In this document: in pieces, positions 1 to 64,000 of the stretch | Position numbering within the stretch: the stretch's first letter is position 1 | Layout: every line of letters starts with the position of its first letter | DNA from: Phaeodactylum tricornutum CCAP 1055/1 | Taxonomy: Eukaryota; Bacillariophyta; Bacillariophyceae; Surirellales; Neidiaceae | Assembly (NCBI RefSeq): GCF_000150955.2 | Contig: NC_011687.1 | Location: forward strand, 124,001 to 188,000 | DNA: 64,000 nucleotides | Direction: 5' to 3' | Notes under the pieces: model-generated | What the model was told of the DNA's origin: nothing | What the model saw: the letters and a program-made list of their open reading frames with translations, nothing else | Databases searched by the model: none | Made by a program: the position numbers and the translations under genes

Positions 1-769
1 CAGCTTCTTTTCCAACGGTGCTGTTAAGAGCATACCATGAAATAAACTCTTCTGACTTCCAATATGTACTACTGGCTTCCCAGCCCCCGTCCGACCACAT
101 CAAGTGAGGCTCGTATCTATCTACGAGATCGTACAGCTCCGGCAAAGCCTTCAGGTCCACCATATTTTGCGTCGTCCAATTGTTTCCTTTGTCGTACGTG
201 TACAACGGATTGAAAAATTCGAGTAGGGAATGATAAATTCCGAAACGCAGTTTTTTTCCAGATTGGGGGCTTTTCTTTCTTTTTACTGCACTCGACAAGT
301 CGCCCAAAAGGTCTCGTCGAGGACCTATATCAACAGCATTCCAGTTCCAAGTCGTCGGAATGCTGGTCGAATTCCACATGCAAAAGCCGTCGTGGTGCTT
401 GCTTGTGAGTACAACGTACTGCGCACCGGCAGCCGCAAAAGTGTCCGCCCAATTATCGGGTCGATACAACTCGGCTAGAAAGCGATGGGCGTAATCCTGG
501 TAGGCGAAATTTTGCCTCTCTGTCTTGTTGACGAATGCAACGTAGTCTTCGTACTTGAAGTGTTGCCAATTGTTTTGAAACCATTCATTTTTGTACGCAG
601 GAACAGAAAAAACTCCCCAATGCACAAAAATGCCGAATTTAGCTTCGCTGTACCATGCTGGTAGTGGAAGCTTATCGAGATCGTCCCAGGAGGAGAAAGA
701 AGCAGTCAATTTTTGGCACAACAGAAACAGCACGCACAATACATTCTTTGAGATTATGGCTTTACGCAT
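1..769 (-). CDS. GH29 alpha-L-fucosidase, secreted (5' part; 3' end outside window)
   Basis: The complement encodes the first 256 residues of a glycoside hydrolase family 29 enzyme, which removes terminal alpha-L-fucose from glycans with retention of configuration. The ATG is directly preceded by an in-frame TAA, so the start is firm. A hydrophobic signal peptide (residues about 5-24) suggests secretion or delivery to the vacuole. The catalytic barrel follows, with KFGIFVHWG at 44-52, KHHDGF at 124-129 and WSDGGW at 225-230. The Asp in the last motif (D227) sits where the family's catalytic nucleophile lies, and the flanking residues resemble animal lysosomal fucosidases. The acid/base region and C-terminal beta-sandwich are beyond the window edge. 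A divergently transcribed sulfotransferase starts about 400 bp away, which hints at a shared role in fucose-containing or sulfated glycans; that link is inference. Confidence 0.9.
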   Translation of the reverse strand, partial: MRKAIISKNVLCVLFLLCQKLTASFSSWDDLDKLPLPAWYSEAKFGIFVHWGVFSVPAYKNEWFQNNWQHFKYEDYVAFVNKTERQNFAYQDYAHRFLAELYRPDNWADTFAAAGAQYVVLTSKHHDGFCMWNSTSIPTTWNWNAVDIGPRRDLLGDLSSAVKRKKSPQSGKKLRFGIYHSLLEFFNPLYTYDKGNNWTTQNMVDLKALPELYDLVDRYEPHLMWSDGGWEASSTYWKSEEFISWYALNSTVGKEA

Positions 770-1171
770 TTATACCAGAGCAAAAAAGTGGACTAGGATG
801 CATGAGGTGGTTCGAATAAGGAGAAGGTGAACATAGGATATTTCATATCAGTTCAAGGCTGATCCTGGTCTTCCGCTCTCTTTCGGCTGTCTGGTTTGCA
901 ATTCGTTTGTTGGATCCTTCATGATTCGGAAAATTTTCTTTTCATTGTCAATACCAGTCTCAATGAGAAGATAACCCGGAAATGCCTTTCGCATTTCAAG
1001 GAAAAGCAATTTCGATGACTCGTGTAAACGCAAACGAGGACGTTTGAAAACGCGACGGGAAATTCTATTTCCCGGTCACCACAAGGACCTGACGACAAAG
1101 CCTTATCAGCGTTTACATATAGACTTGGTTCATCGGCTCTTCGTTTGCACAATCATTAGTCTGAAGTATTT
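770..1171. promoter_or_regulatory. Divergent intergenic region, fucosidase / sulfotransferase
   Basis: This stretch separates two genes transcribed away from each other, so it should hold both promoters. I see no convincing reading frame with an ATG and no named motif. Confidence 0.4.
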
Positions 1172-2425
1172 ATGGCTCGTCCTGCAAGGCTGATTCTCTC
1201 TCTCAGGCCTAACCTTTTAAAATGTTCTCTCTTCTGGAGGTCCTGCTGCTTGGGAATTTCCTTCCTATTCGCGTTGCAACAACACCTTTTCTCTTGCAAG
1301 CAGGAGATGGAATCGCCTGCTAACAAAGCTGCCTATAGCTGGCTGCTTCTACCTGCTGGCAACAACGAAAAGGCGGCTACGGGAGGATTCAATGCTTCCA
1401 TGGTCTTAGACGGCACGAGAAACCAAGGCTCAACGCATGTTCAAATCCATCGAAATATTACGTTCGAAGGTGGCTACAGGCTGCAACGCAACGATAACGA
1501 TCTGGAAGTAATGGCAAATCGAAGCATCATGTTCGTGCACGTCGGAAAATCGGGCGGAGAGACTATCAAGCGTGTTCTAGAGATCGCATGTCGGACTAAA
1601 GCAAACAAAGGTCAACGGAAGAGATGCTATAGGAATTTGACGCAAAGTCGTCTGTCTTCTTCAGTCAAAAGCTATTTTCACTGCTTCAAAATTCGGCCGG
1701 CATCTGTGAAAGAAACTGCTATACATGATGCAGATGCATTCTTGTTCAGCTTGCGTCACCCTTTGGATCGTACACTCTCATGGTTTCGAAACTTTGATCC
1801 TCAAAACTGCCCTGAAGGGAAACGAACAAAGGCGAGCTGCTTGACGGCACATTCCATTAAAAATGATCCTACCAGTTGGGCCGGTCACTTTTTTGGAGTT
1901 TGCTTCTCCAGCGCAGAAGCATGGGCACAAGCTTTGAGTCATCCGAAAGACAAATGCAACGTTCTCGCATGGGACACCATCCTGGGACGAATTGCAATCC
2001 AAGATGAGTCTTTAGTGGCACACATGACGGCAAACATTCGACGATATGCGAAAGCTACAGCAGCAAGGTATCCAGAGAAAGATGTGCTTGTTGTGCGAAT
2101 GGAATATATGTGGAAGGATCTTAAAGCTTTGGATCTTAGTTTAGGAGGAACTGGTCGATTTGGAGCTATGGCTGGTTCCAAAGTCGCCCACGGAAGCGAG
2201 GTGTACGAATTCCAAAATGAGGATCTTTCGGCGGCATCCGTCGTCACAATGTGTTGTGCTCTACGAGATGAAATGGAAGTTTTTTATTCTCTTCTTCATA
2301 AAGCGCAAAATCTCGATGCCGTTCATAAACGTCGAACATGGGAAGATGCTTTAAGCTATTGCGGATCTACCTCATGGATAGATTTTGAAGCACAATGTCG
2401 TACCATTCAGCAATCATTCCATTGA
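1172..2425 (+). CDS. Golgi-type sulfotransferase family protein
   Basis: A 417-residue type II membrane protein: a short cytosolic N-terminus, one hydrophobic segment (about 18-40), then a lumenal domain. It has the two nucleotide-binding signatures of PAPS-dependent sulfotransferases. FVHVGKSGGETIK at 121-133 matches the 5'-phosphosulfate loop, with the Lys expected to contact the sulfate donor. SLRHPLDRTLSWF at 193-205 matches the 3'-phosphate motif, with its Arg and Ser. This arrangement is typical of carbohydrate sulfotransferases related to the heparan sulfate 2-O/6-O group. The substrate cannot be read from sequence. Several Cys in the C-terminal half could form lumenal disulfides. It lies between a fucosidase and a glycosyltransferase-like gene, so a role in building sulfated cell-surface polysaccharide is plausible but inferred. 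Confidence 0.75.
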   Translation: MARPARLILSLRPNLLKCSLFWRSCCLGISFLFALQQHLFSCKQEMESPANKAAYSWLLLPAGNNEKAATGGFNASMVLDGTRNQGSTHVQIHRNITFEGGYRLQRNDNDLEVMANRSIMFVHVGKSGGETIKRVLEIACRTKANKGQRKRCYRNLTQSRLSSSVKSYFHCFKIRPASVKETAIHDADAFLFSLRHPLDRTLSWFRNFDPQNCPEGKRTKASCLTAHSIKNDPTSWAGHFFGVCFSSAEAWAQALSHPKDKCNVLAWDTILGRIAIQDESLVAHMTANIRRYAKATAARYPEKDVLVVRMEYMWKDLKALDLSLGGTGRFGAMAGSKVAHGSEVYEFQNEDLSAASVVTMCCALRDEMEVFYSLLHKAQNLDAVHKRRTWEDALSYCGSTSWIDFEAQCRTIQQSFH

Positions 2426-2486
2426 GCTTTTTTGCATACGTATGTTTAGATAAAAGGGGGCAGTCAATTTGTAAAGTATGATGACT

Positions 2487-2549
2487 TCAGGCAGCGGATG
2501 AATACGGAGACCAGTCGCTAGAAAGGTCGTCCTCCACATTCAACCATTC
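2487..2549 (-). pseudogene. Duplicated scrap of the 3' end of the neighbouring glycosyltransferase-like gene
   Basis: Read on the minus strand, this stretch encodes EWLNVEDD followed by SSDWSPYSSAA and a stop. It aligns with the last 21 codons of the intact gene just upstream (KWLVEDEIPSNRSSHLSAA and stop), with a 3-nt insertion and about three quarters of bases identical. The similarity fades upstream, where the aligned frame meets a stop. It is best explained as an old local duplication of a gene end, of which only this piece is still recognisable. It could instead be the remnant of an alternative terminal exon. Confidence 0.6.
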
Positions 2550-2613
2550 AATTCAGTTGTTGTGTATAGATGCTTGGGCAAACGAGACATTGAATGTCAA
2601 GTGCCATACCTTC

Positions 2614-4095
2614 TCAGGCAGCAGATAAATGTGAAGACCTGTTGCTAGGTATTTCATCTTCCACTAGCCATTTCTGGTGATTGAGCCATAAATTGATGTA
2701 AGGCCTTCCAAAGCGATCCCATTGGTGGACAACGCGCGATCTTGAGCCATCAAATTCCGTAAAGTATCCTTCATCATCACAAATGTTGAACTCAGCACCT
2801 ATCCAACGCTTTCCAGATGCACCGTCAAAGGCTTTCCACATTGCATCTCCATGGGTTATGCCGTGCCGAGCCCGCATCGTAGCACTGTGTTGTTTCACCA
2901 ACTGAGCGCCCTCAAAGCCCGCAGTGTTGACGATCCCACCCCGTCGATTCTCATTAGCTGTGGCGAACGGAAGCTGTCCTGAGTAAAAGAGGTGATTGTG
3001 TATACTCTGATCATCACCATTCATATTAAATCGGCAGCGTGGGTGCGAGATCCAATCCTTCATTTCCTCGTACATAATTTCGAGATATTTTAGCATGGCG
3101 GCACGCGTACCAATGGTAGTTCCAGAACAAAGCATTGTTTCGTCGTAGGACACGCCTTTGCACTCGAAAATTGGCCCTTTCGTCAGCCAATGCTGAGTTG
3201 TCCGATTCTTGTGCTCTTCAAAAACTTGCAAGCCTCGGACTACAGGGGATCCTGGCCCGAACGGATTCACCTGAAACAAAGAATCTCGGACGTCCATCAC
3301 CAGTATCGGACCTGTACAAGATGTGCACTCGCGTAGCCAGTCTCGGGCCAAAGGGAAGCGACTCCATCGAATTTTGATATCCGGATAGGGAGCCGCGCAT
3401 GTCGTCCTTTTGAAAATGTCTTTGGTTGTGCTGGAGTTGTCCAAGTATGTACAATCGGTCCATTGGAGAATCTTGGTAGTCACGTTGCGGTACGCCAAGT
3501 ACTCAAGTATCTCGGAGTCTACATCCGGAGCCAATCCCAAAATAATATGGCCTATATACCCTGTCTTACGCAGACTTCCCACGAAGCGTTTGAATATGCT
3601 CAAATCGTACCCAGTCGCGACACCCATAACGGTAGCAGCGGAGCTGTCGCCCTGTGTGTCCACGCTTTGATAGAGTGTCGGGTCGGTGAGATCGATTCCA
3701 GCATCAGATGTCGTCCGTTCGGCGGCTTCGTGACGAGCCAAAGAAGAAGTTTCTCCGGTGAAGGACGGGTCTTCTGGTGAATCCATAGCAGCGCTTTTTA
3801 GTGTCACTGGGCTGGAATCTATGTAGTTGTCCGCTTGGTGCTTGTTTGAGACTATAGAGACTTCCAGCTTTTCCCGCGCCAGAAAGCTCTGAGTCGGCTC
3901 ATCGGAAGCACTGATTGCCTGAATAGTTTGTGTCTGTGCCAAAAGTGTTGTTAGATCTAGGGTTTGCGTTGTGACAGTGCCTTGTCCCACAAGCTGGGCC
4001 AGGAACCACACGGCCAGAGGGGTGGAGAGCAAGATTGCAAAGAGACGCCTGGGAGTACTGCATGTCCGCCGGGTTGACCTTCGCTTTATTCGCAT
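2614..4095 (-). CDS. Type II membrane glycosyltransferase-like protein
   Basis: A 493-residue protein with a basic N-terminus, one hydrophobic anchor (about 18-38), a Ser/Thr-rich stem (about 40-150) and a globular lumenal domain (about 155-490). The domain has GT-A-like features: a beta-strand opening (ATVMGVATGYD, 154-164), a second strand HIILGLAPDVD, and VMDVRDSLFQ at 266-275. The acidic pair of that last motif fits the metal and nucleotide-sugar binding DxD-type site. Many Cys and N-glycosylation sequons agree with a Golgi lumen location. I do not recognise the exact family, so donor and acceptor are unknown. It is convergent with the sulfotransferase gene, and a degraded copy of its last codons lies about 60 bp beyond its stop. 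Confidence 0.6.
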   Translation of the reverse strand: MRIKRRSTRRTCSTPRRLFAILLSTPLAVWFLAQLVGQGTVTTQTLDLTTLLAQTQTIQAISASDEPTQSFLAREKLEVSIVSNKHQADNYIDSSPVTLKSAAMDSPEDPSFTGETSSLARHEAAERTTSDAGIDLTDPTLYQSVDTQGDSSAATVMGVATGYDLSIFKRFVGSLRKTGYIGHIILGLAPDVDSEILEYLAYRNVTTKILQWTDCTYLDNSSTTKDIFKRTTCAAPYPDIKIRWSRFPLARDWLRECTSCTGPILVMDVRDSLFQVNPFGPGSPVVRGLQVFEEHKNRTTQHWLTKGPIFECKGVSYDETMLCSGTTIGTRAAMLKYLEIMYEEMKDWISHPRCRFNMNGDDQSIHNHLFYSGQLPFATANENRRGGIVNTAGFEGAQLVKQHSATMRARHGITHGDAMWKAFDGASGKRWIGAEFNICDDEGYFTEFDGSRSRVVHQWDRFGRPYINLWLNHQKWLVEDEIPSNRSSHLSAA

Positions 4096-4730
4096 TGTGC
4101 GAGTATCTGAAAAATCTAGAAGCCAAAATGTACGATGGTAGGAATGGCAGAATGGAATCTTCGACTTGATTGCGTTTCGGCAGGTACCGACCGATTTTAT
4201 CCAGAGGTCCTCTACTAGCTAGTAAAGGAACACCGGATGACTTTTTCTCAGAAAATTGTAGGGTTTGGAGATTGTCCAATCGATGTCGAGTTGTTTTGAG
4301 AACCTATGGCGAGCGTCTTAAACATGGTCTTACATTAAACATGGGCCACTCTTACTTTACATTCAGTCACAGTAAATCCAATCACGACTCGGTGGATGGT
4401 TGTCGTTTCCCCGCCATCTCAAAGTACCAACAGTAAATGTAAATAATTAACTGGAAGGTGATTTGAGCTGATTCTTTAGAGCTCATTACACTACCTATCG
4501 GGCAATTCAAATTCGACATCCTTTTTATATTTATATCTGAATTTCTACTTCTGGGGAGTCAGCGTTCCAGGAATGATCCAGAACACGATTGCAAAAACGC
4601 TCTGTGAATTGCTGAGGCCAACTCACTTGGAATGCCGATAGAAAAAGAGACAAGTTGCTCATAAAACGAAATGGTCTGTTGCAAAGACAATTCTGCAGTT
4701 GATCGAAACGCACACGCTGAACCAACAAAA
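4096..4730. promoter_or_regulatory. Divergent intergenic region, glycosyltransferase-like / WrbA
   Basis: It separates two divergent genes and should hold both promoters. The only pattern I noted is TTCAGTCACAGTAAA near 4362, a loose relative of the TGACTGTGAA-type word that recurs in other intergenic regions of this window. No gene is visible. Confidence 0.35.
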
Positions 4731-5405
4731 ATGACCAAAATTGCCATCATCCAATACAGGTAAGACTTATTTCACTGATACTGGTCGATGCAGCTTATGT
4801 TTCTCTCAATAATGAAAATCCTACCTGCAACAACCAGTCTTTATGGACACATTACCGCCATGAGCGCAGCGGTCAAGAAGGGCATCGAAGCGTCTGGAGC
4901 TACATGCGACATCTATCAGGTCTCCGAGACTCTCAACGACGAAGTTCTTTCCAAAATGGGTGCTCCACCCAAGCCAGACTTCCCCGTAATCACACCGGAC
5001 AAGATGCTCGAATACGATGGATTCATGTTTGGCCTTTCCGGTCGTTTCGGAACTTTCCCAGCCCAGATGAAGACTTTTTTTGATTCGTGCGGTGGTCTAT
5101 GGCAGAAAGGGTCCCTCACGGGTAAGGCAGCCGGTACATTTACCAGTGTCGGTACCATGGGCGGAGGCCAAGAAACGGTAAATCTTTCTTGCGTTCCTTT
5201 CTTCACCCACCAAGGTATGATTTTTGTCCCTTTGGGATACGTGGAACCCAAGGTTTTCACTTTTGAAGAGATTCATGGAGCATCAGCGTATGGATGTGGA
5301 ACCTTTGCTGGTGTCGACGGCAGCCGCCAACCCACCGACCTGGAGAAGGAGATTGCCGAAACTCATGGAAAGCACTTTGCCTCGATTGCGGCCAAGCTCG
5401 TCTAG
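4731..5405 (+). CDS. wrbA: NAD(P)H:quinone oxidoreductase, WrbA type (flavodoxin fold)
   Basis: Two exons, 4731-4759 and 4838-5405, join across a 78-nt GTAAGA...CAG intron to give 198 residues, the usual WrbA length. Splicing restores the FMN-phosphate loop as MTKIAIIQYSLYGHI, which the longer unspliced frame lacks; that fixes the start and the intron. Further family signatures are FGLSGRFGTFPAQMK, FTSVGTMGGGQE, the HQGMIFVPLGY strand and AGVDGSRQPTDLE near the C-terminus. These enzymes bind FMN and reduce quinones by two electrons, limiting semiquinone and oxidative stress. No targeting peptide is evident, so a cytosolic location is likely. The next gene is on the same strand, 435 bp downstream, and seems unrelated. 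Confidence 0.93.
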
Positions 5406-5839
5406 CTCGTACACAATGGTAGCATCATTTTGTAATGTGTTACTTTTTAATCAACGGAACCCTTTTTGTCGGTTCCTACCTAATCGTGTAACGCCAACGT
5501 ACTTATGTTTTGACGGCTTCGTCAGATCAAATAGGAGGCAGAGGTGATAAATCGACTTCCACGTGGAAGATTTCATTCCTTCCTGCCACAGCCAGTTCCC
5601 TGACAGCGACCTCGAATTGTATCTTTCCAATCAAGCCTGACTGAGCTCGTCGTGTCTCACTGTAGAAGATTCTTGTCGGACTCCGGACATTGCAAAGCAA
5701 ACATCGTCAATTCTAGTTGCCTTCATCGATAAAAATTGCTTCCTCACTGCTTCAAGGCATCGTCGTATTTGTGCAGTTCGAGTAACGCTCAGCGCAATCT
5801 ACTTGCAGAGCAGTTCATTTGTACAAACGGGAGTCCAAA
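5406..5839. other. Intergenic region with a palindromic G-box
   Basis: This is the 3' flank of the quinone reductase gene and the probable promoter of the next gene. It contains a perfect palindrome at 5556-5569, listed separately. No credible ATG-initiated gene is seen. Confidence 0.4.
5556..5569. promoter_or_regulatory. 14-bp perfect palindrome with G-box core
   Basis: CTTCCACGTGGAAG reads the same on both strands and carries the CACGTG core recognised by bHLH and some bZIP dimers. It lies about 270 bp upstream of the next ATG. Function is inferred from the core only. Confidence 0.4.
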
Positions 5840-6883
5840 ATGGTTTGGAAATGTCACATCTTCGCGATTCTGTATTGCGGAACTGTATATTTCAGAAAAG
5901 TCACTGTCTATGCTTCTCGTGGTGGCAGTTGGAGCAATTCCTCGCCACAATCCAGTGGAATATTCAATGGGAGAATGTCGACGCCTTATCACGGAGATGA
6001 TGACGACAACGATGTTGGGATCGTCGGTACGGGTCGCGAGTTTGCTCTTTTTGGCGGTTCGCAACCATTATCAACGAATCAGAATAGTAACAGTGGTCCA
6101 GGGTCGACCATTCGGAATGTAAGCTCTCGTGACTTACCTTTCAGACCCGGCTCGAGTAGTACCTCCACGCCACCGCGGGTGAATGGTCTGAATAGCGCTC
6201 CCCCTTCGTCCTTCTTTAGCCCCAGCAGCAATCGGAGATCCCGTAGTTACAATGGCCGAGGAGCGTCTTTTAAACGTGGGTCTAACCGATCCTCTCAGAG
6301 CTTTTTCCAGCCCGTCGCGGACTGGTGGACTGCATCGATTTCACCAAATGTTAAGAATTGGCCCAAAATTCAATGTCGTGTGGAACCCACCACAACATTG
6401 AAAATTCGAAAAACCTTTCGTCCGCTCAAAACCGTCGTTCAACTCGGTGCGGACTTTAACACTCAGCTCGGGGTTTGGCAATTTCGATCTAGCTGGGAAG
6501 ACGCCATTATTGGCGGCAAACTGACTTTAGCAGGTAGGGAACTGCAGCTTTCCAAGTCTTGGCAACTCAGCGTCGGGGCCGTCGAAGACCTGGTTACGCG
6601 CCTGCGTTTCCGGGCCGCGGTTGACTTACAAACCTGGAAGGCCTACGCCCGTGTGGGTTTTCGTACCGAGCGACTGTCGCCGATAAACGTCATGGAAGGT
6701 TTTACGCTTTTGAAGCAACTGCCCTTGGATGGGAATCACGGTCACGTCAAATTAGAGGTCAAGGCCAATTTCGCCCTTCCAGAACCTGAAATTGAGTACA
6801 GTACTGAAACGCAACGCTCATTGATTGGAATGGGAGACATTGAAGTCAACATTGAGGAGTTGAATCTTGTTTTGGATTATTAA
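5840..6883 (+). CDS. Unknown protein with low-complexity N-terminus and beta-rich C-terminal domain
   Basis: 347 residues from the first ATG; a second ATG at 5975 (MSTPYHGDDDDND) would give 302. The first 30 residues are fairly hydrophobic and could be a weak targeting signal, so the start is uncertain. Residues about 50-160 are Ser/Asn/Gly-rich and probably disordered. The last 175 residues form a compact domain with many short alternating strands, for example KTFRPLKTVVQLGADFN, QLGVWQFRSSW, LRFRAAVDLQTWKAYARVGF and HGHVKLEVKANFALPEPEIE. The pattern of amphipathic strands ending in aromatic residues recalls a small beta-barrel or lipid-binding fold. I do not recognise the family and assign no function. 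Confidence 0.65.
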   Translation: MVWKCHIFAILYCGTVYFRKVTVYASRGGSWSNSSPQSSGIFNGRMSTPYHGDDDDNDVGIVGTGREFALFGGSQPLSTNQNSNSGPGSTIRNVSSRDLPFRPGSSSTSTPPRVNGLNSAPPSSFFSPSSNRRSRSYNGRGASFKRGSNRSSQSFFQPVADWWTASISPNVKNWPKIQCRVEPTTTLKIRKTFRPLKTVVQLGADFNTQLGVWQFRSSWEDAIIGGKLTLAGRELQLSKSWQLSVGAVEDLVTRLRFRAAVDLQTWKAYARVGFRTERLSPINVMEGFTLLKQLPLDGNHGHVKLEVKANFALPEPEIEYSTETQRSLIGMGDIEVNIEELNLVLDY

Positions 6884-7104
6884 GAGTGAGAGGTTTGAGC
6901 CACTACTTGCTTCCAACCATCTACCCAGGCAAGCCATTTAATCAGCCTTCTACCAAGCTTTATTTTCCTACAAAGCGTTTACAATCTTGTGCAAGATAGA
7001 GAGCCCGAAATGTCACTCTTTTCCGTAAAGTCTTCTACATAGCTACCATTTACAATTTATTTTTCGCGCGCGTAATTCGGCATCGACCTAAAATAACATT
7101 CTTC

Positions 7105-8775
7105 TCAACAAAACGATGTACTCGTGGGTGTCGATGTGGAGCATAAATTGTTGTACCTCCCATCAATAGGCGGCCGGAATGGTGTTCTCGAAGTGTTGCT
7201 GGTCCTGGGCGTAGGGGCTCCTTTGGGAGGTGGAGAAAAATAATCACTGGGGCGAAAGGCGCCGTCCCGTACAGGAATTTGAGTCGCTTCCTCCAAGGCT
7301 TGGTATAGGGGCTCGGCCGCCTTTGGGCCCTTCTGCTGCATTACGAGCCCAGCATCGACCGGTTGGCCGTAAAATTTGGAATTCACGTCGTTTCGAATTC
7401 GAACAACGGAACCTTCTAGACTCAGACCGACAAACAATCCTTGGGAGTGGGCGTAGGCGTAAGCCGGATGTAAGGTCCAATCGCCCGTTTGTAGGTGCGA
7501 GGTTGCACCCCTTCCAACAGGACCGACAGCAACTCCCAACTCGGCTCCCAATTGGATCGAATTGGACCCACAAATATCTTTGACTGCTTTGGTAGTTGTC
7601 AGAACAATAAGATAATGCGTCACATCCCCACCAACCAAGGCGCCCCAACCCATCCCGACTGTACCAACGGCTGCTGGTGCACTCCATGCGGGGCCTCCTT
7701 CGCCCGAAAACGAGTCTTCTAATCGTGCAATGACCAAGCCTGTCCCTAATCGGCCTGACACCACAAAGCCCGCCTTAAAAACTGTCATGAACACTAGCCC
7801 CTTCGCTTGTTGCAACAAATCCAAAGGGATAGCTTGGTCCGTTTCCGACATGTTTCCGTGACACATGTATTGCACCGTCCGTGTGGCTTGCCGAATGGAT
7901 GAACCTAGTGTGAAGGACACGGGATTATTCCATTTCCAACGATCTCCTGAAGCTGACGTGTCATTCTCGCGTTCGCAGGGCAGCTTGTCGGGGGCAGCCA
8001 GAAATTCAAAGACCGCCTGCGCTAAAATGGGTGGTAACGTTTCGGCGTTGTACTGTTCTAAAAGATGCACGAGCCAAATATCAAGTTGAATTGTTCGAAA
8101 GGAAACCAGATCGTCGTGCTTATCTGGTGCCCACGTAATGGAAGGTGTCCAGTTCCCTATTCGACCGGCCCAATGCTTGGCCGGGAAGCACGCGTCCCCC
8201 GGCGTCGCCACGTTGTGAGTTTGACACAATGCGTGCAGTTTGGCAAAATCCGAATACCGGTGCTCCACTAAAATTTCCTGCTGATTCTGAATGACCCGAA
8301 TTACGTATGTCGTAAAAGTGGCGTTGCTCAAATCGGAACGCTTTTCCGCAGAAACCACACGCACCACGAAATGGTGTGGATTCTGAGTGGCGTGCGCGTA
8401 CCGCTTGTCTTCCAGGGCTTGAGTACGCCCCGTCCCGTGTTTACGCCATTCCTGTCGAGCCGTAGATGCGAGATCGGCGGTATTGCTGCTCTTGGTGGAA
8501 TTCATGGAGGGTTCCGACGCCGCCATGGGGTGTGCCATTGCACGCATTGTGCCCTCCGCAGTCGAGTGGTGCAATTGCTGAGAAGTAGGAGGCCTGATCC
8601 TACCACAATCCGTCACCGCCAACGACTGCTGGTAAGGTGGTATCACGTTCGTCGAACGTGGTAGCTGGCCGGAGAAGGCGGGGCCAAGGTCTTCGTTATC
8701 GAAACTATCGTCCTCGTTGTCGTCTCGCAGTTGCGCCGCTCGACGCATCGCATCGTTCCGTAGCGACGCCGACAT
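7105..8775 (-). CDS. PX domain + SYLF domain protein
   Basis: 556 residues from the first ATG in frame; the frame stays open upstream but has only TTG/CTG. A disordered N-terminal third is followed by a PX domain (about 135-262), with the RYSDF motif near 173 whose Arg binds phosphoinositide head groups in this fold. A SYLF/Ysc84 domain follows (about 297-500), including QAKGLVFMTVFKAGFVVSG and the glycine-rich VGTVGMGWGALVGGDVTHYL. The tail is Pro/Ser/Thr-rich. SYLF proteins such as SH3YL1 and Ysc84 bind membranes and actin; plant relatives pair SYLF with FYVE. The PX-SYLF order suggests recruitment to endosomal or plasma membrane lipids. The combination is less usual than SYLF-SH3 or FYVE-SYLF. 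It is convergent with the gene to its left. Confidence 0.88.
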   Translation of the reverse strand: MSASLRNDAMRRAAQLRDDNEDDSFDNEDLGPAFSGQLPRSTNVIPPYQQSLAVTDCGRIRPPTSQQLHHSTAEGTMRAMAHPMAASEPSMNSTKSSNTADLASTARQEWRKHGTGRTQALEDKRYAHATQNPHHFVVRVVSAEKRSDLSNATFTTYVIRVIQNQQEILVEHRYSDFAKLHALCQTHNVATPGDACFPAKHWAGRIGNWTPSITWAPDKHDDLVSFRTIQLDIWLVHLLEQYNAETLPPILAQAVFEFLAAPDKLPCERENDTSASGDRWKWNNPVSFTLGSSIRQATRTVQYMCHGNMSETDQAIPLDLLQQAKGLVFMTVFKAGFVVSGRLGTGLVIARLEDSFSGEGGPAWSAPAAVGTVGMGWGALVGGDVTHYLIVLTTTKAVKDICGSNSIQLGAELGVAVGPVGRGATSHLQTGDWTLHPAYAYAHSQGLFVGLSLEGSVVRIRNDVNSKFYGQPVDAGLVMQQKGPKAAEPLYQALEEATQIPVRDGAFRPSDYFSPPPKGAPTPRTSNTSRTPFRPPIDGRYNNLCSTSTPTSTSFC

Positions 8776-9273
8776 GCAAACCCCGTGCGTACAAGGAACA
8801 AGGAACCAAAGACAGCGATTACAGAAGAGGTGGATGAATGAAGTCTGGAGAATCTCTTTGGCAGCCAAACAGCCTCCCCAAAGTGGTCGAAGGTTTGTTC
8901 GAAAACGAGCCAACAGCAACAGAACACTTTGACTCTCCTCACTGTCAGCTCACATCGTTTGCTTCTCTCGACTCACAGTGACCGCGATTCCTTTATCTAA
9001 GACTCAAAAAAGATAGACGATCCCGACCGGGCTGGCTGCCAGACCGTGATGGCAATTGTGATTGTGCATAGAAACTATCACCGAGTGACTGTTTAAAAAT
9101 CCCCGATTTTTCAGGATTAGTTTGACCTTCTCATTACACCTCAAATACCGACAGCAATGCTGTCATTGACTAAACGCTCTACTAGCGGAGAAGAGCTAGT
9201 CGTCAATAGACGTAAAAGCATATAATTGTCCCCAGCGTGATATACACGACCTATTTTTTACTGATCGAGACAA
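8776..9273. promoter_or_regulatory. Intergenic region, promoter of the PX-SYLF gene
   Basis: It lies between the 5' end of the PX-SYLF gene and the 3' end of the demethylase gene, both on the minus strand. TCACAGTGAC at 8973-8982 and CACTGTCAG near 8940 are members of the recurrent intergenic word discussed in the findings. No gene is visible. Confidence 0.35.
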
Positions 9274-11560
9274 CTAGACAGTCGGACCTACGCCCCCGCG
9301 AACGCCCACAACTTCAATCTCGTTTTCGTCCGCTTCGGCAAAGGCCACTTCATCAATCATGCAACCTGAAGATGCATCGGAATCAACAGTCGTCGCCACC
9401 GACCTTGATTCTTCCTTGAAGCTGGCACTCATTGGAGGGTTGAAACGGTACGTCTCGGTCAAGAACTCCGCAGTTGAAATTTCATGGTTTTTGTGAATCG
9501 CCAAGTCCCGCTCAGCGCCAGGGGCCATTGTGGGAAGAGGTTCTTGACTGGCGGAAAGATCTTTGCACTGCGCTAACGCTTCGTCAGTGCATCCTTCCTT
9601 GATCTTGAGTACCTCGCAGTGATTGCGTACCCGCTCCATCGTCGATTTGAGCTCCTCGTCATCGCTCCAAATCATGAAGTATTTGCGCTCCGTCGCACAC
9701 CGACACATGTAGTGACTGTGTCGCAGACAGCTCACTTTTGATTGACTGCACTCGCAGGCAACGGCCGAGAAGAAGCATACATGTTTGCAGCCGTGACACA
9801 AACGTTTGTCGTCGTAGTTGGCGCTATTTTCGTCCAACTGATCGAGACGATTCTTCGGCAAAGATATAATCTTGGACACATCCCGGACACCCTCCCCCAG
9901 TAGCTTGGCCCGCAAACGCAACTCTTCCTCGACCACACGTTTCAGTTCAATCAAGAGCAGCTTGCAAGTGGAATATGCTTTTTGTTCTTGTAGATGATTG
10001 GCCATAGTAAAGGTCAGGCGATCGTGTGAAAAGACGGCCGGACGAGCGAAGGAACGGTACCGCTCGTTCGCATCCGAACCGTAGGCAATCCAGTCGTGAG
10101 TGGCAAAGTTGACCGCTTCGCCCACGTTCGGACCTAGGCTAAACCCCCCATGAAAAGCCCGGGGAAAGGTGATGATGAATTCACCTTCGTGCTGTAGAAG
10201 CTTGTAGACGGGGACCAGCGCATTCTGCAAGAGTCTAGGACTGAACATGGTAGTGATGTGGTGGAGCAAATCCGGTACATCACGCATCTTCATGGACAAA
10301 AAGCTCTTGAACACTTTCTCCAAACCATCCGCAGTTTGTTTACTCTGTCCAGGTACGCCGTACCACAGTTTGGGGGCGCCACGGTGATTGTAATTTATGC
10401 TGTAGAGGTAATTGTCCTCGTTGTGCCAGCAAAACGTGGTAAATAGTGATCCGTAATACATCCAGGGAACATTGATTCCGTTGATACCAACCTTGACGTG
10501 GCGTAGCACGCTATCCGGTGCGCAGGGAATGTTATTGAGATTCCACCACGTTTCTTTGTAGTAATCTTCGCTACCAAATGTAGGTTCCGGTAGATCCATC
10601 TTTTCCAGTTTCTTGGTGCCGTACACGGACCGTCCGCGCTGCGAAAGAGGAAAGCCCGACCCGAACTCTTCCGTGTCGACATCGTTCCCGTAGTCCACCG
10701 TAACCGGGCGTGTATGGGTTTCCACAATGTCCCAGTAATCCCGCTCCAGGTTTTCCGGACGAAAGAGCTTGGCGCGCTGGGCATCCTCCTGGACTACGTC
10801 CGCGTGCCGGGAGAGTAGATCGTGATCAGGGTAGTTGAGAGCCTTCCATTCCTGGGTCCGTTCACTGGCCATGCGTTGGTACTCCTTTGGTGTATAGTCG
10901 ACGCCATCGTCGAAACTGATTCCTTCTTGGAGACGATGTAGCAACTGTCGCTTGGTTTGAAATTTCTTTCTCGTATTGCGATCCACCTCTGTACGCAAAG
11001 AAAAAAAGGCCGTGAGAAAAAAAAATCCGTTGGGAGCTACCCGCTAATTTCGCGGTTTAGCAGTAAACTAGTTCCTATCGAGGCATTAGCCGTAATTCGC
11101 GGGACCAAAATCAAAACAGGTATCAAGGTCAAGTGTGTGTGTGTGTGTGTGTACATATTGTAAATAAGTGTTCAGGCAAGCGCGAGTACCGTCCATGGTC
11201 ACGTTCCAGTCGATCGAGTATGCCGTTCCCAGCCAAACCTGGACACGCTCCAAACGGGATTGATTACTTACGACAGGGAGGATTCCATCCGTCCGGAGGC
11301 ACGATCTTGCAGATCCCGTAGCGTTCCGCCACAGGCCGAATCTTTTCGACGAAATGAATCATGTTGCCTTCGAAATCTTGTACGGTGGGATAAAAGGTGG
11401 GTGCCCAGGGCACTTCGAGCGTTCCGTCCCGTCCCTGATCGAGCTTGGAATTTTGGATGGCCTGTTGGAGAAAGCGTTCCTCCGCCGCCGTGGCGTGGTG
11501 GAACGGATGCGTCCGCTTGCGGCGGCGTTTGTTGGCACGGTGACTAAAGGCTGCACTCAT
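9274..11560 (-). CDS. JmjN/JmjC/C5HC2 histone lysine demethylase, KDM5-like
   Basis: Two exons, 11560-11272 and 10988-9274, with a 283-nt GTAAGT...ACAG intron, give 667 residues. The junction lies inside JmjN and restores DGWNPPCQVDRNTRKKF, supporting the model. JmjN spans about 50-115. JmjC spans about 240-420, with HNE (H285, E287) and FHGGF (H376) supplying the Fe(II) triad. The C5HC2 zinc finger is at about 493-528 (CHGCKHVCFFSAVACEC onward). Such enzymes remove methyl groups from histone H3, usually H3K4, using 2-oxoglutarate and O2. Unlike animal KDM5 there is no ARID or PHD finger, which resembles plant JMJ14-type proteins. A basic run (KRRRKR, 11-16) may be a nuclear signal. The intron carries a (GT)n tract. 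It is divergent from the isoleucyl-tRNA synthetase gene. Confidence 0.93.
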
Positions 11561-12479
11561 TGGGATTAATGAAAGTGTCGTAGAATCCAGGAAGGGTATT
11601 TTGCCTGCTAAGTAGTTTGAGTACTAATGTAAATAGGCCAAACTAGTCGAAGGAAAAAGGGAGTGTGTGTAGTTTTTCCACAATTTTTTTACTGGAGTTC
11701 CAAACAATGGGCATCTGTTTGTGGTCCAAGAAAGAAACCTTGGCGGGTAAAAAAGTGTGTGGGATCGTGTGGCGACACGGCGGCGGGGTAGTACCGTTTC
11801 CAAAATCGACACCTGCGACGGTTGGTGCAGATTGGTACGTTGGTCCATACATAGGGCAGCTTGCTTCTACTTAACGTACCTCGCCGATGCAGACTCGGTG
11901 CCCAGGTCCGCGAGTGACGTCGCATCCACGTAACCCCGAGTACTGATTCTACAGTATTCCCGACCAACCATCGATCACCCAACCCGAACCCCGAGCGTCC
12001 GAGCGACATAAAAGCGAATTTTCTGATTCGAGACCCAGAATCCACCTGCGAATCTTAACTGTAGAAAATTATACTCTGGTACTAAAATTCATAGAAGGAT
12101 ATTCGTTGGGTTTGTCCTACCGGTATCGGTTCCGCACTTTGGAAAGTGGTTCGTACTGCTGTTTCGTATGTTTTTGTTATCCAATGAATGCGTGCCACGG
12201 GGAGTATCACAGAGCCCCATCCGTCGGTGCGATTGGGAACTCCTCCTGTCGCAAGTTAGAGACGGGAGGCACCGAGACCAAGGTGAGGAGGACGGGTTGT
12301 GACACTTAGCTAGGAGAAAAACGTACAGATCCCAAACAATCGAGGCCTGGAAACCAGCAGTCCAACATTAACAACGAATTACGAGTAGTGCTGTAGCAGC
12401 GTCTCCTTTTTTTCGGTTCGTGCCAAGTTTACTACATTTAGTCTCAGTTGGTGACATTGCTGAGTATTCGTTCGTTACC
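11561..12479. promoter_or_regulatory. Divergent intergenic region, demethylase / IleRS
   Basis: 919 bp between two divergent genes, presumably holding both promoters. Several overlapping short frames exist on both strands, but none has a recognisable product or coding texture. I see no other structure. Confidence 0.35.
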
Positions 12480-15400
12480 ATGTCGGCACTTCCTCCCAAT
12501 CTCGACTTTGCGGCGACCGAGGTCGAAATTTGCGCAAAATGGAAACAGGAAAGCACGTTTCAAACCCAGGACAAGCTCAGTTTGGACCGCGGTGATGAGG
12601 TGCGTGGGAGTGCGTAGAGCGGACCCATTGACTCTGAATGAGATCTATTGTCGCTCGCAAGTACTCGTATGGTACTTTCGTGCGTGCGTGATACTGACAC
12701 ACTGTGTATTTTTGTTTTTGTTCGCGTACGGGTACAGGAATTTACGTTTTACGACGGACCTCCGTTCGCCACGGGTCTACCCCATTACGGCCACATTCTG
12801 GCCGGTACCATCAAAGACACGGTCACGCGGTACGCCGCCATGTCGGGCAAGCACGTTTCCCGCCGGGCCGGATGGGACTGTCACGGACTGCCCGTCGAGT
12901 ACGAGATTGACCAAAAACTCAACATTACCCACCGCGATCAAGTTTTGGAAATGGGCATTGACAAGTACAACGCCACGTGCCGATCAATCGTCACGCGATA
13001 CACGGCGGAATGGGAAAGTACCGTCACCCGACTCGGTCGCTGGATTGATTTCGAAAACGATTACAAGACCATGGATCCGTCCTTTATGGAAAGCGTTTGG
13101 TGGGTCTTTCGCCAATTGTTCGATAAGAATCTCGTTTACCAAGGGTACAAGGTCATGCCCTACTCAACGGCCTGTACAACCCCGCTCAGTAACTTTGAAG
13201 CTGGTTTGAACTACAAGGACGTCAAAGATCCGGCCGTGGTGGTGAGCTTCCCCATACTGGGCGAACCACAGGAAGTCTCCTTCGTCGCGTGGACCACCAC
13301 CCCCTGGACCTTGCCGTCCAACTTGGCGCTCTGCGTCAACCCCGCCATGGAATACGTACAAATCCTCGACAAGGCGACCAACCACAGCTTTATTCTCGCC
13401 AAAAGTAGACTGGCGCAACTGTACCCCATCATGAACAACAAGAAAAAGTGGAAGCCCGAAAAAGCCGCCGAGTTGTACGAACTCCAAGCGACAATGCCGG
13501 GTACGGCGCTGGTCGGGAAACGCTACCAGCCGCTTTTTGACTTTTTCCAGGGAGAGCCGGGATCGGAAAACTACTGGCAGGTCGTGTCGGACTCCTACGT
13601 GACGGACGATGCCGGTACCGGCGTGGTCCACCAGGCACCGGCCTTTGGAGAAGACGATTACCGTGTCTGTCTCGCCCACGGCATTATCGCCAAGGGAGGC
13701 GAAGTTCCCTGCCCGGTCGATGCCGACGGCAACTTTGTCGATCTGATTGCACCCGTCAAGGGCATGCACGTCAAGGCTGCCGACGAGATTCTTATTCAGC
13801 TCGTCAAGGACAGTGGCCGTCTGGTACAGAAGGATGTCTTGCTGCATTCGTATCCCTTTTGTTGGCGTTCGGATACCCCCTTGATCTACAAGGCGGTACC
13901 CTCGTGGTTCGTCAAGGTGGAAGAGATCCGCGACCGCATCGTGGAGAACAACAAGCAAACACACTGGGTGCCCAAAGAGGTTAAGGAAGGACGTTTCCAC
14001 AACTGGTTGTCCGACGCCCGTGATTGGGCCGTGTCGCGGAATCGGTTCTGGGGAACACCCATACCTATTTGGGCCAACGACGACCTCTCCGAAGTAGTTT
14101 GTATTGGCAGTGTTGATGAGTTGGCGGAACTATCCGGTGTTCGGGTGGAAGATCTCCACCGCGAAACGGTGGATCAGATCACCATCCCGTCCCAGAAGAC
14201 CCCGGGCGGCGTCCTGCGTCGCGTCGACGAGGTGTTTGATTGCTGGTTCGAATCGGGATCCATGCCGTACGCACAGAGCCACTACCCATTCGAAAATAAG
14301 GAGGGATGGGAAAAGGGGTTTCCTGCGGATTTCATTGCGGAAGGCTTGGATCAAACGCGAGGTTGGTTCTACACATTGATGGTCTTGTCCACGGCTTTGT
14401 TCGACAAGCCCGCGTTCAAAAACAATATCGTTAATGGTATGGTGTTGGCATCCGACGGCCAGAAAATGTCCAAGCGCAAAAAGAACTATCCCGACCCGAA
14501 CATTGTAATCAGCAAATACGGTGCGGATGCCCTCCGTATGTATCTGGTCAACTCCCCTGTGGTACGTGCTGAGTCGCTCAAGTTCAAGGAAGAAGGCGTC
14601 CTGGGAGTCGTCAAGGAGGTCTTTCTTCCGCTCTACAATGCCTTCCGCTTCTTTTTACAAAATATTGAACGGTGGGAACTTGAAGGCAGCAGCAAATTCG
14701 TGCCCGATCTTGACAAGGTTCGCCAGACGGCGAACCCCACCGATATTTGGATTCAGGCCGAGACTCAGGGTCTTATTAAATTCGTTCACGAAGAAATGGG
14801 CGCGTACCGACTGTACACCGTCATGCCCGCTCTGGTATCGTTTGGCACACAGTTAACTAACTGGTACGTGCGTTTGAATCGGGATCGTCTCAAAGGAGCC
14901 GAAGGAGAAGGTCAGGAAGCCGATATCGAGGCTGAAACTGGTCTGCAGGTCCTCTACGATGTACTTCTGAACGTGTCCATGATTATGGCTCCTTTCACCC
15001 CGTTTATTACCGAGTTCTTTTATCAACATTTGAGAAAATTCCAGCCTTCCTATCTAGACGCTACCAACGGAGGGGGCACCTCGAATCCGCCGATGCCTGG
15101 AAAGAGTGACTCGGTCCACTTCTTGCGACTTCCTACTTATGATGAAACTCGGTTGAACAAACAGGTCGTGGAAGCCATGGAAGCTTTGCAGAGTGTGGTA
15201 GAACAAGGGAGAAACGCTCGGGAAAAACGGAACATTAATCTACGCACCCCCATTAAAACTATTGTTGCCATTCTTCGGAATCCAGCAGATTACGTTGTTG
15301 CTGGCATCACTGGCCCGCTAAAGCGATACATCTTAAGCGAACTTAACGTCTGGGATTTCAAGGTTGTCCCGGCAGAGGAAGAACATGATTGGGTGACTCT

Positions 15401-16151
15401 AGCTTTAACACCTGATTTCAAAGTTCTCGGCAAAAAGCTTGGTAGCAAGATGAAAGCTGTGTCTGCAGCGGTCAAGGGCTTGTCACATGAACAAGCTGTA
15501 AAATGCCTCGAAGACGGAAAACTCGAGATTGAAAGAGTCGCATTGGATACTGCAACAGAACTCGTTTCAAAACTCACATTTTCTCGCGAGGGAGAACATT
15601 GGGAAGCCACGGAAAAGCCGGACGGATCTTTGGTGGTTGCGATCGACTGCACACAGGATGAAGCAATTTTGTCGGCGGGAAGGTCGCGGGAGCTGATGAA
15701 TGCTATTCAGCAGCTTCGAAAGAATGCCGGCCTCGATCTCAAGGATGTTGTTGAGACTTTCTTTCGTGAAGAGGAAGGTGTGACACTCGTGGAAGAAACG
15801 GTAGCTCGTAACGTTCCACTTTTCGAAGCAAAATTCAAAGGTGCCGTTCCTCTGCCTTACCGTTTTGTGCCCAAGTGGGCGGTGGTCTTAAAGAACGAGA
15901 CAGTGGACGTGGGAGGGACGAAAGTTGATGTGTTTATTTTCAGACCGGCAGTAGCTGTTAAGGAATCTCTGGGTCCTTCAGTTGAGAGCGTGCTCTCAAC
16001 ACTGGAGCCCTCTAGTCTGCCGAAAGGTGGAAAGTTTAGCTTTTCCCTCGACGGAGTCTCAACAACGTTGACCGAAGGAACTGACTTCTGGCTGTCTACA
16101 ACGGATAAGGTCCGATATACCAAAGTCTTGGCTTGGTTGAAAGTATCATAG
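12480..16151 (+). CDS. IARS: Isoleucyl-tRNA synthetase, cytosolic eukaryotic type
   Basis: Two exons, 12480-12599 and 12738-16151, split by a 138-nt phase-0 intron (GTGCGT...ACAG), encode 1,177 residues, the usual size for cytosolic IleRS. The enzyme charges tRNA-Ile and edits valine. Exon 1 supplies the family's N-terminus, and the junction leads straight into EFTFYDGPPFATGLPHYGH, which holds the class I HIGH motif as HYGH (about 56-59). The KMSKS motif is present as KMSKR near 616-620. WTTTPWTLPSN belongs to the editing (CP1) domain. The C-terminal third has the anticodon-binding domain and the eukaryote-type extension. No targeting presequence is seen. It ends only 52 bp from the convergent coiled-coil gene, so the 3' UTRs probably overlap. 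Confidence 0.96.
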
Positions 16152-16203
16152 TCGTCTCTAAGCTTAGCAATAGTACTTTTGAGTTATACAAGTTGGCGGC
16201 TTT

Positions 16204-19200
16204 TCACGTATCGCCAGAGCTAACAGTGGAATAAAAGCGCTTGACTGACTCACTAAGCCGTCGCAGACTCTCGGCATTCCCTTCTCTTTCCCTCAGTAAC
16301 CGATCGATTGCCTCGGCCCTACGATTCTCTGATCGTTCTAGAGCAACAGCGAGCGACATGACGTGTGACCGAAGACTACCAACGTCATTGGAGTGGCCTT
16401 GTGAGTTTGATGCTTCCAACGATTCTGCAGCGCCATTTCGCTGGGCCACCTTTGTTTGCCTCAAGTGCTTGTTCAGATGATCAACTTCTTCTTCCTTGGT
16501 TACCAGGCGCGCTCTGGTTGACTCGAGAGCACTCTCAAGTGACTCAACCTGATGCCTCAGGTTCTCCATTTCGGACTCGTGTATAGAGCCTTCGAATTCG
16601 CGCAGGTGCAACGATTCAGCTGTTGCAAGAGATTCCAAATGCGTCTGTTGAAAAATCTCTAGCTTGGCCTGGCTGGCTTGGAGCTCAAACTCAAGGCTGG
16701 ACACATTTTCCTTGTAGGACTCAATCTTTTGCTCCGTTACGGAACGCTCCAGAAGCAGATCGTTCAACCTCTGTTCGTAGCCCTCAACTGTTGCTGATAA
16801 TTCAAGCGGTAATGTCGATTCAATACCATGTTCAGAGGGCTGCTCAATTGCTCTATTTGAGGCTTTGGCGGTGTCGAGTTGCTCACGTGACAACTCAAGT
16901 TCTTTTCTGGTGTTTTGAAGCATCTCTTCCAATTCCTCTACACGCTTATAGTGCTCGATACATGCACGCTCTCTGGTCAAAAGTTTCTGTTTTACACCTT
17001 CAAATTCACTGGTGAAAGATGCTCTGTCAGTATCAAACTGCACTCCCAGCTCGTGAAGTTCTTCGTTCTTTGAGATCAATTCTTGATATACTCTCTGATA
17101 TTCTTCATCTTGTTGAGTAGAGCGAATTCGAAGTTCCTCAGCTTCCTTTCGGTTTTGAACGAAATCTTTTAGTTGTTCCTTAAGACTTACAATTTCGGAA
17201 GACTGAGCCATTGTCGCGTTCCGGAGCTCATTGCATTCAGTCTGAAGCTGCGTACTAGAAGAAGATTTCTCCTGACCAGAGTAAGACGCAATCAAGTCTT
17301 CGTGTGCCACCTCAAGCTCCCGAATTCGGGACACTAACTCTCTGCGCTCTTCACCGGCCTCCGCTATACTGATTTCCAAGAAATCCCGCGCTCTCGACAA
17401 CTCAACATTACTTTTCAGCAGCTCTTGGTGCTTTTCCTGCATTGTAACCATTTTTGATGATACCACATTGTCCGATCCTTTGAGAATCTCAATTTCCTCT
17501 TGTAGCAGTTGCACTTGTTCGTCGCCCTCATCCAGCTTCTCCTTCAACAACCCAAACTGCACAAGCATCTCTTCGTTCTCTTCAGCAAGAAGGTCCCGTT
17601 CTTTGCTGACTTCTTTCAAATTCGATTGATTAACTTGGAGCTCATGCTCGATAGAGTTCAATGCCCCTAGCTTATCCGAAAGTAAACTGTTCTTTTCTTG
17701 AAGACGCTCCAGATCCTGCGACAAGCGATTTGACGTTTCCAAGGCTTGCCCTTCGGCTTCCAGAATTGCAGCTTTGGATCGATCTTCGACTTTTTGAAGT
17801 TCACTCGACAATGTGACGTTATGTTGATCCAAGGCATCACACTTCAGCCGAAGGCTGGACAATTCCTTATTTTGTCGAGACATCGCTTCCTCCCATTGCC
17901 TCTTTGAATCTTCGAAAAATATCTTTGCCTCGATCGCCGCTCTCTTCATGTCCTCCTTTTCCGAATTAAGAGCTTCTTTCTGGCTGACGGCGTTCTGGGC
18001 AAGATTCTGCGCTTTCGCAAGCTCGGCTTTCACCTTGCTGATCGTTTTGGCATCGCGCAAACTCTGGGCAGAATCTTCCAAAAGCTGCCGCTCGGCATTC
18101 GACAACTTCAACAATGCTTCTTGAAGAGAGTGCTCAGATTCTTCTAGCTTGGTAGCAAGCGTCGTTAGCTCGTTGTGTAGCTGCTGATTTTTATGAGTGG
18201 CTTCAGCTGTTTCAGCCTTTTGAGCAGCTGCCATGGTGTTCATATTTTCGATCTGAGATTCCAAAGACGCCGAGAGTGCTTGAGATGCAAGTAGTTCTTT
18301 GCTGTAATCCTCTTTCTCCTGGCGAAGAATTTCAATTGCATTCAATTTTTCAACTACAGCGACCTTCTCTGCCGCCAGCGCCTCCTTCGCGCGCTCGACC
18401 TCGATCTTTAGGGCCTCTGTTTCATGACTTTTTCTCTCATCTGAGTCTTCCTTCTCCAATCCACAAGTATCAACCAAACCTTGCAGAGAAGCTAGAGCTT
18501 CCTTGCTTTCAATGAGTGACTCCTGAAGTAAGTCTCTCTCTCTTGCCACAGATAGAAGCTCGCTAGCCAACGAGTCAGACTCATTCGCCAGAGAGCGATA
18601 TCGGGAGAGGTCCGCCAGAGCTGTACGCTTTTCGTCGGACAAACCAGTTAATGTAGCCTCCAAAGAACGAATCTCGGCAGTCTTCTTGTCCAGCAACTTG
18701 TATTGTTTTTGTAGCTCCTTTTCATGCTGGACCTGAAGCTCTGCCACCTTCTGGGCAAAAGCATTCCTGGCTTCGCGAAGAGCTTTGACTTCTTCCATAC
18801 CTTCTTCGCTCATCAGGAGTGAAGAACTCTGAGGGGGTTTGGCGGCCAGCTCTGCCTGCAAAAGGCAGACTTTTTCGTTGAGCTGTTGGCAAGATATGTA
18901 TTTTTCTTCTTCCGTCCTCTTCTTTTCTTCCGCTTCGCGTAGTAATTGTTTCTCAAGCTGCATAACTTTTAACTCCAGCAAGTTGCTTTCACCAGATTTA
19001 GCAGACAGCTCACCTTCTAGATGCAAAACTCTTGCCTTCAGATCAGCATCCAACGCTTCAACCGTGGCATAATTTCCCAGCAATTCCTTTAAATGAGAAA
19101 TCTCGCTTTCCAAAAGAGTAGTCTTTGCATTCAATTCAATATGGGCGTCCTTAGCATTCGTCTGTGTCTCGCTTTGGAAAGGCGCTTGGTTCAATAGCTG

Positions 19201-22200
19201 CATTTTCTCATCTTCTAGTCTAGAACACGTGTAATTTAACACTTCGACCCTCTCAAGGAGGTCGTCATTCGAGCGGCGCAGTGACCCAATTTCTGTTTCG
19301 AGAAAGCCCTGCCCTGAATCTCTATCGCGCTCGCCATCTATTTGCGCTCGTAAGATCTTCACTTCTTCTTCGACTAAACGACGTCTGGTCATCTCGTCTT
19401 GCAGAAGCTTGCCAAAATCAACCTTGATTGCTTCGCCTTCAGAAGTCTCCATAAAGCCTACCAATTCTGCTTGTTGAGACGAGTCACCAATCAGCCTTTT
19501 AACACAAGGACAGTCAACCGACTCCTCGTTACAACACGTGACGCAACGCGGTGGCGGCCTCTTACTAAGAAGTCTGTGATACAGTTCTGCTCCAATACTA
19601 TCCGACTCTTGCCCCGGAGGGGGCGAGCTCGATCGCCTGTATGGAGTCGACGGCGGTGTGTCTGCCTCGGATAGAATCTTGTCAAAGGGAACCTCTTCGT
19701 GGACGAGCTTACAGGGTTGCATTCTATCTTCTAATGCTACAAAACTGCTCGAATCCGGATCAAAGTATTGGGTTGAGTTTGCCGATTGCTGTTCTCCGTG
19801 CTCGGGCTCCAGTACGTTCGTTCTGTTTGAGGCCACTTCTTTGGGCGCAATGTCATCCACCGAAGATTCGAATCGAACCGATACGTTTCTCTCGGGCTCG
19901 CTTGTTGCCGATGTTGACCGTCGAAAAGATCGGTGTAAAACGGACAAATTGAGTTGAGGCTTCTCGGAAAGGCCTCCGTCGGAGACATCCAAATCTCCAT
20001 CATCGTCCCAGCCACCACCGTCTTCATCTTCGTCGCTCTCCACTTCTGAAACAGTAGCCAGTGCATCCACTGTCGATCCACCCCTCGAGGGCGCTAGAGA
20101 GGCGCGAGACGTGGGCAGATGGTCGACCACAGGACCGAATTCGATATCATCGTCTTCTTCTTCTTCATCGCCAGTTAGTTGCGACCGACCGACCGTTGCG
20201 ATGGAATCAATCTGCCGTTTGGATTTCATTTGAGATGGTAAATGATCTACCACAACTTTCCTTTTGTCGGTCATCGTCTCCTCTGACTGTCCTTCCGCAT
20301 TGTCCTCTTTTTCCAATGCACGGCATTCGGACGCTGTCATTTGTGTGGCGATAGAAGTAGTCGACACTACTGATCGCGGAACAGAGGAGGCGAGCCTTGG
20401 GGTTTGATCGACGACGGGTCCAAAGTCGTCTTCTTTGGGATCTTCCGCCTGAAGCACCAAAGATTGCGCTCCTCCAACTGCCACTTCCGAAGCATCTTGG
20501 CTCCCATGCGAGGAAGACGAAAGCACCACGGCTGTACCGTCTTCTTGAGGAGGAATGAAATCGACCAGTGGTTGCTCTGGCGGCTCCGGGGGAACGACAG
20601 GCTCGTCATTGCCCGACTGTGGGTTCGGTGTTTCTTCCAGGACGGGATCATCGTGGTCCCAGCCTTCGTCACCACCTTGTCCTTCCGTTTCGTCGTGGTC
20701 CTCAAAATCGTCCTCGGCAATGGAGGGGGGTGCAAAGACGGCCGTTGAGCCGGCCCCCGACGGTGGCTCTATATGTGCGGTGGCGGACCTGGTGGGGGGC
20801 GTCAAATCGACCACTGGTCCGAAATTGCCTTCTTCCTGAGCCATGTCATCGACCTCGGACATGAGATCCGACGGTTCCGCCGCCACTAGAGTAGATGCGT
20901 CACCGAAACGAGACTCCGGTCGCTGGGGTACGCGGTCGACCAACTGGTCTTCCCGTGATTGCAAGGCGGACGGTCTTTCGTCGGTGGTTTCGTCATCGGC
21001 TGATGCCTGGGACGATACTTCTTGATGAATACTGGAATCTCCGGCTGCTACTGTAGATCCTCCCGCTAACGTCCCATCCACCGTATCGTGGTCCTGAGCT
21101 TGAACAATCACCGAATCCGACCGGATAGAAAAAGGAACTAACGGTACGGTGGGAGTATGATCCACCACGGGACCATACACGACCTGTTCGTTGGTGCTAT
21201 CATTCTCACCCGCTTCCTTCGAACCGTCTTCCGAAGCCAAGACCGCCACGGACAAGTCACCCCTCTTACCGTGCGGTGAACCCATTTCGGAAGGAGTGTG
21301 ATCCACCAGTGTTGAGCCCTCCGTCAGGTTCGTTTGCAGAGCCATGGACGGAGCCTTGCTTCCTGGATCGATCGAGTCCTCGCCAAATTCCGTATCATCC
21401 AACGCATCGTCATCGTCGTCATCATCGGCTTCAAAATGAACCGCCATGGAGTTGGCTCCCGAGGTAGCCCGCGACAGAGCTGGAGTCAAAGGAGTATGAT
21501 CCACCACTGGGCCGTACTCATTTTCGTTACCGTACGGATAGAGATCTTCGTCCTCACCGTTTCCGGAATTTCGCGTGAGGTCGTCCTCCGGGGCCAGGGC
21601 TACGAGTGACGGGTCCGAAAAGGGAGCTCGGGGAGGACCCTGGGGTATTTCCAAAGGAACGTGGTCGACCACGGCCCGTCCTTCGGATACACTACTTGCT
21701 GTATGGTAGCCGGTGACGGGGGTCGCCGGGGGTGACGTGGTTGTCGCAGCGGTTGGTTCCCCACCGGCCGACGACGCTTCCGTGTTTTCCAAGCTGAGAT
21801 CGTCCGCATCGCCCCAACCATTGTCTTGGTTTTTCTCACTGGTATTGTCCAAGGTGGTGGCGTCGCCATCGCCTTGGGATTCTTCCAAGTAGTAGGTTTC
21901 GTCCATGGCGTCGTCTTGACGAAAGTCTTCTTCGAGAGTGGCAGCGTGAACGGCCCCCATCGAATTGACAACGGATACAAACGGCGACGATGGTATGGAC
22001 GACGAATCGGCGGGAGTGTGATCCACCACGGGGCCAAACGCGTGCTGCTGGTCCGTGTCTGGTGGTTGTTGTTCATCATCGTCGCTCTCATGATTCGGAG
22101 GCAGATCCGCGACGCTGGTATCGGTTTCGGATGGGGCCAAGGCACCAACCGAAACATTCCAGCTCGCTGGATGCGATATTTCTTCCGCGTTGGGTGTGTG

Positions 22201-22956
22201 ATCGACCAACACTCGAGTCGATGTGGAGGTGAGATTTGTTGTTGTTGCCGTGGAGGCTGGTCGCCAATCCTCATTCTCGGTAATATGTTCGTCGTCTAGA
22301 TCGAGATTCTCGTTCGTCGTATGGAGTCCCTGTACGGCCAGGGAACTTTGTCGATCGAAGGCAACGGTGATTGTGTGTTCGCGGGGTGTTTGATCGACAA
22401 CGGGTCCAAAAGTTGTGTCGTTTTCGTTTCCGCTTGTATCCTCGTAGCCGTCGTGATTGTCGAATCCTGTCTCCAAGTGTGACGATCGCTGTTCGTCGGT
22501 TGCTGTGATACTGTTTGGAAAAGGGTCCCCTCCCACGGAGGCGTCGTCCAACGACTCGAGATCCCCCAAAAGATCGTCTTCATCGGCAGTCCACGCGTTG
22601 GGTTCATCGGACGACTCACCCAATCCCCAACCGTCGTGAGACCGCGACGGATCGTCGACCACGACACCGACGGCTTCCTCTCGAGGCGAGTCTTCCGAAT
22701 GATGCGTGACTTGTTCCAAAAAGCGCGACAAGCGTCCCATGAACATGGTGCCAACTGCGGGAGGACGATTGGTAGTGGAAGAGAACGACGGGTCGTTGTT
22801 GTTGTTGTCGTCGTCGTCACTGTATATTTCTTCGTCGTCGTTGTCGTCACTGTATAGTTCTTCGTCATTGTCGTCTTGGTCGCTGTACAGGTCGTCGTCG
22901 TCGTCATTATTGACGGGAGGCGGTGGTGCCGCTGCCCGCATCATGTTCGACCACAT
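16204..22956 (-). CDS. Giant VVDHTP-repeat and coiled-coil protein (2,250 aa), candidate tether
   Basis: A single-exon protein in three parts. Residues 1-180 are highly acidic, with three YSD-acidic repeats. Residues about 183-948 carry 13 copies of a VVDHTP-type motif in degenerate units, listed separately, with GW-acidic motifs at W110, W381 (GWGDADD), W766 (GWDHDD) and W983 (GWDDDGD). Around 1145-1165 a Cys cluster (CVTCC...CPC) might bind zinc. Residues about 1190-2240 are an almost unbroken Glu/Lys/Leu/Gln-rich coiled coil. I do not recognise the protein. A long coiled coil plus acidic-Trp motifs resembles vesicle tethers and coat-binding proteins, and the divergent neighbour is Sec24-like; a golgin-like role is inference. 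A second ATG lies four codons in. The start and frame are otherwise unambiguous. Confidence 0.85.
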   Translation of the reverse strand: MWSNMMRAAAPPPPVNNDDDDDLYSDQDDNDEELYSDDNDDEEIYSDDDDNNNNDPSFSSTTNRPPAVGTMFMGRLSRFLEQVTHHSEDSPREEAVGVVVDDPSRSHDGWGLGESSDEPNAWTADEDDLLGDLESLDDASVGGDPFPNSITATDEQRSSHLETGFDNHDGYEDTSGNENDTTFGPVVDQTPREHTITVAFDRQSSLAVQGLHTTNENLDLDDEHITENEDWRPASTATTTNLTSTSTRVLVDHTPNAEEISHPASWNVSVGALAPSETDTSVADLPPNHESDDDEQQPPDTDQQHAFGPVVDHTPADSSSIPSSPFVSVVNSMGAVHAATLEEDFRQDDAMDETYYLEESQGDGDATTLDNTSEKNQDNGWGDADDLSLENTEASSAGGEPTAATTTSPPATPVTGYHTASSVSEGRAVVDHVPLEIPQGPPRAPFSDPSLVALAPEDDLTRNSGNGEDEDLYPYGNENEYGPVVDHTPLTPALSRATSGANSMAVHFEADDDDDDDALDDTEFGEDSIDPGSKAPSMALQTNLTEGSTLVDHTPSEMGSPHGKRGDLSVAVLASEDGSKEAGENDSTNEQVVYGPVVDHTPTVPLVPFSIRSDSVIVQAQDHDTVDGTLAGGSTVAAGDSSIHQEVSSQASADDETTDERPSALQSREDQLVDRVPQRPESRFGDASTLVAAEPSDLMSEVDDMAQEEGNFGPVVDLTPPTRSATAHIEPPSGAGSTAVFAPPSIAEDDFEDHDETEGQGGDEGWDHDDPVLEETPNPQSGNDEPVVPPEPPEQPLVDFIPPQEDGTAVVLSSSSHGSQDASEVAVGGAQSLVLQAEDPKEDDFGPVVDQTPRLASSVPRSVVSTTSIATQMTASECRALEKEDNAEGQSEETMTDKRKVVVDHLPSQMKSKRQIDSIATVGRSQLTGDEEEEDDDIEFGPVVDHLPTSRASLAPSRGGSTVDALATVSEVESDEDEDGGGWDDDGDLDVSDGGLSEKPQLNLSVLHRSFRRSTSATSEPERNVSVRFESSVDDIAPKEVASNRTNVLEPEHGEQQSANSTQYFDPDSSSFVALEDRMQPCKLVHEEVPFDKILSEADTPPSTPYRRSSSPPPGQESDSIGAELYHRLLSKRPPPRCVTCCNEESVDCPCVKRLIGDSSQQAELVGFMETSEGEAIKVDFGKLLQDEMTRRRLVEEEVKILRAQIDGERDRDSGQGFLETEIGSLRRSNDDLLERVEVLNYTCSRLEDEKMQLLNQAPFQSETQTNAKDAHIELNAKTTLLESEISHLKELLGNYATVEALDADLKARVLHLEGELSAKSGESNLLELKVMQLEKQLLREAEEKKRTEEEKYISCQQLNEKVCLLQAELAAKPPQSSSLLMSEEGMEEVKALREARNAFAQKVAELQVQHEKELQKQYKLLDKKTAEIRSLEATLTGLSDEKRTALADLSRYRSLANESDSLASELLSVARERDLLQESLIESKEALASLQGLVDTCGLEKEDSDERKSHETEALKIEVERAKEALAAEKVAVVEKLNAIEILRQEKEDYSKELLASQALSASLESQIENMNTMAAAQKAETAEATHKNQQLHNELTTLATKLEESEHSLQEALLKLSNAERQLLEDSAQSLRDAKTISKVKAELAKAQNLAQNAVSQKEALNSEKEDMKRAAIEAKIFFEDSKRQWEEAMSRQNKELSSLRLKCDALDQHNVTLSSELQKVEDRSKAAILEAEGQALETSNRLSQDLERLQEKNSLLSDKLGALNSIEHELQVNQSNLKEVSKERDLLAEENEEMLVQFGLLKEKLDEGDEQVQLLQEEIEILKGSDNVVSSKMVTMQEKHQELLKSNVELSRARDFLEISIAEAGEERRELVSRIRELEVAHEDLIASYSGQEKSSSSTQLQTECNELRNATMAQSSEIVSLKEQLKDFVQNRKEAEELRIRSTQQDEEYQRVYQELISKNEELHELGVQFDTDRASFTSEFEGVKQKLLTRERACIEHYKRVEELEEMLQNTRKELELSREQLDTAKASNRAIEQPSEHGIESTLPLELSATVEGYEQRLNDLLLERSVTEQKIESYKENVSSLEFELQASQAKLEIFQQTHLESLATAESLHLREFEGSIHESEMENLRHQVESLESALESTRARLVTKEEEVDHLNKHLRQTKVAQRNGAAESLEASNSQGHSNDVGSLRSHVMSLAVALERSENRRAEAIDRLLREREGNAESLRRLSESVKRFYSTVSSGDT
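20113..22410 (-). repeat. 13 degenerate VVDHTP units, two alternating types
   Basis: Type A ([FY]GPVVD[HQL][TL]P) and type B ([LV]VD[HRF]xP without GP) strictly alternate, A-B-A-B to A, with the VD of each motif near residues 187, 251, 311, 430, 485, 551, 598, 673, 716, 798, 849, 903 and 943. After each motif comes a 10-25 residue spacer, a short hydrophobic patch (such as SLAV, SVAVLA, SMAV, STAVFA) and an acidic stretch. Spacing averages about 63 residues. The strict alternation implies that the ancestral duplication unit was an A+B pair. Confidence 0.85.
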
Positions 22957-23684
22957 GGGACGTAGTCTACTCTCGTGTTGGCGTCGTCAACGACCAAAAA
23001 GGACTCTAGCGGAACAAGGTGTTGTAACGGAGTTCGGTGGCGGCCGCCAGGCACGTCCCGTTGCAGTGTAGAGAGGTTTGCTGTCGCGGTTGGTTGCTTC
23101 ACCGAGTGTGTGCGACGTCGAGTCGATGGGGAGAGAGTAAGTCACGTGAATGGTGTGGGTATGGAGGAAAACAAGCACGGGAGTGACGACCAGGACTCGA
23201 GTTGCTGTGGGTGTTGGTCCACACCGGAGGGAGAGTGCGGGGCCCGGGGTGGGGGACCAGGATCCGTCCGGTTCCCGGTCATATGGACATTGTGCGTGGA
23301 CGCTCGATACGCAACGGTGTGATGAGTCGTGGAGTCGACGGACCGCACCCAGCCCACCCCTACAGAGAAACCCTCGATCCAGCGTCTGTACGATTGGACG
23401 TACGTCAATGAACCTTCAGTCGGAAACTAGCTACTCTAGCTAGACATCGTCGAACGAACAAACTGTCAGTGTACGTGTGAGTGGGTCACACAGTCCGCAA
23501 GTCCCCGACCCCAACGACCCACGCGAGGGGGGATGCGTCGCACCGACCGATCGCAACGATGGCAAATACAGTCCAATCACTAGGCGTGTAGGACTGCCTA
23601 CCTCGTAGTACAGCCAAACGGACCTAACTACGAACCAAGTCTTGTGGTAGTGATAGTACTGTTACAACAACTACTATCGTTTGC
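22957..23684. promoter_or_regulatory. Divergent intergenic region, coiled-coil gene / Sec24-like gene
   Basis: 728 bp shared by two divergent genes. ACTGTCAGTG near 23461 and CACACAGTC near 23486 resemble the recurrent intergenic word. A partly symmetric CTAGCTACTCTAGCTAG lies near 23428. No gene is visible. Confidence 0.4.
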
Positions 23685-26620
23685 ATGAGTCGTCGTCGCG
23701 ACGGCTTTGCCGTATTGCGTCCCGTCAGTCGAGCGGTGCCGTCGAGTCGAACCATCCGGGACGACAGTCGCTTGCCGGACGCCTTGGTCGTGACGCCCGT
23801 CGTCGTCGTCCCGGCAGCAGAACCCGTTCCCGACGACGGTGTCCCGCCTCTCCTGACTGCCGTTCCCAAGTGCGAGCGGTGTGGGGCACCCCATCCGGAT
23901 CACGTCACACACTTTGGTCCTTCCACTCCGGCACTCCTACTCTGTTTTCTCTGTGGACACCACCAAACGCACCAGGCATCTTCCTCCGCAACCATCCCAT
24001 CATCCTCCGTATCAGGGTCATCATCTGCGTCCCAATCATCCTCGTGCGTCTTTACTTTGCCCTTACGGTGGCCCCCATCTTTGGATTCTTCTCCCCCCAC
24101 TCCGTCCTACCGCGTCCCGGCCCGGGCCTGTCCACCCTTGTGGTTCCTCGTCCTGGATGGTTCCTGCCACGAACGATCCTACTGGCAAGCCGTCACGCAA
24201 GTACTGTCCGAAATATTACAACCCGCCAACGACAACAGTGCCGATACCACGGCGCCACCGGAACACGTACACGTGAGTATACTCCTCGCCTACACCACCA
24301 CCAGTGGCACCAACGACGACAACAATGCCCACCACACCACCCACACCCCAAACAACACCCCCAACAACAACCCCAACAACACCCCAAACAACACCCACAA
24401 CGTGCTCGCCGTCTGGCAACTGGATTCTCCGTATCCACACGTTCAACACCGTTCCAGTGCCGAACCCGACGCCGATGATTTACTCCGACATTTGGCCCAC
24501 AGTCCGGTACCCTTGGACGGAGCCCACGTCCCACACGTGCACGCGGCTCTCCGGACTTTGCTCGATTACGTCCCGTCCACACCCGACGCACGCTTTCCCC
24601 TCGCTTGGACCGTCCGGGCAGTCCAAGCGACTCTCGACGAGTACGGACACGCCGCTGGACTCCGAGAGAACCACAATCATCACGACAACCACCACCACCA
24701 CAACAACAACCATCACGACACGACACGGTTACCCTACGCCGGAGCCAAACTCACCGTACTCCTCGGTTCCCGACCCACCGGAATATCCCAACGTGTACGG
24801 AAACACGATAACTCAGTCGGACTTGGTGGTGTTGGTGGACGTATCGGCAATAGTCCCGGACAACGATTCCCCACTCCACAGCCACAACGCGGCAAGCACC
24901 AGCCGGATCTCACACCCTCGGCTCTACAGGAATACTATCAACCCACCACGCCATCCGTGGAGGTGGAGTACTCCGCGTTGGGTCGCGCCTGTGCCCGGGT
25001 AGCCATGGGTGTGGATGTCTTGTGTCTCGTTACCGAACCATCCCAATCAAAAGCCGACACCAGCCCGCACACGTTTGTACCCCCGACCGATTTCGGAATC
25101 GCCCTCTGGAGTAGCCTCACAGACACTAGTGGTGCGCCGGGGCCCTTGCTCCTGGATGTTACCACCGAGACCGGAAGGGAACGTCTGCAACGGGAAATCC
25201 AGGCACGCGTCCCTTGGAATCCCGCTTTGGTCTTTGGGGGTGAACTGCGCTTGCGTCTGCCGGCCGGCTACGCGGTGGACGAAACGGTTACGGCCTCGCC
25301 CACCGCAACCAACGACCACCCCGATGACACGGATGGCCCACAACTGGCGGCCGTCTTTTATAAGGCCGGACTTTCCGGACCTGCCAGTGCCGTCCAACCG
25401 CAACTCTGGAAACTGGGCACCGCCGATCCGTACACAACCCTGGCAATCGATCTCAAGCTGGAAAAAGACACCATACCGCATCGGCTCCACGTGCCCGGCT
25501 TGGGTGAAGTGTCACTCCCACCGACTCTGCAAACATGCTTCGCCTACACCCGCATCGTCCACCACGCACCCACGAATCAGTACGAAACACGCCGCGAAAT
25601 TCGGATCGCCAGCATCCGCCTACCCCTGGCGCGTACGGTAGAAGCCTTGTACGATAATTTGGATCCGGAAGCGCTCGCGGTCGTACTTTTTCATAAACTC
25701 GCCTTGGCCGGTCTCCAAGACGGCGTGGCGGAAATTCCCGTCGTCGCCAGCGCCTGGCTGCAATCGCTACTGGCCAGTGCCTACCGCTCCGCGGTGGAAC
25801 AGGATCGACTCGAGACGGAATTGCACGAACAAGGTCTGGAACCGGACGGAAAGTTTCACGCCATGCAGCGTTTATTGGACCGGGGCGGCGATTTCTCATC
25901 CGACGATGTCTTGTTGGCGCAGGGGCACCGGCGGCTCCGGACCGTCCCCTCATGACGTATTTGTTGCTCCAATCGGATGCGCTCCGGGCCTCGGGGTCAC
26001 CGTCCTTGGATCAACGCATGGCCGCCTTGCTGCAAATGGCCTCCATGCCACCGGAAGTCTTGACACGGTGTATTGCGCCGCGGATTCAATTGTGGGCCAG
26101 TGGGGCCGAGGACGACGAGCCCTTGGTAGATGTTTTGGAATTGCGATCGGAAGACATTCAAATGGCCGTCATGGAGCAGAGTCAGACGCAAAGAGAACTC
26201 ATCCTACTGATCGACACGCCGGACCAAACCACTGTTCTGGATGCTCGGTACGTAAATACGCACGTCAAGGATGGAACGGCCAAGCCGCTCGTGGTGGGAC
26301 GGGGGTTGCGACACGCCATTGCCGAAACCGCCGTCAGCTACCGGACGCCACCCACGATTGTGTATGAACTGGATCAAACGAGTACGGGAGGGGAACGGAC
26401 CTTTGCGAGACTCCTGGATGCCTTGGTGGAAGATGCCCCCAGTCCGGATGGACATGAAAATTATGACGGATGGAAACGAGATGTGGCCGCAGCGGTACTC
26501 GAGTAAGTTTGAATGCGGTTGCATGGCGTTTACTGTTTCGTTTTTTTTGGTAACGTGATGAATCTGACCCTTTTTTGCGTGTGTGTGTGCAGGGAACTGG
26601 AAAAGGACGAATTCGACTAG
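23685..26620 (+). CDS. Sec24-like COPII coat protein; one reading-frame break near 25,950
   Basis: Domains follow the Sec23/Sec24 order: zinc ribbon C63-x2-C66...C87-x2-C90; trunk (PLWFLVLDG, KLTVLLGSRPTG, LGRACARVAMGVDVL); beta-sandwich (GGELRLRLPAGY); and helical domain (ALAVVLFHKLALAGLQDG). At 25,953-25,955 the frame stops, and an overlapping ATGA opens another frame. That frame continues the helical domain (MTYLLLQSDALRASG...PPEVLTRCIAPRIQLW) and a gelsolin-like end. A 90-nt intron (26503-26592) then adds ELEKDEFD and a stop. Both halves match the same family across the break, which lies in a run of C, so a one-base indel (genomic or assembly) is likely; re-initiation or recoding cannot be excluded. 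Sec24 proteins select ER cargo for COPII vesicles. His/Asn/Thr-rich insertions sit in the trunk. The sequence is divergent from canonical Sec24. Confidence 0.75.
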
Positions 26621-26700
26621 TTGTTCCTAGTGAAGGCAACTATTCGAATGAAACGTTCCCGTATAGGCTTTTGATAATGGCTATGCACATGTGCAAACTT

Positions 26701-27574
26701 TTACAACTTTTTTGCAACGATTCGAATTCGGCGGTAATCGACCGTCCAGTCGGTGCCGTTGAATAATTCTGATCTCAATAGATCGTTTATCTGGACGAGA
26801 ATACTGTCGATTTCCTCATCCGACTGGCCTTTGAAGAAGGTGCTGCCAAACATGCGTAACCAGTTGCTGAGACCCGCTTCACCGTCTTTCAAGACGACCG
26901 GCCGATCGAAAAGTGTAGCCGCAGATACTTCCATGCCGTTTTCTTCCAGCAAAGTTGTGTACTCGGATATGCTAGGAAAGTTCCAAGGAGTCGTCGAAGC
27001 CGGCAATTGAAGGACTTGTAACGTAGACTGCACAACCCGTTCCACGTTGCCTTTGCCACCGAACTCGACGACTAGTTGTCCACCCGGTCGTAAAGCCTTC
27101 GCCATACACGCGACTGCACGTCCCGCATCCTTGGCGGGTATCCAGTGCAAGGCAGCGTTGGAAAATAGAACATCCACGGGCTCGGGAACCTCAAAATTGC
27201 GCATGTCGCCCTGAAAGAAATCACAGCTGGGAAATTGTTGCCGAGCTTTCGCGACCATGTCCGGATCGGCATCCATCCCCGTTACCACCAAGTTTTTTGC
27301 TAGATGAGACAAGGCTTGCGTCAACTCACCGCTACCACAGCCAACATCAAGAATGCGTTGACCGTCACTGACTTGTATTAGTTCTAGGAGTGAACTGCCA
27401 AGCTTCCAGACAAAACTGTGCTGTCCCTGATAGCGATCGACATCCCACTGAGAGCGAGAGAGAAAGCGCACATTCTACTGTGAGATCGCCTACGTTTCAG
27501 AGCACATCCCCAAGAGTCCCGTTTCTTACCTCTTGGGTTGGCGCATCGGCATCGATACGATTGTCGACGCTCAT
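26701..27574 (-). CDS. Class I SAM-dependent methyltransferase, trans-aconitate methyltransferase-like
   Basis: Two exons, 27574-27530 and 27447-26701, flank an 82-nt phase-0 GTAAGA...TCTCAG intron and give 263 residues. The spliced start reads MSVDNRIDADAPTQE then WDVDRYQGQHSFVW. The Rossmann core has motif I ILDVGCGSG at 47-55, the acidic end of strand 2 (VVTGMDADPDM), FQGDMRN, the post-I strand VDVLFSNAALHWIP and LRPGGQLVVEFGG. This is the methyltransferase-11 type, and the SNAALHW motif is typical of trans-aconitate methyltransferase and its relatives. Substrate is unproven. No targeting peptide is obvious, so it is probably cytosolic. It is convergent with the Sec24-like gene, 80 bp apart. 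Confidence 0.88.
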
Positions 27575-28288
27575 AGTGATTTCGGAACGTTTGCGCCAAC
27601 GAGAAAAGGAAGGGTATGAACAAGATGGAATGTGATCTGTCAGAAAACTGTCAGCCTGCCAAAGAGCCGACAGAATCAAGCTGGTAGGAATGACCCAAAA
27701 CATCACAAGATCCGAACAGAGTGGACGGAATTATGGGTGGATCGATTTCCTCCGAACAGCGGATGGATTTCCTTGGAACAAGAAAGATACCCTACCAGTC
27801 GTACACGAACTTTTCGTTGCTTTTTACATTCCATTTTACAGTTAATTGTATCAAGAAAAGAACACCGGAAAGAAAGAGGGTTTGGGTCGACGCGACTGAC
27901 TGCCAGGTTACACGATGATTTTTGTGACATGCGAGTTTGCGGATTGACAGTGACAGTGAGCATTGACTCTTACCGAGGGTCTGTTTGCGAGCGTTAGAAT
28001 TGCTTTCATCGTTTGGCGTCAAAACTTTACGTTCCCTGTAAATCCACTCCGGAACGGAAAGAAGACCCGGATTTTGAAAGACGACTGACGCATGTGTATC
28101 CGGCATTACTGTCGTCTGTCCTGTTCCGTCGTCGTTAGAGCGGTGTGGGCTAGGGAAGTCGTTCTTGGTGGCTGTCGGCGTTATGGCAAGCCGAAGAAAG
28201 TTGGGGGGTGCTACGGCGAGTCTCCATGTTGCATATTGTTCGCACTCGTTGCCCTTCAATTGAGATACGCCTTGTTTCGGAACCCATC
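27575..28288. promoter_or_regulatory. Divergent intergenic region, methyltransferase / plastid mini-protein
   Basis: 714 bp shared by two divergent genes. TTGACAGTGAC at 27944-27954, running on into CAGTGAGCATTGAC, is one of the better copies of the recurrent intergenic word. CTGTCAG also occurs twice near 27638-27655. No coding sequence is convincing. Confidence 0.4.
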
Positions 28289-28899
28289 ATGATGAAGCCG
28301 ATTATTCTCCTCACCGCCCTTGCGGCATCATCTACGGCCTTTGCCCCTACCAGTAGGTATGTGTAGTGTCGAATCGGAGATAAAGGCAAAGCAACGAAAA
28401 AAGTGGCAATTCCAGCGGGCGCTGGTTCGGCTGCTGTGTAGCAAAGGACGTACGACCGTACAAGCTTTGCCACGAAATAGAGCCTTGACGCCCCCGTCAC
28501 ATTCTTATACTAGCTATTATTACTGCTGGATTGCTGGAAAGTGACTACCACGCTACGCCGATTCTGCCCCAAACTGCTACCTTCGTATCGTATGCTCGAC
28601 TACGTACGCCATTTGGAGGGGCTTTCACTCGCGCACGGTTCGTTTCGGTTTCCCCGACTTGTCCGACAACACACACACTCACACACACATACTCTTGCTT
28701 TCTTATTCTTGCTTGTAGATTCGGAGTCCGCAGCGCGAGTATCTCCGTTGCGGCCGAATGGAAGCCGAGCGAAGGTGAAAAGTGGGAAGAAAAGGACTTT
28801 GAAGGCGAACTCAAAAAGTTGGAAAAGGAAGCTGAAGACCGTCTGGATGCCAAGATTGCCGAAATGATGACCAATATTGATACCGTGGGTAGCAAATAA
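28289..28899 (+). CDS. Small plastid-targeted protein (82 aa), unknown function
   Basis: Exons 28289-28356 and 28719-28899 are joined across a 362-nt intron (GTATGT...TTGTAG) and encode 82 residues. Exon 1 gives a textbook diatom bipartite presequence: a signal peptide (MMKPIILLTALAASSTAFAP) ending at an A-F-A-P cleavage motif whose Phe is needed for plastid import, then a short Ser/Arg-rich transit region (TSRFGVRSASISVAAEW). The mature part is only about 45 residues, very rich in Glu/Lys, and looks like one or two helices (FEGELKKLEKEAEDRLDAK). I do not recognise it. Small acidic/basic helical proteins of this size are often accessory subunits, but nothing here proves that. The intron holds CA repeats before the acceptor. 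Confidence 0.8.
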
Positions 28900-29100
28900 A
28901 CAAAAGAGAACGCTGCCTAGCAAGTATTTTATCGTGCCATCATCGTTTCTTGCTAGTATCGTTGGGTACCTACCCACCCACCTTACACTTTTCAAACGGT
29001 TGGAGGGGTACTTTCACGTGATCGTGCGTGGGGGTCCGTACGGCCTCGGTCGTCGATCCACGAGTTGCCTAGCACGCGCCTTGCGCGATACACACCCTAT

Positions 29101-30450
29101 CTAGGGAGACTGCTCTCTCCTACTTTCCGGTGTCGGCCATACAATAGGAAGCATGTCGTCGTCTACACAGACTCCTTCGTGTTCGTCAACCCCCCACCGC
29201 ACTCGTTTGGCCAACACCTGGACTCCGGCGTCGTGTGCCTCGCGCAGGTACCGGGCAAAGGAGGGACAGGCCTGGATGTTGGGTGCAAAGGCAGTAGCGT
29301 CACCCCGGATCACCACGAATAGAATCGTAGTCAGCAAGGGCGTGGACGTTGTTTTCACTTTGTCTTCTTCCTCTTCCTCCTCCGACGGCGACCACCAACA
29401 CAATCGCTCCCGGGCGATGCGGGTCAATTCCCGGACGTGATGTATCGCTCGCGTCGACACAACCGCTTCCCCGTCCGGACCTTTTTGGTTGGAATTGCCC
29501 CACGGAAAAATAGCCGTCCGCGTGTAGGGGCGTACGTGCGATACAAAGACGCACGATTTCTTCGGTCGCTTGCCCGACGCCGGGACGGCGGGCGGGGTTG
29601 CGTCGACAGCGTAGTCCGTGTCGACGACCGTCTTGACTTCGATGATGCGCTGCGTGTGATCCGCGTGGGTGACGAGAAAATCCACCCGCATGTCGGTGCC
29701 GCAGGGGTTGCGTACCTGTGTGCGCAGAGCCGTGACGGCCGGAATGCCTTCGACGAGATTGTGCTCCAACCAACACCGGGCAATCCGTTCGCCCAAGGCG
29801 GGATGCGCACCCACCCACGTGGGGGGATAGTGTATCTTTTCCGGCACATCGTCATCTGCCGGAATGTCTCCGTTGGTGGGTGGGTCCGGATGCCGTTGTG
29901 TGTACTCTTGTTCGTCCACGTACAAAAGTTGGGCGTGAAATTCGCATTTGGGTGTCTGGTATTTGGGACTGACCGCCTCGGCTCCAACCAACTCACCCTT
30001 ATTGGTCCGTGCCGGTTTGATCAGTAGTGTTTTCCCCACGACACATTTGCCTCCCATGTCCAAATTTGGTACGTGGAGCAGTGCCTCTCGGCCGTCTTCA
30101 CCATCGAGGCGCACGTCGGCTACGTACGGACTCTTATTGCGCGTGGATGGTCGGGCCCGAAGTGTGGCCCGGATCAAGGGATCCGGATCCTGCAAGGAAA
30201 ACAGCACTAGCTTGCCATCCAGTAGAGTTGGCGTCGCTGTTGTATTGTGGCGAACCGTAGTCTGCCTCACGGGTTTCCGTAGGGGATGTGACGGTGGCGT
30301 GGATCGGACGGTTTGAGTTTTGCGTCGCTTGTGTGGAGTGGAACACAGTGCATCCCCCGAAGAATCCTCCTCCGGGACCGTCGAAGCGGCAGTGATTTTG
30401 GTTGGTTGCGATTGCGTTCTGGTACGAATCGCTCGACGAGTCGATACCAT
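29101..30450 (-). CDS. sfsA: SfsA family protein
   Basis: From the first ATG the protein has 449 residues, about twice a bacterial SfsA, mainly through an N-terminal extension and insertions. Family features are LLHVPNLDMGG (the 'CPNTGSM' region), the nuclease-fold core RVDFLVTH...RIIEVKT (D257, E271, K273), RAIHHVRELTRIAR, and a C-terminal FVVIRGDATAFAPN with AREAHDAGVQVLA-like residues. Bacterial SfsA was named for sugar-fermentation stimulation and has an OB-like plus PD-(D/E)xK-like fold; its biochemical role is unsettled. The frame stays open 5' of the ATG and encodes a hydrophobic stretch (LLILLLLVFLTRA) and then PLAILAHAFTSP, which resembles a diatom plastid cleavage site. No ATG precedes it before a stop, so an upstream exon may be missing from this model. 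Confidence 0.8.
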   Translation of the reverse strand: MVSTRRAIRTRTQSQPTKITAASTVPEEDSSGDALCSTPHKRRKTQTVRSTPPSHPLRKPVRQTTVRHNTTATPTLLDGKLVLFSLQDPDPLIRATLRARPSTRNKSPYVADVRLDGEDGREALLHVPNLDMGGKCVVGKTLLIKPARTNKGELVGAEAVSPKYQTPKCEFHAQLLYVDEQEYTQRHPDPPTNGDIPADDDVPEKIHYPPTWVGAHPALGERIARCWLEHNLVEGIPAVTALRTQVRNPCGTDMRVDFLVTHADHTQRIIEVKTVVDTDYAVDATPPAVPASGKRPKKSCVFVSHVRPYTRTAIFPWGNSNQKGPDGEAVVSTRAIHHVRELTRIARERLCWWSPSEEEEEEDKVKTTSTPLLTTILFVVIRGDATAFAPNIQACPSFARYLREAHDAGVQVLAKRVRWGVDEHEGVCVDDDMLPIVWPTPESRREQSP

Positions 30451-31218
30451 GGGACTGGTGAATGCGTGAGCAAGGATCGCCAGAGGCGTTGGTTGGGCTC
30501 GTGTCAACAGCCACACCGTTGCAACGATCGGATGCCGAATGGTGGTGGCTCGGGTCAGGAAGACCAACAACAGCAATATCAACAAGCTGAGCCCGGTATT
30601 TAGGGAAAGCTGTAGTAGATTGATCTGATCCGTCTTTTAGGCGGTGAAAAAGGGTAGCCGATTGTATTCTGTATGCGTCGTCATGGTCCCGTTCTATTCC
30701 CCAGAGACTGTTTGGGATGACGGCTGGTTGGTCCGAACAATATAAACCAAAAGAAGGCGGATCTGACGATGTTTCCCGTGACCCAAACTTTCCTCCCAGG
30801 ACTCACGAGCGTTCGCTTTCTCTGTCAGCAATGTTTACAATGATTTACCATTAGTCGATGGTAGTGATTGCAGTCGTTCTCCACAAAACCGAAAGGCAAG
30901 GTTCGATCCACGACGAACAATAGAAAGAAAGGGCTCGCTCTACCGTCAAGGTCCGTCTGCAGCTAATACGACAACAGCAGTCACTGTCGATTTCACTGAC
31001 TTTCTAGTGTAAAGTGACTTGTTTCTCTGTAGTGAAATTGGGCGAAGCGATAAAGAAAAATGAATATGGTTCCTTCTCGGAAATATTAGTTGTTATGCAT
31101 TTATGATTATGTATGACCGTGAATGACGAACATCAGTTCCAATTCGCTGGTTGGATTGTTCGTGAGATTGTTTCTTCGCGGACGCGGGTCGATGGCGTAC
31201 CGTGTCGTTGCACCGTTC
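30451..31218. promoter_or_regulatory. Intergenic region upstream of the SfsA gene
   Basis: 768 bp between two minus-strand genes. The first 190 bp include the open but ATG-less extension of the SfsA frame. GTCACTGTCGATTTCACTGAC near 30980 resembles the recurrent intergenic word. Otherwise nothing is recognised. Confidence 0.35.
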
Positions 31219-34200
31219 TTAGGAGACACGCGTCATCTTGAAATCATCAACGACTAGATCCGTGTCGAACGGAAAATCAACGAGCGACAAACGGAAATTG
31301 CGGACTTTGCCATTCCAATTCGGACCATCTGCCGGGACCGTCCAGTAACCGGTGTAGGAATTCATGCCGTTGGTGTCCCAGCTCTCCGCATCCGTATATC
31401 CATCGATGCGCTCCTGTCGAAGCGTCCACGTTCCGTCGCGGAGAACGAGACGTACGCGCGGGCACCGTTCTTTCGCATTGTTGGAACCAACGACACAAGA
31501 ACTGCCTTCCCCCGTTGAGACATCGACAAGTTGAAGTTTGGCCGTTATTTTCCATGTTGTGCCCTGCTCCAGACAGTTAAGGTCAATGCCACCCTTGTAC
31601 TCCGGTCCCTGCCAGTATCGTTTGCGGTTTCCGGAATTATAATACATGGCCGTGGACGAAGTAAAGCCTTCCACATCCGACACACTAGCGCCATTGTGGG
31701 TGGACCAGTATCCCTTGGATCCGAGTTCAAAATCGGAATTTGCAATCACTTCGGAGCAAGAGTCCAGGTCCCCTACAGAAGGACTCATGACTGGACTCTC
31801 TGTTGGAAGGCCGGTTGCAAGTTTGGTTGGACTGGGGGTGGGCCTGTCGGTCGGAACCTTGGTAGGACGAGAAGTTGGACTATGGGTGGAAGTTTGCGTC
31901 GGACCGTGTGTCGGAGTACCGGTCTTAGTTTCTGTTGGACTGCTGGTTGGGCTTCGGGTCGGAGAGGGTAATGCTAGAGACGGACTCGAAGTTGGTGATT
32001 TACCAGTATCCACATCCGAGCCAAGCACCACTTCCATTCCAAAATCGTCGACAATCAAATTCATTCCGAACGCAAAGTCCGTAATGGATAAACGGATGTT
32101 GGCAACATTTCCTTGCCAACCCGGGTCGTTGGAAGGAATGGTCCAATATCCTTCGAACGCGTTGAAACCGTCAGCATCCCAATTGTCCCCATTGTTGAAA
32201 CCTCTAACGTACACAGTATGCAGAGTCCAAGATTTATCGCGTAGCACGAGTGTCACCCGAGGGCACATTTCGCCTTCCGCCGTAGAACCGGTATTGCAGG
32301 ATGCTCCCTTTCCAGTTTCTTTGTCGACAAGCTTCATGCGAGCAGAAAACTTCCATGTTGTACCCTGAGTCAGACACTGGAAATCTAATCCGTCTCGCCA
32401 TTTATGTGCTGGTCCTGTCCAGTATCGGTTACGATTGCCAGAGTCGTAGTACATGGCTGTTGGAGAGTTGTAGCCAGCTACATTGGACAAACTACCTTCG
32501 CCGGCTGCATCCCAATACCCGTCGTATCCGCGCTCAAAATCCGAGTTCGCAATCAGATTACCGCAGGCCTCGAGGGATGTTGTCGGGCTGGATGTTGGAG
32601 GAAAGGTTGTTCCTCGAGCCTTCTCGAGAAGAACGATGTCTTCATCATTGGGTGCCGTTGGACAAAGCTTCTCCTGGAACTCAATGTCGACGTTGGTTGG
32701 GTACACAGGCACTCCCTTATTCAGAAAGACTGCGTCGTACTGTCGCCCCGACGGGACATGCACGGCAAATCGGCGGGGCCATCGGTGACTACTGTGGACA
32801 TGACCGGAGAGCTCAATACAGTCGGAAGTGTTGCCACGATCGCACACCTTGAGAGTGTAATCTTGGCTTTGGCTCTCTGGGACATAGTAGTGCACTGTGC
32901 GGATGCAAGTGTCACTGCAGTAGGTGTAGCAACGATCTTTGTTCTCCGTGCAAACACTTGGTTCCACAAAGTGCATCATCTCGGGCGAGTTGACCATCAG
33001 AGTGGACGGAGTATTGTCGGTGCCGTCAAGAAGAGTACCCGTCGAATCGGTCACGTACACATCATCTGCCCCAGCTGACTTTCCGCTGCAAAAATTGATC
33101 ACGTCCGTGTCGGCTACGGTCACACCGGTGTACCTGGAGAACATTTCGAAGGATTTGTAGCCGTCTAGTCGAGACGTCAGATCGATTGCGGTTGCATCAG
33201 AACACACGGATTTGGAAAACCCAGAAAATGCCACTTGATCCAGGATAACACCGTTCAGCTCGGAATCCATCTTTCGAACCCACGGGTTGGTTGACTGGAA
33301 ACCTATGCCTTGTGGACATCGCATATTGGCAAAGCGATTCCTTTTCACCACCTCCGCAAAGACATCCGAGTGACCAACAATTGTAGTGTCGGCAACGTGA
33401 ATTTCTTCGGCGCGATCGACCACAATTGCGAAAGCATTGTCGGAGAATGTGTTGCCTTTTAGAAATATATTTCGAGTCCGATGGATACGAAGTGCAATGT
33501 GCCGGTTACGGAAGAACTTGTTGTTCTCAAAATACTGCAGCGTCTTTGGAATGTATCCGTGCAAGTAATAGGTCAATCCTACCCCAAATACGCTGTGGAC
33601 GACATTGCCTTCAAACTTTCGAGTCGGGACCGTCATGGGGTCAAAGTCTTGGTGCTCATTGGCCAGGCTTCCGCGTACCTGAAGTTCGAACCAAAAACCA
33701 AAGACTTGCGATCCAGCTACAACATTGCCAACAAACGAGTTGTCCGCATTGGTGATCCAGAAGGTACTGGCAGACATGTCCGTTTCCACGCCGTTGGAGC
33801 CCATGTTGGGAATGATGACATCCGCCTTGACAGTCAGGATACCAATGTTTCGTACAAACTCGTTGCCCGTCTCGATGCCGTCTTCCAGCATGTAGCAGTG
33901 ACCTTTGGTGGAATAGGCAACATTCTCTTGGACGAGAAGGTTATCGGTACCGTGCACAACAACGCAGCGTTGGTTGGAATTACGGATAGTATTTTTGGCT
34001 ACCACCGAGCCCGACACGTCCCCGCACATGTGAAAATGGACAGGGTATCGTCCCAGGAGCCCTTCCTGTCCAAAGTTGACGATCTCCACTCCTTCAATGC
34101 GCTGGTTCACACTGGGAGTGTGCATGATCCAAAAGTGACCACCATCCGAACCGGAGGCGCCTTGAAAGACAATGTTGCGAGAAAGCAAGGCAACCTCGGT

Positions 34201-35122
34201 TGCAGAGTCTGGGCTATCGAGAAGCGTTACCGGGCGGTTGATGGCTTTGTCGAGGTTGAGACGAACCCTACCTGAGCCAACATCGGAGACGCTTGAGATG
34301 GTACGGACTTGATCGCCGAAGAAGCCTTGGTGCTCGGAAGTGATGACTATGGTTGCCCCGGCAACCCATTTGTCACGGACGGAGTTGGACACTACGATAG
34401 CGGAGCTACCGATAACGTCGTAGATGTGTAGCCACGTCGGTGTGTTGGCAGGAAGACCATTAACTACAAAACATTGAAAGAGGTGGTTTTTTGAGTGCCA
34501 GTCGTAAAGCAACCTCCGACAACTGTGCTGTCAAATGTCTGAGCGATCTGAACTTACGATTAACTTTCCCACCGGCAACTGTAATCGATCGAGCTCCTGT
34601 GTCACAGGACCCTCCACAATTGCCAGTATTGCTGTCGATCGGTTCAAAGGAGCTGATGCTGGAGCCTTGGAGAACAAACGTAACATCGGGGATTCCATCT
34701 ACTGCTTTAGAGCTTTTCATTTCTAGCTCTCCTTGGACCAGCACCAAGTTGGTGTTGACGGTGAGCCGGTAACCATCCGGAAACACCAGTTTACCTTGAA
34801 TGTCAATGCCGTCGTTCAGCGTTAGTAGTGGGCCCGGATGATCCATCGAAACGCAAGTACCGCACGGAACAACGAGCCTCGATGCATGAACAGAGTTAGT
34901 GCCAAATGTGTCGATGAAGGAAGAACATTTGGAATTATCAATGTTGGCGTTGCAGCTCAAAGGTACAAATCCTCGGGCGAGACGCCGAGAAGAGGACGGC
35001 ACAGCTTCTTCCGAATCGAAAGCTTGGCTCGACGCCGATGAATTGCCACGAATAAAATTACCCTTACATTCCACCGCATTTAAGAAGAGAAAGACTGAGC
35101 CGAGAAGAATTGGAGAGTACAT
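31219..35122 (-). CDS. Secreted G8 / parallel beta-helix protein (CEMIP/fibrocystin-L-like) with two C-terminal CBM-like modules
   Basis: Exons 35122-34558 and 34463-31219 are joined across a 94-nt GTAAGT...TGTAG intron and give 1,269 residues. A signal peptide (1-18) is followed by a G8 domain (about 83-187; VVPCGTCVSMDHPG). A right-handed beta-helix comes next, carrying the family's best conserved block: GRYPVHFHMCGDV (about 326-338), CVVVHGTDNLLVQENVAY, KGHCYMLEDGIETGN and NMGSNGVE. Two roughly 180-residue repeats end the protein, each starting near IANSDFE and ending LVVDDF/LIVDDF. They look like beta-sandwich carbohydrate-binding modules and are separated by a PT-rich linker of about 75 residues. 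CEMIP and TMEM2 in animals bind or degrade hyaluronan; fibrocystin-L is a surface receptor. The diatom version is probably an extracellular or wall protein acting on, or holding, polysaccharide. Confidence 0.88.
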
Positions 35123-35199
35123 GGTGAGTTTTTTCTCTCTCGACAGCGCTCCAAAAGGACAGGCAAATTAAAGGTTGTTGTTGCCTACTCTAGAGCAGA

Positions 35200-36100
35200 A
35201 GATTATGAGAAGATTCAAGAAAGGAAGTATGACTTTCACGCAGTCATGCAAGTGATGCAGGGCTTTTCAAATCAAGTCGGTAGGGCCTTTTGACATTGTA
35301 TTGGTCATTCTTCTGATTCTCATCCTTTTTTGTATTCTCGACAGGAACATTTCCGTATGAGCCCACCGGTATAAGGGTCATTTCGAACATTCTCCGAACA
35401 GAGCACGCGAAAACAATTGCCGAAATTTCAGTGGTTTGTCCCTTCGAAGATCAATTAACTCAGTATGCCTTTTTGAAATTATAGTGCTAGACGCTAAGTG
35501 GAAACGAGGCCTTTTCAAATCAATTTAATATAAGCATTTGATATTATGTTGGTTCAAGCCGGATTCTTTTTGCTTCGTAGAAGATTTAGTATCAAGCTAC
35601 ACGGTCATTCCCGACGATCCACCGAGATCGCTTTCCAAAACAACTGCGGAGAAGGTCGGCGGTGATTTCCAGTTTGTGTGGGTGGCTATGTTTGATTTGG
35701 AGAAGACGAAAGCAAAGCAATGCGAGTATGACTTTGAAACGGTCACAATTAATGAAATACAGTGGTAGGGCCTTTTGACACCTTTGTGTTAGTTATTCTT
35801 TCCTACGTTTCATTATTTATATTTTGCCAACGAGCGTTTCGGTATTTCTCAAGTGGGTCATTTATTTACATTGTAATTACGGAACATTCGAAGACCGTTG
35901 GCAATCCAGCGGGGAGCAGAAGAGGCGACGAGCCATTCGGGTAGAGTGTCGCAAGAAAGTTCCGGCATGACTTTTGCATAGGCACTATGGTGCAACATGG
36001 CGAAGGGCTATTCAAAGATTGTATGTGGAGTCTTCTGATTTGGTATTGGTCATTTTTCGTATTCCCACTCCATTCTTACTAGTCTACGGCTCCCTTCGTA
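35200..36100. repeat. Decayed tandem array, about four units of roughly 250 bp
   Basis: A block beginning like AGGGCTTTTCAAATCAAG recurs at 35259, 35507, 35745 and 36004. Each copy is preceded about 30-40 bp earlier by a TATGACTTT-like word. GGTAGGGCCTTTTGACA is identical at 35279-35295 and 35765-35781. The copy at 36004 aligns without gaps to the one at 35259 over about 50 bp. Between blocks the plus strand has short open stretches with related peptides (LRTEHAKTIAE and VITEHSKTVG), and GGTAGGG could be a splice donor. It looks like a fossil of tandemly duplicated exon-intron units. Confidence 0.6.
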
Positions 36101-36738
36101 CGGTCGGTTTGTTCCTTCTTCGCTCTGGAGAACCGTTCTCTGTCGAGACGGACCGGTCGGTCCTATTCGGGACGACTCGGAGTATTCCTTTGGGTTGTCC
36201 ATTGCAGAATTCTCCGGAGAAAGTAACACGAATATACCTGGATCTGCGTTGCGACTCCTCGGGGCCTTTTTTCCGTTCGGGTTTCTTCTGTGCTCGTCGT
36301 CGTCCTCTATCAGGCAACGGACCAAAATTGGAATGTCCTCTACGCTGGTGTAGACTGCATTTAGCAGATTAGAGAATAGGAATTTTTATTGGGGAAAGAT
36401 GAATGGAGTAACGGTATATAGGTAGTATAGCTTTGGACCCACAGGGACTACCAGTTCAGAGATACTTCCTGGGTAGGGCAACGGAATTCTCATCCACTTT
36501 GTATACATGGGAGATTTCTTGTTGTTTTGGGAGAAATTCTCATGAACGAAAACAAAAGGATATACCATTGGGGTTGCGCAACCAGCAACATGCATACTGA
36601 ATCGAACGTGTCCAATGTTGGACCGACTCTGAACTAGCACTTGGGGCCCTATCTCCTAGGTTTCTTTTCAGGGTTGTCGATCGTGTGCTAGATTGCGTCA
36701 CGCACAGGAACGAACTCGAACGCGACTGCGTGTAACGA
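36101..36738. other. Intergenic region upstream of an unknown gene
   Basis: A possible fifth, very weak copy of the 250-bp unit lies near 36,250. The rest shows no supported gene and should include the promoter of the next plus-strand gene. Confidence 0.3.
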
Positions 36739-38058
36739 ATGACTGTGAATCCCTCGTTGGGGACACTGGACGCTCTCGCCTTTGTAAGGGGCCCCCACGC
36801 CGTACTATTTTCTCTCGACCGTACCTTCCTTGTGATTGTTCTCCCTCCTTCCCTCTCTGCAGCGAGGCACTTCAGTCGGCGACTATCGTACCACCGGTCT
36901 CTCGACGATTCGTATGGCCCGCTGGACGCAATGGACGTCCCGCTGGACGCAGGCCCTGCGACGGACGGGGTCCGAATCTTGGCAACTCGCACGGTCGTGG
37001 TACCGCCAATCCCCCCGCGACACTTTCGTTCCATCCTGTTGGAATCCGCACAATCGCCATGCGCAACGCAAGATCCGAATCGAACGGCGATGCACTTGCT
37101 ATATGCCGACAAGGAAATGGCGCTGGTACAGTACTACGGCTTGCCGGGGTACGTCCGGGAAAAATGGAACGCACGGAACCCCACCGTATCACTCACTGCC
37201 ACGCCCATGGCGTCGTCGTCGTCCTCTTCATCCAAGACCACCAGCGATTCACCAGTCCCCCCAACTCCAAATGCTTTGTCATCCTCACCGACAAAAGCCA
37301 AAATTGCCTTTGTCATCACGGCGAGCCGGAAGGAAGAATTAATTACCCGCTTGGGATACACGCCCGATGCCGTCAAGAAATTGACACCGTTGCAAGCCAG
37401 TTTGATACTCCAACACGACGTGACCCCCGCGACACAAGCTACCCAGTTGCCACCATTGGAACGCGCATACGAGGATGAAACGGCGGCGCGGGCTGCGGCG
37501 GAACGAGCCCGTGTTCCCGATGCCCCCGCCGCTCCGTCCGACGCCGATACCCAGCCATCCGTTTCGCCCACACAACCATCGAGCGAGTTGGAGCCGTCGT
37601 CACAGGCAACCGCGTTGATGTCCGTTGACGACCATTCTACCCCAAAGTACGACGAAACCCAAGGCAGCTTGGTGACGAATCCAGCAAATGTTGCAATCCA
37701 AAAAGCCGCTCCGTCCTCGGTACCGACCGCATTCACCTTTCTCAGCCAAAACGAACTCTACAATCCTCCCGTCCATTCCGGAGGTAGTCTATTGGACAAG
37801 CGCGACCAATCAACCTCATCGGTAACCGCCAGCAAAACGTGGTACCAGGTAGTGGCCGTGTACGAGAACGACCCAGGCAGTAGCGACCGCCAACACGACG
37901 ACACGGCGTCATCCAGCGAAGAACCCGTTGGTCTCTACCAATCCTTCGAGGAAGCCAAACTCGGCAAAGCCACCTTCGAACTCTTTTCGTCCCGCCGCAT
38001 GGCGGAACGCCGTTCCAACTACACGACGCGATACGAAATTCGGACCGTGGTCAAATAG
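36739..38058 (+). CDS. Unknown protein with disordered Ser/Pro/Ala-rich middle
   Basis: 439 residues from the first ATG. That ATG overlaps a TGACTGTGAA word that is otherwise intergenic here, and a polypyrimidine-AG lies at about 36,860, so the real start may be ATG 36931 (375 residues, MDVPLDAGPATDG). Two parts look folded: about 165-215 (AKIAFVITASRKEELITRLGY, then KKLTPLQASLILQHDV) and the last 90 residues (SKTWYQVVAVYEND...LYQSFEEAKLGKATFELF...YEIRTVV). The region between is Ala/Pro/Ser/Thr-rich and probably disordered. I do not recognise the family. It is convergent with the TLDc gene, 98 bp apart. Confidence 0.65.
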   Translation: MTVNPSLGTLDALAFVRGPHAVLFSLDRTFLVIVLPPSLSAARHFSRRLSYHRSLDDSYGPLDAMDVPLDAGPATDGVRILATRTVVVPPIPPRHFRSILLESAQSPCATQDPNRTAMHLLYADKEMALVQYYGLPGYVREKWNARNPTVSLTATPMASSSSSSSKTTSDSPVPPTPNALSSSPTKAKIAFVITASRKEELITRLGYTPDAVKKLTPLQASLILQHDVTPATQATQLPPLERAYEDETAARAAAERARVPDAPAAPSDADTQPSVSPTQPSSELEPSSQATALMSVDDHSTPKYDETQGSLVTNPANVAIQKAAPSSVPTAFTFLSQNELYNPPVHSGGSLLDKRDQSTSSVTASKTWYQVVAVYENDPGSSDRQHDDTASSSEEPVGLYQSFEEAKLGKATFELFSSRRMAERRSNYTTRYEIRTVVK

Positions 38059-38156
38059 AATCGGAAAAGCCAACTGTAGCAGACATGCGTTCGCTACCGC
38101 AACTATAACTACTTGTACATTCCCGACCCTTGCACTCCGAAGCAACATCTTCTAAT

Positions 38157-39917
38157 TTACTTTTCGTACTCGTACTGTTTGGTCGCTCGTTCTTCGCAAT
38201 CCACATCGGCCCGACCCCGCATTTGCTGTCGATGTTGAAAGGCTTTGGAATCCATCAAGCCGGATCGGAAGTCGTCCAAGAATTGCGCCTTGTCCACCTT
38301 GCGCGCTCGCCGGATCCCTTCTTCCCGGAGAGCCCGCGCCTTTTGCCGTTGGCCCAACGCCGCGTCGACCACGTCGTCCCCTCCGACGCCCCAGACTTCC
38401 ACCGCGTCTAGTTCGAAATTTGTCTGCGGCGCTCCGGAACTGGTCCGGGGTAGGAGCGATCCGTTGGCAAACGTGCAGTCCTGTGCTCCGGCACGACACG
38501 CATCGAAGGATTCCGACAGAAATAATCGCGGTTCGTCGACGGTACCGCCAAAACCGATCCCGTGTGCTTGTTGGTCGTACCCACGTGAGCGAGCGAAGGA
38601 GTTGCAGTACATAAAGTTACGACCCGTGCCCGTGGGGCGGTAGACGGCCGTCACGGGGGCCGCGGAAAACAAAAAACAGTCCGTGTTGCCGTAAAAGTCG
38701 CGGGATTCCTTCCAGGCCGAAGCGGTGAAGGCACCGAGGATGGCGCCACCCGTGGTCCGGATCAACAACAGCGTCGGTCCGGAATATCCCAAGAGCGCGT
38801 TTTGTAAACGATTGAAGGAGAGGCCGTCGCTGGCGGAAGTGTAGAGTCGGTAGTAAACACCAGTGAGGGACTTGGATAGACAGCCCAACGTAAAGAGCGT
38901 TGGACTGGAGGTGGATTCGAAAAAGACGGAATCGCAGGGAACGCGGGGGAAGGAAAATGCGGTCCGCGAAGGGGGATAGGCTTGATGAGGAAACAGAATT
39001 TGGTGCCAAAACGTCGGCAAAATGGAGGCGAATAAGGGAGCGACGGCGTCGATCCAGTCGTAAACATCTTCCAATTCCACGTGATCATCGGTATGGTCCT
39101 CGTGCGGGGACTCGATCGACATTCCCGGCCGAGCTTCTCGCATACGGGCTCGCTCCGTCAGAGACTGCGCCAACGCTCGCAAGGCAACCGCATCGCGTCC
39201 GGAAGAATCGGCCTCGGGGAGGAAACCGGCCATGTCGTCGGCGTCGTCATTGTCGTGCGCGGCCGCAGCCAAAAACGCCGTGGCCATGGCCAAGCGGTAG
39301 CCCGCCGTGACGAAATCGAAAGCCCGTATACGTGTCGGTACGGTAGTGAGAGTGGCGGGTGCGTGGGGATCAAGGGCGAGCGCGTCAAAGAGAACCTTGA
39401 CGGCGGGTCCGGAGCCTTTGCGGGACGACAAGGTCAACCCTTCAAAGGTTCGCTCGAGACGAGCTTTACGGGTATACTCGTCCGATGTAGTTGGTTCGGG
39501 GGAACCGTCCTTGGCCAGCGGCACGGCGTTCACTTGTTCCCCAAGAGATTTCGGATTTTGGGATTGTCCGGTACCACCGTACCAGAGCACGTCGCCCGGT
39601 ACCCAAAAGGCGGCTCGGTAGAGCCGGGTGCCCAGATCGGGCGTGAGGATTTTGGTTTCGCACACCCGGAGCAACAACGCCGTGTCCGTTGCCACGGTCG
39701 CCTCCGCTGCGTCACGACCCGGACGGCGAATCGCTCGTGCCCAGTCCGACCAAAAGGACACCCGGTGAACTGCCGACCCGGGATACGCCATTGCTCCGTA
39801 CGCGGCGTAGAGGGCTTGGAGTTCGGTATCGCCAAAGGGAAAGCGCCGACCGAGATCTTCGATATCCCGGTCAGCGAGTGACGCCGGAGACCGACTGCTC
39901 GAATCGCTATTGCCCAT
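38157..39917 (-). CDS. TLDc domain protein with N-myristoylation motif (MEAK7-like)
   Basis: 586 residues from MGNSDSSS, a consensus N-myristoylation site (Gly2, Ser6); animal MEAK7/TLDC1 also starts MGNS. The frame is open upstream, but that part is AT-rich leader-like sequence. The TLDc domain occupies the last half (about 315-520): SLTGVYYRLYTSASDGLSFN, TLLLIRTTGGAILGAFTAS, DFYGNTDCFLF, GIGFGGT...RLFLSESFD, CTFANGSLL and FELDAVEVWGVGG. The C-terminus is a basic helix (QRQKARALREEGIRRARKV). TLDc proteins bind V-ATPase or protect against oxidative stress; MEAK7 sits on lysosomes and signals with mTOR. By analogy this one should act at a membrane of the endolysosomal system. The N-terminal half is alpha-helical with no second recognised domain. 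Confidence 0.88.
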   Translation of the reverse strand: MGNSDSSSRSPASLADRDIEDLGRRFPFGDTELQALYAAYGAMAYPGSAVHRVSFWSDWARAIRRPGRDAAEATVATDTALLLRVCETKILTPDLGTRLYRAAFWVPGDVLWYGGTGQSQNPKSLGEQVNAVPLAKDGSPEPTTSDEYTRKARLERTFEGLTLSSRKGSGPAVKVLFDALALDPHAPATLTTVPTRIRAFDFVTAGYRLAMATAFLAAAAHDNDDADDMAGFLPEADSSGRDAVALRALAQSLTERARMREARPGMSIESPHEDHTDDHVELEDVYDWIDAVAPLFASILPTFWHQILFPHQAYPPSRTAFSFPRVPCDSVFFESTSSPTLFTLGCLSKSLTGVYYRLYTSASDGLSFNRLQNALLGYSGPTLLLIRTTGGAILGAFTASAWKESRDFYGNTDCFLFSAAPVTAVYRPTGTGRNFMYCNSFARSRGYDQQAHGIGFGGTVDEPRLFLSESFDACRAGAQDCTFANGSLLPRTSSGAPQTNFELDAVEVWGVGGDDVVDAALGQRQKARALREEGIRRARKVDKAQFLDDFRSGLMDSKAFQHRQQMRGRADVDCEERATKQYEYEK

Positions 39918-40369
39918 GTTGATGAGATATTGTATGTATATATTTATATATATACACACGGAAAGGCTAGGCAGCAGAGCCCGATGGGACCGTTGTTCCA
40001 GTAGGCACGAGTCGTGCCGACGTCTTCGCTGGCTTTTTCCGCACGGAGGAATGCGTTGTGGGACGACAACTTTGGTGTGTTGCGGAGCGACAATGGCTTT
40101 GACTAGACGAACGTGGGGACGCCCTCGAATCCGAGCGGTTGCGCCGTTACCTGTGTCCGAAAATGGCGGTGACCATGGTGAGGATTTGGAACTCGAAGAA
40201 GATGGCCAGTCCCGTATACACGGGAATGTAGACGGATCCGACTCTGTTCGGCGTCGTACGCGACCACCAATTCGAATGTCGATGGCCCCCGTTTGGTTCG
40301 TCTCACGCACATCACACTACTTATCAATATCTATCTATCGGTATCTACACAACACGAGTGTACATTTAG
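39918..40369. promoter_or_regulatory. Divergent intergenic region, TLDc / pseudouridine synthase
   Basis: 452 bp between divergent genes. The first 45 bp next to the TLDc start are an AT-rich TATATATTTATATATATA tract. Open frames run through the region on both strands but match nothing. Confidence 0.4.
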
Positions 40370-41584
40370 ATGGAAGAAGGCCAACTCCAAAAAGACGACG
40401 CCTTGCCACCGCATATGTACACCTCTACCATAATGATTCATTCCGGTACCTTTCCTTTTGGAAATTGCGTCGTGTGGGTATTCCTTACGCTGGTGTCCGT
40501 ACTCCGGCTGGGATCCGGATGCCACGCCGCCTGGACGAGTCCCGCCCGTCGACGGCGTGGGCGTACCACGACGGGTCCGGACGTGAAGGATCGGACCGTG
40601 CGTGCCGTCACCGTCGCCAACACTCCGTACCTGTTCGGTACGACCCCGCGTTACTGTATCGACAATTCAGACAGTCCTCCTTTAGAGGTTCCTGGGGCTC
40701 CACACGACGACGTGGACGTTCCCGTTCTCTTCCAAGACGACCAAATCCTGGTCGTGCACAAGCCTTCCGGTGTGGCCCACCACAACGACGCGGACACGGG
40801 TCGTCTCGGTATTCTCAATCTCATTCGACACCAACAGACTACCGGTCGGTTTGCTTACCCCCATCGTCTGTACGGAGTCCACCGATTGGACCGCGTCACC
40901 TCGGGCATCCTCGTCCTGGCCAAAACGCCCGGGGCGGCCCAAATCCTCACCCAGGCCTGGCGCGAAGACCGCGTCACCAAATACTACGTCGGCCTTTCGG
41001 GGAATAAGGCCACCACGTCTAAACAGGGACACGTGCGGGGACGGATGATTCGCGGACGACGACGGTCCTGGTTGTTGACACGGGAGACGCACGGATCCAA
41101 CGTTGCGCACACCCGATTCTTTACCGCCGGACTCGGGCATTTGGCGCCGCCGTCGTCAACACTGACGAACGTTTCGCCGAAAACGCTCCTTCTCTTCCGA
41201 CCCACTACGGGTCGGACGCACCAACTGCGCGTCGCCGCCAAGAGTGTCGGTCTCCCCCTATGGGGGGACCCCGTCTACCGGGACGGCCGTCACCGGACCG
41301 AAAACGCAAGCACGCCGTCCCGGACCTTGCTCCACGCCGCCGGATGGCATGTGCCAGCCGATGATACGCATCCCGAATGGACCCTTTGGTGTCCACCGCC
41401 CCCCGAGTTTGACGTTTGGGCCAACCCCGACGCACGGGACACAGAGAACCCGGCATGCTTCGACTCCGTCCTACACCGCCTCCTCCACAAACACGTCGAC
41501 TGTGAACCCCTCCTTTACGCCATTGATGCGGCGGCTAGCTTGGGTACGACGCGCGTCGGACTACTGCACCCCGACCAAGTCTAG
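40370..41584 (+). CDS. RluA-type RNA pseudouridine synthase, possibly organellar
   Basis: 404 residues from the first ATG; further in-frame ATGs at 40415 and 40433. The enzyme converts specific uridines in RNA to pseudouridine. Its core runs from about 117: VLFQDDQILVVHKPSGVAHH, the catalytic motif YGVHRLDRVTSGILVLAKT with D174, KYYVGL, and GRTHQLRVAAKSVGLPLWGDPVY, which is diagnostic of the RluA family. There is no S4 domain. From the third ATG the N-terminus reads as a signal peptide (WVFLTLVSVLRLGSG) followed by CHAAW and a run of Arg, which resembles a diatom plastid presequence with Trp at the cleavage position. That would suggest plastid rRNA as target, but is inference. The C-terminal 60 residues after the catalytic domain are unassigned. 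Confidence 0.9.
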   Translation: MEEGQLQKDDALPPHMYTSTIMIHSGTFPFGNCVVWVFLTLVSVLRLGSGCHAAWTSPARRRRGRTTTGPDVKDRTVRAVTVANTPYLFGTTPRYCIDNSDSPPLEVPGAPHDDVDVPVLFQDDQILVVHKPSGVAHHNDADTGRLGILNLIRHQQTTGRFAYPHRLYGVHRLDRVTSGILVLAKTPGAAQILTQAWREDRVTKYYVGLSGNKATTSKQGHVRGRMIRGRRRSWLLTRETHGSNVAHTRFFTAGLGHLAPPSSTLTNVSPKTLLLFRPTTGRTHQLRVAAKSVGLPLWGDPVYRDGRHRTENASTPSRTLLHAAGWHVPADDTHPEWTLWCPPPPEFDVWANPDARDTENPACFDSVLHRLLHKHVDCEPLLYAIDAAASLGTTRVGLLHPDQV

Positions 41585-41948
41585 CTATTTGGGCGATTAG
41601 GTAAACAGTACGTCACGACCGGGGCGACCTTGTTCCGACAAAACGTGCTTCGCCAATACCGTGCGGGTGCCGTACAAAGCTGATGCGTTTTTTTTTGAGA
41701 AGGACGAATGCGCACCACAGGTGTGCCCGACTATTCGGACGGCCGCGTGTCACTCAAAAGGAGAGTATTCTTTGGCTTGGACCAACATTGGAGCGGATGA
41801 GGCGCAGCCTTCCGTCCAACGCGCCACTACTTTCACAAAAATAACAGTAACACATGTTCTATTATCCCTGTAACAATCTCAACCACATGGCAACAACAAG
41901 AAAACACGACGACATCAGGCTGTCCGACGCGAAGTGCGCCGCGCCGGT
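41585..41948. other. Convergent intergenic region
   Basis: It lies between the 3' ends of the pseudouridine synthase and the first mini-protein gene. A T-run at 41690 is the only notable feature. I see no gene. Confidence 0.35.
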
Positions 41949-42149
41949 TTACTGGGTTGGTTGCTCATCCTCCGGTTCTTCCGCGGTCGTAACCTCCGAT
42001 TTTGGCTTTAACAACGGATGCTCCGCCCGTGGAACATAGCCCCGAACCGGTTCGCCTTTTTGCTTCGCTAGTTTCTTGTCGTGTTGGATCATGACGTGTA
42101 CACTGTCGTCGACCGTGTCAAGGTGATTCTTGGAACCGCATACTCCCAT
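41949..42149 (-). CDS. Mini-protein 1 with N-terminal acylation motif (66 aa)
   Basis: Begins MGVCGSKNH, a fit to N-myristoylation (Gly2, Ser6) with Cys4 as a likely palmitoylation partner. The middle TVDDSVHVMIQHDKK and the downstream VPRAEHPLLKPK match the second mini-protein 0.7 kb away (TIDDSIHVLLKHS and VARAPHPLLDK). The tail is acidic (TTAEEPEDEQPTQ). It is too short for a classical enzyme and is most likely a peripheral membrane peptide adaptor or signalling protein. I do not recognise a family. The ATG is the only sensible start. The conserved paralogue is the main evidence that it is real. Confidence 0.65.
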   Translation of the reverse strand: MGVCGSKNHLDTVDDSVHVMIQHDKKLAKQKGEPVRGYVPRAEHPLLKPKSEVTTAEEPEDEQPTQ

Positions 42150-42882
42150 GCTTGTCGTACACTCCCAAATTGACTTGGGTTATACAGCAAGATGTGTATA
42201 CAAATCTGTAACGCTTAGCTACGCAGGTCGTAGAGTGAGGCCACGGAAGAATTCGAGAGTGTGGGGCTTGTAAATTTCCTACGGGAATTCCGAATGAATT
42301 TGGAATGTGTACCGACGAAGTGACTTTCGTACCGCTCCAAATTGCGCGGCGAGGAATTCCACTACCTTACAAATATTTGACTAAGGAATGTGCAACAATC
42401 ACGTTCGTTCACGACGTCTTCTGAATACTGGAACGAAAGCGTGGAACGGAAACAACGGGCAAGTCCAGGTGGAACCAAAGGCTGTTTTGAAGAACCAAGA
42501 ATGGAGTGCTTGCCGAATTTATGGATTCTTGCCGTATTTTGTGCGGGACGAGGCAGCACTCGGTCGGCGAGCGAACGTCTGTCCATCTGCGGAAATGCGG
42601 CACTGGCCTATCAATCGTGATGTCGGTGTTCACTGTCAACCCGCTGACTGCAGACACGTCTTTCAATTGGTAATACGACAGAAAAAATTTGTTCAAAAAT
42701 GATATACTATGACGCTAGGACATGAAGTGTGCACTTTCATACGCTTCGTTGTCGTCGTATAAAACTTGACACCAGAGCTGTCAAGGCTGAATGTTTGGAG
42801 CGGGAGCGGGTTGGAGACATCCACCATGGCGGGTTTAATCGTGAATGGCGAATGCAGATTTTGTTCCGTGTGCGTACCCGTG
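42150..42882. promoter_or_regulatory. Region between the two mini-protein genes
   Basis: 733 bp, containing the promoter of mini-protein 1. TTCACTGTCAA at 42629-42639 is a clear copy of the recurrent intergenic word. No supported gene. Confidence 0.4.
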
Positions 42883-43212
42883 TTAGCAACGGATAGAAAT
42901 AGGTCGATTCCAAAACCGTTGCAGATCCAATTGATCGACCGTATCATTGTGACGTTTCGCGTGATACAGCAATTTCGTCAAGTCCAACTTTTCCGTACGA
43001 ATCTCGCCGCTTCTTACGGAATCTTCCGTCAGCGAGGTATTGATTTCCAGGGCCTCTTCCTCTTCGCAGGTCGTTGTATGCAAGGACTTGTCTAGGAGTG
43101 GATGTGGTGCCCTAGCAACAAACACGTGGGACGGAGAGTGCTTGAGTAAGACATGAATGCTATCGTCAATGGTCACTCCCCCTATCACGGCCTTGGAACT
43201 CTGGCAACCCAT
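42883..43212 (-). CDS. Mini-protein 2 with N-terminal acylation motif (109 aa)
   Basis: Begins MGCQSSKAV: Gly2 for myristoylation, Cys3 for palmitoylation, Ser5 and Ser6. It is paralogous to the neighbouring mini-protein over its first 45 residues, sharing an acidic DDS[IV]HV...H core and a [AR]xHPLL motif, in the same order and spacing. The extra C-terminal half is charged, with a Glu-rich stretch (TCEEEEALEINTSL) and a helix-like end (EKLDLTKLLYHAKRHNDTVDQ). Both genes are on the minus strand, so a tandem duplication is likely. No function is known to me; dual acylation suggests anchoring to the plasma membrane or endomembranes. Confidence 0.65.
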   Translation of the reverse strand: MGCQSSKAVIGGVTIDDSIHVLLKHSPSHVFVARAPHPLLDKSLHTTTCEEEEALEINTSLTEDSVRSGEIRTEKLDLTKLLYHAKRHNDTVDQLDLQRFWNRPISIRC

Positions 43213-43314
43213 CTTTGTACAAACTGCAAACGTGAGCCTTTCTTTATTGGTATTAGTTTGTTTGAACCTGCAGAATCTCTGTCTCTTTGACCGAAAGATG
43301 ATGGTTGCATCTAT

Positions 43315-43420
43315 TTTATGAACGCATTGTCGTTGTGACTAGGTAAATCCAAGCACTACAGTCGCGTTTATGAACGCTTTGTCGTTTTGACTATAGGTAT
43401 ATCCAAGCACCACAGTCACG
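43315..43420. repeat. Direct tandem duplication, 52 + 54 bp
   Basis: Two adjacent copies begin TTTATGAACGC and end CACAGTCACG or TACAGTCGCG. They share about 85 percent of bases and abut without spacer (43315-43366 and 43367-43420). This is an old local slippage or unequal-exchange duplication. Confidence 0.75.
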
Positions 43421-43774
43421 TTTTGCAATGCGCAATTTTCACCGGTGAGAGCGAATTCGCACTGCACTGGCAAGATTTTTCGTCCTTGATAAATGCTTTC
43501 TCAGTCACCAGTATCTGAGGGTGGGTTCCATATAAATGGAACTGTTTTGAGAAGGTTCCGGCTATTGTAGTAAACAAGAACAATTTTTTTTTTATGTCGG
43601 AGAAAATGATCCGCTGATTTATGCAGTCTGTTCCTCACTGGTATGAACTCGGTACTGCCCTTCTTTTCGAAGCAGACATGATCAAATTATCTATTATGTA
43701 ATTTGTGACGACGTGGCTGCTTGATCAAAATGAACAGAGCAAGTGGTTATGCTGCATGGCAACCAAAGGCTAAG

Positions 43775-43834
43775 TTGACAGTGAAAGCCTACGGACGACA
43801 CACCGTCTGTCCGGTGTGTCGTTTCACAGTCAAA
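43775..43834. repeat. Inverted repeat (hairpin) flanked by mirror copies of the TGACAGTGAA word
   Basis: The inner arms ACGACACACCG (43795-43805) and CGGTGTGTCGT (43812-43822) are perfectly complementary around a 6-nt loop. Outside them TTGACAGTGAA (43775-43785) faces TTCACAGTCAA (43823-43833), complementary at 10 of 11 positions, with an 8-nt bulge on the left. It could form DNA or RNA stem structure or bind a dimeric factor; a MITE relic is less likely because no target-site duplication is evident. Confidence 0.6.
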
Positions 43835-44087
43835 CGGAGTTTGGAATAGGGGACGCGCCCATCACAATTTTACACTATACAACGGCTTCACCATTCCGTT
43901 CGTGTTGAAAATATAAGGCGAAAACTATCCTTGGCCGCCATTGCTTCTGACAGATTCCAAGGAAGCGTTCCTGTCGGGGACGAGCAGTTGTTGTCCAAAT
44001 TTGTACGGTATCCTTTCGAAGGAAGCATTGAGAGCGTACCGCGATCAGGCAATTTGCTCACTATTCAAGATTTCTTCTCCCAGCATC

Positions 44088-44804
44088 ATGTGGTCGTTAC
44101 GCTACGGTACAGTCGTATTCCGTCGTTCTAGGCAGCGGACCCACACGTCTGAAAGACGCTTGAGCAGCAACGCTGAATCCGATATCAATCCACTCCGACG
44201 AGCCTTTGTATGGTACGCCAACAAGCTCGACACACATCCTCTCCTCACCAAGGGCATAACCAGCGGAATTATTGCGGGGAGTGGTGACTTTCTCTGTCAA
44301 ACACTCATATCAAATCGAGACGACGTCTGGGACCACGCACGGACCGGTCGATTCGCCTTACTGGGAACCGTCCTGGTGGCTCCGGCCATTCACGTTTGGT
44401 ACGGAGCGTTGGCGGCACGCTGGCCCGGAACGAAGGCAACGGTGATCGCCACGCGCGTGTTTTGGGATCAGTTCATCTTTACGCCGGTATTTCTACCGGT
44501 CTGGATGGGATCGCTGTGGACCTTGGAAGACCGCCATCAAAGCTTGAGTAGCGATATTATACCACGGATTGCCAATTCGTTGCCCGAAATTCTCGTTGCG
44601 AACTGGGCGTTGTGGATTCCCGTCCAAGCCTTCAACTTTTATACGTTGCCGACCAAGTACCAGGTGCTGTTCAGTAATGTGGTCGGACTGCTATGGAATG
44701 CGTACTTGAGCTATTCTACATCTGGCCACGAAAGTATTCTATTGGAAGACTACACGGAGGCCGCAACGGCGACCACAGCGGAGAAGGCCGTGCAGTCTAG
44801 TTAA
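44088..44804 (+). CDS. Mpv17/PMP22 family membrane protein, probably mitochondrial
   Basis: 238 residues from the first ATG. The N-terminus (MWSLRYGTVVFRRSRQR, then RRLSSNAE) is Arg/Ser-rich without acids, as in a mitochondrial presequence. The family domain follows: FVWYANKLDTHPLLTKGITSG, GSGDFLCQ, RTGRFALLG, P-x-I-H-V-W-Y-G, the WDQFIFTPVF signature, WALWIPVQAFNFYTLPTKYQ, and LWNAYLSY. About four membrane helices are expected. Mpv17 proteins form inner mitochondrial or peroxisomal membrane channels, and loss in animals affects mtDNA maintenance. Yeast Sym1 is a homologue. The frame extends upstream without an ATG and is not used here. Confidence 0.92.
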   Translation: MWSLRYGTVVFRRSRQRTHTSERRLSSNAESDINPLRRAFVWYANKLDTHPLLTKGITSGIIAGSGDFLCQTLISNRDDVWDHARTGRFALLGTVLVAPAIHVWYGALAARWPGTKATVIATRVFWDQFIFTPVFLPVWMGSLWTLEDRHQSLSSDIIPRIANSLPEILVANWALWIPVQAFNFYTLPTKYQVLFSNVVGLLWNAYLSYSTSGHESILLEDYTEAATATTAEKAVQSS

Positions 44805-45873
44805 GGCGTCAACAAAAGAAAATTCAAACATGTACACACACACCTGCGCAATCGGGAAAGCTTTCCTTGACGACTACGCAAGTGACTTTGTTGTGAGTAC
44901 GCATATCATTCCTACATGGAAGGGATGTGCTCATAGGTGTCTCGTACAGCAGGCAAATTTTCCATTTTTTATGGGACGGCGGTGTCTGGTAGGTAGCCGT
45001 AGGCGCAGCCAAGCTACGCAACGCCGACGAGAGTACGGTGCGTCAGATCGACAAAGGCGGGCGTCCACTGCGCGCTACGGTTGCTGGTGACCGCATCTCG
45101 TCAGTGATCCGCAGGGCAAGCCTCGCAGAGATCCAGAAACGTTGTGGAGGCGTTGTGGGTTTTGGGGCTGAACCAGCGGTATCCCGACGTCCAACCAAAG
45201 TCGATACCCCGTATGCTACGCCGATAGCGCACAATCCAATTGCCTGCCTGCCCAAGTACGGTATGTATCGGATACAATGATTTCGGCACACTAGATGAGA
45301 ACCCATTTGGTGCAGCGCTCCTTTCACTGGAACGGTTTCCGCAACCGCCCTAGTCGTTTATAAACCCTGAGCGAACGGCTCAATCAACCCTATAGTTCGG
45401 CCGGCGCCAAATTACTTAGGCAGTCTTGCCAATCGATGACGTTGCACGATCACAGATTCAGGATCATAGAGGATTTTTTCCATCCACTGGTTCCGTACTG
45501 CCAGGACTGTGCGATTCATTAGCCGGGGAATCGTGTGACCATCCGACCGGCGCGTGCAAACTTATCCGCGAGTTTCGCACAACGCTTTTCGTACTCCTAA
45601 GAAGACGGTTTCCCAACGAGTCTCTATTCGAGAGTAGTACCCACAATTTCGACCATCCTCGCACGACCCCTTTGACGGAAACACTTTCCACAATTTGAAC
45701 TTGGGAATTGTGTAGTAGATTCTTTCTGCTGACCAAAAACAAAACCTCTCTCGACCCGTTTCGGAAAACCTTTACCGTCTCCAACTAGCTCACATACGCA
45801 TCCACACTCTGCGTATCGTTGTTTCCGCCTCGCTTTGTTTGGGAATTTGAACTGCCGCTTCCCAGATTCCCGC
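44805..45873. other. Gene-poor stretch with no supported gene
   Basis: 1.07 kb. A minus-strand frame of 87 codons with an ATG at 45306 includes a hydrophobic segment (AIGLCAIGVAYGVSTLVG), but an overlapping frame on the same strand looks equally protein-like, and neither matches anything I know. The promoter of the next plus-strand gene should be in the right-hand part. Confidence 0.35.
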
Positions 45874-46479
45874 ATGTCGTTTCTTTCCATTCCGGCTTCG
45901 CGCCCCACGTGGCCTTCCTTTGTCAATCGCGCTACGGTTGTCTTGGACCGCATCTGCGGTTGTGCCTACACTGACGCCCAAATCTTTGTCGAGACGTCGG
46001 ACGTTGGTTTTCCCTGGGACGACGGCAATTCGATCGTTGATTCGATCGACTGGCACGACCAATTCTACCATCCCCAACACACGGACACGGATTTGACCAA
46101 AGAAGTTGCTGCTCCTTGTCGGAGAACCAAGACGACGATACCGAAGAGGACAGCATCGCCATCATCCGTCATCGTCCTACACGCCTCCAAAAAGGCCCCG
46201 TCGCTCACCCTCAGTCCTCGCCGGACAACGGATAGCGCTACCGTCACCACCGCCGCCAGTTCGTCCGCGGAAGACGATCGGGAGGACGTGCGGCGAACTC
46301 CCAGCGAAATCTCTGTACCTTACCGGGCCGTCCGACGCTGGTCCAGTGCCAGTCAGGAACACGACCCCGTAGCGTGTTTCGACGAGGCCCCGGCTCTGTG
46401 GGTCGCTCCCGTTGACCTGCGCAAGGTCCAATCGGCCGGACGACGAGCCCTGCCGCGACTGCACGGACACGACCGTTGA
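45874..46479 (+). CDS. Unknown protein (201 aa)
   Basis: Starts at the first in-frame ATG (MSFLSIPASRPTWPSFVNRA). Residues 15-65 look folded (ATVVLDRICGCAYTDAQIFVE, then WDDGNSIVDSIDWHDQFYHP). The middle is Ser/Thr/Arg-rich and probably disordered. The last 50 residues contain SVPYRAVRRWSSASQEHDP and APALWVAPVDLRKVQSAGRRAL. There is no signal peptide, membrane helix or known motif. The codon texture and compact ends favour a real gene, but there is no homology support from inspection. It is convergent with the RCC1 gene, 161 bp apart. Confidence 0.55.
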   Translation: MSFLSIPASRPTWPSFVNRATVVLDRICGCAYTDAQIFVETSDVGFPWDDGNSIVDSIDWHDQFYHPQHTDTDLTKEVAAPCRRTKTTIPKRTASPSSVIVLHASKKAPSLTLSPRRTTDSATVTTAASSSAEDDREDVRRTPSEISVPYRAVRRWSSASQEHDPVACFDEAPALWVAPVDLRKVQSAGRRALPRLHGHDR

Positions 46480-46640
46480 TTTCTTTTCGTTCGTACGTGC
46501 ATACGTACGTATACGAACGCACACGCATCCTTTTGTAGACATTCAAAAACACACCCTCGTGGTCTGTTGTGGATAGTAGCGTGTAATGTAAAGGCTAACG
46601 TGACGTTGTATCTTACATTACTGGGTACGACTTATGTTTT

Positions 46641-47987
46641 TCACTGTATTGTGGTGGGGGTACTGTTGGTGGCCAAACAGGCCGCGTGTTTCCACCCGGC
46701 GGAGATTGCCGTGACGGAGACACCGTCCAAGGCTTCCAGGTGGGCGGCTTGATTCGCTTGTTTGACGGCACCCCCTTGTCCCAAGACTCCGGTTTTGCCC
46801 TTGCCGAAACTGTACAGTTTCCCGTGTTCGTCGCGACAGAGCGTGTAGTGTTCTCCACAGGCGAGTTCGACGATCCGTACGCCGAGGAGTGCGTCGACGC
46901 GGGTGGGTTCAAGGTAGACCGAATCTCCCCAGTAAAAGACTTCGCCACTTTCGGTGAGACAGGTGGCGTGGGAGTGTCCGGCGGCGACTTGCGTGACGAC
47001 GCGGTGGCGGAGTTCGTCCCCTTCGATGGGTTCCGGCACGGCCTGCATGGCGTACATGTCCACGGCGAGGCCCAGGCCGGTCCCGAGTTGTCCCTTGTGG
47101 TTGCGGCCCCAGCCGTAGAGGACTCCGTCCTCGTGCAGGGCGAGTGTAAAGGACTTGCCTCCGGCGATTTGCGTGACTCCCGAGGTGAGTATTTCGACCG
47201 GTTCCAGAAAGAGTTGATCGATGGTTTCGAAATTCCCGAGCCGTCCGTAACTGCCGGCGCCGGCGGTAAGGACTTCGCCTTCGGTGGTGAGTACGGTCAA
47301 GTGGGCTTCGCCCACTTGTGCTTGTCGGGCATACACTCCGTCTTCGACGAGTGAGGTGACCAGGGTGGGTTGTAGGACGTACCGTCCATCGTGATCCGGT
47401 CCGTGTCCGAGCGCTCCGCGACCGGCAAAGGCCGACCCGCCGTACCCGGTGGTGTACAAGTCACCGTCCGTGTCGATCCAGGCCGCGGCAGAGGCGCCGA
47501 GTGCGACGGACGCGATCCGTGGGGCGGTGTCCGGATCGGGCCAGACCAGCGGGACGGGTTGGGGCACCACGTTGCGGTGTCCCACACCGAGATGTCCCGA
47601 CTGGTTCTCGCCATGCACCCACACACGCCCGTCCGTGAGAATCCAAGCCGTGTCCGTGGGACCGCACACGACGTGATCGATCGTAATGTGGTTGTTGTGA
47701 TTGTTGTTGTTGTCGACAAAGCGAGACGCGACGTCATCAATTTGTACGGGCACGTCGAATCGTTTCGTATCGAGGTCGTTCGGGTTCTTGAGAATGCTGG
47801 CTCCCGCCTTGTCGGTTCCCCACATGTACACCAACTGTTGTTGTGGTTGCTGTGGTGGCGACGGTACGGACGACGACGACAATGTGGTAGTGGTAGACAA
47901 GGCACGGTCCGTCCCGGCCAACGACAGTCGCAGACGGGTCGTCGGGGAAACGCGTCGGGCCACACACCCTACGCCGTGACGAAGCAT
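46641..47987 (-). CDS. RCC1-repeat protein, probably mitochondrial (RCC1L-like)
   Basis: 448 residues. The first 35 are a good mitochondrial presequence, rich in Arg/Ser/Thr and without acids (MLRHGVGCVARRVSPTTR, ending near RALSTTTT). The rest is a seven-bladed RCC1 propeller. Its repeats are recognised by blocks such as VWVHGENQSGHLGVGH, LYTTGYGGSAFAGRGALGHG, VLTAGAGSYGRLGN, LYGWGRNHKGQLGTGLG, VFYWGDS and LYSFGKGKTGVLGQGG, each followed by a G.xHxxxL-like strand. Human RCC1L/WBSCR16 and plant RUG3 are mitochondrial members working in ribosome assembly or RNA splicing. A poly-Asn/His insertion (NNNNHNNH) interrupts the first blade. It is divergent from RRP6. Confidence 0.88.
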   Translation of the reverse strand: MLRHGVGCVARRVSPTTRLRLSLAGTDRALSTTTTLSSSSVPSPPQQPQQQLVYMWGTDKAGASILKNPNDLDTKRFDVPVQIDDVASRFVDNNNNHNNHITIDHVVCGPTDTAWILTDGRVWVHGENQSGHLGVGHRNVVPQPVPLVWPDPDTAPRIASVALGASAAAWIDTDGDLYTTGYGGSAFAGRGALGHGPDHDGRYVLQPTLVTSLVEDGVYARQAQVGEAHLTVLTTEGEVLTAGAGSYGRLGNFETIDQLFLEPVEILTSGVTQIAGGKSFTLALHEDGVLYGWGRNHKGQLGTGLGLAVDMYAMQAVPEPIEGDELRHRVVTQVAAGHSHATCLTESGEVFYWGDSVYLEPTRVDALLGVRIVELACGEHYTLCRDEHGKLYSFGKGKTGVLGQGGAVKQANQAAHLEALDGVSVTAISAGWKHAACLATNSTPTTIQ

Positions 47988-48911
47988 TTATGTCTAGCGC
48001 GAAGTGACGAAACTGTCGGTTATTTCTCCCCGCTCGGTACCACTTGCCGTAGTAACAGTAGTCGGTAAAAGTCTTTGGTTACCCCTGACTGTGAATGCTC
48101 GTCAAAGACTCACCCAACACAGCACACCCAAACTATTACTCCGTGCTTGTTTGTATCTATCGATCATCGCTCGAGGTCAGGGATGCGGTTTCCGGTTCGT
48201 GTTCGTTCTCGTGTTTGCCGTACGACAACAGACACCAGCGAAACCTTCCTTCCGATAGACGGACAGACGAACAATATACCCAACCCTCCCCCACCATTCG
48301 GACTGGACCCGTGAAGCCTCCTCACAGTCCGCTCGAAGTGCGAGTGGTGCCGTGTGTTGAAATCTCGACTCTCTCTCTGTATATTCCACGTAGAATAACA
48401 GTAATCTTCTCACAAGTTGACTAAACCTAAATTAGTGAGCATTTGCTCTTATCCTCTAAAGTGATTTCGCACGATCAACTTCGACCAACTCATTCCTTCT
48501 TTCTTGCTGATTCGTTCCCATGTTGAACATATCTTGCTTCTTCACGTTCAATACTGTTTTCCTAAATGTGTATCTTGAACTTCATGATCTTGAATAGTTT
48601 CTCTCTCCACGTCAGTCAGACGTGCGTCTCTAACGTATGCTCTCAGTCCGAAGTACGGACACATGACTGACCGTCATATCACGACAGCCGTGGACCCTAT
48701 CGTGGTCCTCCCTCGAGTGTGGCGGACTTACAGTCCTGCCAACGTTTTCGTTTTCTGTGTTTTGGTATTCTACCGTGTTTCCTGCCTTCCTTTCCTCCAT
48801 TTCTTCCTTCGTCGTTGCTTTTGCTATTTCAACAACTGGGTTGTGCGTGCGTGCGTGCGTGTGTGTGTGTGTGATATAGTACAGTACCATATCATACCAT
48901 ACCTCTCCAAT
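47988..48911. promoter_or_regulatory. Divergent intergenic region, RCC1L-like / RRP6
   Basis: 924 bp. TGACTGTGAA at 48086-48095 and TCACAGTCC near 48322 belong to the recurrent intergenic word. A GTGCGTGCGTGCGTGTGTG tract lies just before the RRP6 ATG. The RRP6 frame is open upstream to 48663 with an ATG, but that part is hydrophobic and Cys-rich and unlike any Rrp6 N-terminus. Confidence 0.45.
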
Positions 48912-51900
48912 ATGTCACCGGTACGGGACGACGACGACGATACCGGAGAGCCGGAAGCGTCCGTACCGACGACCCAATCCACCACCGCAGCGACGACCAC
49001 GGATGCGGTCTTGGATTGGTCGGCGCTCCTGCCGGCCTTGGCACACGGGGCGCGGACGGTGCAAGCGTTGCCCGTGGGAGACGACGATTGGGACTTTGAA
49101 GCGTCTTTACCAGAGTTTCGTTCCGCACTCCAATCCACACAAACCGTACTCCTCCAAGCGCTACTCGATTTCCTTGACGACCGTAGCAACGACCTCGACC
49201 TCGACCATGATACCCACCACAACAATACCCACCACGACAATACCCACCACGACAATACGCACTATACCACACTGACCGATCCTTTATTGTGGGAAGCCTG
49301 CGCCGACGCCTGTGACGTTCTCACGGAACGCGTCGAAACCTACTTGCGCGAGGCGGAGAATCGGGTGGACCTGGCGGGACTGCGTCACGTTGTCATCGAC
49401 TCGCAGACCAAGGTAGCCCGCATGTTGGCCCAAACGGTCGTAATGGAAAAGCCGCAGGACGTCTATCCTCATTGGCAACGTTCCCACCACGACCGTCGGG
49501 AACCCTTCGTGCCCTCCTTGACGCACAAACCACACGCCACGGTACCGCTCGATCTCACCTTGGTTCCGGGACACGGACTCGATACACGACGTGGTACCCT
49601 CCACGCGACACCGCTTCTCCCCGACGACCTCGTCGCGCCTCACCAACACGTACCCCATCCCTACCAACACGAACTGACGCACCATTCGGAGTCCGCGCAA
49701 CGGCTACCTCCCCCCGTTGTCGCTCCGCCACCGTTGACTCCACCCCGGTCCGGGATCCTACCCGCTACCTGGATTGATACCGTGGACGAATGGCGGCGTT
49801 TGGGAGAACGCTTGGCACACGTTACCGAAATTGCCCTCGATCTGGAAGCGCATTCCTACCGCAGCTTTGCCGGAATGGTCTGTTTACTGCAACTCAGTTT
49901 CCGCGACCATCACTATCACGACAAGGATGACCACGACACTCCCAACGACAACGACGATACTAACGACAATTCCCCCACCGTGCACAATTTTCTCATCGAC
50001 ACAATTGTTCTCAAACCGTACCTGAACGAAGTTTTGTTGCCGGTGCTTACCAATCCCGACGTGGTCAAAGTCCTGCACGGCGCCGACTCGGACATTGCCT
50101 GGCTCCAGCGTGATTTCGGACTCTACATTGTCAACCTCTTTGACACCATGCGCGCCGCACGCGCCCTGAAATTTCCGCGGGCTAGTTACGCCTACGTGCT
50201 GCAACACTACGTCGACGGACTCCACGCCGACAAGTCCGCACAGTTGGCCGATTGGCGCGTCCGCCCCCTCCCCGAAGCTCTCCAACAATACGCCATCCAA
50301 GATACGGCCTACCTGCTCGATATTTACGACCGCATGCGCTACGACTTGTCGCAACCCTCCTCGCCCAGTTCCATCGCGGATGTCCTCGAGACGTCCCGTC
50401 AAGTGTGTCTCATTCGGTACGCCGGGGAACCCTTCTACCCCCGCGGGTACCGCTCTTTACTGCGTCACCGCGGCAAAACCGTCACGGACTGGTCGCCGGC
50501 GCAAGAACGCGTACTGGCCACCCTGTGGGACTGGCGCGACGCCACGGCCCGCCAACACGACGAATCCCTCCTCTACGTCTGTCCCAACGCATCCCTCCGA
50601 CGCCTCGCCTTTGCCAGCCCCGCTACGCTGCCCGCCCTCCAGGCACTCTTTCAACCCATGCCGCCGTTCGTGCTGCGTTACGCGCGGGAGGTTCTGGAAC
50701 GCATCCAAGCGGCGCGGCACGCCGTCGACAGTGACGACGACGATAGTGTGGCAGCCGTGACTCGCTGCGCGTCGGCGCCGGTCGGCTCGAGTGCCTTCTT
50801 CGCGGCGCCCGCGAACCCAATGACGCCGAGCGAACGACGGGCGGATATGATGAGTCCCGTCCTCGGGACGGAAGCCTTGTACCAACAAGCCGGATGGATG
50901 ACACCCCAAGAAATTGTGACCAGTACAGCCGCGGAAGACGACGAAGACGACGATGCGGAAGAAGGAGCTGTCGCGGGGACGCCGCACAAGCCGACGCACC
51001 GGGCTCTGGAATTGCACGAAGCCAACGCTGCGTACCGTTCGGCCGCGTCCCTCGCACCGCACAGTTTGCGGTTAGGGCACAATCCGGGCACCGGTGAGGA
51101 CAATCTGGCCCCGACCACTCGGACCGCTGATGGGTTAGCAACGGTCCGGGCGGGTTCGGAACAGGAAGAAACGGCTGCTCTGGCGTCCGCCCAGCAAACG
51201 TCTGCTCGTATTCGCCAAACCACCCAAGCGTCCAAGAATCAAGCCATTCCGGCCGTCTTGGGGTTGAACCCGTCCTCTGCCCAAGTCGACGACAATACGG
51301 ACGCACCGACCCCGAGCGCCCCCAAACCCGAGCCACCACCCTCGTTGGAAGAAGAATTTCCCATTCCTCGTTCCATGCGCGAAATTTACAAAATATCCAA
51401 CCGTAACCGCCGTCACAAAAAGACGGGTTCCCCGACCCCGGAGCGCGGAGCCACCCCGACGACGGAGAAGGAGCAACGCGCGTTGGCCGAGGCTGAAGCC
51501 TTTTTGCGGGACAGTCCCGCCGCGGCCTACTTTGACGAAAGCGCCGCCGCGGTGCCGAAAAAGGCGCGTCGCGGGCGCGAGTCCGAAGAATCCGTCCCGG
51601 ATGCGGTGTCGAAAGAAGACGACGTACAGTTTCTGAAGGAGATTGGATGGATCCGCAGTCCCGCACACGCGGAGGCGTTGTTGGCCCAACGGTACGGTGG
51701 GGTAGTGGCGGTGCCGGCGGATGCCCCGCCGGAACACTCCCGGCCGTTCGCTATGGACGAGGCCGCCATGGCGGCTTTAGGAATACTGCCCGCGAACCAT
51801 CCGAAAGGTGCACCGGCCGCCAATCCGTTTTTTGCCGGAGCCGCCTTGACCGGCGGAGCACTGGCCGCCCAGAGCGCAAAACCAGTGGCCCGCCGTAGTG

Positions 51901-52004
51901 TGGCCGGTCCCAAATCCACCGGTGGGCGCGGGAACGGTAGTAGGGCACCGCAAGAACGACCGAACAAGGAAGATGGGCGAACGCATGTGTATCGCAAACG
52001 CTGA
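48912..52004 (+). CDS. RRP6: Exosome 3'-5' exoribonuclease Rrp6 (EXOSC10)
   Basis: 1,030 residues from MSPVRDDDDD; an upstream ATG (48663) would add an implausible leader. An N-terminal PMC2NT-like region (about 50-130) is followed by the DEDDy nuclease domain (about 285-490). Exo I is ALDLEAH (D310, E312); Exo II is HGADSDIAWLQRDFG (D394); Exo III is YAIQDT (Y460, D464). The HRDC domain follows (WSPAQERVLATLWDWRDATARQ onward, about 510-600). The C-terminal 400 residues are disordered, with basic patches (NRNRRHKKTG). Rrp6 is the nuclear exosome's distributive nuclease, trimming rRNA, snoRNA and aberrant transcripts. A His/Asp/Asn-rich insertion sits between Exo I and Exo II, and a NTHHD tandem repeat precedes the nuclease domain. 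Confidence 0.94.
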   Translation: MSPVRDDDDDTGEPEASVPTTQSTTAATTTDAVLDWSALLPALAHGARTVQALPVGDDDWDFEASLPEFRSALQSTQTVLLQALLDFLDDRSNDLDLDHDTHHNNTHHDNTHHDNTHYTTLTDPLLWEACADACDVLTERVETYLREAENRVDLAGLRHVVIDSQTKVARMLAQTVVMEKPQDVYPHWQRSHHDRREPFVPSLTHKPHATVPLDLTLVPGHGLDTRRGTLHATPLLPDDLVAPHQHVPHPYQHELTHHSESAQRLPPPVVAPPPLTPPRSGILPATWIDTVDEWRRLGERLAHVTEIALDLEAHSYRSFAGMVCLLQLSFRDHHYHDKDDHDTPNDNDDTNDNSPTVHNFLIDTIVLKPYLNEVLLPVLTNPDVVKVLHGADSDIAWLQRDFGLYIVNLFDTMRAARALKFPRASYAYVLQHYVDGLHADKSAQLADWRVRPLPEALQQYAIQDTAYLLDIYDRMRYDLSQPSSPSSIADVLETSRQVCLIRYAGEPFYPRGYRSLLRHRGKTVTDWSPAQERVLATLWDWRDATARQHDESLLYVCPNASLRRLAFASPATLPALQALFQPMPPFVLRYAREVLERIQAARHAVDSDDDDSVAAVTRCASAPVGSSAFFAAPANPMTPSERRADMMSPVLGTEALYQQAGWMTPQEIVTSTAAEDDEDDDAEEGAVAGTPHKPTHRALELHEANAAYRSAASLAPHSLRLGHNPGTGEDNLAPTTRTADGLATVRAGSEQEETAALASAQQTSARIRQTTQASKNQAIPAVLGLNPSSAQVDDNTDAPTPSAPKPEPPPSLEEEFPIPRSMREIYKISNRNRRHKKTGSPTPERGATPTTEKEQRALAEAEAFLRDSPAAAYFDESAAAVPKKARRGRESEESVPDAVSKEDDVQFLKEIGWIRSPAHAEALLAQRYGGVVAVPADAPPEHSRPFAMDEAAMAALGILPANHPKGAPAANPFFAGAALTGGALAAQSAKPVARRSVAGPKSTGGRGNGSRAPQERPNKEDGRTHVYRKR
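49211..49255 (+). repeat. Three 15-bp tandem repeats coding NTHH[ND]
   Basis: TACCCACCACRACAA occurs three times head to tail inside the RRP6 coding region, with a decayed fourth unit after it. The 15-bp length keeps the frame. Confidence 0.85.
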
Positions 52005-52211
52005 ACCGAACACTCAGGATAGTGGATGACATGCTCCTACTAGTAGGCTAGAGTTAAACCAGAGCAGTTTTCTAGTATCTCCTTGTACTTGTCGGATAAT
52101 ATGTGAGTGACTACACGTTGGTTATGGATTGTTAATACCTTACGGTTCGCATTTATATCCTGACGATTGCGTGTCTCGAACCCCCTGACGCTCGACGTGG
52201 ACGCAATGTAG

Positions 52212-53616
52212 TTAAAAGTCGGCTTCAAGATCAAAACAGTGATTGTCCTTTTCGCCGACCCCGGATTTGGCGTACTCACCCACGCGCTTCTCAAAAAAGT
52301 TGGTCTTGCCCTGTAGCGAGATCATTTCCATCCAGTCAAAGGGGTTGACGGCCTTGTAGTGCTTGGGACAGCCCAGGGCGACCAGCAGTCGGTCGGCACA
52401 GAATTCAATGTAGCGGCACATGAGGGTACTGTTCATACCGATCAGCTCCACGGGCAGGGCATCTTGTACAAACTCTTGTTCAATGGTCACGGCATCGGTG
52501 ATAATCTCCACGATCCGGGCGACGGGTAGTTGATTTTGCAGTTTGGAATAAAGCAGGCAGGCGAAGTCGCAGTGCAGTCCTTCGTCCCGCGAGATAAGTT
52601 CGTTGGAGAAGCATAGACCGGGCATGAGTCCGCGTTTCTTGAGCCAAAAGATGGCACAAAAGCTGCCGCTGAAGAAGATGCCTTCGACGGCAGCAAAGGC
52701 AACGCAGCGTTCGGCAAAACTGGCGTGGTTGGCGTCGCACCATTGCAAGGCCCAGGAGGCTTTTTTCTGTACACACGGGACTGTCTCAATGGCGTGCAGC
52801 AGATGATCCTTCTCGGCAGCGTCACGGACGTAGGTATCAATGAGGAGACTATAGGTTTCGGAATGAATGTTTTCGACGGCAATTTGGAATCCGTAAAAGC
52901 AGCGGGCTTCGGCGGACTGTATTTCCGTGGCGAAGTTGCCGGCGAGGTTCTCGTTGACGATACCGTCGGAAGCGGCGAAAAAGGCGAGGACGTGGGAGAC
53001 GAAGTGACGCTCGTTGGAAGAAAGCTTGTCCCAATCTTGCAGATCTCCGGCGAGATCAATTTCTTCCGCCGTCCAGAACGAGGCTTCGGCCTTTTTGTAC
53101 ATTTGCCAAATCTGCAGCCCAAACAACCAATCCGCGTGTGAGTACGTGTATACATACATACATACACCGTTTGCCCATAAATACCTATACACAGAGGCAC
53201 AGCATACACCAGTAATAGTAAACGACTTGCAGTGTACTTACTTCGTTGTCTTGAATGGGAAAGAGGACGAATCGGTGGGGATTTGCTTGGAGCAGGGGTT
53301 CCGGCTTTTGGAAGCCCCGTTGTTCCGCACGCTTGTGCTCGGTCTTGGTAACACTCAAGGCGAGTTCCTCCAAATCGGAGTGTTCGCTGTGAGTGTCGTC
53401 GTCATCGCTACTCGTCGATACCGAAGAGGGTGACACCAAGGCACTGCCGGAATAGACCTTGGTCGTAGGGACGGGGGACCGCAGAGGGTCGGCATCAAGT
53501 TTGAGGTTGGTGAGCTCGTTGGCCAGCTTGCGGTCCTCCTCCGGACGGAACGGCCCGTGCTTGTCGTTGGACGTCCAGGGACGACTGTAGGAGGTATCAA
53601 TGGTAGGAATCGGCAT
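52212..53616 (-). CDS. RNR2: Ribonucleotide reductase small subunit (R2, class Ia)
   Basis: Exons 53616-53242 and 53111-52212 flank a 130-nt phase-0 GTAAGT...CTGCAG intron and give 424 residues. The junction restores [21 protein letters not shown]. The di-iron and radical site is complete: FWTAEEIDL with its Asp, [18 protein letters not shown] with the radical Tyr in CFYGFQ and iron ligands Glu and His, and [11 protein letters not shown] with Glu and His. The C-terminus CFDLEADF matches the tail with which R2 docks to R1. About 100 N-terminal residues are a disordered, acidic and Ser-rich regulatory extension. R2 supplies the tyrosyl radical for dNTP synthesis and is normally S-phase regulated; an E2F-like site lies upstream. 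Cytosolic. Confidence 0.96.
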
Positions 53617-54419
53617 GGTGTATGGGACAGATTGGTGGTAATTACAGCAACAGTATCAGCAAGAACTAGTTGGGGGCAAGCAACGGCGGTACCGATACGG
53701 TGTTTTGGGTTTCGGGTGGGATGGCCTGGGAGCGTTTGAGTTTGTGAAGGTACCCGCCCCCGTGTGGAAACTCCGTAGACTCCCTACACACTCGCGCCAA
53801 TTTCCCAATGCTTGAAATTCTGTAGAATGATTACTACAGTGTTATGTATGTAGAATGTTTAGTAGATTGACTACTGAGCGGGCCAGGCTCTGGAATGCCG
53901 GTTTGTCTTGAACCAACCAATCTCATCATTCTGTGCCGCCAGCCCGGCACAAACCCGAATCTTTGAATGTTCCCTCTCTCCACCAGCACAGCACGGCCGA
54001 AAGGGGTTGGTCCGAGCCAATTCCGTCGTGGTTGGGGACCGTCCCGGTGCGTGGCTTGCACGGGGACGGTCGGTGGAAACAAGTCCCCCTCCAAGGGCGC
54101 GCGCGCGCGCACGTCAACACCGCCGCGTTCCGTCGGTCCTTTGTTCAGTCCAGAGGGCAGGGTTGGGTGGCGAGTGGAAACCCCAAATTACACACTTCAT
54201 TTTTTGTCAATTGGGTACCTACCTATCTACTGGTAAATGGATAGGTAAGCAAATTGCTCTGGCCAAAGCTAGAGTAGCCTCTCGGTATCACACAAAGGAT
54301 TCCTGCCCACGTCCCGGCCGTCTCCGCTAGACTCGTACATGCGAATAAGCGAGATCCAGATAGAGATACGCATACGCTTCCCTGCCACCACAAACGGTCC
54401 AGTCCACCGTTACGTTCCT
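53617..54419. promoter_or_regulatory. Intergenic region, promoter of RNR2
   Basis: 803 bp between two minus-strand genes. It contains the E2F-like site listed below, a small AGTAG...CTACT hairpin near 53,862 and a (GC)n tract at about 54,097. Overlapping short frames on both strands are Arg/Pro-rich and unconvincing. Confidence 0.4.
53794..53801 (-). promoter_or_regulatory. E2F-like site upstream of RNR2
   Basis: On the gene strand this reads ATTGGCGC, seven of eight bases of the TTTGGCGC E2F consensus, about 180 bp before the R2 ATG. R2 genes are E2F targets in plants and animals, so the position is apt. Confidence 0.4.
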
Positions 54420-55577
54420 TTACCATCCGTACTTGCGTTTGGCGTTGGCCCGGTGGGTTTTCCCCAAGGTCGCCGACCCGGCGACCCCACCTTGCTGCGC
54501 CCGTTGTCGTTCCAAGGCTGCCGCCGACTGCAACAGTGTGTGTATTTGATTCTTCCCACGGGACGGCAAGTGGGGACGTCCCCCTGTTGTATTTACGAGA
54601 ACGTTCGCTCCCACGGACGGATCGTACAGGGCCGTGGGTACCACCTTGACGCCGTGGGACGGTGCGGCGCGTTCCGGGACCGGCGTATGCCGATCCGGGG
54701 CGGCCTGCGCCACACTGATGCGATTCGGATCGTCCCACACGGCACTCAAGTTGCCGTGGCGTAGTGCCTGTTCCAGTGCCTTGCGGGATGGTGGGTTTGA
54801 CGGGTTACGGGTGTGGTTGTATTCGTCGTCGTTTTTGTTGTTGTCGTTCGTAGGCCGAGCCGTAGGGTCAGACGCAGTACTGCTGCTTTGCAGGCTATTG
54901 GATGGTGGTATAGTCCGGGACACGAGAGGCGCCGCAGAGACTCTCGGAGCCGCCGCCAGTGGTACACGACGCGCCGGAGTCGTCGTGGTCGTCACGACGG
55001 GAATGATGTCGGACTCTCCACGGTCGTCCGTACGCGTCGCCGCAGTTCCATGAATATCCCGGACTATCGTGGTTGACGAGGTGGTGACCTTGGTGGTTGT
55101 GGTGCTCGACGACGACAAAAACGCGGCCCCCAACGGTTGCGAGTCGGCTCCCGCTGGCTTGGACGGGGCCCGGAGGATCGAGCCCGCCGTGGGTGCGGCA
55201 CGCAACGCCGACAGCAAATCGGACAATCCCGGATCGGTACCTTTCAAGGATGATGCGGGTGTGGAGGATACCGTCGTTTGCGTTGAATGCCGCTCCGGCG
55301 CTCCCCGGCGTTGTCGTTCGTTGGAAACGTCGTTGTCGTCGTCGTCACTGTCATCGTCGTGCGACACTCCGGAGGATTGAGTCAATCGTTCGAAAATGTG
55401 TGGCGGCAATACGGCTTGTAGCGATAGAATCTTGGGACCCCGACGGAGTCGTGTAGATGTGATCGGCGCGTCAGCGTGTTTCGTCGACAGCGGCTCCGGA
55501 ATATCACCACCGCGACGCGCGGACACAGGATCGTCCGCGTCGTCCTCAGAAGATCCGTATTCTGCCAACAAATCCAT
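54420..55577 (-). CDS. PRCC-like nuclear protein
   Basis: 385 residues from MDLLAEYGSSEDDADD, which resembles the start of PRCC-family proteins (a short hydrophobic turn and then acids). The central 250 residues are Ser/Thr/Pro/Asp-rich and disordered. The C-terminus has the conserved PRCC block: KNQIHTLLQSAAALERQRAQ, a short spacer, and KTHRANAKRKYGW ending the protein, equivalent to the KHQITYL...QTQAKYGF block of human PRCC. Human PRCC is a nuclear protein that binds splicing factors and the mitotic checkpoint protein MAD2B. Only the C-terminal block supports the assignment. The in-frame codons upstream of this ATG contain no other ATG. Confidence 0.75.
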   Translation of the reverse strand: MDLLAEYGSSEDDADDPVSARRGGDIPEPLSTKHADAPITSTRLRRGPKILSLQAVLPPHIFERLTQSSGVSHDDDSDDDDNDVSNERQRRGAPERHSTQTTVSSTPASSLKGTDPGLSDLLSALRAAPTAGSILRAPSKPAGADSQPLGAAFLSSSSTTTTKVTTSSTTIVRDIHGTAATRTDDRGESDIIPVVTTTTTPARRVPLAAAPRVSAAPLVSRTIPPSNSLQSSSTASDPTARPTNDNNKNDDEYNHTRNPSNPPSRKALEQALRHGNLSAVWDDPNRISVAQAAPDRHTPVPERAAPSHGVKVVPTALYDPSVGANVLVNTTGGRPHLPSRGKNQIHTLLQSAAALERQRAQQGGVAGSATLGKTHRANAKRKYGW

Positions 55578-56054
55578 ACTAAGGCACAATAGGACGTCAA
55601 ATGAAATTTGGTAGCAGATTGAAAAGGTAGTCAAGTGTACTCCAAAAGTGAGTAGCTAGCTTGCTGTTGGGAATGAACGGAGGGTGCTGATGTTTTGTGA
55701 TTTGTGATGAATACCGGTTGCTACTACTGGGACAAAAAGTAGAGTAACTGTAAGTAGTGTGGGTTGTGTGCTGTTGGGGGCGGTTTGGAACCCTGAGCCC
55801 TACTAGCAGTAAACGTGGATCACGAACGACCCTAAACCCTACTGTCCTGGATCACGAACGATATGGGTACGTCACGTCGTCGACATGTCTTCCGGTTCAA
55901 CCCAGAAATGGAAATGGATTTCACACAAGTCATGACGAGATGATGATGGCAAGTTCTACTAGCTTTATCATACTCTAATGTCTCTTTTAACTATAAAAGA
56001 AAGAACCCCGTCAGACGTATTCCCTCACCGTCAAGGGGACTCACACACTCTCGA
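55578..56054. promoter_or_regulatory. Divergent intergenic region with direct repeats and a telo-box
   Basis: 477 bp between divergent genes. TGGATCACGAACGA occurs at 55816-55829 and again at 55848-55861, and between the two copies lies AAACCCTA (55834-55841), the plant-type telo-box sequence. Together they make a compact possible regulatory module. No gene is visible. Confidence 0.45.
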
Positions 56055-57548
56055 ATGCTGGATAGGCTTCGCCGTCGTGACTACTGCCTCTGGATTCTCT
56101 GTGGGTGGGGGAGCGGTCCGGAACGATCTTGGGGAGTGACATCCTTGGCCTGGACGCATTTCAAGCCGTCCGATCTTCCTTCCTCAACGTGTGGGACTTT
56201 GGTTAGTGAATTTTCTCCCCGTCGCCGGAGTTTCTGGCAAACCACGTTGGGAACCACCGTACCGTTGGTCACCACCACTGTTACCACTACTACCGCAATG
56301 CCGGCCAAAGCTCGTACCAACCCTGACACTCCTGCCCCCGCCACGAGTCAGGAGACGACCATTGATACGAATCCAACACCACTACCGTTACGGACGGTAC
56401 TCTTGGGAGCCGGCATTTTTGCGTCTACTACGCACGCGGCCGTGTTGGAACAACACCGCAATACGGTCTTTGCCGTGGTGGGGGTTTGGTCACGACGTCG
56501 GACCGAACGTTTGATCGCACTGGCCGACCGCTTCGCGTGTCCCGCGTACGCGGGAGACGCCGATCTACTATCCCTCCTCGCACGCGACGACGTCGATGCC
56601 TTGGTCACGAGTTTGCCGTTGGACGTTCAACCGCAGATGGTCCGACAAATACTCCAACACAATGCGCAGGGCACCCGGCCCAAACACGTGCTCAGTGAAA
56701 AACCGATTGGACCGACGGTCGACGCGGTCACGTCACTCGTGGAACTGTACGAATCGCACCAGCAATCGCCGCGTCACTCCGCACCGTACGTTTGGTCGGT
56801 GGCCGAAAACTTCCGGTACGAACCCGGTATCGTGGCCACGTCCCGGGCGGTAGCGACATCCGTACCAACAGATGCCGATAGTAGCAGCAGCAGCAGTAGC
56901 TCCGTTCCTACGCACACGATTGGCACGCCCTTGCTCGCTTCACTCCAGATACGAGCACCCTTTCTTCCGGACAATCAATTTTTGAATACTCCTTGGCGCA
57001 AAAACGCTTCCTGGTACGGTGGACTCTTCATCGATTCCTTCGTCCACCACGCTGCCGGGTTGCGGGCCGTACTGGGCGAAGTCGAAACCGTCTCGGCCGT
57101 CACCAGTGACCGCGCCGACTATTTGCCCGGCGTCGATACGTTGGCGGCGCAACTGACCTGGTCCTCCGGCGTCCAGGGCGTCGTGTCCGTCACCTACGCC
57201 GGGCGCGACTTGCAATACGAATTCGGTATCACCGGGACCACCGGAACAGTGTCTCTGGAACGTGCCGGACTCGGTCATCGTCTGACCGTGGTGTCGTCCA
57301 GTCACACGGCATCAACCGGGACGGATAGAGAAAAGGTGGCTACCACGGACAACACCAGTACGACCACTACGACGGAGTACGGCTTCACGGGAGTGGAAGA
57401 AGAGTTCCTGGCCTTTGCCGGTGCGTGTCGAGGACAAGGATCGGATCGCAATACCCCACGAGAAGCCTTGCGTGATTTGGCCTTGGTAGAAACCTTGCTC
57501 GCATCCGGCCAACAAAACGGTAGACCGTTACCGGTTCCCAAGTACTGA
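56055..57548 (+). CDS. Gfo/Idh/MocA family oxidoreductase (yeast YMR315W-like)
   Basis: 497 residues from the first ATG; a second ATG at 56298 (MPAKARTNPD) gives 416 and may be the true start, because the first 80 residues are unrelated to the family. The N-terminal Rossmann domain starts LRTVLLGAGIFASTTHAAVL with its GxGxxA-like loop, and SEKPIG carries the Lys of the conserved EKP motif. The C-terminal alpha/beta domain follows with SVAENFRYEPGI, WRKNASWYGGLFIDSFVHHAAGLRAVLGE and YEFGITGTTGTVSLE. These features agree with the YMR315W subgroup, NADP(H)-dependent sugar or carbonyl oxidoreductases of uncertain substrate. Ser- and Thr-runs are inserted in two loops. No reliable targeting signal. 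Confidence 0.88.
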   Translation: MLDRLRRRDYCLWILCGWGSGPERSWGVTSLAWTHFKPSDLPSSTCGTLVSEFSPRRRSFWQTTLGTTVPLVTTTVTTTTAMPAKARTNPDTPAPATSQETTIDTNPTPLPLRTVLLGAGIFASTTHAAVLEQHRNTVFAVVGVWSRRRTERLIALADRFACPAYAGDADLLSLLARDDVDALVTSLPLDVQPQMVRQILQHNAQGTRPKHVLSEKPIGPTVDAVTSLVELYESHQQSPRHSAPYVWSVAENFRYEPGIVATSRAVATSVPTDADSSSSSSSSVPTHTIGTPLLASLQIRAPFLPDNQFLNTPWRKNASWYGGLFIDSFVHHAAGLRAVLGEVETVSAVTSDRADYLPGVDTLAAQLTWSSGVQGVVSVTYAGRDLQYEFGITGTTGTVSLERAGLGHRLTVVSSSHTASTGTDREKVATTDNTSTTTTTEYGFTGVEEEFLAFAGACRGQGSDRNTPREALRDLALVETLLASGQQNGRPLPVPKY

Positions 57549-58199
57549 GGCCTGCGGCACCGTCCTTGGTATTGAAAACGCTTGCCTTGACGAAAGAATG
57601 AGGTCGGCAAAATTCCTCCGTGCTTCCGTTGTGCGGCAAAACGACTTTTTCGCGTTTATAAGTGTTTTTACTACTGCTACTGCTATGTGAGATCTGCTGG
57701 GGGGATGTTGGGTTATTGTCAGCTTTCAAAGATCCGTCACCTTCCAACCAATCCATATTTTTGTTGGGCGGCAACTATTTTTCGACAACGCACATGCGGA
57801 CATTGGAAGGGTGTGGTGAAAGGGGTTGTTAAGCAGAGAGGAGGAGTATAGTTGTATGCGGGATAAAATAACTAGTCCATTAAAAGTTGTCAATGCTGTC
57901 TGTGCTGTGGCTCCTTCCGACATCTACGCTGAAAATGAATCTTGTCTCTCCATAGCCCTTCCCCGTCGCTTGAGTCTGTCTGTCTACCGCTGGATCTGCT
58001 TTCCGGGTTTCTACGATCCAACGACAGTACCAAGACCCGAAAACGACTCTTTCCCGTCGCGGCCAACGATTGAACTGTGTTGACAACGACAACTGGAAAA
58101 ACAAAGCCGGACCATTTCGGATCCTCTTCTCACAGGCAGTCGTTGGCTTAACCCATTTCTTGTCATCGAGGAAACACTTTCTCCTTTTGCGAGTGCCCA
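57549..58199. other. Intergenic region
   Basis: 651 bp between two plus-strand genes. I find no supported gene, repeat or motif; it should include the promoter of the next gene. Confidence 0.35.
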
Positions 58200-59669
58200 A
58201 TGACGAGAAAAAGAAAAGGTTCGCCAGCCTCTACAAAATCCCGCCGTGTGAGGACTCCGGTCCGAAGAAAAGCGGACTCGTCCGGCGCCGTCACACGGTT
58301 CGTTCGCACACGGGACGACGAGCCCGAGTGGGATGCAAATCTACCGTGGGAACTAATCGCAACCTTTTTGACGTTCCCTGATGTCCTCGCGATGCGGATC
58401 GTCTCTCGGCACGTCCTGACCCGTTTGCACGCGCACACGGAGCCCACGACCTGTGCCGTCTGGGTCAGTACCGCCCTGCACCAACGCAACATGTGGATGG
58501 CGGTTGCGGAAACGAGCAGCACCCCCGATCAAGGAGCGATCCGGGACGCCCATGACGTCGAGCGAATCTTACGTGAATCACTCGGGCGTCCGAATGATTC
58601 GATGGATGCCCTGGATCTCACGCTGCGCCTTTGTCGTGTCCTCCAAAATGTGCCGCGCGAAATGGCGGTGCTCTATAAGAAAAAGTACGGTCGACATTGT
58701 CGACCGATCAATGCGGAAGAATGCAAGCGGATTGGACGTGAAATGAAGGAAGACAGGGCTTCGGATGACGACGACGACGATTCTACGGATCTGAGTATCA
58801 GTCAATTGCTCGAGGAGGACACCAGCCCTTCACCACATTGTCCATCCGGGGATATTCTCTGGAAGCAGTTTCCTCCCTGTCATAGAGGAAAGGAAAAATG
58901 TCCAAGCTGTCAGTTTCGTATCCCGTTTTTGGATGAGGACAACTTCACCGGCCTAGATCATCGCGAGCCACCCGGAATCGACTCTTTTTTCGCCATCGAA
59001 GATCGCAGGCGAGCTCCCGGTAATCGGTCACTCGACTTGGGCCAACACTACCCAACCTGTGTCCCCAACATGCCTTCAACTTTGAGCTGCCCCATGTGTC
59101 GGGTGACATCACGTCGCACACTCGTCTTGTCGGAAGTGGTCTATCAGACCGAACCCGGGACGGAAAAGTCCACGCCGTGTCGCTCACCACTGACCTATAC
59201 ACCAAAATATCCACAAGGAGGGTTTTCCATTCCGGATGACGAATACACATCGGAAGAGGACAGGACATCTATCAGACAACGCCAGCGTATAGACTCATCA
59301 TCAAGGGTTTACACTACGGACGATCTATTCCCGCCAACAATGTACCACGAAATGATGATCCCTCTGCTCAGTGTAGGGCATGAGCACAAGTACGACGCCA
59401 AGTACGCGATTTCCTTATACTGTGATTACTGCCATTTTGGCGTACTGACCCCTTCCAGTATTTGTGGCAAGGTTGCGTTGGGTAGATACTGCCAATTCCA
59501 GCACTTGTACAAATCCACGGACACCGTTGGCGGTGTAATGGTCCGTAACGCGTGCGCCGTCCCCAACTGCAATCTGCCGGTGCTTTGCACTCTCTGCAGA
59601 ACTTATGAGCGTCCGCAATGTGGTGATGTACCTCCCGTTTGCGTACGGCACCAGCCGTATGCTCGGTAG
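58200..59669 (+). CDS. F-box-like protein with Cys-rich zinc-binding modules
   Basis: 489 residues. A basic N-terminus (MTRKRKGSPASTKSRRVR) may be a nuclear signal. LPWELIATFLTFPDVLAMRIVSRHV (split here as LPWELIATFLTF at 48-59 plus the following helix) matches an F-box, the Skp1-binding part of SCF ubiquitin ligases. An acidic loop follows at about 190-205. The second half has several CxxC pairs: KCPSCQF, SCPMCRV, YCDYCHF and CTLCRTY, with further Cys and His (CAVPNCNLPVLC, PPVCVRHQ). These could build two or more zinc sites, perhaps for substrate binding. I do not recognise the zinc module. The start ATG is the first in frame and has no competitor. Confidence 0.7.
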   Translation: MTRKRKGSPASTKSRRVRTPVRRKADSSGAVTRFVRTRDDEPEWDANLPWELIATFLTFPDVLAMRIVSRHVLTRLHAHTEPTTCAVWVSTALHQRNMWMAVAETSSTPDQGAIRDAHDVERILRESLGRPNDSMDALDLTLRLCRVLQNVPREMAVLYKKKYGRHCRPINAEECKRIGREMKEDRASDDDDDDSTDLSISQLLEEDTSPSPHCPSGDILWKQFPPCHRGKEKCPSCQFRIPFLDEDNFTGLDHREPPGIDSFFAIEDRRRAPGNRSLDLGQHYPTCVPNMPSTLSCPMCRVTSRRTLVLSEVVYQTEPGTEKSTPCRSPLTYTPKYPQGGFSIPDDEYTSEEDRTSIRQRQRIDSSSRVYTTDDLFPPTMYHEMMIPLLSVGHEHKYDAKYAISLYCDYCHFGVLTPSSICGKVALGRYCQFQHLYKSTDTVGGVMVRNACAVPNCNLPVLCTLCRTYERPQCGDVPPVCVRHQPYAR

Positions 59670-60061
59670 ACGATAGCCCATGCAGTGGAGACCAGGGAAG
59701 ACCGGTCGCGTCATTTTGTGGATTGCTTAAAAGTCACTTCTCGGAAGTAAAAGGCACGAATATTTCTGTGTGCTTGGCAGTACGCTGGATTCTGGCAGAC
59801 CTGTTACCTTTAAGCTGCTTTGTATACATAATGTTGGGTGTGGTGCGTTTCGACCAAGTGCTAAAGATATATGGTCAAATGTAAACGAAACCGCTTTGGT
59901 AGAATATCTCAAACCTACCCCTAGAGAAACTAGAGTTAGCAGACTGGTTTTCCCACAGAATTTTAAGGTGCCTCACACAGTCACCTCCATCGGGAAGAAA
60001 TGCAAGCTTGCTATACGTCAACAAGTACGGTGTCTTGAAGTTCCGGAAAGTTGCTGGGACC
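59670..60061. promoter_or_regulatory. Intergenic region upstream of cyclin H
   Basis: 392 bp. CACACAGTCACC near 59,975 resembles the recurrent intergenic word. The cyclin frame extends 18 codons upstream without an ATG. Nothing else is seen. Confidence 0.35.
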
Positions 60062-61372
60062 ATGGTAGACTACGACGACAGCACTCAGCTCAACAAATGG
60101 CTCTTCCAGTCAACTGACGAACTCGAGCTTTGCCGAGCGCGGGCAAACAATGAAGCGAGGACTTTTCTGACCAACTCGCCAGGGGAAGAACCGCTGTTGT
60201 TGTCGTCCGAGACAGCCGCAACTCCAACCGAGACTCAACCGCTACCGGTAAAGCACTTCGCGTATGGTTTTCGCCAGGATTTGCAAACAAATCCTGTTGT
60301 CTCTGACTCATATCGAGAAGGGCCGTTGGAGAATGATGACGGGCACGCTTTCTTGACTCCTGTGGAAGAAGCCACGCTGGTGTCCTTCTACGCGTCGAAA
60401 TTACCCAGTCTGATTGGCCCGAACGCTAGCGTTTCTCGCCTACGACGCGAATCCAAAGTACCAGCTACTGCCGCACTCTTGTACCGCCGCTTTTTTCTGT
60501 CCAATTCTGTGTTACTGTACGACCCCAAGGTCATCATGGTGGCAGCCGCATTTCTGGGAAGCAAAGTGGAAGACGCAACGGCTGACGTCCGGTATCTCGA
60601 GGAAGGTACCGCCCTCATGAACGCTCCTGTATCACAGGCCGAAATAATTCCAGCGGAACTGAATCTGCTATCAGGGACTTACTTTGACTTGCTTTGCTTT
60701 CATCCCTACAAGACTGTTCTGGCCTTGACGGAAGATTTGCGGACCTATCTGAAGTCCGACAAGGGACAAGCGCTGGTATCATGGCCGCCGACCACGGCCG
60801 CTGACGACGACGACGTGAACGTCCCAGCTCCCCTTTTGAGCGGACAGGACTTGAAACCCATGTACGAGGCTGCCCGGGCTTTGGTAGACGACTGTGTTGT
60901 ATCGGACATCCCTCTACTGTACACACCAGGTCAAGTGGGTCTAGCAGCCCTCATGGTTGCGCAGGCCGAGCTACTTGTTCGCAGTCGAGGCAACGGCGCC
61001 AGTAACCAGAAGTCACGAATACCCCAAATTGACCTGGAAGGCTACGTCCGGCAACGTTTTGATACAGACGAAACACGCGAAATTTCCATGGACACTTTTT
61101 TGGCAACGTTGCGAACACTTCAAACACAGTTACAAGGCTTGCGAGAAGGCCAACTTGGATGTTACAACAATCCCAGCGTCATTGATATGCAAGCTCTCAA
61201 GGCTATACACAAAAAACTGAAAAAGGTTCGAGCCTGGGGAACGTCGGGCAGTGGGGGGAAAAGTGAAAAAAAGAAAAAGAAGCGCGGCTCGCCTGCAGGC
61301 GGCGGTACGGCCAACGCGGTCGATAGTGGCGAACCGGAGCGGAAGAAAATGAAAGCGTCCGGAGCCCAGTGA
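60062..61372 (+). CDS. CCNH: Cyclin H-like protein (CDK7/TFIIH cyclin)
   Basis: 436 residues from the first ATG. The N-terminus STQLNKWLFQSTDELELCRARAN matches the cyclin H opening (split here: QLNKWLFQSTDELELCRA), a helix unique to this cyclin. The first cyclin box follows, with TPVEEATLVSFYASKLPSL, ALLYRRFFLSNSVLLYDPKV and MVAAAFLGSKVED. The second box runs through LNLLSGTYFDLLCFHPYKTV and IPLLYTPGQVGLAALMVA. The C-terminal tail is Lys-rich (KSEKKKKKRG) and probably nuclear-targeting. Cyclin H activates CDK7 with MAT1, phosphorylating other CDKs and the RNA polymerase II tail. An acidic insertion (TAADDDDVN) lies between the boxes. Confidence 0.9.
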   Translation: MVDYDDSTQLNKWLFQSTDELELCRARANNEARTFLTNSPGEEPLLLSSETAATPTETQPLPVKHFAYGFRQDLQTNPVVSDSYREGPLENDDGHAFLTPVEEATLVSFYASKLPSLIGPNASVSRLRRESKVPATAALLYRRFFLSNSVLLYDPKVIMVAAAFLGSKVEDATADVRYLEEGTALMNAPVSQAEIIPAELNLLSGTYFDLLCFHPYKTVLALTEDLRTYLKSDKGQALVSWPPTTAADDDDVNVPAPLLSGQDLKPMYEAARALVDDCVVSDIPLLYTPGQVGLAALMVAQAELLVRSRGNGASNQKSRIPQIDLEGYVRQRFDTDETREISMDTFLATLRTLQTQLQGLREGQLGCYNNPSVIDMQALKAIHKKLKKVRAWGTSGSGGKSEKKKKKRGSPAGGGTANAVDSGEPERKKMKASGAQ

Positions 61373-61554
61373 AAGTGAATGACTCACTGAGCTTTTGTTC
61401 CAATCCGCCTGGATACTCTAATCATAATCGTTACCATCATAAGCGAAAGCGGTTTTGCTAGACTAAATTCTATCCTTCCGTAAGCTCATAACGTCTTATC
61501 AGTTCTTTTCGGGCTTGACTTTAGTGAGGAAAACGAATTCTCCGTTTTTTCAAT

Positions 61555-62370
61555 CTAAACAACCAAGCTTTGGATTTCTTCGTATCCAGCACGTTTGGTG
61601 GATTGGCCCCGGAATGCCCGCCCCGCTGCCAATCCAAACAAGACGACGGCCAGCAACACGAATGTTGATCCCACTACGATCGGCCAGGATTCCGGTTGCG
61701 GATGTTCGTTTAGCAGCGTTACAAGACCGGCTGACATGTTGGCGTCGGCTTGGTGACCATCGAGAAACGGAGAAAGCGAAACGCCATTGGTTTCGCTACC
61801 CGTATCCGTCGCGTTCGTTATGTTCCACTGGGACATGCTGTGATCGTAGGCATCGTCGTCATCGTATGGTGGAGGCGTGGAGTGATTTCCAGGGGAGGTT
61901 GCCGGTGTGGCACCATCCGCAGACGTCTGATTCTTGCTCCGTTTGGTGTTGCTTTGAGTAATGTTTTTATTCTCTGTCGGTGTTATTACGTGTTCCGGAG
62001 ATGCCGACGCTTTAGCACTTCCGAGATGGACGGTCCTTTCCCCAGAAGCTACAGAGGTATCGCTGGTCTTGGATTGAGCTGTACTACTGCTGTAGATGGC
62101 GTATGGACTGGTGGCAAGTTTGCTCGTGCTACTCGTGTCCTTGTCGTCTGAGACTACGTTGTCGACATCGTCACTATCGCCGCTCCGAATACCACGATTG
62201 GCAAAGGATAACGTTCTCGATGACCGCAGCGAGGACGATGCGTCGGCAGCTGCAGGCGAAAAGTTGACAGCTGTCGGCCAGGCTCGGACGATAGATTTTG
62301 TCCTCAAAAACGAATGAGTTATTAAAAACGCCAGCAGCAACACGGAATTCATATTTCCCCTTCTCTTCAT
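61555..62370 (-). CDS. Type I membrane protein with Ser/Thr-rich ectodomain
   Basis: 271 residues. A signal peptide (MKRRGNMNSVLLLAFLITHS; second ATG at codon 7) is followed by about 200 residues rich in Ser/Thr/Asp/Asn, with N-glycosylation sequons (QWNITNATD, GNHST) and likely O-glycosylation. A single membrane helix comes next (WPIVVGSTFVLLAVVLFGL, about 230-250) and then a short basic tail (RAFRGQSTKRAGYEEIQSLVV). The tail's YEEI and terminal LVV could be sorting or PDZ-type signals. I do not recognise a family; a mucin-like surface or vesicle protein is a fair description. Confidence 0.65.
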   Translation of the reverse strand: MKRRGNMNSVLLLAFLITHSFLRTKSIVRAWPTAVNFSPAAADASSSLRSSRTLSFANRGIRSGDSDDVDNVVSDDKDTSSTSKLATSPYAIYSSSTAQSKTSDTSVASGERTVHLGSAKASASPEHVITPTENKNITQSNTKRSKNQTSADGATPATSPGNHSTPPPYDDDDAYDHSMSQWNITNATDTGSETNGVSLSPFLDGHQADANMSAGLVTLLNEHPQPESWPIVVGSTFVLLAVVLFGLAAGRAFRGQSTKRAGYEEIQSLVV

Positions 62371-62901
62371 TCCGGTTGCAAGCTTTTACAAAATGAAGAC
62401 TATCGCGAAGCGAACTCTCATTTGTGGTAGCATATCTACCGTCCCCCAATTTTGTTGTTTGGTGGGAATGGGCTTTTTTCTCTCGGTATGGTACGCCTGA
62501 AATCCTTTTTTCGTCGGATTCTCATAAAAAACTGTCGAGGTATGGTACTGTGCAACACGTACGCGTGTCGATTTGAAGTTTCGGGAACGGAAGTATGCGG
62601 GAATCGATCTCAGTGTACGACATACATGCGAATAGGCGCTCTACTAGTAGCGGTGGAAAATATGCACTTCGTCTGACAGAACTTTTTATTTTCAGTTCAT
62701 CGGCTAGCTTGGGTACTGGCCTCTCAAGACAGGAACATGCAATAGCACTGGATTAAGTTATAGTCCACGGGGCTTACGCAAGTAGCTTTGCTTCCAACAA
62801 TTCCCAGAAAAGTGTAGTGGCAATGAATGAAAATAGGAATATACAGTTTCTAAAGTACAACGAGGTATACTCTTGTTTGTTTGCATGTTGGTTTCCGAAG
62901 C
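62371..62901. other. Intergenic region
   Basis: 531 bp between two minus-strand genes. No ATG-started frame of note and no recognised motif. Confidence 0.35.
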
Positions 62902-63435
62902 TCATCCCGTCATCGAACACGCAATCAACTCCTGTCGCCAAAGTCCTTCAACGGCTTGTTTCGGTGTTGTTGTCACAACCGCAATGCGATTCTTGTTGGT
63001 GCTATTCGTGAAGGAACTGTCGTCATTGAAAGTTAATGATTGCAGATCGTCCACTGGCGACTGTGACGCATCGGCATCCACTTCGACCGTCTGGGTATAG
63101 TGACGCGGAATATTCACAGATATGACTGTCTCGTCCGAAAAGGCGTTTTTCTCTCCACTCAATTCCAGTCGCCGCAGTTTATCTTCCAAACTAGCCGTCA
63201 GTGAGGGTAACGGCTTCTTGGAAAAGTGCCGAACATCCGCTAGTTGCTCAGCGGAAAGGCCATAAGCTTTATCCACATCGGCATACCATTGTGGAGCGTA
63301 CCAATAAAAGAGCCGGTGTGCGTTCTTTTCAATCTCTAAAGCTAAGCCGCAGGACACGAATGTCGATCCCAGTGTAACGGCGGCACCGGCGCAAAAAGTA
63401 GTAAAAGGACGACCCGATGGGGGAAGAAATGGCAT
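62902..63435 (-). CDS. Unknown protein with one N-terminal membrane segment (177 aa)
   Basis: Starts at the first in-frame ATG (MPFLPPSGRPFTTFCAG); the frame stays open upstream without an ATG. Residues about 12-32 are hydrophobic (FCAGAAVTLGSTFVSCGLAL) and could be a membrane anchor or signal sequence. A helical segment follows (EIEKNAHRLFYWYAPQWYADVDKAYGL, about 33-60, rich in aromatics), then a charged region (SLEDKLRRLELSGEK). The C-terminus is Thr/Ser/Asp-rich and disordered. The Trp/Tyr-rich patch next to the membrane segment resembles small mitochondrial or plastid membrane proteins, but I recognise no family. Confidence 0.5.
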   Translation of the reverse strand: MPFLPPSGRPFTTFCAGAAVTLGSTFVSCGLALEIEKNAHRLFYWYAPQWYADVDKAYGLSAEQLADVRHFSKKPLPSLTASLEDKLRRLELSGEKNAFSDETVISVNIPRHYTQTVEVDADASQSPVDDLQSLTFNDDSSFTNSTNKNRIAVVTTTPKQAVEGLWRQELIACSMTG

Positions 63436-64000
63436 ACTGAACAAAGATAGACCGACAGGCTGGCAAGAGTATAAATACCAAGATGTTGTCTGTGAAGATT
63501 TGAAAGGAAATGGTGTGTGTTGAATGAGACGCCGGATTTCGTGAGTCGATCGTGGGTTCTTCCAAAAAAGAACTTTGACTCTACTGCCACTTGGATGGCC
63601 CACATCCGATCCAGCGAACTTTGGACCTTGTTCTCCATGCAATTCGGCAACCTTGTCTTCACAAACAAGACAACGTACCTGGGATCACCCCGCTCTCAAC
63701 GTAAAATGTTAAAGTTGAAAAGATACCCACAGTAGATCGATAAAACACTGGTACCGTCGGTCGAGTGCTTGCATCGGAAGACAATTCCGTGACCGAAGGC
63801 GCCATAGAAGAGCGTCCCAGCCTTTCTTTTCATCTGTTGGCATTCGCTGGTGCATTTCGACGAGTCGATATGAATCATGAAGTCGTTGCTTCTGAATTGT
63901 TAAATCTCAGGATATTCGTGACACTCCGACATAAAAGCAGAAGGTATGGTGTCAAGGTTTCCCAAATGAAGATACGATTCCATGAAACCCTACAAAAACA
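63436..64000. other. Right-edge region without a supported gene
   Basis: 565 bp. A 60-codon minus-strand frame (ATG at 63878, MIHIDSSKCTSECQQ) has a CxxxC motif, but is too short and isolated to call. Exons of a gene beyond the edge cannot be excluded. Confidence 0.3.

Follow-up and report, generated by a model that had tools for sequence, protein, structure and literature searches.

The window (the whole 64,000 nt stretch of Phaeodactylum tricornutum DNA that was analysed) carries a single intact open reading frame of 2250 aa on its minus strand. It begins with an ATG at 22956 and ends with a stop codon at 16204, without internal stops, and translation confirmed the coordinates 16204..22956 given in the original prediction. 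An upstream start is limited to about 10 further codons at most, as the open frame comprises 2260 codons. The features of this giant gene are listed below, in the order in which they occur along the protein.

16204..22956, minus strand: the entire giant gene, one open reading frame of 2250 aa, with no second copy found in the genome
22681..22737, minus strand (residues 74–92): N-terminal amphipathic segment GRLSRFLEQVT, from its helical hydrophobic moment
20113..22410, minus strand (residues 183–948): array of 13 VDxxP motifs (seven type A and six type B), from a motif scan
Residues 183, 307, 481, 594, 712, 845 and 940, minus strand: type A motifs, [FY]GPVVDxxP, from the same scan
Residues 247, 426, 547, 669, 794 and 899, minus strand: starts of the type B motifs, from the same scan
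21799..21819, minus strand (residues 380–386): acidic-GW motif GWGDADD, from a motif scan
20665..20958, minus strand (residues 667–764): well conserved B+A pair, LVDHVPxRPESRxxDASTLVAADPSE ... FGPVVDxTPP ... GSTVVxAPPS, from the alignment; predicted to be unfolded
20647..20664, minus strand (residues 765–770): acidic-GW motif GWDHDD, from a motif scan
19993..20013, minus strand (residues 982–988): acidic-GW motif GWDDDGD, from a motif scan
19357..19545, minus strand (residues 1138–1200): CxxC...CPC zinc-knuckle-like module, beta-hairpin and KLLQDE helix opening the coil, from sequence and AlphaFold
16387..19401, minus strand (about residues 1186–2190): coiled coil, from heptad (3.5) periodicity
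17521..17589, minus strand (residues 1790–1812): conserved island in the coil around EENEEMLVQFGLLKE, with 62% identity against 18% for the coil
16207..16371, minus strand (residues 2196–2250): conserved C-terminal cap, SLAxALExSExxRAxAIxxL...NADSLRRLxESVKRFYST, with 64% identity in residues 2196–2245

A class I tRNA synthetase ORF (12648-16151, plus strand), read as isoleucyl, lies tail to tail with the giant gene and ends 52 bases from the end of it. The window also carries a KDM5-like histone demethylase gene (9274-10998, minus strand), with JmjC, C5HC2 zinc finger and KDM5-type helical domains, and a gene for a PX and Ysc84 (Las17-binding) protein (7105-8919, minus strand) that is likely to link membrane and actin. 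The divergently transcribed neighbour (23685-25955, plus strand) encodes a 756-aa protein that has a CxxC near residue 65. It is reminiscent of a diverged Sec23/Sec24-type protein, but this likeness is unsupported: Pfam gave only DUF7685 (E 0.026), and the solved structures gave three unrelated matches with E-values of at least 0.68.

The genome searched comprises 27,450,724 bases (27.45 Mb) in 88 contigs. At an E-value of 0.001 the giant protein matched itself alone in this genome, and no second copy was found of either the Cys module or the C-terminal cap, for which the next match had an E-value of 0.75. All seven genome-wide sites of the [FY]GPVVD DNA pattern fall inside the giant gene, compared with a single site for the reversed control. 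The looser VDH pattern has 28 genome sites (8 in the giant gene) against 24 for its reversed control, and is therefore little informative.

A database search with residues 60–1180 returned 82 proteins, including the query, and three more (P0083–P0085) came from a second search that started with a divergent member, so that the family consists of the giant protein and 84 relatives. The C-terminal cap as sole query gave seven matches at E 10, the query among them, and all were already members. Named relatives come from Seminavis robusta, Mayamaea pseudoterrestris, Nitzschia inconspicua, Cylindrotheca closterium, Cylindrotheca fusiformis, a Bacillariaceae genome, Grammatophora oceanica and Fragilaria crotonensis. 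The lineages looked up are all Bacillariophyceae or Fragilariophyceae, which we take to be the raphid and araphid pennates. Few matches bear organism names, and among these few there were no centric diatoms or other stramenopiles, in searches that require shared 5-residue words and scored about 8,000 candidates each. One relative (P0055, 3224 aa) carries precomputed methyltransferase-type Pfam accessions, and represents either a fusion or a wrong gene model.

The first 1130 residues of the giant protein (the head) are rich in Asp, Ser, Glu and Pro, and hold the 13 VDxxP motifs in the order ABABABABABABA, spanning 766 residues. When these residues were shuffled (2,000 tries), [VL]VDxxP occurred 0.097 times on average and at most twice. 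The spacings range from 41 to 119 residues, so the array has no fixed period. The 13 alternating motifs over about 765 residues that had been predicted are indeed present, and alternation is strict in this protein, but the VDHxP form ascribed to type B is found in only four of the six, the other two being VDRVP and VDFIP. Alternation 'without exception' likewise describes the giant protein and not the family, where it is a strong tendency but no rule. Perfect A/B alternation is seen in 16 of the 80 family arrays with at least eight motifs, the giant protein included, and some relatives show long runs of type B toward the N-terminal side of the array. Neighbouring motifs switch type in 857 of 1066 cases, compared with a mean of 551 and a maximum of 601 in 2,000 shuffles, relatives not being independent of one another. 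Acidic residues precede 401 of the 531 type A motifs of the family and 294 of the 703 type B motifs, against a background of 37%.

Identity to the giant protein was calculated for the 68 relatives, out of 81, that have a cap-like end. With gaps counted as differences it is 75% for type A and 67% for type B, figures favoured by the retrieval of relatives with the motif region as query, and 22% for the linkers and 18% for the coil. The Cys-hairpin module reaches 40%, residues 1790–1812 reach 62%, and residues 2196–2245 of the cap reach 64%, the cap lying outside the search query although rows were kept for their cap-like end. When gaps are left out, the corresponding values are 81% (type A), 75% (type B), 33% (linkers), 22% (coil), 42% (Cys-hairpin module), 63% (residues 1790–1812) and 65% (residues 2196–2245). 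These values bear on another explanation of the array, that of an ordinary low-complexity repeat protein in which expansion of the repeats produced the motifs incidentally, with no binding role. The acidic, Ser-rich head and the number of motifs, which varies widely among relatives, are compatible with such an origin. However, a young expansion would keep motifs and linkers alike, and here the motifs are kept (67–75%) but the linkers are not (22%); we consider this explanation very improbable.

The repeat is a two-part unit, the second half of which had been overlooked in the original prediction: VDxxP is followed, 10–16 residues on, by S[TLVMI]x[VA]. This holds for 9 of the 13 motifs in the giant protein, compared with 1.3 expected by random placement (9 was never reached in 20,000 trials), and the final four motifs have the second half in looser forms only. 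Across the family, there are 243 such matches for 509 type A motifs and 365 for 637 type B motifs, where nearby random anchors would give 41 and 58, respectively. At least one match follows 596 of the 1,146 family motifs (235 of 509 in type A, 361 of 637 in type B), the strict form being missing from about half of them. The consensus after type B is DAS[TV]xV[LA]A[DS], and after type A it is roughly GS[TV]AVxA. Types A and B thus differ on both sides of the VDxxP core as well as within it, suggesting either two receptor sites or two receptors. The B+A pair at residues 667–764 has a mean column identity of 50%, and AlphaFold, given 26 sequences, predicted it to be unfolded (mean pLDDT 60.6, pTM 0.12). 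A segment that is well conserved yet predicted to be unfolded speaks for motifs that would become ordered on binding. A bolder reading, which we consider unlikely, is that the two-part unit represents a new class of fold-on-binding motif, and the family a tether specific to pennate diatoms, which recognises receptors of two alternating types (A and B) on a single vesicle or coat.

If the type A motifs were ligands of the AP-1 gamma ear, then their FGPVV core would dock in the ear like the FGPLV peptide of Rabaptin-5, and AP-1 vesicles would be collected by the protein at the trans-Golgi. A suitable ear is encoded by the genome. There are two matches to PF02883, and the one on contig C11 is a gamma-adaptin-like ear (E 1.7e-6 to human AP-1 gamma-1 ear structures) that keeps AVPK and two of the three basic residues of the strand LRMRIKL, which here reads LMLKLKL; we take AVPK and these basic residues to be functional in the gamma ear. 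The acidic residues ahead of type A also fit, and Rabaptin-5 is similar to the giant protein by description, with a long coil and an acidic stretch that contains a short aromatic-G-P motif, although it has one such motif and the giant protein has seven. The motifs themselves are a poor match to the ear ligands. A third of the family type A motifs have Tyr in place of Phe, type B lacks the aromatic residue of type A altogether, and the conservation of type A runs on through VVDxTP, past the end of a GAE ligand. A newer GAE expression fits only 75 of the 531 type A motifs and one of the seven in the giant protein. The published expression, [DE][DES].F.[DE][LVIMFD] (PMC1989135), matches none of the 531 and none of the seven. 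Rabaptin-5 is also described as binding GGA (PMC4102244). Overall, we regard AP-1 recruitment as improbable.

The acidic-GW motifs GWGDADD, GWDHDD and GWDDDGD are present as predicted, among or just after the VDxxP array, and such motifs recur in the family, where 634 of the 1,063 Trp residues in the heads are acidic, with the consensus [DN]GW[DE][DE]DD. In having Trp within acidic stretches, they are like the Trp motifs of the Dsl1/delta-COP system, to which the original prediction had linked them. The giant protein would then be a COPI tether of the Dsl1 type, its acidic-Trp peptides serving as delta-COP ligands. However, the delta-COP ligand is given as W x(1-6) [W/F] inside an acidic stretch (PMC11441981; PMC7145657), so that a second aromatic is needed, whereas the motifs of the giant protein have a single Trp. 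None of the eight Trp in its first 1,130 residues is followed by W or F within 1–6 residues, and among the acidic Trp of the family heads a nearby W or F on either side is found in 100 and missing in 534 of 634. The delta-COP link is not supported by these counts, and a Dsl1-type role is most unlikely.

Outside the array, the GRLSRFLEQVT segment has the highest helical hydrophobic moment of the head, by a slight margin (0.62 against 0.59), and its pattern is found in 27 of the 72 proteins that keep the cap, including the giant protein. The predicted Cys cluster is located at residues 1138–1151 (CxxCC...CPC) and may bind zinc. CxxC-x(4-9)-CPC is found in 59 of the 85 proteins and a NEEMLVQFG-type string in 32 of the 85, several of the proteins being apparent fragments. 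AlphaFold predicts two short helices, a hairpin and the first long helix for this module (mean pLDDT 84.3, pTM 0.49), the first 40 residues, Cys included, being less sure (55–80). When residues 1126–1215 were compared with solved structures, no convincing relative was found among the known zinc-knuckle or beta-hairpin folds. From about residue 1186, heptad (3.5) periodicity and the scarcity of prolines (five in residues 1190–2250) agree with the coiled coil of about 1,000 residues proposed from the outset. Two conserved features of this half of the protein, the coil island and the C-terminal cap, had escaped notice. The EENEEMLVQFGLLKE island stands out in a fast-changing coil, and is possibly a partner site.

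That no described family has this layout was upheld within the searches made (Pfam and solved structures). The whole giant protein matched no Pfam family at E 10, and no ATPase or motor domain was found in that search. Four relatives gave only below-cut-off matches to coiled-coil families, the CENP-F and Fez1 coils among them. With 21 family caps as queries, each Pfam family was matched by at most four, the best being a coiled-coil family (E 0.017), and no known C-terminal Golgi-targeting domain was recognised by these sequence models. A cap profile matched solved structures of generic coils weakly, the first two being a designed coil (E 0.024) and a CENP-E chimera (E 0.036). Precomputed annotation places PF24161 (CCDC39) on 16 of 82 proteins, the giant protein not among them. 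Three relatives so labelled showed no match to PF24161 at E 0.01, and the model had no match in the P. tricornutum genome, nor any in controls; membership of CCDC39 was rejected. Relatives labelled 'chromosome segregation ATPase', 'kinesin K39' or CCDC39 are themselves members of the family, and the labels are apparently coiled-coil artefacts. The weak coil and cap matches to generic and mitotic coils, together with the CCDC39 label, are most likely coiled-coil noise. Membership of TMF was rejected as well, as PF12325 (TMF_TATA_bd) matches no part of the giant protein (Pfam, E 10) and none of its 11 matches in the genome lies in the giant gene; a separate frame on contig C12 narrowly exceeds the cut-off of this model (30.6 against 29.1 bits). 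A clathrin box (type B) and LC3-interacting, SUMO-interacting or YxxPhi motifs (type A) were considered from general consensus forms alone, and were set aside. No literature was found on the string VVDHTP, and the titles and abstract openings listed for diatom golgins, Phaeodactylum Golgi or trafficking, and multivalent tethers mentioned nothing on the giant protein.

Structures outside the endomembranes, such as the microtubule-organising centre, the nuclear envelope or the cytokinetic apparatus, commonly contain giant coiled-coil proteins that have disordered arms, and the giant protein could be a structural scaffold at one of these, its array recruiting regulators, perhaps under phosphorylation. 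The frequency of T-P is 63% for type A motifs and 39% for type B, many VDHTP sites being of this kind, and weak, generic coil likenesses to CENP-E, NDC80 and CENP-F were noted, all below cut-off or with E-values above 0.001. However, motifs without T mostly have L, I or V at its position, which so looks like a hydrophobic contact and less like a phosphate contact, and the protein has no Pfam domain of any kind. We consider a scaffold of this sort possible but doubtful.

A disordered array, a long rod and a conserved end cap form the plan of tethers and scaffolds, and our preferred, though tentative, reading of the sequence is that the giant protein is a long, probably dimeric, multivalent coiled-coil scaffold that would act like a golgin-type tether. 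The C-terminal cap would serve as the anchor at one end, with a small GTPase or another membrane receptor as the simplest docking site, and the coil of about 1,000 residues would hold the disordered head away from the anchored end. The head would present its 13 two-part motifs, with acidic-GW motifs between them, and may bind one or two partner types weakly, many times. The analysis shows the anatomy of the sequence and its conservation, the lack of a second copy, the predicted disorder in one motif pair and the absence of a Pfam match, whereas we infer that the protein dimerises, is anchored, binds multivalently and belongs to the endomembranes. The tether reading is supported by the conservation of the motifs relative to the linkers and coil, the set offset within the two-part unit, the unfolded B+A pair and the heptad periodicity, and the acidic residues ahead of type A and the TMF-like layout were also counted in its favour. 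The multivalent scaffold or tether of the original prediction therefore survives in outline, as it fits the anatomy (a predicted-unfolded array, a long coil and conservation in a family), but without its delta-COP/Dsl1 specifics.

The nearest layout is that of the golgin TMF/ARA160, which is described as having about 400 unstructured N-terminal residues, about 500 of coil and a C-terminal Rab6-binding domain (PMC5267433). An unstructured N-terminal part, a long coiled coil and a functional C-terminal end are common to both, but the giant protein has a longer head with a motif array, lacks a match to PF12325 and is not TMF. Against a tether stand the lack of a golgin domain match in the searches described above and the weak cap and coil matches, none of which points to the Golgi. 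The six golgins mapped in the same source (PMC5267433) capture at their extreme N-terminus, in contrast to the long internal array seen here. Lineage-specific golgin-like proteins beyond those of animals and kinetoplastids have been proposed (PMC5840792). Should the tether reading be true, a model diatom would offer a clear golgin-like candidate in this family, and the motif array would be precise enough to serve as bait in finding its receptor. The conserved two-part motif is a directly testable lead even without a tether role.
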